From Ilex aquifolium (taxonomy: Eukaryota; Streptophyta; Magnoliopsida; Aquifoliales; Aquifoliaceae), in contig OX637399.1 in assembly GCA_951799425.1 (NCBI GenBank), forward strand, positions 32,371,201 to 32,435,200: a stretch of 64,000 bases of DNA, written 5' to 3'. The notes under the pieces are model-generated. The model was not told the DNA's origin. It searched no databases and worked only from the letters and a program-made list of their open reading frames with translations. Made by a program: the position numbers and the translations under genes. Of this stretch, positions 1 to 64,000 are shown in pieces (position 1 is the stretch's first letter; each line of letters starts with the position of its first letter).

Positions 1-1328
1 AATCATCGACCGCAATTATCACCCTCACTCTCTCACCTTCATCTACAAGTATTCTGAGTTCATCAATTTCAGTCAAAATTGTAGTATTTGTGGTCTCCAC
101 ATTTCCAAGGATGGTTGGGCTTATTGTTGTGCCCCGTGTAGATATTTTATCCACGTGGGATGTTCAATTATGACTCCAGAGTCTTTGATGTGAGTTTACT
201 CATTGTGGCTTGTTAAACTCTCACTCTTTCTACTAAAATATTTGTAGTGATTTTCTCATTGTCAACTAAATGTTTTGTTTGAAATTTTTTGGTTTCAGAG
301 GTGGTGAAAATGAGAATGAAGTTGATCAATCAATCGACCCTAATCTGTTACACTTACCGGTGACCGATGGATCGTTAGAACTGTTTAGACATTTTGCTAA
401 ACAAATCAATCTTGAAGATATTGAGAGAGAGGCAGAGCTCATCCATTGGAGTCATGAGCATCCACTAATCCTTTTTGATGTGCAAACGGACGATAATATC
501 AAGGATGAGATTACGTTATGTGATGGTTGCGTGCAACCAATATCATTTCCATCTTACTGTTGTGGTCAATGCAACTATTTTCTCCATTTAAGTTGCGTCA
601 ACTTACCACGAGAATTGCAGCACCCAATTCACCATGAACACCCAATTCACCATGAACACCTAATGGAACTTTGTCAGTGTACGAAATTCTACAAGACCTT
701 CTGGTGCGATGCTTGCCACGTACGCACAAATGGATTCTTCTACAAATGTAAAACATGTAAATTCATCATTGATGTCAAATGTGCTTTCCTACCTACTTCG
801 ATTGCACATCAAGCTCACAAGCATCCATTGGTTCAAATGAAAGCTTCAAATGATTTCTGCAATGGAGGTGGTTTCAACTTCTTTGCAAGCGGATTTAAAT
901 GTGATGATTGCAAGTTCAAAATATGTCACCCCGTTGCTCTACTCCCACGTACCATTCGGCATAGATTGGACAAACATCCCCTAACCCTGTGTTATCCTCC
1001 ATTTAGTGACCATCCGGATGAGTTTCATTGTGAAATGTGTGAGAAAGAAATAAATCCCAACTATTGGATTTATCATTGTAGTGATTGCGATCAATCGTTT
1101 CATTTTGACTGCATTAAAGACGACTATTCAAAGCTCAAGTATGGAGGTACCATTGAAATTAATTGTCATCCACACCCTCTGACATTTGTACGAAAGGCAA
1201 GAAAGAGGTCCTCGTATTACAACTGTGGTCATTCTTATGATATTGATAGTGATGGTCCCATATTTGAATGTGGAGAGTGTAATTATACATTGTGTTTATA
1301 TTGTATTCCTCCAAGTAAATTGACTTAA
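1..1328 (+). CDS. DC1-domain zinc-binding protein, copy A (5' truncated by window edge)
   Basis: Two exons are visible: 1-189 (codons start at base 2) and 299-1328, with a 109-bp GT-AG intron at 190-298. The phase is right: two bases from exon 1 complete the codon begun at the acceptor, giving Ile where B, D and E have Arg. The ATG at 270 lies in the intron and is not a start. The exon 1 part holds the end of the fourth DC1 repeat (WAYCCAPC, then FIHVGC). Exon 2 holds repeats 5-9, each HxHPL, CxxC, YxC/CxxC and HxxC-like. Repeat 7 has lost a CxxC cysteine and the final HxxC, as in D and E. An 18-bp tandem duplication at 621-656 adds six residues (HPIHHE). A basic patch RKARKR lies near the C-terminus. 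DC1 proteins are plant-specific putative zinc proteins, some linked to stress and defence; the exact role here is unknown. It looks intact as far as it is seen. Confidence 0.85.
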
Positions 1329-2066
1329 TTTTTGTTAGAAGTTCTAATGGTTGAGTGGATCATGAAATTGTATTATTAGTTAAGCAATGTTGTCGTCCAC
1401 TGACACCTCATGAAAGAGGATAATGCTTCAACAGAGAAGAGCACAATGAATAATTTGATCTTTCTCTCTCTCTCCTCGCTCTTCCTCTCTCCCTCTCCCT
1501 GTTAGCCCTCTCTAAATGTACGGACAAATATTGTATGTAAAATTATCTTCAAATGGTTGTCATGTTTCTTTTAAAAACAGTTTTAAACATGTAACTTCTT
1601 TTTTTAATTTTTTATTTTTGAACATGAACATGTAATTGAATGCAAGGCTTATATAATGCTTTCATTTTTCAAAAAAAATAAAAAAATATATATATAATGC
1701 TTTCATCATTGCGGATCACTCTGAGATGAATAAAAAATAAATACGGAAAAACACCATTCACTCTAGGCTTACCATGATTGTTGTTCCCCCGATTTGTAAT
1801 TAATTGGAGGATTTTTAATTTTTTAAAAAATATTTATGATTTATCCACGTAAACAAATTTTATCTTAACCTTTAATAAACTCAAATAAACAGAATTTTAC
1901 TCAATGTGTGTGTGCAGATCTTCATCATTCAAAAATAAATTAAAAAATTCTTTAATTAATAGATAATTTCATAGAAAAAAGAAGTATGTTATTTGATTTA
2001 AATGACGTTTTTTCTCCGCTTCAGTAATCTCAACAATCAATAGTTGGCAAGCTGGGTAGAAAAGAG
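1329..2066. other. 3' flank of DC1 copy A, shared with copies D and E
   Basis: This non-coding stretch matches 46020-46750 and 54080-54750 closely (for example the CT-rich tract near 1460-1500 and the AATAAATACGG stretch near 1735). It probably holds the 3' UTR and polyadenylation region of A. No gene is seen in it. Confidence 0.6.
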
Positions 2067-2279
2067 AAGTATGTTGGGTTTTTTAGGTGTGGGTACAATT
2101 TTTTAGACTTATTTAGGTAAAAGTGTATGGATAAGTTGTTTATTCCATTAAGTACAATTTTTATAAAACTTTTTGTGTTTAAGTAAAAAATTCAAATGAA
2201 TTAAAATCATTTTTACCTAAACACCCTTCCTTAATTTATGCATTCTTAATTGGTAGTTATATATCTAATCAAATATGTA

Positions 2280-3250
2280 AAGATTTCATTAGATTTTTTC
2301 ACTATCTCTCCCCTATTTTCTCTCCATCTCTCTCTCTCTTTCCCCTTTACTTTCCCTATCTCTCCCCTATTTTCTCTCTATTTCTATCATTGATAATTTA
2401 TTTTATTTTCAAATATGTAAATATTTGATTTATTTTTTCATCTCTCTCCCCTATTTTCTCTCTCTCCCCTTATTTTCTATAACCATTTCGCTCTCTCCCT
2501 ATTTTCTCTCTTTATTTATATTAACATTACAATAACATAATTACACTAATCAGTTACACCAATCAATTACAATTGTCTTATAATACACCAAACAGTTATT
2601 CATGCATTCTAATAAATCAAACAGTTACACCAAACAATTACACAAATTTATAATATCAACCCAATTTGTCATTCAGTTGTTTACATAAACTTAATAGTTG
2701 CACTATTTAGTATCGCGACATCGTTACACCAATCATATATATCAAATTTAGTATAATGATAAAATCTTTTGTGTAATGATAAACTCAATTTGGTGTATAT
2801 AATTGATGTAATCATGTCGTGATACTAAATGATGTAACTCTTTGATTTATGTAAATAACAAAATGACAAATTGAGTTGGTGTTGTAATTTCGTATAATTG
2901 TTTAGTATAACTGTTTAGTTTATTAGAACGCATGAGTAACTGTTTAGTGTATTCTAGGGTAATTGTAACTAATTAGTGTAACTGATTAGTATAATTGTGT
3001 TGTGTAACATTGATATAAGGAGAGAGAAAAATGGAGAGAATAAGGAAATAAGGGGAGAATGAGTGAGAGAGAGAAAAAAAATAAGGGGAGAGAGAAATGA
3101 AAAAATTAAATCAAATATTTACATATTTAAAATTTTTTTTATCAATATGAGAAAGAGAGAGAGAAATAAATAGAGAGAAAATAGGAAAGAGAGAGTGAAA
3201 GAGTAATGAAGAGAGAGGAGAGAGAATAATGGAGTAATAAATACCCTTTT
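2280..3250. repeat. Long inverted repeat (foldback) with CT-rich and GA-rich arms
   Basis: The left arm (pyrimidine-rich 2290-2510, then AATTACACCAATCA-type sequence to about 2760) is mirrored as its reverse complement from about 2765 to 3245 (ATTGGTGTAA-type sequence, then a purine-rich tract). The arms are roughly 450-500 bp with almost no spacer. The transcript would fold into a long hairpin. The same design recurs at 15480-16655. Confidence 0.75.
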
Positions 3251-4062
3251 AGTATTTTTTCAAAAAAATGCACTTAAGGTAAAATAAGTTTTTTTAATGT
3301 AGTTTAGCTCAAATAAGTCTAAATTTTTATACCGACTTCTAAATTAGGGTTTTTTAGGCGTGGGTACAATTTTTAAGACTTATTTAGGCAAAAGTGTATG
3401 GATAAGTTGTTTATTCATTTAAGTACAATTTTTATAAAACTTTTTTGGTTTAGGTACAAAATTCAAATGAATTAAAAATATTTTTACCTAAACACCCTTC
3501 CTTAATTTATGCAGCAATATTTGACAGTTATTTGAGGAAACAAATATCTAAAGATTCCATAATTATTATCTTTATTTTTCAAATTAGGAATGTGCAATTT
3601 TTATGGAATAAACGGTTGGGCAATATACGGCTGTAAGAGTGTATTCAACAGTAGATTTGCAAAACTTCTCTGTGGTGGATTTGTTCGTAAAAACAATTGC
3701 AATCATCAACCATCGGTTTCGTTTGACGGTGTTCGTAAAAACGATTGAAAAAATTCTGTTTTCTTTGATCAGACATCCACTTTGTTTGATCTTTTTTTAT
3801 TTCCTTTGCCGATGAATTCTGATTTTACTCGTTTTTTTTTTTTTTTGGAAATTCCTACGTTCATTGTCTTGAAGGTTATGTATTCTTTTATGGATTCGGT
3901 CATTTTTTTTGGGGAATTCCTATGTTTGATCTTGTTTTATGTATGTTCCTTGATGAATTGAATTGGAGAAAAGTTCTGCCTTCATTATAAGTAGTGTAAT
4001 TGTTTCGATTCAGTTTTTTTTTTTCGTTGTTGGAATGAAGAAAATAAAAAATTAGTGTAATT

Positions 4063-4832
4063 GTCTCATTTCAATCCCAAAACATCTCAAATAGGACTAT
4101 GGATATATGGTGTAGCTGTTTTGTAGGTAACTGTGTTATATACTGCAGGTGGACAAAACAGTTACACCATTAATGGTACACCCAGTTGAAACAGTTACTC
4201 AAAGCAGCTACACCAAATAGATGCACTTTAACATGTAAAGAAGTATATTGAAACAGTTACACCATTCAGTTATAGTATATACACACACATCAACTTCGCC
4301 TAAGTCAACCAATATTGTAATTTCATTCCCAAAACATCTCAAATAGGACTATGGATATATGGGGTAGCTGTTTTGTAGGTAACTGTGTTATATACTACAG
4401 GTGGACAAAACAGTTACACCATTAATGGTACATCCAGCTGAAACAGTTACTTAAAGCAGCTACACCAAATAGATGCACTTTAACATGTAAAGAAGTATAT
4501 TGAAATAGTTACACCATACAGGTATATTATAAATACACACATTAAGTATAACTAAGTCAACCAATTGTCTCATTTCAATACCAAAACATCTCAAATAGGA
4601 TTATGGATATATGGTGTAGCTGTTTTTGTAGGTAACTGTGTTATATACTGCAGGTGGACAAAATAGTTACACCATTAATGGTACACCCAGCTGAAACAGT
4701 TACTCAAAGCAGTTACACTAAATAGATGCACTTTAACATGTAAAGAAGTATACTGAAACAGTTACACCATTCAGTTATAGTATATACACACACATCAACT
4801 CCGACTAAGTCAACCAATAGTGTAATTTCATT
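4063..4832 (+). repeat. Three 252-bp tandem repeats inside the foldback element
   Basis: The anchor CCAAAACATCTCAAATAGG recurs at about 4077, 4329 and 4581, with a degenerate fourth start at about 4834. The spacing is therefore 252-253 bp. Each unit carries several short motifs of the type CAGTTACACCA. No coding potential is seen. Confidence 0.8.
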
Positions 4833-5453
4833 CCCAAAACATCCAACTACACTGTTATATAGGACTATTCATACATTTCCTTCAATTTCATCCTTTCATG
4901 GAAATCATTTAGTGTCCAAGAATTGGAATGGTTTAAGAACATTTCCGGAGAAGTTTTTGTCGGAGACGATGTAGTTGATTTTCTGTATGCGCCGATTCAG
5001 AAATTTGAGGAGACGATTCAGAAACCTCGCCTCGCAGAGATGAAGAAAAATCTCGTCTCGCAATGCTCTTGTTTAAAGACCATAAACAGTATGTAGCATT
5101 CCTCCTGATGGATGATGAACACTAAATTGAAACCTATTTTCACAGATATGAAGAACACTCACAGGGATGGCAGGTCTGGAATTCCAATAGACATACTAAC
5201 CGTCTGTCGAAGAAGATGGAGGAAGATAATTAAATGTCCTCTTTTCCCTCCCATTACACCATACTTGCCAAAAAAAAAAACGGAAGGAATGCCAACCGGT
5301 TTCCACATTTTTACTATTTACCAATGGCAATATCGGTATTTTTTTAAAAAATGCACTTCTATCTAAATAAGTTTTTGTTTTGTATTTTTACCTAAATAAG
5401 TCTAAAAAATTGTACCGACTTCTAAATTCCCCTCTAAATTACCCAAGTATGTT

Positions 5454-6711
5454 CAACAGGCCATGTTGGGCTAGTCCACTAAAGAAAACTATGATCCATG
5501 GTTCAATCCAGTGGCTGAGGGACACTAGGGCCAGGGGGGACTAGGCCCACCCACCCTCTTTGAATTTTTTTTTTTTATTGATATATATATATATCACTTT
5601 GTTAAATATTTTTCAAAATAATTTTATCGTGCCTACCCTAATATTTTTTGTATAAGCTAACACAAAATAACTAAGCATATTACAGATATGCTTCAGACAT
5701 GTTTGGATATATTAAAACTCATTTTGTAAAAAAATTTTACAAAAAATTACAAGTTTCTTTAAATATTGAATCAAAAGTAGGATTATCATGTGATAAAATA
5801 TACGATTATTTTATAAGTATATAAGAAACATGTTCATAAAATAAAGTAAAAAAAAAACATTAGAAATTTCAGGAGACAATAACAATGTTTTCCATGATTT
5901 TTTTGCTAATTTTCAATGTCTCTTTACTCATAATTCTTGCTTAATGATTTTTTTTTTTCTAAATTATGAACTTCAACCAGTCTTTAATTTCTGGTTTTAT
6001 GTATTTTATTGTAGTAGACATTTCTACGATTAATATATTTTTGGATATAATTTATGATTTTTTTTGTTTGCACTCTTAATTTAAACTTGAAATTAATTGT
6101 AATTCCCGGCCCTGCCACTAGTTCAATCGAGCCATAAATTGAGGTATGGCTCTATGAGCCACAGACTATTTGTTAGAGTCCTCGATATTGCATATATTCG
6201 AAGGCATTCATACAAATGACTTTCTTTTTTTTTTTTTTTTTTTTTCGAGTGGGAAGATTGTCGTGCATCTTGATCACAATGGAAATTGACAAAGTAAAAG
6301 TAGCAGGAAAACGGACAACCAAGTTAAAATGGAGCGATGTCAGTGCCATTTGATTTGAATCGGGTCAAAAATCAATACTTATCATTTTTTTATGACATGC
6401 GTTGTTTTTCATCTAGTTCTACCATTTAGGCTTTGAAATTAGCTTTTTTTCTAGTTTTATTGAAGATTTAGAATATTTGTAATTTATTATATAAAATCTT
6501 AATTCGATTTTCATCAATTTTTTTAGTTAAACTCTAAACGTAATGTAATTTGATTTCAATTGCTTCTGTCGCAATTTTTCATTCTTAGTTATCTCCATGT
6601 GATTAGTAGTTTAATTCAACTTTCAAGTGTTTTTAAGTTTTGAGGACTCCTATAAATAATTTTTGTGAAATATCAATATTATTGATTCAGTACTATCATC
6701 ACTATTAACTA
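5454..6711. repeat. Duplicated non-coding block, copy 1 (after DC1 copy A)
   Basis: From about 5455 this stretch matches 46745-46770 plus 47888-48868 (after D), and 54750-54949 plus 59350-60480 (after E). It begins with a widespread plant motif (CACTAGGGCCAGG...CTAGGCCCACC) and is AT-rich. No gene is seen. The match shows that A, D and E were copied with their 3' flanks. Confidence 0.75.
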
Positions 6712-7000
6712 GGGGCGTTAATCGAGCCAAACTTTGTGAGCGTCTACTGGAGCCTGTCAAGCTCATTTTTCTAAACAAATCTAAAAAATTATTCAACCTC
6801 TACTTGTTTAGAAAATGAACTGAGCATGAGCCCGAGCTCGAACTGAGTTCGAGTAACTTGACTATTTACATATAAACGAGCCGAACTTTGCGAGCTCGAA
6901 TCGAGCCTTTTTACGCTCGTTTCTCTAAACAAGCCTAAAAAATTATTCAAATTTAGCTCGTTTATAACACGAGTCAAGCTCGAGTTGAGTCTTATCCGAA
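6712..7000. repeat. GAGCTCGA-rich dispersed repeat
   Basis: It starts AGGGGCGTTAATCGAGCC and is full of GCTCGAxTCGAGCC-like words. The paralogous copy is at about 60483-60770. Similar sequences are common in eudicot genomes. The class is uncertain and no gene is seen. Confidence 0.5.
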
Positions 7001-7438
7001 TTGATTTGTAAATTAAGATCGTACAACATGTTAATGCTTCCTCAAAGACAAATTCTTTTGATATTTTTTTGGAAATTAGTATTGTTTATGAAGAGAAATG
7101 ACCAAAGGAAAAGAAATATTTTGATGAGAATTTCTCCCACAAAGGTAAGCATTGTGCTTAAACTGGAGAAGATCCCTAATACACATGCTTGAAGTTCTGG
7201 AGCTTAACCAAAACAAACAGAAAAAGCCGAACCGAATTCAAATGGGTGAGAGATTCAAACCACCCAAGGCCTAACTCTAGTACCGTGTAGTAGAGCATTT
7301 AACCCGAAATCATTTGTGAGTAGATGAAGTAGCCTCTCAAATATATAAATCAATCGTGTACGTGTGTTTTGTTATTGACATAAACTTTACTACGTCGATA
7401 ATCCTAATAAATCACCAAAGATGTAAAGAGTAGGCACA

Positions 7439-7554
7439 AGAAAAATAATATCAGTTGTGGTCCCACCCAACTCGAATCCGGATTAATTGGAGCCCAATGT
7501 GACTTTCGGATACCGGATGGTCTGACAAAAAAAAACAGAAAAATAATATCAGTT
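7439..7554 (+). mobile_element. 5'-truncated SINE with 18-bp target duplication
   Basis: The body, 7457-7536, ends in an A-rich tail and is flanked by perfect 18-bp repeats at 7439-7456 and 7537-7554 (AGAAAAATAATATCAGTT). The paralogous region after copy E (about 61815-61840) has a single, slightly diverged copy of the target and no insert. The body words (AATCCGGATTAAT, GATACCGGATGG) resemble the 3' part of plant Au-type SINEs; that family call is from memory. It inserted after the block was duplicated. Confidence 0.8.
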
Positions 7555-7897
7555 CATTTGTAATTAAACAAAGAAAGCAAGAAATGTAGAGTGACATTCT
7601 ACAATAATACTGTTAGACTCTATTGAAATCACTAATAACATGAGGCTGCAATCCTCCCAACTTTCCTGTTTCTGATGACAATCAAATCAAGTGTTAGAAT
7701 TTCGAATCTTGACGAATCAAACCTGACCCAAAAACTTCAGCTCAAGAAATTGGAGTATTCGACTCAAACCCGACCCAAAAACTTCAGCTCAAGAATTCGG
7801 ACTATTCGACTCAAACCTGACCCAAAAGCTTAAGCTAAAGCTCTCACCATGTTTTGCCTTCTGTTTGATGATCCTACTTTGCAACACCTGATAATGT

Positions 7898-7977
7898 CCT
7901 ATATATATGTATCGCCATCTACCCTCATAATGTAGTAGTGGTGGTAGCTGATTGTGCAACTTTTGCACCAGTGTCAT
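7898..7977 (-). pseudogene. Gutted copy of the small single-span membrane protein gene
   Basis: This is the counterpart of the intact gene at 62255-62566. The first codons (MTLVQ, then NQLPPL) and the far 3' end remain, but about 250 bp are missing in between, including the whole membrane segment and the Cys-rich tail. The 63-codon frame that remains runs into unrelated sequence. The flanks on both sides are still alignable with the copy near E, so this is a deletion and not an independent gene. Confidence 0.7.
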
Positions 7978-8702
7978 TGTGAACTACTGATCATACGATC
8001 ATAAAGTTCTTGTATTTCTGCAGTGGAAACTATATTCCTATTTTCTTCTACTGAATCACTGACAGTATGAGACCGAAACACAAAACATATGAGAGAGAGA
8101 GAGGGTCACAGCCTGAGGAAGAAAAGACTTCAGCAAAATAAAGGGACTATGGTGAAAGATATGCAGATAAACGCAGTAACAAAAGAGCAGTAGTGAACAG
8201 AAAATGAAGTATGGGAAGAGAAAAAATGGTACAGATGAATTAGAGAGGGTGAAGGATAGGAGAGATGTAGAACTCATAGAGGGTGGAAACAAATAAGATT
8301 ATTGATATGTTGTTGCAGTTATGCGTTGGTAAATTATAGATCCAGTCAGTCTTTTTGTTATGTTATTTTAATTTGTGGAACTGAAATTAGACTTTGAATT
8401 TTGTTATATTTAATTTGGTTGCTCAATTTGAAATTTGCCTATTTTATTTTGTTTCCAATTGTTCCGATTAATTGAAATTAAATAATTTGGTTTTTTCTAA
8501 AAAAAATTCTATTAATTTTTTTGATTTAATGAGTTTGAAAATTGATAGGAGTACATTATACTAAACAATGTCGCATATTGTTTGTGTTGCTATCGATTTG
8601 ACTTTTTTTTATGTAATAGTAATTATAAAAAAAAATTATAATTGAATAATATTTTTATGAAAACAATGTTAATATTATAATTTTAAGTTGTACATAAATT
8701 TT

Positions 8703-9926
8703 CGATTGCTCCACAAAAGAAAGAGTCTGGCTCGGTCCCTGCGTATAGATCACCATCACCCTCTCACTCTCACCAAACAATACTTTGAGATTATCAATTT
8801 CATAGTCCACTGTGATTTGTGCCATGCATCCATTACCCTAAATTCTTGGGCTTATTTCTGTGGTCCATGTAGATATTTTACCCATGTGAAGTGTGGACCT
8901 TCAAATTTCATTACAACAAAAATTGAATTTTGAGCCGGCAATTTGCCGACGCAAATAGTCTGCCTATTGACTTAAAAGGTATTTGTGTCGACAATTATAT
9001 TACTTGAGTCGATAAAAGGGGAATACAAATAATGGGTGATTCAAAAAGTTTGAGTCAGCTACTTTTTGATGTAAAAATGTATTAGGGTCGAGAAACAGCG
9101 GATGCAAAAAAACTGAGGTCAAATGTGACAAACATTCCTTTAGCTTGTGCTATCCTCTTTTATTGATCATCTTGATGAATTTTACTGTAATCGTCCAAGA
9201 CACTGCCCCCAACATCAAGTTTGGTGTCGCTGTTAAATTTGATTACCATCCTCACCCTATGCTGTTTTCTCAAAGGACGAAGAAGCATTACGCTTGTTAC
9301 CACCTGGGACGGTTAAATTATATTTTATCCTCTTGAACTATTTTCTTTATTTTATTTTATACATCTAATTATAAACATTTTCACATTGCATATTAAAATA
9401 TTAATTTTATTTTATATCATTCTAATAAATAACGATAAATTTTAAAAATTGTCAAGAGGAAATGAAACACCAAAGGGCTTTCCACCAAGTGCCCAATACC
9501 ACTTTATTTTACATCTTTTGCAACAAAATGGTTGTTGGAAAGAAAAAAGAAGATCGGCCAAAGAAAGAAAATTTGGAGCTTAAGAAGGGCAAAGTCAAGG
9601 ATGAATATTTTTCTTGATTTTTAAACTGCACATGTGTAATAGACAGTTGTTTATTGACAATACATGACCACTCACATGTGCATTTATAGTCAAAAAATTG
9701 ACAGTCGTTATCTATTGAAGTGATATGAAACAAAATTCATATTTTAAAGTGTAATGTGAAAAATTTTATAATTGAAAATATAAAATAAAACAAATGTACT
9801 AATTTAAGGTGATAAAGTATAATTTACCCCGTGGGACTCTTGGTGATAGCGACTTTCCCTTATTCGAATGTTCAGAGTGTAAATGATAAGACGTGCCAAT
9901 ATTGTATCCTTATTCCGGATTCCAGT
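8703..9926 (+). pseudogene. Degraded DC1 gene relic F, split by two insertions
   Basis: Three pieces align with DC1 genes. 8703-8925 matches the end of exon 1 (DHHHPLTL, then CDLC, then WAYFCGPCRYFTHVKC). 9135-9310 matches exon 2 around repeats 8-9 (LCYPLLL, then YHPHPMLF with the following basic region). 9830-9926 matches the very end (SDFPLFECSEC). Between the first two lies unrelated sequence rich in GCCGACGCAAATAG-type words, with most of exon 2 missing. Between the last two lies a 519-bp TIR element. No usable frame spans it. It is a host gene fossil older than copies A-E. A second copy of its first piece is at 63325-63560. Confidence 0.75.
9311..9829. mobile_element. Small TIR element (MITE-like) inside DC1 relic F
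   Basis: The ends are inverted: it starts GGTTAAATTATATTTTATCC and ends (reverse complement) GGGTAAATTATACTTTATC. Flanking 8-bp repeats with one mismatch (CCTGGGAC at 9303-9310, CGTGGGAC at 9830-9837) look like a target duplication. The DC1 homology resumes on each side. It has no coding capacity and could be MULE- or hAT-derived. Confidence 0.6.
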
Positions 9927-10329
9927 CCATTCTTTATAGCCTCCCGTGTGTTAAACATTATAATAATACTATTAGAATTTAAAATTTTAAAATAATTTAT
10001 TGACTTAATTTGTTATAGTCTTTGAATTGATTGTGGGTTCAATCAAATATTGAAATTTGGTGTTGATCCAATGGTTCAATTAAAACCACATTATTATATC
10101 AACAAATTCTTTAAAATTTTTAAATTCAAATAATATTATTCAAAACATTAATATCCACAATGAGTGGACAGTAATTACTTGTCTCATGGATTATATAAGT
10201 AAAATAGTTATTGTCTGTGCCTGAAGGCACAGAGTAATAAAAAATAGTAAATAATAAACATATTTGTATTCATATCCAAAATCAAATCACAAATATAAAG
10301 AAGAGATAAATAAATTTAAGCATCGGTTG

Positions 10330-10690
10330 TAGTCGAGGTGAGAGGTGGTGGTGGCGGCGGCGACGATGGTGGTGGTGGCGACAGCTGCGATGGCGATGGT
10401 AGCAGTGGTTGTGGTGGTGGTGGTGGGACTGGGGGTCAGGGTGGTGGCGACGACGGCGGCGACAATGGTGGTGGTGGCGGTTGCGACGGCGGTGGCGGCA
10501 ATGGTGGTGGTGGTGGCGGCGGTGGCGGCAATGGTGGTGGTGGTGGCGGCGGTGGCGGTGGTGACGGTGACAGCGGCGATGGTGGTGGTGGCGACGACGG
10601 TGGTGGTGGCGGCGGCGGCGGCGGCAGGCAATGACAGTGGTGATGATGGTGGTGGCGGTGGTGGTGGTAGAGGTGGTGGTGAGGCGGTTT
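10330..10690. repeat. GGT/GGC trinucleotide repeat tract
   Basis: About 360 bp of near-pure (GGN)n, mostly GGT, GGC, GAC and GAT words. Open frames occur on both strands in several frames simply because stop codons are rare in it. It is unlikely to be a gene. Confidence 0.9.
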
Positions 10691-11089
10691 CAAACACAAT
10701 TTTTTTTTTTTTAAAAATATTTATGAGAAATAATTTCTATAAGTAATTTTAAAAAATCACTTCAAACAAATCCTTAGGGGCCTATTTTTCTTATTAAATT
10801 TAGGGTGGTAATATTAGCTGTTAAATTAACTTTAAAATAAAATTTAAAGTGATCTCAACCGGGAATAGCAAAAGCCATTTTGTTTATCTTTTGAGATTTG
10901 AATTGTAAACTACTTTATTATATAGATATCTATTTAGTTACAATATAATTTTGTGGCAAATTAGTCTCTCACCCTTTTCTCATGTCTCAACACCAAAGCT
11001 CACTGTCCTATCTATCTCAGCCTCTCTTCTCTCTCAAACTCGATCTCTCAAGCACCTCACTGCACGCATTAGGGAATTGAAGATCAGTG

Positions 11090-12660
11090 ATGGCCCCACT
11101 TAATCCACAAGATCGGCTAGGGCACGAGATCGACACATGCTTCATAAGAACCACTATTGCTAATATGCCACTGATGAGATTAGGCTGCAAAATTGTCCCT
11201 TGGATGTGAGCCTAGATGACTGGGCTAGTCTTATCAGTCATTTTGGATCTGATGACTTCAAGGTATGCATGCTTTTGACATCATTTTAACTTCTCTGTGT
11301 TAAAATTTCTGAGTTTCTATATGTTAAGATAGTGTTGGATACTTTCTGAAACATTTTGAACATGAATCTGTTGCAGAAGAATATTGGTAAATGATCATTA
11401 TCAATCTACTATATGATCATTGTCCATCTAGACTGATGCATCGGGCAGGCCTTACTAATACCTGAGGTTTTGGGCTTTTAGCTTTTCACAAGATCAGTCA
11501 TAGATTTATGCAATTCTATGTCTAAGCTCTACCCGAGATTCCTTATTAAGATGATATAGGTGGATCTTCATTATTCAATTGTTCATATCAGTCATAGGTA
11601 TTGTGATTGTTGTGTTCTTTTCTTCTTCTTTTATTGGGGTGTGCTGTTTTTTTCTTAGTTTAGTATCTCCTGGTTGTTTCTTTTATCTGCCTTGCATTTA
11701 TCTAGTTTTCATCTACAGGTCAGCTATTTGGTTTTCACCTAGTTTTCATTAGGTTGTCTTACATAACTTGGTGATGAGTTGTTTGCCAATTTTATATTAC
11801 TATCTAGGTAAAAAGAAGGTGTTGTGGTCATTGTAAAATAGCTATTGTTGGGAGAAAATGACTTGCTTTAATTCTTGGATGCAGAAAATGGGCAAAAGAA
11901 ACGAGGAGAACCAAGCGAAACAAGACATTGCCACATTGCTGGGACGAAGAGTTTCGCTCAAATAAGTTCAATAGTGTGAATTTTTTCCAAATGTCTATGG
12001 CACTTATGTTATTAAATATACATATGTATGCATAGATTTATGTATATTGCTTGTATCAATGTATTTAATGCATGATAGCATGATCCTGAGACTGGAGAAG
12101 AGCCCACCCCTACGGATCTGTGGTTGATAACCAAGTTTAGTGTGAAAAGGAGCACTTGGGCTGGGGAAAGAGCAGGGGAAGTCTATGTAAGTTGTTATAT
12201 CTTATCTATTTCTTTGCAATATCTTTTTACATATTTTAAATTTATAGATTGCATTCTTTCCAAATGCAGAGCGAGCTTAAGTTGCTAGAGGCTCAATCAA
12301 TGGAGGAAGGAGCTACTCCCATGACTGAGGATGACAGGTTTGAAGCAGTACTTGGTCCAGAAAAATCAGGATATATACGTGGTCGTGGGGTTGGTCCAAA
12401 GCCCACGACATCTACAGCTGGACAGCGGATCCATCCGCAGCTAGAGAAGGAGAATGAGGAGTTGAAGAGGGAAGTTGATGTGTGCATTGGGAGTCATTAG
12501 AGAGGGAAAACAGTGAGATGGCTTCGCGACTAGAGTCTCTAGAGTCTAATATGCATGATGAGATTCAAATACAAATGCAGGCTGCACTCCAATCTCAGCT
12601 CACCACTTTTTTTCAACAAATGAAAGAGTTGGGGCAAGTTCAGTATATGCAAGTGAACCC
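11090..12660 (+). pseudogene. Fragment of a CACTA (En/Spm) Ptta-type transposase-associated gene
   Basis: Exon-like pieces with GT-AG borders can be read: up to 11262 (DDWASLISHFGSDDFK), 11885 to about 11970 (AGTKSFAQI after a frame slip), 12079-12186 (DPETGEEPTPTDLWLIT) and 12270 onward (EEGATPMTEDDRFEAVLG, then SGYIRGRGVGPKP). This is the signature of the plant Ptta/En/Spm protein that accompanies CACTA transposons: a W..L....FK region, DPETGE, and PxxxDxFxxVLG followed by GxxRGLGxGPKP. A coiled-coil-like tail (LERENSEMASRLESLE) follows in another frame. Frame slips near 11940 and 12480 mean it is not functional. The family assignment is from remembered motifs. Confidence 0.65.
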
Positions 12661-13830
12661 TGGCTGCTCAAGGGTATGTAATTTTGTATGCTATTCTTAT
12701 CTTTTCGTCTTCAGATTTATATTTTTGTTGGTTCGTTCACTGTTTTATTTCTTTATCTAGAAATGTGTTTTTTGATCAAGTTCTGAGTATGTGCTTATTC
12801 TCTTTCTGAATATCAATGCTTCTTGGTTTTTGATAGAGAATATTGCATTATGACAATATACTGTGAAAAGATTCTGAGGATAAGAAGAATTACCTAAGGG
12901 CATAACCTCCTTAGTCAACCTGTGATTATTCTGTGAGGCACTAGCTTCTTTATGCTAACCAGTTCATTCCCAACGGCCTTCCTTCTTAAACAGACCTATC
13001 CAATTTCACATGCAAACTATACCTTCTCTATCAATAGAGTCTGATATTCTGATTTCAACAGCACAGTTTGTCTTAATACTTACACTTGCACTCTTATTTC
13101 AAACTGCAAGGATGACAGGTTGTACTGGAGATGCGTTCTTACTTGAATTTGTATACATTTGAGTATTTTCTTTGTAAACTATCCGCTCGCAGTGGTAAAT
13201 TTTCTGACCTGGATTGGGTAAAATTTTGGAAGGTACAAATCAATGAAAGCTATGGAAACAGCTCTTGAAACCTCACCTCTTAATGACGAAATCACAACAG
13301 CTGGTATTTTTTTGGTTGGTTGCTAATTCAGTGCATTTAAATGACTTACATTACTTGAAATTCTTATCTCACTTTGACACTTGGTGTTAAAGTAGTAGTA
13401 TAACTCTTTTTCACATGCTTTATACACTTTGGGACACAAAATAAAGTATCTGTTTGGAAATATATTGTCAAATAAAGTGAAGCCAGAGGTGTATATTCTG
13501 CAATACTTGTGAAGCCAAAGGAGTATAACCTTGTCTTGCTTATTTTTGATCATATCATACTTTCTCGAGGGTTTCATGTTTTTCATTGTTAAAGTTAGCT
13601 ATAGTATATTCTATTTGGTTGACGTTTGATGTTGAATGAGATTGTCCTTGTTCTTTTCTTTTTGTGTGTGTTTTTTTTGGGAGTAAGCCATTGGATGTTG
13701 GATGTGTTTAGCTGTATTTAGCTTCAGATGTCGATGTTATGAGATTAGCATGTTGATGATCTCAAACTACATGTGTTGATCTATCAAGTTACTTTCTCCT
13801 GATCTGGTGCTTATTTATTACCAGAATGGG
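12661..13830. other. Non-coding stretch after the CACTA gene fragment
   Basis: AT-rich with no protein homology that I recognise in any frame. It probably is intronic or spacer sequence of the decayed CACTA element. Confidence 0.4.
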
Positions 13831-13839
13831 TATGTGAGT

Positions 13840-14277
13840 AGGAGAATTTTAAAGTTTTAGCCGCAATAATTAGTTGTCACTAAAAGTATGTTCGAGGTTT
13901 TTTAGTGGTATTTCAATTTGTGGGTAAAAATACACTTTTAGCCACAATTAAATATTGTATCTGAAAATTAAATTTTAATCCTTCATTTAGTACTTTTAGT
14001 GGCAACATAGTTGGTTTTAGTGGTAGAATTAATTTAATTTGCTGCAATAATTTTTGTGGCTAAATATCTTACATTTAGTGACATTTTTTGCATTGCGGTT
14101 AAATTTTTCACATTTAGTGGCAATTTTAAAAATGTCATGGCTAAATCATTAACCACAGCACATACTGGTGCAACCCAGTGGCAATAAAGAAATTGCCACT
14201 AAAACACATTAGTGACAATTTTAAAACATTTAGCTACAATAATTTTTGCGGCAAAAGATCAAATTTCTTATAGTGTC
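13840..14277. mobile_element. CACTA element terminus with subterminal repeats
   Basis: The stretch ends TTTCTTATAGTG at 14277, the reverse complement of CACTATAAGAAA, the classic CACTA terminal inverted repeat. The preceding 400 bp are packed with short words such as TTTAGTGGCAA, TAGCCACAAT and TAGTGACAATTT in both orientations, which is how CACTA subterminal regions look. The matching left end was not found, so the element is incomplete or rearranged. Confidence 0.7.
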
Positions 14278-15235
14278 TATACCTGACAAGCAGATCAAAC
14301 CTTTGTGTTTGTATGCATCCGTGCATGTAGCACAGAGAAAATATGAGAAAGACAGAAGGGGGGAGAGACAGAGAGATGAAAGGCGTCAAGTACATGGAAA
14401 AACAGGTACTAGTCTTTTTTACTATGGTATATAGCTTACCTCAACTCAACTCTGCTCTACTATACTCAATGAAATCTTATCTCAACATTTTTGGAGTTGA
14501 TTACATGAATTATGTTTAGCCATTGTGCTCTATTAAGGGCCATATTTTCTATAAGTTATCATTTTTTTTTTTACTATTTCATTTAAATTTATACTGTTAT
14601 CGTTTCTGTTACAACAACCGTTACCGTTATTGAGAACTATGGTGTTGCCTGTGCTTTTTCATGGATAAATTCATTCTTAATTTATTTTTCCTAGTTTTAT
14701 CACACATCTATCTTAACATTTTTGTTTTCAGCATACTTAATTTTGATGTGTTGTTTCTTAGTTGTCCAACACTTGGTACCTTAAATCATAGAGGATCTTA
14801 TGGCCATTCTATTGAACTTTGTTGAAATTGTCGAATGTGTCATATTTTATTTATTTATTAGAAATGGAATAGAAGTACCTGATAAATAGGAGATTGTATA
14901 CAAACTTTAGCTCTTTGTTTGTCTCTTAAATCATCTAGTTAAATTTTAATACATTTTTTGATCTAAGGAGTGAGTAAGAACCAAATCATGTATACATAAA
15001 GAGATACACACAATAATAACAAACTTGTAAGGTTAGGGTTTTTGTTTAGTTGCGTAAATATGTATCCTATCTTTTTTGTATTGTGAGAGAGAGAGAAAGA
15101 AAAAAAAAATGGTTGGTTGGTTTATTTTGGGGTTTTTTTTCGGGGGGGGAGATGAGGGTAACCTTTGGGTTGTCGTGATCATTTTGTTTCTTTAAAAGAG
15201 GATATGCATTTATTAAGAGAAGAGAAAGATGTTTG
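14278..15235. other. Gene-free stretch
   Basis: AT-rich sequence with a GA-rich patch near 14345-14390 and 15085-15105. No homology is recognised. It lies inside the proposed Helitron. Confidence 0.3.
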
Positions 15236-15479
15236 ATGAGTCTATTTGAGACCGTCGGATGAGTTTATTGAAGTCTACCATATTTTATATTATAGATATG
15301 TTTCTTATTAAGAGAAGAGAGAGATGTTTGGGCTAGTCTAGAATTCTTTAGACCATTTCAGTTAAGAGTTGATAACCCTAACAAATTTTGGGATCCTTCT
15401 ATTTTGGGGGCCCCAAGTGAGTGTCTAACTTGCCTATCTTATGGGCAGGCCATGGACAATGATAGCCAATTTTTTTTTT

Positions 15480-15693
15480 TGGGAAATTTGAAAGTCGGTA
15501 CAAAATTTTGGACTTAATTGAGTTAAATCACATTAAAGAAACTTATTTGACTCTAAGTGCATTTTTTTAGAAAAAGATTAAAATGTCATTCATTACTCCA
15601 TTACTCTCTCTCTCTCTCTCTCTCTCCAATCATCTCTCACTCTCTCTTTCCTATTTTTTCTCTATCTTTATTCCAGTTGCTCTCTCTATCTAT

Positions 15694-15740
<47 letters not shown>

Positions 15741-16655
15741 ATTTTCTTTTCAAATATGTAAAGATTTGATTTGATTTTTTCATCTCTTTCTCTCCCCTAT
15801 TTTCTCTTGCCCTGACTCTCTCTCCCCCCTATTTTCTTTCACTATTACTCTCTCTCCTTATTCTCTCTTTATATCAACGTTACAACAACACAATTACATC
15901 AATCAGTTATAATTATTCTATAATACACCAAACAATTATTCATATGTTTGAATGAACCAAACAGTTACACCAATCAAATTACACAAAATTACAACATCAA
16001 CCCAATTTGTCATTCAGTTGTTTGCATAAACTAAAGAGTTATACTATTTAGTATCACAACATAATTATACTAATTATATACACCATATTGGGTTTATCAT
16101 TAAATGTTGTATATAATTGGTGTAACCATGTCGTGATACTAAATGATGTAGCTCTTTAGTTTATGTAAATAACTGAATGACAAATTGAATTGGTGTCGTA
16201 ATTGTTTAGTGTAACTGTTTGATATATTATAGGGCAATTATAACTAATTGGTGTAATTGTAGTGTTGTAACATTGATATAAAGAGAAATAGTGATAGAAA
16301 ATATGGGGAGAGAGAGTGAGAGGGAGAAAGAAAATAAGGGATAGGGAGAGATAAAAAAATCAAATCAAATTTTTACATATTTGAAAAAAAATTATCAATG
16401 GGAGAGAGAAAAAAATAGGGGGAGAGAGAGAAAAAAATAGGGAGAGAGTAATGGAGAGAGAGGAGGAATAATAATTATGCATAATTTAAGGAAGAGTAAG
16501 TAAGTAAAATAAATAAAAGGTCATTTGAATTTTGTATTTAATCACAAGATATTTTATTAAAATTGAATTTAATAAAGTAAACAATTTATCTATACATTTT
16601 CTCTCAAATAAGTCTAAAAAAATGTACCCACACCCAAAAAATTCTTCTTTTTTTT
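15480..16655. mobile_element. Second foldback element of the 2076-5444 family
   Basis: The left end (GGGAAATTTGAAAGTCGG, then TACAAAATTTTGGACTTA) and the right end (AAATAAGTCTAAAAAAATG, then TACCCACACCC) are inverted versions of each other and of the ends of the 2076 element. Inside are a CT-rich arm (15600-15860), AATTACACCAATCA-type arms around 16085, and a GA-rich arm (16280-16470). It is a MULE-like foldback without coding capacity. The flanks are T-rich, so a target duplication cannot be read. Confidence 0.65.
15604..15737. repeat. (CT)n microsatellite
   Basis: Two long CT runs, at about 15604-15627 and 15697-15738, within the pyrimidine arm of the foldback element. The open frames over it are artefacts. 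Confidence 0.9.
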
Positions 16656-18590
16656 TTGGTCCAGATTTACGGGGATAAATTGTATTTTGTTTATTTAAGA
16701 ATTTATATTTTATACCTTTAAAGATTAAATTTGTATATACCTCAAATATTAGATTTTTTACATTGTACCTTCAATGTATTGAAAGTGTTTCAATGTAAAC
16801 TTTTCGTTAGTTTCTGTTATTCAATCTATCAACATCAATTTGGTGAGTTTTAACATAATAAACAACAAAAGCTAATAAAAGGGTCACATTGTAACACTTT
16901 TAATATATTGATGATACAATATGAAAATTTTAAACTTTAAGCGTACAAAATACAAAATTTTAAATATTTTCGGGTGCAAAGTGAGGTTCCCTATTTATGG
17001 GTTCGGTGATGCACATTCGTTTATGCATCAAGTTCCATACCATGGGGATTTTTATGTTTTAAGGGAAATGTATTGGATAAAAGTGTCATAATATAACACG
17101 ATTCGTTGACACGACATGAACACGACCTCAAAAAAGAAGGTTTGAGTCTTTCTTAAATCACGTATTTTGTAAAAAAGTGGACCCCACACGTTTCAAAGAA
17201 CTTAAATCACCAGACAGCGGACTCGGTGAATCTGAAATTGCAGACTGAAAGGTCCGTTGTTGATTTCCTTCTCCACTACACAACGCTAGAAATTTGGGAC
17301 CTGCAGGCCACTAAGGTTACTAATGGGCCATATTGTGTCATTTTTTTTAAAGTATTGTGACTTGTATCACATCAAAATTTGTTCGATTCATATTCGATCA
17401 ATTTATAATTGTGATTAGTCAATTTGTGTTACATCAAATTCGTATCGTGGGAAAGTTGTATTTAGTCAAATTCGTATCAAATTTAATTAAATGTCTCAAC
17501 ATATTTAATAAATATCTTTGATGGATCAACCCGTGTATAAATTAATTTCGTATTAACTTTGTATTGAATTGGCGGATTGTTAGCAATTATCACCCCTGTA
17601 TACCACCAAATAACAACTCCTGTCTGTGAAAAATACCGCCTTCAAGCACGGGTTACTCCTCGTACTAGATAAAAATACACTTGTATGCATCAAAAATAAA
17701 GGCTTGTGAAAAAAAAAAAAAAACTAGTAAGAAAGGACTAGTGAAATTATCAATCGGTAAGATAATCCTTTCTTCACTCACTTAACTATTATTTTAATAT
17801 CAAATTTAGTTATTTTATTCAATTGTTTGAATTAGACATCAAAATATACTAGTTTAGAAAGAGTAATGATAGTCTAAAAAATTGGCATGATGATATATAA
17901 AGTGATAGTCTCAATACAGACATCCAACAGTTAAATTCACAACAATACTATTAAATTATGTCACTATTATATTATTAAGTTAATAAATTAAATCAATTTT
18001 TTTATGTCCTAAACAATTACTCATCAAGAAAACCCAAAGTTTCCTTTCTCTTTCACGATGTCTACCGTGGGAGCTGCACATGGGAGCCCACCTTCAATTA
18101 TATATGTACACTAGAATTGCATGAGCTTTTAGGCATGGTTTAATAAAAAAATAATATATTTAAAAAATTAAGACTAAAATTTAGCAAATCTTCTTTAGAA
18201 TCATACAATCAAAAAATAAATTATTCATTCCTAATAGATAAAGAAAAAAGATATAGGAGAGAGAATACTTAGTGACCTTTGTTGGCTTAAAAAGATATGA
18301 ATTTATTGGGGTTTTCAAGTGGGGCCCCGGGGGACCTTTAGCCATTGGGTTGAATGAATCTCGCTCACTCTTTTGGTAGACTAACTTAATGATTCAAAAT
18401 TAATTATATCTTATTAGTGTAGATATATATTAAAAATTGTCTGTGTCTTTTTAGGCATTGTTTAATACAAAAATATAATAATTCAGAAAAACAAAAGTTT
18501 TCATTGTCGCCCGCTATGGCCAGCGGGGGAGGTACACTGGGGCCAGGGCCCACCCTCTATTTTTTTCTGTTTTTATTGTATGTATGTACA
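16656..18590. other. Gene-free AT-rich stretch
   Basis: No coding region is recognised on either strand. Words such as ACACGATTCGTTGACACGAC near 17097 resemble the start of a common plant dispersed repeat. A GGGCCAGGGCCCACC-type word near 18540 matches the start of the duplicated flank motif seen at 5520, 47920 and 54770. Confidence 0.4.
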
Positions 18591-18592
18591 TA

Positions 18593-18835
18593 GTCAATAT
18601 ATATTAAAAAAAGTCCAGTGAAAATAATCCTATCTTCAATATATATTAAAAAAAGATTAGTGAAAGTTAGTATAGTCAATATATATTAAAAAAAGACCAG
18701 TGAAAATAATAATTTCTTCAATATATATTAAAAAAAGACTAGTGAAAATAATCATTTTTTCAATATATACTAAAAAAAAAAAACCAGTGAAAGTCAGTAT
18801 AGTCAATATTTACTAAAAAATAATTAAAAAAATCT
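18593..18835 (+). repeat. Tandem repeat of about six AT-rich units
   Basis: Units of the form TCAATATATATTAAAAAAAG followed by ACCAGTGAAAATAAT recur with spacing of about 40-48 bp, with small differences. No coding potential is seen. Confidence 0.75.
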
Positions 18836-18897
18836 AAAGTTCTGGTCCTTCACTATAACCACCATTGGAGTTACAAAGAGGCTAGGGCCCATCCTTA

Positions 18898-19131
18898 ATG
18901 TTTTTTTTTTTTTTTGGGGGTTCAATTGTCAGATGTCCTAGTTTACACATATCTCAATTAATTCCTTTTCTGTTATGGTAAAAAACAAAGTCATCCACAT
19001 TGAAATTAGAGTATTCATGAGGGATAAATTTTTTATGGTCTAACCATAAAAAATTGTCATGATTCAAACTCAGAATGTTTCGGTTTATAACTCGTCTCTG
19101 TTATCTCTTGAATTACCTTGGAATTACCCTT
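18898..19131 (-). mobile_element. SINE-like element, copy near B
   Basis: On the minus strand it starts with words like GGTAATTCAAGAGATAACAG and ends in an A run. Copies lie at 49643-49865 and 61083-61307. The size, A tail and box-like words fit a tRNA-derived SINE, but I could not read clear target duplications. Confidence 0.4.
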
Positions 19132-19132
19132 A

Positions 19133-19600
19133 GGGCTTGTTTGGATGAATTTTGGGGAGGGATTTGAATTGGCTTCTCCAAATCTTTTCAAACCTAAACC
19201 CTTTTTTACGAATATGAGATTCAATATTTAATCTGGTTCATATACATGTTTGGTATGTAATACATACACATGTAAGATATACGAATATATCATAATTGTT
19301 AATAATTATTTGTCTTGTAAATGACTATTTTACTCTTGATCAATCCAATTCATATCCATATTAAAGAGTATAATTATCTTCTGCATCTTTAACCGCATTA
19401 ACTCATCTTTTCAAACCCACCTTCTTCCTAAGTTTGACAAAACCCATGATCATGAATTTAATCTTTGGACCAGCTACGGACCTTTTTCGAAAACCCAAAA
19501 TTGAATTTTCAATCCAAATATAAAATTTGGGAATCGTTTAAACTATTTTTTTCAAACTTATCTTGTCAAGTTCTCCCATACTTTTTTACCAAACACCCCC
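19133..19600. mobile_element. MITE-like element (GGGCTTGTTTGG ends)
   Basis: It starts GGGCTTGTTTGGATGAA and ends ACCAAACACCCCC, a short inverted repeat. The duplicate is at 49876-50342. It has no coding capacity. Confidence 0.45.
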
Positions 19601-21512
19601 ATAATGCTCTGTTCTTCTTGTCCATTTGCACCGCGACAGCTACATAGGGGTTAGGGTTCACCTCCAATTTTTATATTCCCGTTGTTAGGTTTTTCTAGGA
19701 CAGGTGGTCAAGATACTTAGGTAGGACGTATATAATAAGAAAACACTAGCAAACGATGTGAATTAGTAAGGCACTCCTTTTTACACTCACCTAACCATTA
19801 TTTTAATATCAAATTTAGTTATTTTATTCGATTATTTGATATTGACGCCAAAATATAATAATTCAGAAAAGCCAAAGTTTCCACACTAGCCAAGGCCACC
19901 GGGGAGCTATACACACATGCTAGGGCCCACCCTCAATTTGTCTAGTCCCATTGTATACATGTAAGTATATACTAAGAAGGAGACTACTGAAATGCATCAA
20001 TCGGTAAGATAGTCTTTTCTTCTTCACTCACCCAATCATTATTTTAATATCAAATTTAATTATTTTATTCAATTGTTTGATTTAGACTACTTAAGGTTTG
20101 GGGGACCCATTTTTTATTTTTATTTTGATGCTTTTCTATTCTAATACGAATACTTTCATGGAGTTATCAGGCTTCATTGAAAAGAAAATGGCAAGTGGCT
20201 TACAGCACTAGATAAAAGAATGGGTAAATTACAAACACACCCCCTTAGTGTTTCTGAAGTTTTCTCTGCACCCCATCTTATTTTTAGACTTACATTAACC
20301 TCCTTGCGATGTGACAATTTGGATCAAATTGAATATTCTCACTAATCTATCAACAATCTCCCAAAAACATTCCCAAACAAATTACTTAAAATTTACCAAA
20401 GAATTTGTCAAATCTGCCAAAAAAATGTAACAAAAAAGCAATTGGTAAGACATCGATCGAGACTAGAACGTTGTTGGAGTGGGAGTTTTGCACACACACC
20501 CACGCACATGTGAGACTGTGACACATACACACATTTCAAGATCTCTCCTCAAAATTTACACCTTACATTAGAGATCAACTCAATTCAATAGATTCAATTA
20601 TTGAGGGAAACGGTAATTTCGGATCAAGTCATAAACAAACCATATATAACAATTAACTAGCAGTAGCAAGCAAAAAATAAAATGGCAAGTGGCCAACAAT
20701 ACTTGACAACTCATCTTCATGTGGAAAACACAACAACTTGGAAAAAACAACAACTAAAATAAGAATAGTTAAACCAATTGGTAAGACATTGAAAACTGAA
20801 ACAATGGTGGAGTTAAGAGTTTTGTAGTCCTTATGAACAGTATGAACGTCTCGCTATCATCAGATATAAAATATAAAGGAAACTATAACTATTTCAGAGC
20901 ATAGTAAGTTTTAGAAGTAGTTAATTTCATTAAACCAGAGTTAGATAGTTCACTAATATAATATATCTTATTAAGTAGTATGATAATAAAAATTTTACAC
21001 CGTAATCTCTGGTAATCCGACGGTCTACATAAAAGTTATCTACTAGAGGCTACGGTTTAGAGTTTCTATGATTGTATCACTTTATATATATACATAGATA
21101 TACCTAAATCTCATCTCGAAATACAAGACTTATATAATTGGAAGTCAACTCAACCTAGTCATGAACAGAACATATACAACTGGCAAATGAAAAAATTATG
21201 GCGAATGGCTTATAGTGGTAGATGAAGAATTCATTTGCATGTGCGCAACGACTTGGGCAGGAGCAACAAATAAAAGAAAAGAGTAGTTATATCAAATTGT
21301 AAGGCAGGCCTTTTCTTGACCAAACCTTTTGATTATGTATTATTCAAGGAATCTTTATTATAATAATAGCCAAACCAACAATGAAGTTAATATAAGCATC
21401 TATTCAGTTCATTTACATTCAATTCGTACTTAGTATATACCTCGTTTTTACAGCGTCGAAAACCTACCACTCTCGCACCTCCTCGTGATTTCTTTCCCCC
21501 CAAGATATACAG

Positions 21513-23841
21513 ATGGAGCTTCAACATTTCAGCCATGAGCATCCATTGATCCTCAAAGAAGTACAAAATGAGGGTGAAGGTGACGAATGTTTCTGTTATG
21601 CGTGTGAGAAAGTGATCTTGGACTCTGCATATAATTGTGGAGAGTGTTCTTACTTTCTACATAAAAGTTGTGCGGAACTCCCCCGGGAGGTTACACACCT
21701 TATACACTCCAAACACAAGCTAACCCTCCATACAAGTGGTACTTATGGTGATTTTGATGGGTATTCGTGTGATGTTTGTAGAGAAAGTATAAATCGATTC
21801 AACTACCAGTGTCCTCCTTGCGATTTTAATATCTGCATGTCATGTTTCAATATGCCAAACCTCGAGATTACAAATGAAGTTCATGAGCACCCTCTAGCCC
21901 CCATATTTAGGCCAACCTCTTTCTATTGTGATGTTTGCCGCATGGAGAGTAAAGATATGTCCTATGTATGTTTGACTTGTCAATTTGTGGTCCATAAGAG
22001 TTGCCTTTTGTTACCTAGAACTATCAACCGTAGTTATCACCATCACCCTCTCACTCTCATCTACCAGTATTCTATGTTAACCAATTTCAAACAGTATTGT
22101 GGTATTTGTGAGTTCTTCATTTCCACCGCCCAATGGGCTTATTGCTGTGCTCCGTGTAGATATTTTCTCCACGTGAAATGTTTAATTACAACTCCAGAGA
22201 CTTTGAGGTGAGTTTATTCATTTTATCTTTTGTATAAAATATTTATTGTAGGCCCTATCAAATATTAAAATTTGATGTTAATCTAATGATTATAATGAAA
22301 TCACATCCTTAGGTCAACAAATTATGTTAAAATTTTAAAGCTAAATAGCATTACTCTTTTCTTAGAGCAATAATATTTTTGGACTTAATTTCCTGACCTA
22401 ATTCATTACAACTACATATTGGATTGACTAGGGCCGCATCAAGCATTGGAACTTGATATTAATCTAATGGTTACAATAAAATCACATCATTAGACAAACA
22501 AATTAGATCAAATTTTTAGGTCTAAATAACTTTACTCATAGTTCCTTGATTTAGGTTAAGGGATTCTTGAATCCTTGGCCTGGTATAGGTATAAATAGAA
22601 GAAAATAGATTGATATTGGTGCGATCTTAACTATTATCAGAGATCAATTCTGCCCCCGATGGATCATTCATTTTTCTGGTATACGAAATAGAGGATTTCA
22701 TTAAGTTGATCATTAGGAAATCACGAATCGAACCTTTTGTCTTTATTTCAACAAAGGAAACATAGGTCTTTTTGTTAGAAGAATTTTATTTATCTTTCTT
22801 AATGTTAAGTAAATGTTTTGTTTGGAATTTTGTGGTTTCAGAGGTGTTGAAAATGAGAATGAAGTTGATCAATCAATCGACCCTAATCTGCTACACTTAC
22901 CGGTGACCGATGGTTCCTTAGAACTGGCTAGACATTTTGCTAAACATACTAATCTTGAAGATGTTGAGAGAGAGGCAGAGCTCATCCATTGGAGCCATGA
23001 ACATCCATTAATTCTTTTCAATGTGCGAAAGGACGATAATATCAAGGATGAGATTATCTTATGTGATGGATGTGTGCTACCAATATCATTTCTATTTTAC
23101 CGTTGTGATCAATGTGATTATTTTCTCCACTTAAATTGTGTCAGGTTACAAAGAGAATTGGAGTTCCCAATTTACCATGAACACCCACTACAACTTTCTC
23201 AGCATAGTAAATTCTACGAGGTATTCCAGTGTGCTGCTTGCGTCACATACAACAATGGATTCTTCTACACATGTAAAGCATGTGAATTCTTCCTTGATGT
23301 CAAATGTGCTTTCCTACCTACTTCGATTGCACATCAATCTCACAAGCATCCATTGGTTCAAATGAAAGGTTCAAAACATCTCTGCAAGGCATGTGATCTT
23401 ACCTTCTCTCAAAACGGATTTGGATGTGAAGCTTGCAAGTTCGATCTTGCGCATAGCTGTGCCCTACTTCCCCATACCATTACGCATAGATGGGACAAAC
23501 ATCCCCTCACACTATCCTATCCTCCATTTAGTGAACATCCTGATGAGTTCCATTGTGAAATGTGTGAGAAAGAAATAAACCCCAACTATTGGATCTATCA
23601 TTGTAATGATTGCGATCAATCATTTCATCCAGAATGCATTAAAGACAAATATTCGAACGTCAAGTATGGGGGCACCCTTAAAGTTAACCGTCATCCACAC
23701 CCTCTAAAATTTGTACGGAAGGCAAGGAAAAGGTCCTCGTATTATAGTTGTGGTGCTTCTTCTGATAGTGATAGACCCATATTTGAATGTGGAGGGTGCA
23801 ATTATACATTATGCTTAAAATGTATTACTCCGAATATTTAG
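21513..23841 (+). CDS. DC1-domain zinc-binding protein, copy B (nine DC1 repeats)
   Basis: Exons 21513-22207 and 22842-23841, with a 634-bp GT-AG intron in phase 2, give 564 residues. The ATG at 22813 is intronic. The start [12 protein letters not shown] is shared by B, C, D and E. DC1 repeats lie at about residues 8-56, 65-112, 124-171, 176-226 (exon 1) and 284-331, 344-388, 399-438, 450-498, 516-559 (exon 2). A DC1-free linker at about 233-280 ([19 protein letters not shown]) is conserved in all copies. Repeat 7 keeps its CxxC (CKAC) and HxxC, unlike A, D and E, and so is the least degraded version. A basic patch RKARKR is near 524-529. DC1 modules are expected to bind zinc; partners and pathway are unknown. 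No signal peptide or membrane segment is seen. A likely 5' UTR acceptor (TTTTTACAG) ends at 21453. Confidence 0.9.
22208..22841 (+). other. Long intron of copy B with internal duplication
   Basis: It has the same length (634 bp) as the intron of D and high similarity to it. It is about 525 bp longer than in A, C and E. It contains two diverged copies, near 22245-22350 and 22433-22540, of a unit with words like TTGATATTAATCTAATGG and AAATCACATC. Related words occur near 10050 and 24400, so the unit is dispersed. Confidence 0.7.
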
Positions 23842-24764
23842 ACTTAACTTTTGTTAGAAATTCTAATGTTTTAGTGGATCATGGATATGTATTATTTTTT
23901 TATTTTTTTTGCTCATATGGATATTTATTATTGGATAAGCAATGTTGTAGTCTATTAACACCCCATAAAAAGAGGATAATGCTTGAACAGAGAAGGCTAC
24001 GCTGAATAAAGCCAAAAATCGCCCTTATGCTATAGAGAAAATCACACTATGACCCCTCACTTGTGGCTTTATCTCGTATTATCCTACTAATTAACATTTT
24101 TGCAAATTTGCTAGAAAGTTGTCTAATGGAAAATTTACATTTTTTTTTGTCTAAAACACATTTTACTTTTGTATTTGTGGAGTTGATTCAAGGAGTCAAG
24201 GGAACAATGTGAAAACATTAATAGTTCAAAAAAAAAATGTGAAATAAAGACCATAGTGGAATAGTCGAATATTATTTATCCTAGTTTGTAATTGGAAGTC
24301 AAAAAAATAATGTTATTTATATCTAATTTATTGATTTAATTTTGTGATTTAATCTATTAAAATCGTTGGGTTGATAATATATTTCATCCAAACTTGAGAC
24401 TTACTGCTAATTAATCTAATGATTGTGATGAAGCAAATCAATAAATTAGGTTCAAGGATCCACTAGTTATTCAAGATTTTTTTTCATCCCTCATGTTTTA
24501 TACTTCTACCTCTTAATTTTTTTAGTAATTGTTGTCTAATTTTCAATAGAAAATACCACTTGTTGTGCATATGATAATTTTGGTGGCATTGGCTGAAAAT
24601 TATACTTTGCACATTGAAAGATTTTTCGATTCTCAATTTATACTCTCAAAATTATAAAATTCTCAATATGGTTTTTGCTTTGTTGGATAGCCACTTTGCC
24701 TATGTTGTGAGTGTCCATTTGTCCTCCCGCCTCCTCTTGCTCTCTTTCCCACCAAGACATACAT
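23842..24764. other. 3' flank of copy B and upstream region of copy C
   Basis: 23850-24300 matches the 3' flank of C (28030-28390), including a stretch near 24010-24080 about calling AATCACACTATGACCCCTCA. B and C are therefore a tandem pair with a different 3' flank type from A, D and E. No other gene is seen. Confidence 0.6.
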
Positions 24765-27700
24765 ATGGAGCTTCAACATTTCAGCCATAAGCATCTATTG
24801 ATCCTCAAAGAAGTGCAAAAGGAGGATAAAGTTGACGAATTTATCTGCTATGCGTGTCAAAAAGTGATGTTAGACTCTGCATATAATTGTGGAGAGTGTT
24901 TTTATTTCTTACATAAAAGTTGTGCGGAACTCCCCCGGGAGGTTAAACACCCCACACACTCCAAGCACCTTCTAACTGTTAGTAGTATGCTCTAAGACCA
25001 ATCATATAGATGATATTTTGGAGTTGTACTACCAACATTCATTATTTACTTAAATAAAAGGGCAAGTTTATTTATCATATTTCTGCTTTATTTCATTTTA
25101 ATATACATGATATAGTCCATAGAGTATAAGTTAAGAAGATAGGTTCTCAAGGATTTGAGAAGAGGAGACATATACATCTTAGTACTTAACTCTTTAATGT
25201 TCCTAGTCATAAGATTACTATGTGGGCACTGTATAATCCGGATAGACTAGCATACACTATGCTTACTCATATTTGATATGAGGTGACTCATCCAAGTCAC
25301 TAGTGTAGGGACACTGAAGCAAGTGTATGAGTGCTTGTTAGAGAACAAGTACACTGAACATGACCGTTAACTAATGTAGGATTTTTCATATGGAGTTTTA
25401 CATACCTGTCAGTGTTAAATCCTAAAGTTATAGTTATGCAACTGATCCTTAGACTTGAAACACCATGGTTGTCTTGTGCATGAACTTCTATGCTTTAATT
25501 ATACAACATATTCATATACTAACCATGTAACTTGGATATGTATTGTTGGACATAGTTAGACATGCATGAAGACTTATGAGTGTATAAAATAGAATCTATC
25601 CTATGTGATCTTCTGGGATATGACTCAAAGAGTCCTTGGCCAATGCAGAATGACAATTAGAAAAGAGTTTCTAATTGATCATTAAGAGTCATAGTCCTAA
25701 GATCGAACACATGAGATTGAATTAGGGGTTTGACAGTAATTCCATACCCTAGTAATTCAATTGGGGCATTGTGTGATAGAAAGATTGAATTGCATGGCAA
25801 CTATAGACTGAATGAGTTCTTTACCTACTTCGTGCTATCCGAAGGTTGATCATGATATGCTGCTAGGTGTCACTCATGATTAGTAGAAGCTCGAAGAATA
25901 AAATTAATATAAATATATTAATTGTTCTTCATAAAGAGATAATTAGAAGAGTTATAATTCAAGCTAAATCAAAAAGAGTTTTAATTTGAGATGCTACTTG
26001 TAGTTAGTATCGAATGCCTACAACCGGGTATGCTTGAACCTATAGGGTCACACACAATAGAATTGATTAGAAACTAAAGGATAAAAGAGAGACAACCAAT
26101 TAAGAGTTAATTGGGGTAAAAACCTAATTAAGAGTTAATTAGGGACTTTATTACAATTAATGTTAATAAAGGGGTTATATGTAATTATGAGATAATTGCA
26201 ACTTGACCCAAATTAGGATTAGAGTCTTTAAAGCTCTATAAATACCTTTATGTAGGAGGTGGATATACACGATATAACAACTCTCTTGCTAGCACAAGAA
26301 GAACCACCCCTCATTGTCTCTCTCTACTAGTTTATCAAAGGTTGATGTAGATCCTTCTAGTTTATCAATTCGTGTGGATATCGATAGAGGCCAAACAATT
26401 GCGAGGCTTGGGGTAAAGATCAAATTCAGATTTAAAGGATCAAAGTTGTTTGAGAAAGCTTGAAGATCGTTCAAAGCACGCTTCAAAAGGTAACCTTTAA
26501 TCTTCACTATAGATATGAAGTTTCTCGGTTTGTATTAAACATGAATAGATTTTGGAATGGGGAATCAAATTTTTTAAATTATGCTGCGTTCTTTACATGA
26601 TTCCTTTCACTAACCCTCCATGCAAGTTCGCCTTATGGTTATGGGTATGCTAGTATGTATACATGTAATATCTGTGTAGAAAATGGAGATCGATTCAACT
26701 ATTATTGTTCTCCTTGCCAATTTAATATCTGCATATCATGTTTCATGGGGAAAAGTGTGATTACACATGAAGTTCATGAGCACCCTTTAGCCTTCATATT
26801 TAGGCCAACCTCTTTCCTTTGTGATTTTTGCCACATGGAACATAAAGACATGTCATATCTATGTTTGACTTGTCAATTCCTGATCCATAAGAATTGTCTT
26901 TCGTTACCTAAAACCATCAACCATTGGAATCACTCTCACCCTCTCACCTTCATCTACTAGTATTCTAAGTTAACCAATTTCGAGCAATATTGTGGTATTT
27001 GTAGTATCTCCATTTCCACCAAGTATTGGGCTTATTGTTGTGCCCGGTGTAGATATTTTATCCATGTGAGATGTTCAATTACGACTTCAAAGTCTTTGAT
27101 GTGAGTTTACTCATTGTGTATTGTTCAACCCAGTCACTCTTTCTACTAAAATATTTGCATTGATTTTCATGTTGTTAAGTAAATGTTTTGTTTAGAATTT
27201 TGTGGTTTCAGAGGTGGTGAAAGGGAGAATGAAGTTGATCAATTAACCGACCCTAATTTGCCCACTTACCGGTGACCAGTGGTTCCTTAGATATGGTAAT
27301 TAGATATTTTGATAAACTTACCAATCTTGAAGATACTGAGTGAGAGGCAAAGCTCATCCAGTGGAGCCATGAGCATCCATTAATCTTTTTTAATGTGCGA
27401 AAAGACGATGATATCAAGGATGAGATTATATTATGTGATGGTTGTGTGTAATCTATATCATTTCAGTTTTACAATTGTGGTAAATGCAACTATTTTCTCC
27501 ATTTAAGCTGCTTCAACTTACGAGTAGGAGAATTGCACTACCCAATTCACCATAAACACCCAATGGAACTTTGTAATGGTAGTAAATTCTGCTAGGTCTT
27601 TTGGTGCAGTGCTTGCTACACATACACCAATGGATTCTTCTATGAGTGTAAAAAATGTGAATTCTTCCTTGATGTCAAATGTGCTTTCCTACCTGCTAGG

Positions 27701-28027
27701 ATTGGACATCAAGCTCACAAGCATCCATTGAAACAATTGAAAAGTTCGAAACCTGTATATCACTGCAAAGCAAGTGGTTTGGAGTTCTCTACAAACGGAT
27801 TTAAATGTGGCGATTGCAAGTTCAAAATATCTCACACCAGTGCTCTACTCCCATGTACCATCAGGCATAATGGGACAGACATCTCCTCACCCAATTCTAT
27901 CATACATTTACTGACCATCTCAGTAAGTTTCATTGTGAAATATGTGAAGAAAAAACAAACCCCAACTATTTAAAGTGAAGAGTGTAATTATACAATGTGC
28001 TTACAATGTATATTACGATTATTTTGA
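24765..28027 (+). pseudogene. DC1-domain gene copy C, disrupted
   Basis: The gene starts at 24765 ([12 protein letters not shown]) and reads 70 codons of exon 1 to the insertion of a solo LTR at 24977-26609. Exon 1 resumes at 26615 and ends at 27100, with an in-frame stop near 26958 (TAG in place of a sense codon in the fourth repeat). The 111-bp intron, 27101-27211, keeps GT-AG. Exon 2 (27212-28027) has several stops (for example TAA near 27449 and TAG near 27593) and lacks about 170 bp near its 3' end, where repeats 8-9 should be. The residual repeats still show CxxC and HxxC motifs. It was a gene of the same design as A, B, D and E and is now dead. Confidence 0.9.
24972..26614. mobile_element. 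Solo LTR inside exon 1 of DC1 copy C
   Basis: The insert 24977-26609 (1633 bp) begins TG and ends CA and is flanked by the 5-bp direct repeat CTAAC at 24972-24976 and 26610-26614. The DC1 reading frame is interrupted exactly there. A TATA-like word (CTATAAATACC) near 26236 fits an LTR promoter for the plus orientation. No internal domains are seen, so it is best read as a solo LTR of a long-LTR element, family not identified. The length and missing partner suggest an older insertion that was reduced by LTR-LTR recombination. Confidence 0.75.
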
Positions 28028-29357
28028 CTCAAGTTTTGTTAGAAATTCTGATGATTGAGTGGATCATTGAAATGTATTATTGGTTAAGCAATGTTGTAGT
28101 CCACTGACACTCCCATAAAAAGAGGATAATGCTTGAACAGAGAAGACCACACCGAATAAAACCAAAAATGAGCCTTATGTTATAGAGAAAATCACACTAT
28201 GACCCCTCACTTGTGGCTCTATCTCGCGTTGTCCTACTAATTAACATTTTTTACAAATTTGCCAGAGTTATCTAATGGCAAATTTAGATTTTTTTTTTTG
28301 TCTAAAACATAACTTACTTTTGTGTTTGAGGAGATGATTCAAGCAGTTAAGGGGACAATGAGAAAACGTCAATATCTTTTCTTGTTAGGAACGAAAATGC
28401 ATGGTTTCAACCATAATCCTTTATTAGGCGCTTGAGTAACACACATAAATTGTTCATAAATCATGCACATCATGTAAGCACGAATTTTGTTACGAGAATC
28501 AAACTAGAGCTTTCTCCATATTAAATATCATTTTTTCTTATGAGAAGACAGCAAAACGAGATATGTTGAAAAATTAGCCTTGATCCTGGATGATATTAAG
28601 GATGCCATCTTCATATAGTTTGAAAAAATTCAAGACATTTGTATTTTTACAGCCAGATATGAGTGTAGATTGGTTGTTCTTTTGAATGTTTCATCTTCAG
28701 GGCTCCTCCACGAACACGATGTTGGAACAGCAACAAAAATGACACCATTTTGTAAGTGGTACGATATCGTTTTGTTGCCATTGGTGGAACAACCACCACT
28801 ACAGTACAACAGATGAGTTGTTCCCTTAAATATAGTGAAGGGTAATTCTCAATGGCCCACCCTTGAGAAGATTGTTGTGGAGCTGTGGACCTTTCCGCCC
28901 TTTCAATCTAGTTGGTGAATCTATTTGGCCTTATAGAGCAAGCCCAGCTATCTCCATTAGAGTCGGAGTTCAGACAGACTAATGTGTTATGGGCTTCACT
29001 TAAGATAGAGGAGCCCAATAACTAGCTTTCTTCTAGATGGAGTGCCTTGGGTCTGAATCCTCTTGCCGACGTAGATATTAACATCTAGATGTCACTTTCT
29101 TTGTCTACCAGAATATCAAATTAGCAATACAGGCGAATATTAGCAGCCTCTGCAACATGGACACTCCCAAGAAAGTAACATATTTGGACACGTGTTCAAC
29201 ATTTCTTTGTTGACTTGTTGGACACTTTTTTAGACCGCATTTATTATTTAACAATGAACAAGTGTGAATATGTATAATAAAACTTAAAAATTTGACTAAT
29301 AAATATATGATATTATGAGTAATCGAAAAAATGTTTGGTTTTTGTGAATACTTGCAG
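28028..29357. other. Gene-free stretch between copy C and the PLPHP fragment
   Basis: The first 360 bp match the 3' flank of B. Beyond 28390 I recognise nothing. A short inverted pair occurs near 28730-28790 (ACACCATTTTGTAAGTGG and the words around GGTGGAACAACCACC). Confidence 0.4.
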
Positions 29358-29424
29358 CTTCCTGAGGACATTGAGTGGCATTTTATTGGGCATTTGCAGA
29401 GCAATAAAGTGAAATCACTTCTGG
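29358..29424 (+). pseudogene. Exon fragment of a pyridoxal-phosphate homeostasis (YggS/PROSC) gene
   Basis: After a splice-like CTTGCAG the frame reads LPEDIEWHFIGHLQSNKVK and then SLL, followed by a GT donor in phase 1. This is the strongly conserved HFIGxLQxNK region of the YggS/PROSC family (PLP-binding proteins that regulate free vitamin B6). The next exon of the gene is at 38255-38301. No upstream exon with the PLP-lysine region was found, so this is a fragment, possibly moved by a Helitron. Confidence 0.75.
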
Positions 29425-29787
29425 GTATGATTCAATTAGGTTCTTTTGTATAATTCACTTCTGATTCTATTGACAAGTCCTGATGTGGTCTTATAGGTCT
29501 CATTTTGCAAATTATTGCCTTTAATTCGTAATTTAGCCCTATTATTATTATTATAGAACTCGTAAATTAGCCTCCAAAGTTGTTCTGAAATTCTTCATGT
29601 TATTTCTCTTAGTCAGGAAGTACTTATTGAATGTTCTCCAGTGAATCTTGTATTATCTTACTGGACTCCTGACCTCTGAATTCTTCTGAAGTCCTAAAGT
29701 ATGCATTCTGAGTGTCTCAGTGTGTTGGGGTAGATGGGTGTGCGGGCAGAATGCTATGCAAAATTCTCCTTTGGTCTTGATGATTGT

Positions 29788-30691
29788 TGATGGTGTAAAC
29801 CTGCGCGTATGAGCTATGAGACTGGATTATTTGGTCGTACTGATGGGAGATGCGAACGTGGTGCTATATCAATAGTCACAAGGGTGATTAATGAGCAATC
29901 AATGGTAAATAAATGGCAAAACAATAGTAAAGAGATCAACACAAGAGATTTATAGTGGTTCGGTCTCGGATGACCTACGTCCACTCTTCGAACGGCGACG
30001 GTGGCCTGGATGTTTTATTGATCAATCATGGTGGTACTCCGGAGAGTTTTACAATGCTTGAGAGGGAGAGAGAGAGAGAGAGAGAAACAAACACTCAATA
30101 GGAAGCTCACAACTTACACTCTCAATCTCTAGAAATCTTTTCTGATGTGGCAGATCAGTCTAAACTGCAACCACAGAGCATACTAGGAATTTCAAGAGAA
30201 CTCTCTCTCAAACTCACTCTTAGAAGCTTTGCTTCTTTCTTGATGCTAGAACACCCAAATGGGTGGTCTATTCATAGTAGTAGGGAATCAATCCTAGCCG
30301 TACAACGTGAATCAATCCAAACCACACAAATTAAATAATACCTATCTAACATTCAAATCTAACATTCTAATACTTATCTAACATTCAAATTCTTATCTAA
30401 CATTCTCTAGAATTTTCTCTTTAGTGGGCTTGGGCTTGGGTAATGGATTGGACTCTTCTTTGGGCTTTCTTAACTTATTTGAATTGGATTGGTTCTACTT
30501 CCTTTATAATGGTATCCGGTGTCATCTTGATGTCCCCTTGGTACTGCTTATCTCGTGTCCTTAGCTGGGAGTTTTAATACCGGCTGGCAGAGCTCAGTCC
30601 CTGGCTGGATGAGCTCTGCTTCTTTTCCCGGAACTCCTGAGCTGAGCTCTCTTTCTAAGCTCGTGTCTAGGGTGTATTTTGGGTATCATCA
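29788..30691 (-). repeat. Left LTR (3' LTR of the Tat element)
   Basis: 904 bp, matching 37314-38213 almost base for base. It starts TGATGGTGTAAACC and ends GGGTATCATCA. It contains a (GA)n run near 30064-30086 that differs in length between the LTRs. A polypurine tract (minus strand GGGCTGGGGGGCAAC) abuts it at 30692-30706. Confidence 0.95.
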
Positions 30692-31356
30692 GTTGCCCCC
30701 CAGCCCTTGGCTCAAGCGAGCTTGGGCAGGGGCTGAGCTGTCTTAAACCGAGCTAGAACCAGACTAGAGCTGTTTTTAAACCGAGCTAGAATCAGACTGG
30801 ACTTGTGCAGAGGTACTGCCTTTTTGACGGTTTCCTGGCAATCATGGCCTCCTCGATTCTCGCGCATGTTTCAGCCCACGTCCCTTCAAGTCATAAATGT
30901 TCAAACGATTAACAAACCCCTCTTTCTTACTCTGTTCATCTTCCTTACTGCTCCTCTTCTCTATCTTTCTTGCGATTTCAGATCATCGTGCTCGAATCTC
31001 TCTGGTTTCTTGCTTAAAATCGAATTCCCGGATCTCGTTTTGAAGGCTCGCAACGCCTCCTTCTTCCGATTTTGTTCCCGGTTCCTGTTTGCCACTATTC
31101 CTGAGTTAGGTACGTCCTTTGCGTTCAGAACACGACCGCGGATAGAAGCAGAAGTTCGTGTTTGGCACTGAACTTAGTCCCCACCTGGTCCCAGAGATCT
31201 GACCTCAAACGTTGATGGAAAGTAGAAAATCATGTTGGTACTGACCCTACATCCCTTCTGACTTCGTAGGTGTTTCTCTGCTATTCTGAACATATTTGAG
31301 TGGGTAGGTGGTGTACAAGGACTGTTGGTGTCTCCAAGAAGAGGCCAGTCTTAAAA

Positions 31357-31700
31357 TTTTCGAGCCTAAAAGCTTGTATGAGCCGAAGAGCTCGTCTTAT
31401 CGCATATTTATGAGCTGAAGAGCTCATCTTTCATTTATAAGCTTTGAAGTTTATCGTATATTTATGAGCTGAAGAGCTCATCTTTCATTTATAAGCTTTG
31501 AAGCTTATCGTATAGTTATGAGCTGAAGAGCTCATCTTTCATTTATAAGCTTTGAAGCTTATCGTATAGTTATGAGCTGAAGAGCTCATCTTTCATTTAT
31601 AAGCTTTGAAGCTTATCGTATAATTATGAGCTGAAGAGCTCATCTTTCATTTATAAGCTTTGAAGCTTATCGTATATTTATGAGCTGAAGAGCTCTTGCC
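31357..31700. repeat. 54-bp tandem repeats in the spacer of the Tat element
   Basis: Starts at 31411, 31465, 31519, 31573, 31627 and 31681 give an exact 54-bp period, with a diverged partial unit before. Each unit carries two short dyads, TGAGCT-GAAG-AGCTCA and ATAAGCTT-TG-AAGCTTAT, so the array could form a row of hairpins. Confidence 0.9.
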
Positions 31701-31779
31701 TTTACTTTGGAAGTCTTTGAAAGGTGAATAAAAGATTTACTCCTTCTTATTTAAAAAATAGCCCTATTACAAGTAACAC

Positions 31780-34700
31780 TTACTGAAAAAACTTCTTAAG
31801 GTGCTCGGCATTCCATGAGTGAGGTAGGACCTTTCCTTCCTCTGTTTGCAATTCGTAATTCCCCTGTCTGATTACCCTTGACACGACATAGGGCCCTTCC
31901 CAGTTAGGTCCCAATTTTCCATGCGTGGGATCCTTTCTTGCAAGCAGAAGTTTCCTAAGCACCAAGTCTCCAGCCTTGAAGCTTCGATGCCTTACCTTCC
32001 TGTCGTAATACCTTGCAGTTTTTCTTTGGTAACTGCGGACACGATGCAGGGCTCTGTCCCTTTTTTCATCCAAGAGATCGAGGTTTAACAGGAGAGATTC
32101 ATCATTGTGCTCGGCATCTGTAAATTCCACCCTTGGTGATTGGAGCCCTATCTCCACAGGAGCTACTGCCTCGGTTCCATAGGCCAGAGCAAAGAGGTTT
32201 CCTGAGTTGCAGATCTGACGGTGGTCCGGTAAGCCCACAATACCTCAGGGATGTATTCCACCCATTTGCCTTTCAGGTTTTCCAGTTTGGTCTTCAGGGC
32301 TGACTTTATGGTTCTGATTGTGACCTCTGCCTGCCCATTGGATTGGGGATGTGCAGGGGCTGAGAAATAGTTCTTGATGCCAAGCTCGGTACAAAAGCTT
32401 CTGAATTTTGAATTGTCGAACTGCTTCCCGTTGTCAGACACGAGTGCTCTGGGAACTCCAAACCTGCAAACTATCGATTTCCACACAAAGTTTTGAACCT
32501 TTTGCTCAGTGATCGTGGCCAAGGGCTCGACCTCTGCCCACTTGGTGAAGTAATCCACCCCTATGATGGCAAACTTGCATTGCCCCACACCAGTGGGGAG
32601 GGGTCCAAGAATGTCCAAACCCCACTGATGAAAAGGCCATGGGCTAACCACCGAGGTCAGGAACTCGGGCGGACAATGGGAAACATTGGCGTGCTCTTGG
32701 CAAGTCTTGCATTTTTTTACTAAATTGGTGGCATCTTTGAGCATGGTGGGCCAGTAATATCCTTGTCTCAGTACTTTTCCAGCCAAAGCCCGGGCTCCTA
32801 TGTGATTGCCACATATTCCTTCGTGGACTTCTCTGAGTATATAGTTAGCATCCTCATCCCCCACGCATTTTAGGAGAGGCGTTGAGAATCCCCGTTTGTA
32901 CAGATTTCCTTGTAGCAAAGAAAATCTATCTGACCTGGTCCTCAGCTTAGATGCCTCCTTTGCATCACTTGGCAGCGCCCCATTCTGCAGGTACCCAATG
33001 ATGGGGTCCATCCAGCTCGGTTGTGCCTCGATCGGCAAAATGTCCTCTCCCTTGATATTTATTGAAGGCTCTGGAAGGTGTTCCACTGGTATTAGCCTAT
33101 CCAGACCTTCCTGTGGGGCGGTTGCCAACCTCGCTAGAGCATCGGCTCGTGAATTCTCTGCTCTGGGCACGTGCCTGACCTTGACCTGCACAAACTTTTT
33201 CATTAGTTCCTGTACCTTTCTGAGGTAAAGGACCATCTTTTCGCCTCTTGCTTCGTAAGACTCCTCTATCTGTTTTACTACCAGCTGAGAATCACTGCAG
33301 ATCTCGAGCTGCTCTGCTTCCATAGAATGGGCAAGATTGAACCCAGCGATGACTGCTTCATATTCTGCTTCGTTATTTGAAGTCTTGAACCCAAATCTAA
33401 GGGCATACTCGACATCTATTCCTTCTGGGGAAGTTAAGATTATTCCTGCCCCGCTTCCCTGAGCATTAGCAGCTCCATCTACTGATAGCCTCCATACGGG
33501 GAGGTCTGGTATTAAATATGTGGTCTCCATAGGCGTTACCGCTGTAAACTCTGCAATAAAATCTGCCAAAATTTGCCCTTTGATGGCAGTTCTTGGCTTA
33601 TACCTGATATCAAACTCACTGAGCTCTATGGCCCATTTAACCAACCTTCCCGAGGATTCGGGCTTATGCAGCACTTGCTTCATTGGCTGACCTGTTGGGA
33701 CCTCGATTGTATGGGCTTGGAAATAAGGCCTAAGCCGTCTAGCTGTCGTAACCAGGGCTAGAACGAGTTTTTCCATCTTTGGATATCTTTCTTCTGCCCC
33801 CCTCAGAGCTCTGCTACAGTAATAGACCGGCTGCTGAGCTCTGTCTTGTTCTCTTACCAGCGCTGCGCTTGTTGAGAAGTCTGAAACTGCTAAGTAAAGA
33901 GTAAGGACTTCCCCTTCTAGAGGACTAACCAGAACAGGCGGAGTGCTCATATATCTTTTCAGTGCTTCGAAGGCTTCTTCACACTTGGCATCCCACTGGA
34001 ACGCCTTTTTCAATATCTGAAAGAACGGCTGGCATTTATCACTTGACCTGGACACGAAACGGCTCAAGGCTGCTATCCTGCCTGTCAAGCGTTGCACTTC
34101 CCTTGTGTTGGATGGTGATTGCATTTCCACCATTGCCCTAACCTTCTCTGGGTTCGCTTCAATTCCTCTGCTGCTAACTATGAAACCTAAGAATTTTCCC
34201 GCCGAGACCCCAAACGCGCATTTCGCTGGGTTGAGCTTCATTTTGTATTCCTTTAGGATTCGGAATGATTCAGCTAAGTGCTCGATGTGGAGCTCTGCTT
34301 TTAATGATTTTACCAGCATATCGTCGATGTAAACTTTCATGGATGATCCTATCTGCTTTTGGAACATCCTATTGACCAACCGTTGGTAAGTGGCTCCAGC
34401 GTTTTTCAACCCGAAGGGCATGACCTGATAACAGTATGTTCCTTGTTCAGTTACAAAGGAGGTCTTCTCCTGGTCGCTGGGTTCCATCCTGATCTGGTTG
34501 TACCCTGAAAAGGCATCCATGAAGCTAAGGAGTTCATGTCCGGCTGTTGCGTCTACTATTAGGTCGATCCGAGGCAGAGGAAAACTATCCTTGGGACAAG
34601 CTCGGTTGAGATCAGTGAAGTCGATGCATAATCGCCATTTGCCGTTGGTTTTTTTCACGAGGACCACATTCGCCAACCAAGTAGGGTAATCGACCTCCCT

Positions 34701-37250
34701 GATGGCCTTGGCATGGATGAGTTTGCTGACCTCTTCATTAATTGTCCTTTGTCTCTCCGAGGCAAAACTTCTCCTCTTCTGCTTGACGGGCTTGCATGCT
34801 GGGTTTACACTCAGTCTATGGGTAATAACTGAAGGGTCAATTCCTTCCATGTCTTCCTGTCTCCACGCAAACACTCCTATGTTCTCTTTTAGGAACCGGA
34901 TGAGGAGTCCTTTGAGCTCAGCATTTAGTCTGGAACCCACATACACAAGGTGTTCTGGTTCCCCATCAAGTTGTACTGGCTCCAGCTCTTCCGAGGGCAT
35001 TGGTCTCGTTTCTAGCTCATCTCTCATGTCAAGTTCATCCAGTTGGATGTTCTCAACCTCTTTCCTTTTTACAGATGCCATGTAACATTCTCTTGCTACA
35101 CGCTGGTCTCCTCGGACCACTCCTATTCCGCTATCTGTAAGGAATTTCACGACTAAGTGATAGACAGATGGGATCGCCTTGATAGAGTTAAGGGATGGCC
35201 TTCCAAGCAAGATGTTGTATGCCGAGGATGCATCGACCATTAGGAATTTTACGGTGGTAGTGGCCTGGTAAGGTGGGTCCCCCAGGGTGAGCACGAGCTG
35301 AATTGAGCCTAAGGGGAGCACATTTTCCCCAGAGAATCCCAACAAGTGGGTGCTTACTGGCTCAAGTCTCTCCCTTCCTATATCCATCTTGTCAAACGCG
35401 GGTGCGAAAATGATATCCGCCGAGCTCCCATTGTCGATTAGGATCCGATGAACGGTTCTATTAGCCACCACAGCTCGCACCACCAATGGGTCATCATGAG
35501 GGTACTGGCACCACTCTAAATCTGCGTCTGAAAAAGTGATAGTTGTATCCAAGCGTGGTACTTTGGATACAACGTGCACTTCGAGAGCTTCTTCGGCTCT
35601 GATCCGGCGGAGGTGTGCCTTCCTGGCTGAGCTAGATTCTCCACCTCCCGCGAACCCTCCAGATATTACTCTGATCTCACCCAGAGGCTGCTGATGTGGC
35701 ACAGGTGCCTGCTGCTGAGGCGGTGGAGGTGGAAGAGCTCGATTCTGGTTGTCATGGGCTACGAAACGGCGCAGCTGACCTCGCTGGATCAAGAACTCAA
35801 TCTCTTTTTTTAACTGAATACAGTCATCAGTGTGGTGACCATGATCTCGGTGGTAATCACAGTACTTAGTGGAGTCTCTTTTGGCTGGATCCGCCTTCAT
35901 CCGGGGTGGCCATCGTAAGAACTTCTCGTTTTGGACCTCATATAGAACCTGCGACACAGCGGCAGTGAGTGGGGTGAATCGTTGAGGTCCATATCTGGGC
36001 TGTAGTTCAGGCTGCATGGGGCCCAGGTGATATCTGACATTTCCTCTTCTCTTTGGCAAACGATCCCTATCCCTTCTGGGGGATCTTTCTTGCCCTCTTT
36101 CCTTCTTGGGACTTCGGTCCCTTCTTTTCTCTTCTTTCTCCTTCTCCCTTCGCGAGGACGTGCCCCCTACTTTGGAGAGAAGTGCCTCTTCACCATTAAT
36201 GTACTTCTCTGCTTTGGCCAACACCTCGGCCATGCTTGCCTGAGGGTTCTTTGATATGGAGAACATCAGATCCTTTGACTGCACTCCCAAACCCGCAATA
36301 AAGGCAGTTATGGCAAATTTTTCATCTGGAACATCTACTTTTAGCGTCTCTGAGTTAAACCTTTGGACATAGGACCTCAGGTTTTCTTGAGGCCCCTGTT
36401 TCATGTTCAGCAGGTGGTAGCTCGGCTTTCTGTATGTCCGGGCTCCTATAAAGTGAGATACGAAAGCTATGGAGAGCTCTTTGAAGGATGGGATCGAGGC
36501 TGGTGGGAGTCTGTGAAACCAGGCTAGGGCGGAACCTTTCAATGTGATGGCGAAAGCTCTACAACGCACAGGATCCTGGTATCCATGCAGCTCCATCTGG
36601 TTCTTGTAAGTATTGAGGTGATCCACGGGATCTTTCGTTCCGTCAAAGACCTCTATTTGAGGCATTCTGAATTTTGGTGGGAGAGGGAAGTGTAGCACTC
36701 CCGTGGTGAATGGGGATTCGGTTTGTTGAACTAGGACATCCATTGTAACTGGAGCCTTGCTTTTTACAGCCTCTTTCATGTGGCTGAGCTCCTGCTGGAT
36801 GTCTTTGAAGCGTTGCTCCCAACGCTGCTCTTTCCTATCCTGCAGATAAGGGAAAAAGTCATCCCTGTCACCCTCGTTGTTCTGACTTTGTCCTTCGTCG
36901 TTATGACCATTCCTTGGGGGTATGTAAGGAGCGTGTCCCCTGGTCTGGCTGCCTTCTCCTCCTTCGCTGACCTCTCTAAGGGGGTCCCAGTGTCGTTGGT
37001 CCCTATGAGGGGGATTGTACTGGCCTTCTTGGGCTGGTCGTGCCTCCAGTGGGCGCTGTACGAGCCTTGATAGCTCTGCGTTCTCCCTTAGTAAACGCTG
37101 ATTGACGAGGCGAAGGGCCTCCATCTCGTTATTGATAGGAGAATTGTCCTCTAGGAGATTCCCGGGTTGTCTGGCGTTGGTAGCTTCTTGCTGGTCTTGC
37201 ATCCGTGGTAGGTTTGTTTGACTTCTGCTCATATTGCGTGTTGTTACCAT
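31780..37250 (-). CDS. Gag-pol coding region of the Tat element
   Basis: In order on the minus strand: a gag capsid-like region (about residues 190-300), a CxxH-type knuckle (CDYHRDHGHHTDDC), an aspartic protease site (IDNGSSADII), reverse transcriptase with YIDDMLV, a first RNase H (to ADFIAEF), a second, archaeal-type RNase H (SVDGAANAQGSGAG), an integrase zinc region (HxxxCGNHxG, then CKTCQ) and core (WGLDILGPLP), and an integrase C-terminal part. The last part is typical of Ty3/gypsy. The coding region as a whole looks nearly intact, with about one break. Open frames on the opposite strand are shadows. Confidence 0.9.
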
Positions 37251-37313
37251 CAGTCACTGAAGGATCAGTTTATTTGTAAGAAGGAACAGTCGTTCCCACA
37301 GATGGCGCCAAAC

Positions 37314-38213
37314 TGATGGTGTAAACCTGCGGGTATGAGCTATGGGACTGGATTATTTGGTCGTACTGATGGGAGATGCGAACGTGGTGCTATATCAATA
37401 GTCACGAGGGTGATTAATGAGCAATCAATGGTAAATAAATGGCAAAACAATAGTAAAGAGATCAACACAAGAGATTTATAGTGGTTCGGTCTCGGATGAC
37501 CTACGTCCACTCTTCGAACGGCGACGGTGGCCTGGATGTTTTATTGATCAATCATGGTGGTACTCCGGAGAGTTTTACAATGCTTGAGAGGGAGAGAGAG
37601 AGAGAGAAGCAAACACTCAATAGGAAGCTCACAACTTACACTCTCAATCTCTAGAAATCTTTTCTGATGTGGCAGATCAGTCTAAACTGCAACCACAGAG
37701 CATACTAGGAATTTCAAGAGAACTCTCTCTCAAACTCACTCTTAGAAGTTTTGCTTCTTTCTTGATGCTAGAACACCCAAATGGGTGGTCTATTTATAGT
37801 AGTAGGAAATCAATCCTAGCCGTACAACGTGAATCAATCCAAACCACACAAATTAAATAATACCTATCTAACATTCAAATCTAACATTCTAATACTTATC
37901 TAACATTCAAATTCTTATCTAACATTCTCTAGAATTTTCTCTTTAGTGGGCTTGGGCTTGGGTAATGGATTGGACTCTTCTTTGGGCTTTCTTAGCTTAT
38001 TTGAATTGGATTGGTTCTACTTCCTTTATAATGGTATCCGGTGTCATCTTGTTGTCCCCTTGGTACTGCTTATCTCGTGTCCTTAGTTGGGAGTTTTAAT
38101 ACCGGCTGGCAGAGCTCAGTCCCTGGCTGGATGAGCTCTGCTTCTTTTCCCGGAACTCCTGAGCTGAGCTCTCTTTCTAAGCTCGTGTCTAGGGTGTATT
38201 TTGGGTATCATCA
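37314..38213 (-). repeat. Right LTR (5' LTR of the Tat element)
   Basis: 900 bp, the partner of 29788-30691. Just inside it, on the minus strand, is a primer-binding-like site starting TGGCGCCATCTG (about 37293-37310), three bases from the LTR. Confidence 0.95.
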
Positions 38214-38254
38214 ATTGTTATGACGCATACTTTGCTTTGTTGTTATATGTGCAG

Positions 38255-38301
38255 CTGCTGTTCCAAATCTTGTCGTGGTTGAGGGTGTAGATAATGAGAA
38301 G
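38255..38301 (+). pseudogene. Next exon of the YggS/PROSC fragment
   Basis: After TATATGTGCAG the frame completes the split codon and reads AAVPNLVVVEGVDNEK, then a GT donor. It continues the peptide from 29424 exactly as in YggS/PROSC proteins (NKxxxLLxxVPNLxxVExVDxEK). The intron between them now holds the 8.4-kb LTR element. The following exon is absent before the Helitron end at 38521. Confidence 0.75.
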
Positions 38302-38520
38302 GTAATTACATAATCCATCAACTGCTAACTCGGGAGAGTTATAACTTATCTTTCTTTCGTTGTTGATTAGTGCTTCTGATTCTGCTAAACTGATTACTGC
38401 ATTAATATCATTGCTATTATGAGTTAATGTGTTTTAGAACCCTTTTCACATGTTTTGTTGCTTCATTCATGATGTGTTCTTGCTCAAACCTGAATGGGCT
38501 TCAGATTTCAAGATTAGTAA

Positions 38521-38555
38521 CTAAGGGTAACCCGTGTCTGAAGGCACGGTGCAAC
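38521..38555 (-). mobile_element. Helitron-type 3' end, minus orientation
   Basis: Reading the minus strand, a CCGTGCCTTCAGaCACGGG-like hairpin is followed by TTACCCTTAG. This is a slightly degraded version of the end at 54950. The matching 5' end was not found. Confidence 0.5.
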
Positions 38556-40726
38556 GTAAGTGAGAAGTGATGGATTTGGGAGCGTAGAAATTCAATGTGA
38601 ATGGTTTTGAGAGGTATGTTGGAAACCGTTGAAAAAAAATATTAATTTATATCCATGTAATCAAAATCGAGTTAAATCTAATACAAACTAAAAATTTAAT
38701 TTATCAAAAAGCATATTGCCAAAATATTTTCTATCAAAAAATTATCTACAAATATCATTTATAAAATATTATTTTTTTAATTAGTACAAGTTATTACAAA
38801 ATTATTAATTTATATGGTAGCATAGAAAGAGAAAATTGATTAGTGAAGGTGGTGCAAATAGCGATGAAGAATATGCTATGTTAACTTCTTTAACACGTAT
38901 TTCTTAGTTACTTAAGACAATTTGATAGAGACTTTCTCATAATGTTAACCACTTTATTTAGGGTTACTTAATTTTGATGGTAAACTTAGGATTTCATTAA
39001 TCCTTTTGTAATGTTGAGTCTTGATTTTTGTGAACCAATTCTCAGTTGTCAATACTTGATTTTTTAGTGTTAGTTACCATATTGACTGTGAAATAATTGG
39101 GTTATTTTGTTGATATTGAATCTTTTTGTAATGTTAAATCTTGATTTTTGTGAACCAATTCTAAGTAGTTAGTACTTGATTTTTTAGTGTTAGATACTAT
39201 GTTGATTGTAAAACAATTGGGCTATTTTGTTGATATTTTCCTAAAGTAGTTTGTATTTCGTATTGTACGTATTTGTCGTTTGATACCAACATTTCACTGC
39301 TCTAATTATCTTCATTTCTATAGTTGGAAAAATTATTGCGGTGTCATGTCTTCTTTATTTTTTATTCAAGGAATTTGTATTATTGATGTTACCTGTTTAG
39401 CTGATGCAGATTATAGGGGTCGAAGGCCTATGTAGCCTGGGGAGAGAGGTTGTGAAGTGATTGATTGTATTTGTTTTTTTGAAGTGTCATTGTAAATGTG
39501 GAATACTTATGAATTAGGGTATTTTAGAATATGTAAATGTGTTATTTTCAGTGAAATATGAAATTCAAGTGCCATAATAGTTTATTTGGAATCCTAAATG
39601 CTATATTGTGCTATTACTTTTTTTTTTCTTTTAAATGTTTGATGATTTTTACCAATATCTGAAATCGATTGAACCAATTATCTTGATATGTTTTAGTATT
39701 GGTTTGATTTTTGGACTTTTGTTGTAGCAATTTTTGTAGAGAGTTGATATGAATGTTAATTAAATGCATGCATTTGGAATTATGAGTTAAATTTTTTTAT
39801 ATGTAGATTCGTATGGTTAAAAGTGAACATTCTTCTATTGTTGATATTATATTGGTGAGCTGGTTGATAAATGGTTATGTTATGATAGCATTGGGGTAAT
39901 ATTGAGTTCGATAAATGGTTTGGGTCATGTTTTCTTGAAATCATGTGTTAATAATAAGTAGGTATGTTTGTCGTACAACACCTAAGGAGTTAACAAATAC
40001 ATGCAATGTGAAATTTTGAAAGCCAAATGTAGATTTCACAGTTTGTTTTGCATACTGTGGTTTAACGATCCACTCATAAACTATGTCCTGTGGGGTCAAT
40101 ACTTTATTTGTTTAATAATTAGCACTTTATAAAGGGTGGATTGTGTAATTATCGCTTTATAAATTTTTTATGCTTGGAGTCATATTCATGAGGTGTTACT
40201 TAGGACGGACATGAGACCATAACTTCGTCGGAATTGAGCAAAGAATCGAACCCATATACATGGTGATATTCTTTGGGTCATGTTTTTGGGGGGAATTATG
40301 TTCAAATTTTTTAAAAGACCATATAAAAATTAGTTTGATTAAATATTGATATAGTGCCTTCAGGCACATACATTTTTTCAAATGACACAGATTTGCAAAA
40401 TCCCTGTAAGTTGACTTTTAAGTAAATATTTATGGGTGTTACTACTAATTCTCATTAGATATATAGTTTGAAGCATATGACTTTTATGTGTTTTTAGTTT
40501 AAATTTATGGAATTTTGATTATTAAAGTTGAGTTTTTTCCATCTCTTTATTGAAATTTGTCTTCATGAAAATTTTCATATAGATAATATTTTATTGAACA
40601 TGTATGTAATGTGCGGACATGTTAAGTATGCAATTTAGACTTTTAGCTTATTATGTGTTCATGATCAGTTTTTAATTTTTTTTTTTTTTTGTCTATGATC
40701 AATGTTTAATTTTTTTGAATTATATA

Positions 40727-40753
40727 GTGCCTTCAGGCACGGGTTATCGCTAG
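40727..40753 (+). mobile_element. Helitron-type 3' end, plus orientation
   Basis: The hairpin GTGCC-TTCA-GGCAC is followed by GGGTTATCGCTAG and then T, as expected for a Helitron 3' terminus (CTAG before T). A second, terminus-less hairpin with the same sequence is at 40354-40367. The Helitron body would extend leftwards and may include the YggS/PROSC exons, but no 5' end was located. Confidence 0.6.
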
Positions 40754-40932
40754 TTATAAAATAATTCATAAAAATTATAAAAATACAGATTAAAACAGTA
40801 AAAATTGAAAGTTAGGTACCAAAATTATTACTTGGGTTCCGTAATCAAGTCCTCTTTTCCCAGGGCCGCATTTTTTTTACAAAGCAATTATTGAGCAGCA
40901 GTGTATAGATATGTCCTCCACTCAAATTTGGG

Positions 40933-40938
40933 CACGTG
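40933..40938. promoter_or_regulatory. G-box (CACGTG) upstream of DC1 copy D
   Basis: The word GGCACGTGGCAG is a G-box/ABRE-type core. It lies about 30 bp from the LINE insertion point. Before the LINE arrived it would have been some 340 bp nearer to the leader exon of D plus the short host stretch. Function is inferred only from the motif. Confidence 0.35.
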
Positions 40939-40961
40939 GCAGCCTATCATTTCATACCCAT

Positions 40962-43242
40962 AGTCCTTATCTTTTTTTTTTTTGGTCAAGGAAAAGTTAT
41001 ATATAGCTTAAGATATTAAAGACACAGTAAGAACGGAAAGTAAAGCAAAACAAAACCAAACAAAAAACAAAAGAACAAGAACCATTCGAAAAAGCAGGGG
41101 ACTCATCCTATCCCAGCCTTCATCTCTGCTGATAGGATTCTTTGGAGAACAACTGGAGGTCTGGTTACCCACCTAGTCGGCAAAAGACCTCTTTTCTTCA
41201 GATTCGCAATGGTGTGAGCCACTCCATTAGCTGATCTCTTCACCGATCTAAAGAGAATTTTGGGGATCCAGCTTGCATAGCCCCAGATGTCCCGTTGTAT
41301 AGTCTCGATCTCTTGGATAATTGCATCTGGCCCGTCGTTAATGGCTTCAATAAGGATTTTTGAGTCGGATTCAACCACCACTGCTTGGTATCCTTTCATA
41401 GTCGCCAATCTGCACGCTGTTCTTACTGCTTCAGCTTCAGCTACAAGTGGTGAGCCAACACATATATCAGCGGCCTCCCCATGTATAAAGCTTCCCTCGG
41501 TATCCCTTACAGCTACGCCATATGCTCCTTTTCTCGTTTCTTCCCTGAAGGCTCCATCGCAGTTGATCTTCTTCCATCCGTATAGAGGTGGCTGCCAAAC
41601 TGTATCTGACGAGCTTTTGGCTGTGGTTGCATCTGATTTTCCCTTCAAAACTAGGATCTCAGTATTGGCTTCCAAAGCTTGATTTATCACCCTTTGTGGG
41701 CATGGTTCCTGGTGGTTGTATACCCAGTCATTCCTAGCCTTCCATATAAACCAACATAGATAGGCCATTATAGATTGATTCTCCTTAGCTCTTAGATCCC
41801 CTATTCTCAATAATTGAAGGTGGGTTGTGAGCCACTCCTCAATTCTTGAGATCTTACTTCTGTCAATTGCTACTTTCAGAGGTGAGGAAAACCAGACCAT
41901 CGTGGCCCAAGGACATAGAATCAGCATGTGCTCCAATGTTTCATCTTCTTCGCCACAAACTGGGCATTTGGGATTGTTCACCAATTTCCTTTTCCATAAA
42001 GTCCATTTTGTTGCCACCGCTCCATTTGCTAGTTTCCATAGAAAAGTTTTTACCTTTGGGAGAGCTTGAACATTCCATATTAGTTTCCACAGCACTTTTG
42101 GGACTTGATAGGATGATGATGCCAGTGAGGAACTTTGGGCCTTTGTTTCATTCTGGACTTGGACATGATATCCACTCTTGACCGCATAAAGCCCGCTCTT
42201 AGTATGAGTCCATCTCAACGTATCTTGCTGGATTGTGTGGCTAAGAGGAATGGCAAGAATGACCGAGGCAATCTCGGGTATGAAAGAGGCAGAAACCAAA
42301 GATGAATTCCAAAACCTTGAGTTCTGTTCCATCAACTCTTGTACCTTCGTGACATTGCTATTGAAGGTATTAGGCATGTTTTTGTATCCAGGAACCCAGC
42401 TATCATTCCAAATATCAACCTTGCTTCCATCACCTATTTGCCAAAAGCATCCAGATTTCAAGAGATCTCTTCCTTCTATAATCCCTTTCCATATCCAAGA
42501 GTCCGTAGTTTTGGTTCTTGCCTGCCAGAAATTGTATCCTACATGATCCTTTGCTTTCAAAAATTGTGCCCATATGGAAGATGGTTGCTGTGTTAACCTC
42601 CATGCCTGTTTTGCTAGCATTGCCTTATTGAAACACTCAAGATCCCTGAATCCCATGCCTCCCTCCATCTTCCCTTTTGTCATTTGGCTCCAATTCTTCC
42701 AATGAATTCCCCTTTGCCCCGAAGATTTGCTCCACCAAAACCTTTTAATACTCGATGTAATCTCTTTACAGAAAGATAATGGAAGTTTGAAAATTGACAT
42801 TGCATAGGCAGGGATTGCCTGGACCACTGCCTTAATGAGGATTTCCTTACCTGCATGGTTAAGAAAATTTTCTTTCCACCCAGCAACCTTATTTAATATC
42901 CTATCCTTTAGCCAGTTCAACACTTGCCTCTTGGACCTCCCCCACTCAGTTGGCAGCCCCAAGTACTTCCCAGATTGGTGTAGAATAGGTACCCTAAGGA
43001 GTCCTGATATTTCTTGTTGGACTTCCATTGGGGTGTTCTTGCTAAAGATCACACCAGACTTGTTAAGATTCACCAATTGTCCTGAGGCATAGCAGTACTT
43101 GTTTAAGATTTCCATAAGTTTTTGACTTTCTGCTCTTGTTGCTGTTGAGAAGAAAACTGCATCGTCAGCAAAAAGGAGGTGAGAGATAGCAGGGGCATTC
43201 CTGTTGAGCTTGTCAGATACAGTTTGGCAGAAGTCCTTATCT
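40962..43242 (-). mobile_element. 5'-truncated L1-type LINE with 11-bp target duplication
   Basis: The insert 40973-43231 lies between direct repeats AGTCCTTATCT at 40962-40972 and 43232-43242. A poly(A) tail (T run at 40972-40983 on plus) marks the 3' end. On the minus strand an open frame runs from the truncated 5' edge to 41103. The 5' half of the element (ORF1, endonuclease, most of RT) is missing, so it was dead on arrival. Confidence 0.85.
41103..43231 (-). CDS. LINE ORF2 C-terminal part: end of RT, zf-RVT, RNase H
   Basis: The frame stays open from the truncated edge. It starts with the RT catalytic block (HLLFADDAVFF, the FADD box), then the RT thumb region (GKYLGLPTEWG, NHAGKEILIKAVVQAIP). 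A zinc-binding domain follows (CPVCGEEDETLEHMLILCPW, zf-RVT). Near the C-terminus is an RNase H domain (INCDGAF, EAEAVRTA, ESDSKILIEAI). This order is typical of plant L1-clade LINEs. The last 670 residues begin at an internal Met at 43115, which is not the real start. No stops interrupt it, so it is young, but it cannot act without the missing 5' half. Confidence 0.9.
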
Positions 43243-43705
43243 GTAATGGTGTTTTCCAGAAGTCCAAAATGTTACATTATTTGTGTCCTCTCTTCTCACT
43301 CTTTTTCTCTGTCTTCGTCTGAACAACTAGAGGGAAGAAGAAATTGGGGAGGAAACCACCATCCTCGTCTGTAAACTCCATGGCCAAGTCGACTGTGATT
43401 TCTTGTGAACAAAATTGAGGCATTGAACTGCCCGTTTAAGAGATTAGTGTCGCTGCCGAACAGAGAAAATAGTACCGGTATTCATCGGTGAGTTTCATCG
43501 ATTTTATGGTATTTTGTGAGATTTTTCTTACCAAACTAATTGATTTGATGAAAAAATATGGCCTTTTTGTCGCATGCGTGTTAGAAAGTATATATATTTG
43601 TATATATCATTGAATTCGTATTAGATATACAATTTTGTTGTTACAGAGTCGAAAACCTACCTCCCTCCCGCCTCCTCGTGATCTCTTTCCCACCAAGACA
43701 TACAG
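43243..43705 (+). promoter_or_regulatory. Upstream and leader region of DC1 copy D, with a probable 5' UTR intron
   Basis: A CT-rich leader-like stretch (about 43290-43487) ends in ATCG with GTGAGT. The 159-bp intron 43488-43646 ends TTGTTACAG, and the leader resumes at 43647 (AGTCGAAAACCTACC) up to the ATG at 43706. The same acceptor and following 50-60 bp are conserved before B (to 21453) and E, which supports a spliced leader in the family. The upstream exon is only recognisable here. Confidence 0.5.
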
Positions 43706-46019
43706 ATGGAGCTTCAACATTTCAGTCATGATCAGCATCCATTGATCCTCAAAGAAGTGCAAAAAGAGGGTGAAGGTGATGAATGTTTCTGTTATGCATG
43801 CGAGAAAGTGATCTTGGACTCTGCATATAATTGTAGAGAGTGTTCTTACTTTCTACACAAAAGTTGTGCAGAACTCCCTCGGGAGGTTGAAAACTCCCTA
43901 CACTCCAAACACCTTCTAACCCTCCATTATGATGATGAGTATAATTGTGATATCTGTAGAGCAAGTGGAAATCGATTCGGCTACTGGTGTCTTCCTTGCG
44001 ACTTTACCATCTGCATGTCATGTTACCTAGCAGAAGAACGCGTGGTTACAAATGAATTTCATGAGCACCCTTTAACCCTCATACTTAGGCCAACCTCTTT
44101 CTTTTGTGATGTTTGCAGCATGGAAAGTAAAGATATGTCCTATGTATGTTTCACTTGTCAATTCGTGGTTCATAAGAGTTGCCTTTCGTTACCTAGAACT
44201 GTGAACCGTAGTTATCATCATCACCCTCTCACTCTCATCTACCAGTATTCTACATTAACCAATTTCAAACAGTATTGTGGTATTTGCAGACTCTACATTT
44301 CCACCGCCCGTTGGGCTTATTGTTGTGCTCCGTGTAGATATTTTCTCCACGTGGAATGTTTAATTAAAACTCGGTGAGTTTATTCATTTTATCTTTTGTA
44401 TTAAAATATTTGTTGTAGGCCTATCAAATATTGAAATTTGAAATTAATTTAATAATTATAATAAAATCACATCATTAAATCAACAAATTATATTAAATTT
44501 TTAAAACTAAATAGCATTACTCTTTTCTTAGATCAATACTATCTTTAGATTTAATTTCCTGACCTAATTCATTGCAACTATATATTGGATTGATTAAGGC
44601 CCCATCAAACATTAGAATTTGATATTAATCTAATGGTTACAGTAAAATCACATCATCAGACAAACAAATTAGATTAAATTTTTAGGTCTAAATAGTATTA
44701 CTCATAGTTCCTTGATTTAGGTTAAGGGATTCTTGAATCCTTGGCCTGATATAGGTATAAATACAAGAAAACAGATTGATATTGGTGCGATCTTAACTAT
44801 TATCAGAGATCAATTCTGCCCCCAATGGATCATTCATTTTTTTGGTATACGAAATAGGGGATTTCACCAAGTTGATCATTAGGAAATCTCGAATCGAACC
44901 TTTTGTCTTTATTTCAACAAAGGGAACACAGGTCTTTTCGTTAGAAGAATTTTATTTATCTCTCTTAATGTCAAGTAAATGTTTTGTTTGGAATTTTGTG
45001 GTTTCAGAGGTGGTGAAAATGAGAATGACGTTGATCAATCAATCAACCCTAATCTGCTACACTTACCAGTGACAGATGGTTCCTTAGAACTGTTTAGACA
45101 TTTTGCTAAACAAATCAATCTTGAAGATATTGAGAGAGAGGCAGAGCTCATCCATTGGAGTCATGAGCATCCACTCATTCTTTTTGATGTGCAAAAGGAT
45201 GATGATATCAAGGATGAGATTACGTTATGTGATGTTTTCGTGCAACCAATATCATTTCCATTTTACCGTTGTGAACAATGCAACTATTTACTCCATTTAA
45301 GTTGCGTCAACTTACCACGAGAATTGCAGCACCCAATTCACGATGAGCACCCAATGAAACTTTGTCAGGGTCCGAAATTCTACAAGACCTTCTTGTGCGA
45401 TGCTTGCTGGGTATGGACAAATGGATTCTTCTGCAAATGTGAAACATGTAAATTCATCCTTGATATCAAATGTGCTTTCCTACCTACTTCGATTGCACAT
45501 CAAGCTCACAAGCATCCATTGGTTCAAATGAAAGGTTCAAAAGATATCTGCAATGGAAGTGGTTTCGAATGCTCTACAAGCGGATTTAAATGTGATGATT
45601 GCAAGTTCAAAATATGGCACGCCAATGCTCTACTCCCACGTAACATCAGGCATAGATTGGACAAACATCTCCTAACCCTGTGTTATTCTCCATTTAGTGA
45701 TCATCCTGATGAGTTTCATTGTGAAATGTGTGAGGACGAAATAAATCCCAACCGTTGGATCTATCATTGTAGTGATTGCGATAAATCGTTTCATCTTTTC
45801 TGCATTAAAGGCAACTATTCAAACGTCAAGTATGGAGGTATCATTGAAGTTAATTGTCATCCACACCCTCTGATATTTGTACGAAAGGCAAGGAAGAGAT
45901 CCTCGTATTACAGCTGTGGTCATTCTTTTGATATTGATAATGATGGTCCCATATTTGAACGTGGAGAGTGTAATTATACATTGTGCTTTGTCTGTATTAC
46001 TCCAAGTATATTGACTTAA
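43706..46019 (+). CDS. DC1-domain zinc-binding protein, copy D (hybrid copy)
   Basis: Exons 43706-44373 and 45008-46019, with a 634-bp intron (GT-AG, phase 2), give 559 residues. The start is [13 protein letters not shown]. Exon 1 holds four DC1 repeats and is closest to B ([16 protein letters not shown]). The last five codons before the junction are missing relative to B, but the frame is kept. Exon 2 holds repeats 5-9 and is closest to A and E ([15 protein letters not shown]). Two zinc-ligand positions are changed: CDGC has become CDVF (residue 300, repeat 5) and FECG has become FERG (residue 541, repeat 9). Repeat 7 is degenerate as in A and E. It may be expressed, but it has fewer complete zinc sites than its paralogues. 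A LINE sits upstream, at 40973-43231. Confidence 0.88.
44374..45007 (+). other. Long intron of copy D
   Basis: 634 bp, closely matching the intron of B, with the same internal repeat pair (about 44415-44520 and 44600-44705). The 3' part (44800-44970) can be read as an open frame continuing into the exon, but the same sequence in B and the clean splice sites mark it as intron. Confidence 0.7.
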
Positions 46020-46769
46020 TGTTTATTAGAAGTTCTAATGGTTGAAATGATCATGAAATTGTATTATTGGTTAAGCAATGTTGTCGTCCACTGACATCTC
46101 ATGAAAGAGGATAATGCTTCAATAGAGAAGAGCACAAGGACTAATTTGATCTGTCTCTCCTCGCTCTTCCTCTCTCCCTCTCCCTGTCAGCCTTCTCTAA
46201 ATGTACGGACAAATAATTTATGTAAAATTGAGGTACAGTTTGAATGTAATCATCTTAAAATGATTGTCATGTTTCTTTTAAAAACAGTTTTAAACAACAT
46301 GTAACTGATTTTTTTTATTTTTTATTTTTGAACATGAACATGTAATTGAATGCAGGGCTTATATAATGCTTTCATCATTGCAGATCACAGTGAGATAACT
46401 AGCAAATAAATACGGAAAAACACCGTTCACTCTAGCCTTATCTTGATTGTAATTAATTGGAGGTTTTTTATTTTTTTAAAAAATATTTATGATCTATCCA
46501 CGTAAACAAATTTTATCTTAATCTTTAATAAACTCAAATAAACAGAATTTACTCACGTGTGTGTGTGCAGATCTTCATCATTCAAAAATAAATTAAAAAA
46601 TTCTTTAATTATTAGATAATTTTCATAGATAAGGCTCAATAGTTGGCAAGCCGGGTAGAGAAAAGAAGTATGTTCTTTGATTGAAACGATGCTTTTTCTC
46701 TGCTCCAAGCAATCAATAGTTGGCAAGCTGAGTAGAAAAGAGCAACAGGCCACGTTGGGCTAGTCCACT
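46020..46769. other. 3' flank of copy D
   Basis: It matches 1329-2066 and 54080-54750. Part of a GGCAAGC-containing word (AATAGTTGGCAAGC) is doubled near 46640 and 46725. No gene is seen. Confidence 0.6.
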
Positions 46770-47506
46770 AAAAAAAAAGGGAAATTTGGAGGCCGGTCCC
46801 CCTACATGGACTTGTTTGGACTTAAGTCCGTCAAGGAAACTTATTTGTTATGAAGTCCGTTTTTTGTCAATTTTACCATACTATCCCTTCCCTTTAAAAG
46901 TGAAATAAAACTAAAAATTAAAAACTCCTAAATCTTAGGAGTTTGACTAACATTAAAATTTTTTCTCTCTCATATCTATCTATATCCATATATAGGTTAA
47001 GAGTTTGACTAACATTAAAATTTTGCCTCTCTCTTATCTATCTATATCCATATATAGGTTATGTATATATATATAGTAACATTAAAAATAAAAAATAGTA
47101 ACATTCAAATACAAAAAAAGTTATGATTTGGATACAAAAAATAATACATTTAAACACAAAAAAATAGTAACATTTAAACATAAAAAAAAATTGAAACATT
47201 CAATATTAATATTTTAAAAAAATAACAACAGTAACATGTTCAACAAAAATTGTAACATACTTAATAATAATTATTTCTCTCAAATTCAAAAGCAAAAAAT
47301 AGTACCATTCAAACACAAAAAATAGTAATATTCAAAAACAAAACAAATAGTAACATTGAATATTAATATTTAGTAAAATAATAGTAGTAACATGCTCAAC
47401 AAAAACAGTAACATGCTCAAAATAATAGGAACATGAACAGTAACATACTCAACAAAAGTAGTAACATGAACAGTAACATAATAAAAAAAATAGTAACATG
47501 AATTTG

Positions 47507-47546
<40 letters not shown>

Positions 47547-47571
47547 GGAGAGAGAAAGAGTTTTGAATTTG

Positions 47572-47620
<49 letters not shown>

Positions 47621-47887
47621 TCTTTGAATTTGAATTTTAAATTTATGATGGAGATTTTATTGGCATATTTTAATTGACCTTGAATTAAGGGATAACAATT
47701 TCCAAAATAGGAAATTAATTTAACTTCCTTTCAAGGAAGGGTATTTTTGAGATAAAAAAAAAAAGTGGACTTAAGTCATTACATATAATTTTAAACATGG
47801 ACTTAGCCTCTTATAAGTTTTCTTGCCGGACTTATCTCTAAACAAGTACATCTAGGAGGACTCACTTCCAATTTTCACAAAAAAAAA
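46770..47887. mobile_element. TIR element inserted in an A-tract
   Basis: The element 46779-47878 (1100 bp) has terminal inverted repeats of about 65-70 bp, imperfect (left GGGAAATTTGGAGGCCGG; right, reverse complement, GTGAAAATTGGAAGTGAG). Nine A residues on each side (46770-46778, 47879-47887) are consistent with a 9-bp target duplication. The same site near A (about 5490) has no insert (CCACTAAAGAAAACTATG). Inside are many AGTAACAT words and two (TA)n(GA)n runs. It is a MULE-like foldback without a transposase. Confidence 0.7.
47512..47622. repeat. Two (TA)n(GA)n microsatellites
   Basis: Runs of TA followed by GA occur at about 47512-47554 and 47572-47622, each preceded by GAATTTGATATA. 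They appear as a tandem duplication of a 60-bp segment. Confidence 0.85.
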
Positions 47888-48868
47888 CTATGATCCAATC
47901 CAGTGGCGGAGGGACACTAGGACCAGGGGGCTAGGCCCAACCTCAAATTTTGAATTTTTTTTTATTGATATACATATATCACTTTGTTAAATATTTTTCA
48001 AAATAATTTTATTATACCTACCCTAATATTTTTGTATAAGCTAACACAAAATGACTTAGTATATTATAGACACGCTTCAGACATGTTTAGATATATTTTG
48101 GACATATTGAAACTCATTTTGTAAAATTTTTTTACAAAAAATTACGAGCTTCTTTAAATATTGAATCAAAAGTAGGATTATTATATGATAAAATATAGGA
48201 TTATTTTATAAGTATATAAGAAACATGTTCATAAAATAAAGTAAAAAAAAAACATTTGAAATCTCAGGAGGCAATAACAATGTTGTCCATGATTTTGTTG
48301 CTTATTTTCAGCATCTCTTTACTCATAATTCTTGTCTAACAATATTTTTTTTTCTAAATTATGAACTTCAACCGGTCTTTAATTTCTAGTTTAATGTATT
48401 TTATTGTAGTAGAGATTTCCGCGATTAATATATTTTTGGATATAATTTATGATTTTTTTTTTGTACTCTTAATTTAAACTTGAAATTAATTGTAATTGGC
48501 CTACAATTAATTTCTTATTTTCAACGATTGACATCTATTTAAACAAATATAAATTTATTATTATATTTTTATTGATTAAAAAATATTAATAAAAATTTAA
48601 AATTAAAGTACACACCCTAAACTAAATTCATCGCTCAACCACTAGTTCAATCGAGCCATAAACTGAGGTCAGAGTCCTAGACATTGCATATATTCGAAGG
48701 CATTCATTCAAATGGCATTTTTTTTCTTTTTTTTTTCGAGTAAGAAGATTGTCGTGCATCTTGATTACAATGGAAATTGACAAAGTAAAAATAGCTGGAA
48801 AACGGACAATCAAGTTAAAATGGAGCGATGTCAGTGCCATTTGATTTGAATCGGGTCAAAAATCAATA
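47888..48868. repeat. Duplicated non-coding block, copy 2 (after DC1 copy D)
   Basis: It matches 5490-6370 and 54754-54949 plus 59350-60150. It stops abruptly at 48868, where it fuses to part of a TIR element. No gene is seen. Confidence 0.75.
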
Positions 48869-49644
48869 CTCATTCAATATTAATATTTTTAAAAAATAAC
48901 AACAGTAACATATTCAACAAAAATAGTGACATGCTTAACAAAAACTGTAACATACTTAACAATAATTATTTCTCTCAAATTCAAACGCAAAAAATAGTAC
49001 CATTCAAACACAAAAAATAGTAATATTCAAAAAAAAAAAAAATAGTAACATTGAATATTAATATTTAGTAAAATAATAGTAGTAACATGCTCAACAAAAA
49101 CAGTAACACGCTCAACACAATAGTAACATGAACAGTAACATACTCGACAAAAACAGTAACATGAACAGTAACATAATAAAAAAAATAGTAACATGAATTT
49201 GAATATATATATATATATATTCGGCTACCACTTTTCTCACCATAGCACTGCCACCATCGCACCATCGTCACCTTCTGAGCAACGTCAACCATCACGTTGT
49301 CATCACTTCCAAAACAACGCTCACCACCATGACCACCACACAAAACCCATTTAAGTTCCACTTCGATATATATATAGAAAGAGAGAGAGCTTTGAATTTG
49401 AATTTTAAATTTATAATGAAGATTTTATTGGCATATTTTAATTGACCTTGAATTAAGGGATAACAATTTTCAAAATAGAAAATTAATTTAACTTCCTTTC
49501 AAAGAAGGGTATTTTTGAGATAAAAAAAAAAGTGGACTTAAATCATTACATATAATTTTAAACATGGACTTAGCCCCTTATAAGTTTCCTTGTAGGATTT
49601 ATCTTCAAACAAGTACATCTGGGGAGACTCACTTCTAATTTTCA
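48869..49644. mobile_element. Truncated copy of the 46779-47878 element at a block junction
   Basis: It lacks the left terminus and starts within the AGTAACAT-rich interior (equivalent to about 47195), then runs to the right end (TTCTAATTTTCAC). About 150 bp of unique, GC-richer sequence (49220-49365) sits within its TA/GA run. On its left is the 3' flank of D and on its right the upstream block of E. Confidence 0.65.
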
Positions 49645-52250
49645 CTTTTTTTTTGGGTTCAATTGTCAGAGGTGTCTGGATCAGTTTACGTACATCTCAA
49701 TTAATTCTTTTTCTGTTATGGTAAAAAACAAAGTCATCCACGTCGAAATTAGAGTATTCATGAGAGATAAATTTCTCATGGTCTAACCTCAAAAAATTGT
49801 CATGATTCAAACTCAGAATGTTTCGGTTTATAACTCGTCTCTGTTATCTTTTGAGCTACCTTGAAGTTACCCTTAGGGCTTGTTTGGATGAATTTTGGAG
49901 AGAGATTTGGATTGGCTTCTCCAAATCTTTTCAAACCTAAACCCCTTTTTACGAATATGAGATTCAATATTTAATTCGGTCCATATCCATATTTGGTATG
50001 CAACACATACACATGTATGATATACAAATATATCATAATTATTAACAACTATATGTCCTGTAAATGACTATTTTACTCTTGATCAATCAAATTCATATCC
50101 ATGTTTAAGGGTACAATTATCTTCTGTATCTTTAACCCCATTAACCCATCTTTTCAAACCCACCTTCTCCCTAAATTTGACGAAACCCATGATCATGAAT
50201 TTAATCTTCGGGCCAGCTACGGGCTTGATTTAAAAATTCAGAATTGAATTTTCAATCCAAATATAAAATTTAGGAGTCCTTTTAACTATTTTCCCCAAAT
50301 CTATATCGTCAAGCTCTCCCATACCTTTTTACCAAACACCCCGTTAATGTTCTGTTCTTCTTGTCCATTTGCACCGGGACAACTACATAGGGGTTAGGGC
50401 CCACCTCCAAATTTTTATATTCCCGTTGTTAGGTTTTTCTAGGACAAGTGGTCAAGATACTTAGGTAGGACGTATATAATAAGAAAACACTAGCAAACGA
50501 TATCAATTAGTAAGATACTCCTTTTTACACTCACCTAACCATTATTTTAATATCAAATTTAGTTAGTTTATTCGATTATTTGATTCTGACGCCAAAATAT
50601 AATAATTCAGAAAAGCCAAAGTTTCCACACTAGCCAAGGCCACCGGGGAGCTATACACACAAGCTAAGGTTAAATTGTAAAGAAGGAATATTATAATAAT
50701 TAGACAATATATCCTATTAATTGGGTTTTTAACCCATTCTCAGGTGGATTAGTATTAACCCATATAAGTAGGTTACGACACACTGTGCAAACCGGGTCAG
50801 GGATAAACCCTAATGAGATTTTCTAGTCCCTTTTTTCTTCCCAAACATGGGATATATTTCATTATCCAATTTTTTGGATAATTTTTTTACACTGCATATT
50901 ATACTCTGTAGTTCGGAACTACGTATTTCTTAGTGTTCCAATCAATTCCCTTTTCTATCTCCAAACTCTTTTCTATTATGAACTTCTTCACTAACATTGA
51001 TCAATTACGAACTTAAAAGTGTATATATATTCGCTCCGGCACCATTTCTCTAGCAAACTAATTTAAAGAGTGAGGTCTACTAACTAGGACACATGAGACA
51101 CACACCATACACACATTTTAATGTCAAACTCATCAACAACCCTATATAACAACTGACAAATGAAAAGAAAATGGCAAGTGGCTTACAGCACTAGATAAAA
51201 GAATGGGTAAATTACAAACACACCCCCTTAGTGTTTCTGAAGTTTTCTCTGCACCCCATCTTATTTTTAGACTTACATTAACCTCCTTGCAATGTGACAA
51301 TTTGGATCAAATCCACCAAAATTGGTAATTTTGAATTTTCTCACTAATCTATCAACAATCTCCCAAAAACATCCCCAAACAAATTACCTTAAATTGACCA
51401 AAGAATTTGTCGAATCTGCCAACAAAATTTAACAAAAAAGCAATTGGTAAGGCATTGAAGACTGAAACGTTGGTGGAGTGTGTTTTGCACACACACATGT
51501 GAAACTATGACACACACACATTTCAAGATATTTCCTTGAAATTTACACCGGTAATTTCGGATAAAGTCATAAATAAACCATATATAACAATTAACTAGTA
51601 GTAGCAAGCAAAAAATAAAATGGCAAGTGGCCAACAATACTCGACAACTCATCTTCATCTGGAAAACACAACAACTTGGAAAAAAAAAACAACTAAAATA
51701 AGAATAGTTAAACCAATTTGTAAGACATTGTAAACTGAAACAACGGTGGAGCTAAGAGTTTTGCAGTCCTTATGAACAGTATGAACGTCTCGCTATCATT
51801 AGATATAAAATGTAAAGGGAACTATAACTATTTCAGAGCATAGTAAGCTTTAGAAGTAGTTGATTTCATTAAACCAGAGTTAGAGAGTTCACTAATATAA
51901 TATATCTTATTAAGAAGTGCGATTGTAAAAATTTTACACTATAGTTTCTAGTAATCCGACGGTCTGCATAAAAAGTATCTATTAAAGGTTATAATGTAGA
52001 GTTTCTATGATCGTACTATTTTTTATATATACATTTATACCTAGATATCACCTCGAAATACAAGACTTATATAATTAGAAGTCAAGGAATCTTTATTATA
52101 ATAATAATCAAACTAACAATGAAGTTAATACAAGCATACCTTCAGTTCATTTACATTCAATTCATACCAGGTATATACCTCGGTTTTACAGAGTCTAAAA
52201 CCTACCACTCTCGCACCTCCTTGTGATCTCTTTCCCACCAAGACATACAA
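49643..52250. repeat. Duplicated upstream block of DC1 copy E
   Basis: It aligns with 18898-21512 upstream of B, including the SINE-like piece (49643-49865), the GGGCTTGTTTGG element (49876-50342), and the leader right up to the start codon. 50665-51140 has no match in B. Promoters of B and E are therefore paralogous. Confidence 0.75.
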
Positions 52251-54079
52251 ATGGAGCTTCAACATTTCAGCCATGAGCATCCATTGATCCTCAAAGAAGT
52301 GCAAAAGGAGGGTGAAGGTGACAAATGTTTCTGCTATGCGTGTGAGAAAGTGATATTAGACTCTGCATATAATTGTGGAGATTGTTCTTACTTTCTACAC
52401 AAAAGTTGTGCAGAACTCCCCCAGGAGGTTAAACACTACACACACTCTAAACACCTTCTAACCCTCCATCCATGTTCACCTTATAGTAGTGGTGGGTATA
52501 CTTGTGATACTTGTGAAGAAGATAGAGATCGATTCAACTACTTTTGTTCTCTTTGCAAGTTTAATATATGCATATCATGTTTTATTCCGAAATATGAGAT
52601 TACACCTGAAGTGCAACGCGAGATTACACATGAACTTCATGAACACTCTTTAACCCCCATACTTAGGCGAATCTCTTTCATTTGTGATGTTTGCCGCATA
52701 AAAAGTGAAGACATGTCCTATATATGTTTGACTTGTCAATTCTTGGTCCATAAGAGTTGTCTTTCGTTACCTAAAATCATCAACCGTAATTATCACCATC
52801 ACTCTCTCACCTTCATCTACAAGTATTATGAGTTCATCAATTTCAGACAAGAGTGTGGTATTTGTGGTCTCTACATTTCCCAGGATGGTTGGGCTTATTG
52901 TTGTACCCTGTGTAGATATTTTATCCACGTGAGATGTTCAATTATGACTCCAATGTCTTTGAGGTGAGTTTACTCATTTTGTCTTGTTTAACTCTGTTAC
53001 TCTTTCTACTAAAATATTTGTAGTGATTTCTCATTGTCAAGTAAATGTTTTGTTTGGAATTTTGTGGTTTCAGATGTGGTGAAAATGAGAATGAAGTTGA
53101 TCAATCAATCGACCCTAATCTGCTACACTTACCGGTGATCGATGGTTCCTTAGAACTGTTTAGACATTTTACTAAACAAATCATTCTTGAAGATATTGAG
53201 AGAGAGGCAGAGCTCATTCATTGGAGTCATGAGCATCCACTAATCCTTTTCGATGTGCAAAATGACGATGATATCACGGATGAGATTACGTTATGTGATG
53301 GTTGCATGCAACCAATATCATTTCCATTTTACCGTTGTGGTCAATGCAACTATTTTCTCCATTTAAGTTGCGTCAACTTACCACGAGAATTGCAGCACCC
53401 AATTCGCCATGAACACTCAATGGAACTTTGTCGGGGTACGGAATTCTACAAGACCGTCAAGTGCTACGCTTGCTGGGTACACACAAATGGATTCTTCTAC
53501 AAATGTGAAACATGTGAAATCATCCTTGATGTCAAATGTGCTTTCCTACCTACTTCGATTGCCCATCAAGCTCACAAGCATCCATTGGTTCAAATGAAAG
53601 GTTCAGAAGATATCTGCAATGGAGCTGGTTTCTCCTTCTGTACAAGCGGATTTAAATGTGATGATTGCAAGTTCAAAATATGTCACGACAGTGCTCTACT
53701 CCCACCTACCATCAGGCATAGATGGGACAGACATCCCCTCACCCTTTGCTATCCTCCATATAGTGACCATCCTGATGAGTTTCATTGTGAAATGTGTGAG
53801 GACGAAATAAATCCCAAATATTGGATCTATAATTGTAGTGATTGCGATCAATCGTTTCATCTTTACTGTATTAAAGATTACTATTCAAACATCAAGTATG
53901 GAGATACCGTTGAAGTTAATTGTCATCTACACCCTCTGACATTTGTACGAAAGGCAAGGAAGAGGTCCTCGTATTACAGCTGCGGTGATTCTTCTGATAG
54001 TGATAAACCCATATTCGAATGTGGTGAGTGCAATTATACATTGTGCTTAAATTGTATTACTCCAAATATATTTACTTAA
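52251..54079 (+). CDS. DC1-domain zinc-binding protein, copy E
   Basis: Exons 52251-52963 and 53074-54079, with a 110-bp GT-AG intron in phase 2, give 572 residues. It starts [12 protein letters not shown], with four DC1 repeats in exon 1 and five in exon 2. Between repeats 2 and 3 it has a unique extension, ITPEVQREITHELHEH, in which a short segment is doubled. The codon at the exon 2 start gives RCGENE where the others have RGGENE or RGVENE. Repeat 7 is degenerate (CNGAG, CHDS) as in A and D; the other repeats keep CxxC and HxxC. The basic patch RKARKR is kept. The upstream block is like that of B; the short intron, exon 2 and 3' flank are like those of A. The gene appears intact, and its function is not known beyond probable zinc binding. 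Confidence 0.9.
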
Positions 54080-54753
54080 TTTTTGTTAGAAGTTCTAACG
54101 GTTGAGTGGATCATGAAATTGTATTATTGGTTAAGCAATATTGTTGTCCACTGACACCTCATGAAAGAGGATAATGCTTCAACAGAGAAGAGCACAATGA
54201 ATAATTTGATCTCTCTCTCTCTCCTCGCTCTCCCTCTCTCCCTCTCCCTGTCAGCCCTCTCTGAATGTACGGACAAATAATGTATGTAACATTGAGATAC
54301 AGTTTGAATGTAATTATCTTAATATGGTTGTCATGTTTCTTTTAAAAACAGTTTCAAACAACATGTAACTGATTTTTTTATTTTTTATTTTTGAAATGAA
54401 CATGTAATTGAATGCAAGGTTTATATATTGCTTTCATCATGGCGGATCACTGTGAGATGACTAGCAAATAAATACGGAAAAACACCATTCACTCTATGCT
54501 TACCATGATTGTTGTTTCCCGATTTCTAATTAATTGGAGAATTTTTAATTTTTTTTTAAATATTTATGATTTATCTAATCAAATTTTATCTTAACTTTTA
54601 ATAAACTCAAATAAACAAAATTTACTCACGTGTGTGCAGATCTTCATCATGCAAAAATAAATTAAAAAATTCTTTAATTATTAGATAATTTTCATAGATA
54701 AGGCTCAATAGTTGGCACTTGGCAAGCCATATAGAAAAAAAAAAGTATGTTAT
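54080..54753. other. 3' flank of copy E
   Basis: It matches the 3' flanks of A and D, including the CT-rich tract near 54212-54250. No gene is seen. Confidence 0.6.
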
Positions 54754-54779
54754 CCAGTGGCGGGGGGCACTAGGGCCCC

Positions 54780-54805
54780 GGGGGGGGGGGGGGGGGGGGG
54801 GGGGG
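54780..54805. repeat. Run of 26 G residues
   Basis: It lies at the position where the paralogous blocks (5530-5545, 47925-47935) have only five to seven G residues between GGGCCA and CTAGGCCCA. It is either a true homopolymer expansion or a sequencing/assembly artefact. Confidence 0.95.
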
Positions 54806-56221
54806 CTAGGCCCACCCTCAAATTTTGAATTTTTTTTTTATTGATATACATATATCACTTTGTTAAATATTTTTCAAAATAATTTTATTGCGCTTACTCT
54901 AATAATTTTTTTGTATAAGCTTACACAAAATGACTGAACATATTACAAACTAGGGATAACCCGTGCCTGAAGGCACGGTGCAACTAAAAAAATCGAACAT
55001 TGAATTTGAACACAAAATAATCAACAAATGGACATTGGTGCTAAGAAGCAAAAATAAAAATGGATGTTGGTGAAGTAATAACACAACGGACAAAAATAAG
55101 TAGGTTGAAATGGTATTGAACCAAAAGGAGTTTACAATAATTGACTAAATTATAAATTAGTCTGAAAACAATCAAAATCCAAGGAATGAATTATGCAAAA
55201 ATCATACAACCCATTACCCACATAAAACCAAGAAACCAATCCATGTCGATCATTTTTTCAAACATCTTGTGAGCAAGCCCAAAAAAGGAAAACTAACAAA
55301 ACTTTGAGCATACTCAAATGAAAAAAGAGCAAACTCAATTGGAATTTGACTGTTCAAGGAGTATAAAGCAAGAAGATCACAATTTCAAAAATTCAACCGC
55401 CACTGCAAAAAATACCCAGACATGAGATGCTTTAAATCAGAGAGTCATGCCAATCACGTTCCCCGGACTTCGCCCAAAGCTTTATTCATTCGTAAGTCTA
55501 TCAAGATGCGTCGCTTTGTGAGAACTTTCTTGACATATCATGCAGTTTAATTCTTGGCATATTCTTCTTTTGGTGCAACCCTTGTCACCAGGCAATTTTT
55601 AGTTCTTTCAAAATTTGTCAATCTTCTTGTTACGTTGGCTTCTTTTACTCATTGTGGGAAATTGGACTTGTTTTTGTAAGATGTCCAGACGCAAATGTAA
55701 TGAAAAAAATAATGGACTCAATAACCTGCATGCATAATCTACTGGAACCTATCCTAATTCTAGTCTTAATTACAAAGCACCAACCCTTTTAAGGACACCA
55801 GATGCCATAATGCTATTGAATTAGCACAATAATCTAGCAAGTATCAACTAATGCGCCCATGACGTGGCATCAACTGTAATTTGTTGTTCAGTGATTGTAT
55901 TATAAATCATCGCTGAAATTCAATACAATGAGGACAATATAAGAAAAAGAACGCCAGAACAGGTATTGCCAATAGTGTGGAGAAGCACCAAGTTGCAAAA
56001 AAACCATAGGTTTAGAGGATTCCTTGATGGCACTCCTAGATTGTAAGGCATCTATATATTAAAGAAAACAATGTTGAAATGCTTTTCAAAAATACAATTT
56101 TTGATGGAATGCATGAAACCTCATGATTGTGCATTGTTGGCAAATCAGACAACAAAATCATTCATTGGAAAATGTATAATCCAAAATGACCAATTACAGA
56201 AATTATGCTGAGAGATCATAC

Positions 56222-56430
56222 CGCTCTTGGAGGTTCTTCATTTGCTCCTTATAATGCTTTTCTATATACTGCTTGGCAGCTTCAACCTTCTGCTTAGTGG
56301 CGTCTGAAGGTATTTCCTCACTCGGTGCTTTTGACCCTTCTTTTCCATTATTTGTAGCTTCCTTTTTCTTTGAACTCTTCTGCTTATCTTTTGATCGGAA
56401 TTTACCAAACCAACGCCTCGCAGACTCCAT
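56222..56430 (-). pseudogene. First coding exon of an NDR-type AGC kinase, captured by a Helitron
   Basis: The minus-strand frame starts MESARRWFGKFRSKDK and goes on through a Lys/Ser-rich stretch to QKVEAAKQYIEKHYKEQMKN and LQER. That last part is the conserved N-terminal regulatory (MOB-binding) region of plant NDR/tricornered-like kinases. The exon ends at a GT donor (56221-56220), after which the frame runs on for six codons to a stop. No kinase domain exon is present in the Helitron, so only the 5' end was captured. The family call is from memory of NDR N-termini. Confidence 0.75.
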
Positions 56431-58361
56431 CTATCTCACTTGACTAACACCTCTCTGATCAGGACTCAACTAAAACCTCAAGTACCATAAATCCAAGCTG
56501 CTAAATGTTTTGGTTTCTACAACATCAGTGAGTACCACACAATTCATTCAATTTATGTGTCCATCCACATAAAGAAACCAATTTCATAAGCTCTGCATTC
56601 AGATATAAATAATCACATTCAATTTGAAAAGTAATGAGGCCCAAACTATACTTCCCAGTAGGATAAGTAGTTCTTGCAATTTCACTTCAAATAATTTCAA
56701 ATAATTGAGTTCATTTTATTTTGTCCCCTCAAATATTTTTGCAATATCAAGAATCTGAAAAAAAAAATTGTACCATAAATAATAACAAAAACCAATACTT
56801 TAGATCTCAAAGGAAAAAATATGATTAAACCTTGCAGGATAAGTAGTTCTTGCAAGGTCACTTCATCTCCATGCACTATAATTGCAAAGGAATTTTAGTA
56901 AAACCAACCATATATAGTAAAATCAAACAATGGCACACATGGAGAACGTATTACCCAATTAATCATATTTGACAGCAATCCAGTAATAAAAACAGACCCT
57001 TATAAATTCAACAAATTAAAAATCATGGTATCCTACTTTTTTCACACATTCATTAGAAATTCGATATCACTTATACCATGAAACCTATGCAACTAAAAAC
57101 AGACCCTTAGAAATTTTGTTACTAACTTCTTTAAGTTAAGCTTGCCTTTAAAAAAAATGGAGAACAATACAAAATAGAGGCTCACTGACCTTTTGAGCAA
57201 CCGATCAGAAAATTCGTACACATGACCAAAAAAAAATGAAGAAACATGAATAGGAAACTCAAAAAAGCAATAAAGTATCAGAATTTAACATGTGGGCATG
57301 ACAGGCAAATTTAACATGAATAGGATCCCTGAACATGCAAATTAAACTGAATGCAGCTTGATACCTCAGAAAATCAGAATGGAACCGTGGAAGGAGGAGA
57401 TGAAATAAAATGATTTGTAAAACCCAAGAAAAGTCACATACGCACATGACAAATCAAGCAGATGCCAAATGTTAAATGCAGTCCAAGCAAATAAACAGGC
57501 AGCCTTTTTAAACAGTTGATACCCCCTCAAGCAGTAAGATTCTACAGCAGTAGTCCCCCAATAGAATTTTAAAAGACGAATTTAATTAAAAAGGCACAAA
57601 CCCAGCAAAAAAGGCAGCCTTTTTCAATGCATGATTAATTAAATGAATGGAAGAGGAACAAACCTAACATTGAACTTTGAATCACGAAAGACCCAAGAAA
57701 TAAACCATAAAGTAAAAAAAAAAAAAATCATCCGATGAAAATGACCAAAAATTTTCAAAAACCCCAAACTTAAAAAGATGATGCAATCTAAATCAATAGA
57801 ACAGTGGCCACAAAAAAACAAAATACAAAATATGAGACCTGAGCTGAAGATTTAGGATTGTCCAATGCAAAAGATCCAAGCTTTCAGCTACCCACCAAAG
57901 ATAAAGGAAACATTTAGAAAGAAATAAAACCCAAATAAACATACCTTTGACTGGAGACAAAAATACCAAGGCAAAAATCTGACGTGAAGAATGAGAAACA
58001 TTAGAAAAACTCCAACCCATCTTTTGCTTTGATTCCTAAACATTAGCAATAAAGAAGTGCAAAAGAGTGGGCAAGCATATGAAGGACCAAGTCCACTGGA
58101 GGTGCGAAACTGAAAAAAATTCAGGTTGCTAGGGATAAAAAAAAAAAAGCTACTACCTCAGATTGTACATCAGAATCCCAAGTTTCAAATACTTTCAAAT
58201 AACATACTTTAAGTATATCAGAGCTTTGAAAATTCTGCTTCAGCGATGTAAGCTTTTCAAGAAAGTTATGGATTGGAGCACATGCTAAAAATTTCAATTT
58301 CGAAAAATTTCAAATCAAAAACATCAAATTACAGTGCTTCCCGGAGCTTGTGGCTAGATCA

Positions 58362-58411
<50 letters not shown>

Positions 58412-59200
58412 AGACCTTGTGTGTGACTCCAAAAACCCCCAATTTGAAAACCCAAATTTCAAAAATTTGTGTGTGGGTGTGTTACTGGAGAGAGAGAGAG
58501 AGAGAGTGTCCTATACCAAGAGGATAGCTTTGATGCTATCTCTATCAATGGAAATGCCAGTAACATCTTCCTGCCATCAACAAAGTCCTCCCTGCCTTCT
58601 CCATGAAGCACTCCCTCCAAGAAATCATCAATTTTGAATCAAACCCATTAATTCGATTTACCCATGAAAGCCATGGAAAAAAATCCCCAAAATTCAAACT
58701 ACCCAACAACACCCTCACTATATTCCCACTTTCCCCTTCACTGTACTTCCTCCCAAAAGCCACCCTACAGACCACATCCACCGGCGATGACGACCACGAC
58801 GACGATAACAGAGCAGTGAATGTTTCTTCTTCTCTCAGAGCAGCGAAGGACTGAACCCTTCTGTTACTCAGAAGCTGAAGAACACAGATGCCACGGTGCC
58901 GAGGTGGAGGAGCATGAGAGGCCCATGGCGCTGAGATAGAGGTAGGAGTGGCTACGGTGGCGTGTGGCGTGTGGCGTGTGGCGTTTGGCGCTGTGGCGGA
59001 GCGGCACCCTGGCCTCTACGTTTGTGTGCTCTGAGAGAAAGAAAGAAAGGGTATGGGGGTAGGGGTTTCATATAGAGAGGGAGGGGGATGAAGTGTGTCA
59101 GGCGTCTGTGTATTGCGTGTAGAGTAACGTTGCGTGTGTCAGGCGCTGTGTATTGGGTTTAGAGTAACGTTTTGTATTGGGAAATTTTGAAGGTCGTTTG
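56431..59200 (-). other. Helitron interior upstream of the NDR exon
   Basis: No protein homology is recognised. Splice-like words on the minus strand (for example CAAAG with GTATGT near 57940) and the CT/GT-rich stretch near 58360-58510 could be 5' UTR exons, introns and promoter of the captured kinase gene. Short open frames here show no family features. Confidence 0.35.
58362..58413. repeat. (GT)n(GA)n microsatellite
   Basis: About 15 GT followed by about 9 GA units, inside the Helitron. Another (GA)n is at 58490-58506. Confidence 0.95.
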
Positions 59201-61082
59201 AATTTTTGAGAGATAAATTCTTGGCCGTCGGATGTTGAAGCCCCAAATGATTTGAGACCGTTGGATGTTGAAGCCTAAATTGATTTGAGGCCGTTGGATG
59301 TTGAAGTCTTGAGATTTGAGCCGCTCTGTTTTATATTATAGATTATAGATATGCTTCAGACATGTTTGGATATATTTTGGACATATTGAAACTCGTAAAA
59401 TTTTTTTATAAAAAATTACTATCTTCTTTAAATATTGAATCAAAAGTTGGATTATTATGTGATAAAATATAAGATTATTTTATAAGTATTTAAGAAACAT
59501 GTTCATAAAATAAAGTGAAATTTTTTTTTTTGAAATCCGGGGAGGCAATAACAATATTGTTCATGATTTTTTTGCTAATTTTTAGTGTCTCTTTACTCAT
59601 AATTCTTACCTAATGATTTTTTTTTTCTAAATTATGAACTTCAACCAGTCATTAATTTCTGGTTTAATGTATTTTATTGTAATAGAGCTTTTTGCGATTA
59701 ATATATTTTTGGATATAATTTATGATTTTTTTTGTTTGTACTCTTAATTTAAACTTGAAATTAATTGTAATTGGTCTACAATTAATTTTTTATTTTCAAC
59801 TACTAACCTCTATTTAAACAAATATAAATTTATTATTATATTTTTATTGATTAAAAAATATAAATTAAATTTTAAAATTAAAGTACCCATCTTAAACTAA
59901 ATTATTGGCTCTACCACTAGATCATAAACTGAGGTATGGCCCAATGAGCCACGGACTATTTGTCAGAGTCCTAGACATTGCATATATTCAAAGGCATTCA
60001 TACAAATGACTTTCTTTCTTCTTCTTCTTTTCAAGTGGAAAGATTGTCGTGCATCTTAATCACAATGGATATTGAAAAAGTAAAAGTAGCAGGAAAACGG
60101 ACAATCAAGTTGAAATGGAGCGATGTCAGTGCAATTTGATTTGAATCGGGTTAAAAATCAATACTCATCATTTTTTCATGACGTACGTTGTATTTCATCT
60201 AATTCCATCGTTTAGGTTTTGAAATTAGCTTTTTGTTGCTTGGTGGAAGATTTAAAATATTTGTAATTTATTACATAAAATCCTAATTCGATTTTCGTCG
60301 ATTTTTTTAGTTAAACTCTAAACGTCATGTAATTTGATTTCAATTGCTTCTGTCGCAAATTTTCATTCTTAGTAATCTCCATATGATTAGTAGTTTAATT
60401 CAACTTTCAAGTGTTTTTTAGTTTTGAGGACACCTATAAATAATTTTTGTGCTTATTGATCCAGTAATATCATCACTATTGATTAGGGGTGTTAATTGAG
60501 TTGGACTTTTTTGAGCTTAAGTTAGAGCCTGTCAAGCTCAATTTTCTAAACAAATTTTAAAAATTGTTCAAATTTGACTTATTTAGAAAATAAATCAAGT
60601 CTAACCTCGAACCGAGTCCGAGTAATTCGACTATTTTATTTATAAACGAGTCGAACTTTGCGAGCTCGAGCTGAACATTTTAGGCTCGTTTCTTTAAACA
60701 TATCTAAAAAATTGTTCAAACTCAACTCGTTTAGAACACAAATCAAGCTCAAGCTAAGTCTTATTTGAATTGACAATAAATAGTTCGTCTCAATTAACAC
60801 CCCATTACTGAGTGTAATGTGCACACCCAATGAGAGAGTGCCAAAAATTAGTTTTTTGGATATACTAGTTTACTTTTTCAAAAAGAAATTCTGAAATAAT
60901 TTTGAGAATATGATATGTGAGAGTTATTTATTTAGAATGTACAATAAACGAAATGTTAAAATTACAAAAAAAAAATAAAAAAATCTCCCTTTAAAGGTGA
61001 TGGGCAGCATAATGGCTTTTGTGCCTTGTTATACCGTTAAAAAAAGTCGATTATGGACAACGGCTAGTTATTATAAAGTAAT

Positions 61083-61307
61083 TTTTTTTTTTTTGTTCAA
61101 CAGTCATAGGCCTTTGGATCAGCTTACGCGCACCTTGTCTAATCTTCTCCTCGGTCCGATTAAAAACAGGTCATCTACGCCGAAATTAGGATGTTCATGA
61201 GGGATAAATCCCTAATGACCTGGACCCAAGAAATTGTCAAGATTTAAATTCAAAACGTCTGAATTTACAACTCTTCCTTGTTACCTCTTGAACTACCGGT
61301 TCACCAT
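61083..61307 (-). mobile_element. SINE-like element, copy near E
   Basis: Related to 18898-19131 and 49643-49865, with an A tail on the minus strand and the words GTAGTTCAAGAGGTAACAAG at its start. It lies within the stretch absent near A. Target duplications are not clear. Confidence 0.4.
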
Positions 61308-62254
61308 ACTGTCTTTGATGAATCAGTAATAAAAGTGAGACGTTACAACTTGCGAAAAAGAAAAGTATTTAGAGAAAAAAAACGGATTGATTTGTAAATT
61401 AAGATCGTACAACATATTAGTGCTTCCTCAAAGACAAATTCTTGTGATATTTTTTTGGAAATTAGTATCTTTTATGAAGAGAAATGACCAAAGGAAAAGG
61501 AATATTTTGATGAGAATTTCTCCCACAAAGGGAAGTATTGTGCTTAAATTGGAGAAGATCCCTAATACACATGCTTGAAGGTCTGGAGCTTAACCAAAAC
61601 AAACAGAAAAGCCGAACCGAATTCAAATGGGTGAGACATTCAAACCACCCAAGGCCTAACTTTAGTACTGTGTAGTAGAGCATTTAACCTGAAATCGATT
61701 GAAAATAGATGAAATAGCCACTCAAATATACAAATTAATCGTGTATGTGTGCTTTGTTATTGACGTAAACTTTACTATGTCAGTAATCCTAATAAATCAT
61801 AATAGCTGTAAAGAGTAGGCACATAAAAATAATATCAGTTAATTTGTAATTAAACAAAGAAAGCAAGAAATGTAGAGTGACATTCAACAATAATACTGTT
61901 AGACTCTATTGAAATCACTAATGTTATAATATGAGGCTGCAATCCTCCCAACTTTCCTGTTTCTGATGACAATCAAATCTAAGGGTTAGAATTTCGAATC
62001 TTGACAACTCAAACCCGACCCAAAAACTTCAGATTAAGAATTCGAACTAATCGATTCAAACCCAACCCAAAAACTTCACAGAAGAATTCGGACTATTCGA
62101 CTCAAACCCGATCCAAAAACTTCAGCTCAAGAATTCGGACTATTCGACTCAAACCTGACTGCTAATTGCTGAAGCTATCACCATGTTTTGCCTTCTGTTT
62201 AATGATCCTACTTTGCAACACCTGATAATCTCCCATATCTATCGCCATCTACCC

Positions 62255-62566
62255 TCATTTCTTTTCTGCTTCTGTTGTTGGCTTCGGTTCTGCTGGTGGC
62301 AGCGGTTCCGGAACTCCACCGTCAATGCAGCTCCTACACTTCCTTTCTACCCATCCTTCTATGTCATGCTCTCCGGTGCCCCCAAAATGTCGTCCCCCGC
62401 ATACCCGAGCAATGATCCCTGCAATAACACCAACTATTATGATCACTGCCACCACAACCACCAGTGTCTCGATTGATCGGCGAGTGGAGTGACTTGGCTC
62501 CACCACCACCGGCGGTGGCTCAACTAGTGGTGGTAGCTGATTTTGCAACATTTGCACCAGTGTCAT
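62255..62566 (-). CDS. Small single-span membrane protein, 103 residues
   Basis: The frame runs from the ATG at 62566 to a TGA at 62255. A short Pro-rich N-terminal part (NQLPPLVEPPPVVVEP) is followed by RRSIETL and one hydrophobic segment at about residues 34-54 (VVVVAVIIIVGVIAGIIARV). Then comes a conserved-looking tail with CGGRHFGG, EHDIEGWVERKCRSC and IDGG, and a Pro/Glu-rich end. I recall similar small plant proteins with a single membrane span and a GEHDIEGWVEKKCRSCIDGG-like tail, without known function. The copy near A has lost the middle. The frame is intact and codon use looks natural. The 5' side has a conserved stretch shared with the A block. Confidence 0.65.
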   Translation of the reverse strand: MTLVQMLQNQLPPLVEPPPVVVEPSHSTRRSIETLVVVVAVIIIVGVIAGIIARVCGGRHFGGTGEHDIEGWVERKCRSCIDGGVPEPLPPAEPKPTTEAEKK

Positions 62567-63324
62567 TGTGAACTACTGATCATACGATCATAAAGTTCTT
62601 GAATTTCTGGAGTGGAAACTATATTCCTATTTTCTTCTACTGAATCAATGACAGTATGAGACCGAAACACAAAACATATGAGAGAGAGAGAGAGAGGGTC
62701 ACAGCCTGAGGAAGAAAAGACTTCGGCAAAATAAAGGGACTATGGTGAAAGATATGCAGATAAACGCAGTACAAAAAGACCAGTAGTGAACAGAAAATGA
62801 AGTATGGGAAGAGAAAAAAAATGGTACAGATGAATTAGGGAGGGTGAAAGGATAGGAGAGATGTAGAACTCATAGAGGGTAGAAACAAATAAGATTATTG
62901 ATATATTGTTGCAGTCATGCGTTCGTAAATTACAGATCCAATCAATCTTGTTTGCTATGTTATTTTAATTTGTGGAATTGAAATTGGACTTTGAATTTTG
63001 TTATATTTAATTTGGTTGCTCAATTTGAAATTTGCCTATTTTATTTTGTGTCCAATTATTCCGATTAATTGAAATTAAATAATTTGGTTGAAAGACTTGT
63101 GATAGATTTAATTTTTCTAAAAAAATTCTATTAATTTTTTTGATTTAATGAGTTTGAAAATTGATAGGAGTACATTATACTAAACAATGTCGCATATTGT
63201 TTGTGTTGCTATTTATTTGACTTTTTTTTATGTAATAGTAATTATAAAAAAAAATTATAATTGAATAATATTTTTGTGAAAGTAATGTTAATATTATAAT
63301 TTTAAGTTATACATAAATTTTCGA

Positions 63325-63560
63325 TTGCTCCACAAAAGAAAGAGTCTGGCTCGGTCCCCGCGTATAGATCACCATCACCCTCTCGCTCTCACCAAACAAT
63401 ACTTTGAGATTATCAATTTCATAGTCGAGTGTGATTTGTGCCATGCATCCATTACCCTAAATTCTTGGGCTTATTTATGTGGTCCATGTAGATATTTTAC
63501 CCATGTGAGTGTGGACCTTCAAATTTCATTACAACAAAAATTGAATTTTGAGCTGGCAAT
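63325..63560 (+). pseudogene. DC1 relic F, second copy (exon 1 end only)
   Basis: It is the duplicate of 8703-8936, with the same LLHKRKSLARS start and CDLC, WAYLCGPCRYFTHV motifs. A single-base loss near 63507 shifts the frame relative to the copy near A. The following relic pieces seen near A would lie beyond the LTR-like insertion at 63583. Confidence 0.7.
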
Positions 63561-63582
63561 TTGCCGACGCAAATAGTCTGCC

Positions 63583-64000
63583 TGTAACACCCCAACTCTT
63601 CATACAATATCTGTCACAAATGATGAGGAGAAACCAACAACAACCGCATAGCTTTGATACCCTTATATACATACAAATTATGTTTAGAGAACATAAAAAA
63701 AAAAACCCCACGATTACATCTCAATCGACCCTCTAAACTCGGCAGTGGACTCATCTCGTATTTAGTGTTTTTCCTGAAAAGTCATTGAGACCATTAGTGA
63801 GAGCAAGGATGCAATCAATTATCATGAGCACAACAAGAGATAAAGAAAACACTTTATTTATTTGGGAACAACCTTAACCACGTTGAAATTACCAACATTT
63901 AAATTACACTTTACCACTTACACGTTGTTTGGATACATCACATAGACATAACTTGTATAAATCATATAGGCAAAATTTATCGCTAAAATAGTTACTTTTC
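63583..64000. mobile_element. Start of a probable LTR element, cut by the window edge
   Basis: The duplicated block breaks off at 63582 and is replaced by sequence beginning TGTAACACCCCAACTC, a typical start of plant Ty3/gypsy LTRs. The paralogous sequence near A continues uninterrupted (GTCTGCCTATTGAC at about 8958). The rest is outside the window, so size and state are unknown. Confidence 0.5.

Follow-up and report, generated by a model that had tools for sequence, protein, structure and literature searches.

Reassortment of sequence within tandem arrays is a known kind of event. Chimeric genes are reported to have formed by unequal crossing over in the tandem array of CYP21A1P/A2, and reports on globin genes are said to describe repeat insertions that block conversion. 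According to the available text of PMC3924818, conversion between paralogues requires sufficient homology, and its tracts average 200-500 bp in yeast and rodents. In plants, DC1 genes number 73 in Arabidopsis and 21 in tomato by the counts in the available portion of PMC10707348; the term "gene conversion" is absent from the main text, in its available form, of two papers on the family (PMC13033517 and PMC10707348).

Here we analyse D, one member of a plant DC1 array, in a 64-kb window (contig C9:32,371,201-32,435,200), with the genome around the window searched for closer relatives of this gene. The comparison set comprises ten DC1 copies from one haplotype (A, B, C, D, E, F, G, H, I and Z). 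The coding region of D, in two exons (Table 1), totals 1,680 nt and 559 amino acids; as expected of a DC1 gene, the frame is open and flanked by GT/AG splice sites, both predicted from the sequence. Its repeats are recognised by the C1_2 profile (PF03107) with scores of 131.9 bits in exon 1 and 96.4 bits in exon 2, against a cut-off of 26. The number of significant C1_2 stretches is four in exon 1 of B, D and E alike, and in exon 2 it is five in B, three in D and four each in A and E; the split of the repeats into 4+5 given in the preliminary description therefore holds for exon 1 in these three copies and, by Pfam, for exon 2 in B only. Two cysteines that are retained in 9/9 and 8/9 of the other copies are gone from D. 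Special decay of D was considered and rejected, as private losses of Cys/His run from 1 to 4 in the other copies (eight copies, with C uncounted). Genome-wide, 150 C1_2 matches were scored out of 532 candidates, and these are mostly clustered on C9, C6, C15, C7, C2 and C5. Scattered fragments of more DC1 copies occur at C9:32,356.3-32,360.6k (L062, L038, L030), and an 87-bp stretch beside one of them has 94% identity to window positions 43,559-43,645.

Table 1. Features of the D gene, its flanks and related array members; positions are those of the window unless a contig is given.
Feature	Position	Strand	Remark
Upstream flank of D, collinear with G upstream	40751..40971	+	separated from the rest by a LINE
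5'-truncated LINE in the D/G-type flank	40972..43231	-	absent from G
D segment 1, 5' flank and 5' UTR region	43240..43664	+	G-like
D segment 2, type-I tract (exon 1 and intron)	43665..45083	+	F/Z/B-like
D exon 1	43706..44373	+	four DC1 repeats
18-bp deletion, approximate site	43926..43927	+	common to D, Z and F
D intron	44374..45007	+	634 bp
Intron insertion, roughly 0.5 kb	about 44,420-44,960	+	in D, B, F and Z (partly deleted in Z)
Interval of right-hand switch, type I to type II	44968..45093	+	E/B, A/B and G/B triplets
D segment 3, exon 2	45008..46019	+	type II (A/E/G-like)
CT-rich 3' flank	46145..46740	+	common to D, A, E, G (in part) and Z
Copy A	1..1328	+	type II, 5' part missing; exon 1 homology starts at D-equivalent 44,036
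Copy B	21513..23841	+	type-I exon 1 and intron, divergent exon 2
Copy C	24765..28020	+	broken, type-III exon 1
Insert in C exon 1, about 1.6 kb	24,977-26,610		
Copy E	52251..54079	+	type II, intron 110 bp
Copy Z	C9:32,350.5-32,353.5k		outside the window, same internal switch as D
Copy F	C9:32,455.3-32,457.8k		outside the window, same internal switch as D

The genealogies of the two exons of D are incompatible. In the exon 1 tree the copies fall into three groups, namely type I (D, Z, F, B), type II (G, E, and A where present) and type III (H, I, C); in the exon 2 tree, D, Z, F, E, G and A are set apart from B, H, I and C with 100% support. D thus joins type I in exon 1 and A/E/G in exon 2, as the preliminary description had expected of separate trees. 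The AU test rejects a D,Z,F,B group on exon 2 (p=0.0002) and a D,G,E group on exon 1 (p=1.5e-8). Rooting with more distant DC1 copies brought no gain, the relations of B, H/I and type II in exon 2 being poorly supported (58). On exon 2, the AU test rejects a D,Z,F group (p=0.009) and the SH test does not (p=0.08), and the same is true of an E,G,A group (AU p=0.015, SH p=0.24); the view that exon 2 of D, Z and F is one inherited block is weakened.

The window alone gives a wrong picture of these relationships, and closer relatives of D lie outside it. Overall identity to D in exon 1 is 92.6% for F, 91.7% for Z and 87.7% for B, and sliding windows find B nearest to D solely in the last roughly 240 bp of the exon. 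For exon 1 the AU test rejects D and B as a sister pair (p=0.007; SH p=0.07), and at the site of the 18-bp deletion 15-24 letters are present in B, G, E, H, I and C. The match of exon 1 and intron to B, as first described, is therefore correct in so far as the two 634-bp introns and their common insertion are concerned, but F and Z are nearer over the whole of exon 1. Nor is D a single, unique hybrid of B and A/E; this candidate was rejected because Z and F, elsewhere in the genome, have the same switch and an A/E-like exon 2, and have the 18-bp deletion and the intron insertion in common with D. Within exon 1, a shift of D from F-like to B-like near 44,165 (p=6e-4), seen also in painting, suggests a further change, in which F could be the changed copy instead. 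Painting at low penalty splits exon 2 into many short pieces and was judged untrustworthy.

The right-hand switch is narrowly delimited by triplet tests. With A and B as parents, D goes with B as far as 45,083 and with A beginning at 45,093 (p=2e-16), within the interval between the intron end and about 45,090 that had been proposed before. This test covers 44,040-46,144, since upstream of this range the exon 1 of A lacks homology; the scan of all triples used some non-homologous A columns, and the rerun from 44,040 on gave the same interval. The switch lies at 44,968-44,972 if E replaces A (p=4e-12) and at 45,080-45,093 if G does (p=1e-9). With parents A and B over the same range, D, Z and F all switch within 45,083-45,093 (p at most 3e-15); if E is the outer and B the inner parent, the switch falls at 44,968-44,972 in D, 44,972-45,009 in Z and 45,009-45,013 in F. 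Altogether 666 of the 720 ordered triples were tested, of which 128 pass p*720<0.01, 24 of them with D as child; no triple among the 666 is significant with H, I or C as child. The PHI test gives p=0.001 for both exons, p=0.001 for exon 1 alone and 0.055 for exon 2 alone.

Sliding windows agree with this placement. B stands at 88-95% to D in the intron and at 71-87% from 45,104 on, and A keeps 89-95% through exon 2; none of the nine relatives (0/9) is closest to D throughout. In the 3' flank (46,180-46,330), Z, G, E and A are 90.7-94.0% identical to D, and F, B, H, I and C are at about 49-51% over fewer aligned columns. The preliminary description was thus right in matching exon 2 and the 3' flank of D to A and E, B having no such CT-rich flank; the peptides that it quoted are likewise found, identical in D and A, differing at two residues in the E form (LFRHFTKQIILEDIE) and distinct in B.

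A second breakpoint near 43,660 had been overlooked in the earlier account, which recognised only the one on the right. Upstream of it D matches G alone among the ten copies: D and G are 92.6% identical over 43,250-43,590, and the other eight copies reach at most 51.4% over fewer aligned columns. At 43,600-43,664, adjoining the gene, the informative sites split 16 for G against 2 for F. When 43,230-43,612 was searched against the genome, G matched at 93%, followed by weaker dispersed matches at 67-85% and one 53-bp match (93%) at C9:32,357.7k. Farther upstream the collinearity with G continues across a LINE with zf-RVT and RVT_3 domains: G 963-1132 matches window 40,751-40,921 at 91%, and G from 1136 onwards matches the window from 43,240 onwards. 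The LINE is bounded by a 10-bp target-site duplication (AGTCCTTATC, at 40,962 and 43,232), with a T-run next to the first copy. With G outside and B inside, the tract in D extends from 43,664 to 45,080-45,093 (p=1e-9, upstream flank left out). If the upstream flank is included, sites supporting G and the other parent stand at 137:8 before, 38:81 inside and 126:52 after the tract (p=5e-5, the permutation floor), the support for the left breakpoint coming mostly from flank that is non-homologous in other copies. With F as inside parent the tract runs on to 46,137, because exon 2 of F is also type II.

The same block pattern appears in six structural characters, namely 5' flank type, the 18-bp deletion, a 21-bp insertion, the intron insertion, a 6-bp indel near 45,930 and 3' flank type, whose states were entered by hand from the alignment with A and C left unscored for some of them. 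In the four-gamete test, all four combinations occur in 8 of the 15 character pairs. The characters of the middle block (18-bp deletion, 21-bp insertion, intron insertion) are mutually compatible, and all three conflict with the 5' flank; on the 3' side each is in conflict with one character or both, the 21-bp insertion being compatible with 3' flank type. Between the 5' flank type and either 3' character there is no conflict. Such an arrangement would be expected if the middle was replaced in a gene whose outer parts stayed together. D has the two breakpoints, with outer sequence of one lineage, that define a conversion tract; the single switch with flanks from different parents that defines an unequal-crossover chimera is not seen in D, both of whose flanks are of the G/A kind and compatible with each other, and is found in outline in Z.

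D is part of a wider pattern, as Z and F have the same type-I/type-II switch with other flanks. Type-I exon 1 and intron occur in three contexts, with G-like sequence upstream in D, E-like sequence distally upstream in F and B-like sequence upstream in Z. The upstream side of Z is 90.1% identical to B and 81.0% to E, its 3' side is type II, and the copy looks like the product of a single crossover rather than of conversion. F, despite its type-I exon 1, is closest to E in its distal upstream part (C9:32,453.8-32,454.8k; 92.8% over 1,075 aligned bases), close to B (91.5%) over about 320 bp adjoining the gene, and has a type-II exon 2 followed by a 3' flank of the B/C/H/I kind. An additional switch, from the E-like distal upstream part, lies near its promoter. 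F (C9:32,455,363-32,456,723) also has a 31-bp tandem duplication at the end of exon 1, and it is probably a pseudogene because, with predicted splice sites, its frame ends after 240 residues. Since the hybrids Z, F and D sit in differing surroundings, exchange within the array takes more than one form.

We propose, with a probability of roughly 60%, that D is a mosaic with three or more parts, in which exon 1 and the intron of a G/A-type gene were overwritten by a type-I (F/Z-like) tract through ectopic gene conversion. The recipient locus would have been of the G/A kind, to judge from the G-like 5' flank and the type-II exon 2 and 3' flank, and a type-I paralogue (F/Z-like) of the same array would have served as repair template. 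The replaced stretch would be about 43,665-45,083, roughly 1.4 kb, such that the first four DC1 repeats were exchanged and the rest of the gene was kept. As D has at least three segments, a conversion tract fits better than a single exchange; the direction of transfer, a single event, and conversion over two crossovers are what we infer from this arrangement. Against conversion of D, the identical A/B breakpoint in D, Z and F would equally result from a single old event or from B having changed. The main rival, which we consider possible but clearly less probable, is two successive unequal crossovers, the first at the intron/exon 2 border giving a Z-like hybrid ancestral to Z and D (with F altered further) and the second in the 5' UTR giving D its G-like 5' flank. 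Z displays just such a one-crossover pattern, D, Z and F have the same switch interval and the 18-bp deletion, and the SH test keeps their group on exon 2; the AU test rejects that group, and two events are invoked in D where one tract suffices, since its outer blocks are compatible.

It is unlikely, in our judgement, that B is the recombinant, with D, Z and F keeping the ancestral type-I gene and a C/H/I-like copy, or one outside the sample, having given B its divergent exon 2 and 3' flank. B is the sole type-I copy without an A/E-like exon 2, groups with H, I and C in the exon 2 tree, shares its 3' flank with C, and has p=1.3e-5 when tested as a child of F and H, a borderline value once 720 triples are corrected for. 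Its exon 2 also has the highest dS (0.38-0.39) whichever group it is compared with, so that B could still be the aberrant copy. This explanation predicts, however, a distance of D/Z/F to type II near 0.19 in exon 2, and the JC distances are 0.193 in exon 1 (to E and G) and 0.112 in exon 2 (to E, G and A), the latter being matched by 0.123 within D/Z/F, which is no less. B is equally distant from H/I/C in both exons (0.192, 0.200), so no recent transfer from these is indicated, and the 5' breakpoint of D would be left unexplained. The exon 2 distances of B to types II and III are about 0.2, like the between-type distances in exon 1. The JC distances are consistent with B having remained a type-I gene without change and with D/Z/F combining a type-I and a type-II part. 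The switch itself is supported more weakly by synonymous than by total distances, as dS of D/Z/F to E/G is 0.240 (0.164-0.346) in exon 1 and 0.211 (0.165-0.264) in exon 2, with overlapping intervals. This overlap, and the high dN/dS of 0.78 between types I and II in exon 1, by which part of the divergence is amino-acid change, would suit a false switch produced by uneven selection or rates between exons, with no recombination at all; we hold this very improbable, since indels and flank types are unaffected by such rates and fail the four-gamete test, and since the lack of a significant triple for H, I and C indicates that the test does not fire everywhere. The switch itself is evident; its direction, against which the overlap in dS and the raised exon 2 dS of B speak, is no more than likely. 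Least credible is an assembly artefact joining two copies: the junctions are known from the assembly sequence alone, but the same internal junction recurs in Z, about 64 kb upstream, and in F, 40 kb downstream, and in most windows of each segment D differs by roughly 4-12% from the copy closest to it, so it is not a join of two copies present. Separately, E and G differ in exon 1 by a dS of 0.042 and a dN of 0.061 and in exon 2 by a dS of 0.204, a silent-site contrast that may reflect further exon-wise exchange or selection on exon 1.

The intron insertion may bear on where exchange can occur. Introns are 634 bp in D and B (22,208-22,841 in the latter), 110 bp in E and 111 bp in G, and the insertion is missing from A, C, E, G, H and I. 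In D it holds two diverged copies of a roughly 100-bp unit, and fragments of it match dispersed repeats at other genome sites. The unit in window 44,417-44,780 also has matches in a tandem array at C4:16,651.4-16,653.2k, spaced by about 190 bp. Tentatively, and with considerable doubt, the first four and last five DC1 repeats could be regarded as separately inherited modules, a cassette of type-I exon 1 and intron being copied between loci, with pairing stopping at the intron insertion and exchange restarting at the intron/exon 2 border. The insertion would then set where exchange between types I and II resumes. With ten copies of graded divergence, the array could test whether the insertion limits conversion.

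By eye, the insert in exon 1 of C is solo LTR-like, with TG...CA ends and CTAAC on both sides, and exon 2 of this copy has an in-frame stop. A Ty3/gypsy-type gag-pol open frame with gag, RT, RNase H and integrase domains lies between C and D (32,163-37,253, minus strand).

In summary, we describe modular exchange in a plant DC1 array, in which the four-repeat and five-repeat halves of the protein differ in genealogy; therefore, whole-protein DC1 gene trees, and orthology calls, can mislead in such arrays. As in the plant DC1 (divergent C1) family in general, there are several PF03107 repeats per protein, but the array here mixes its exons. As in chimeras of the CYP21A1P/A2 type, Z has a single switch in the gene and one flank per parent; D differs from these in that both of its flanks are of the G/A type and its internal switch is common to three copies. 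As in ectopic (interlocus) conversion, a bounded stretch of D follows one paralogue and the outer blocks follow another group, although its tract of about 1.4 kb, a putatively non-reciprocal transfer known from one genome, exceeds the 200-500 bp averages given in the available text of PMC3924818. Relative to these systems, D is a well-delimited new case of reassortment within a tandem array.
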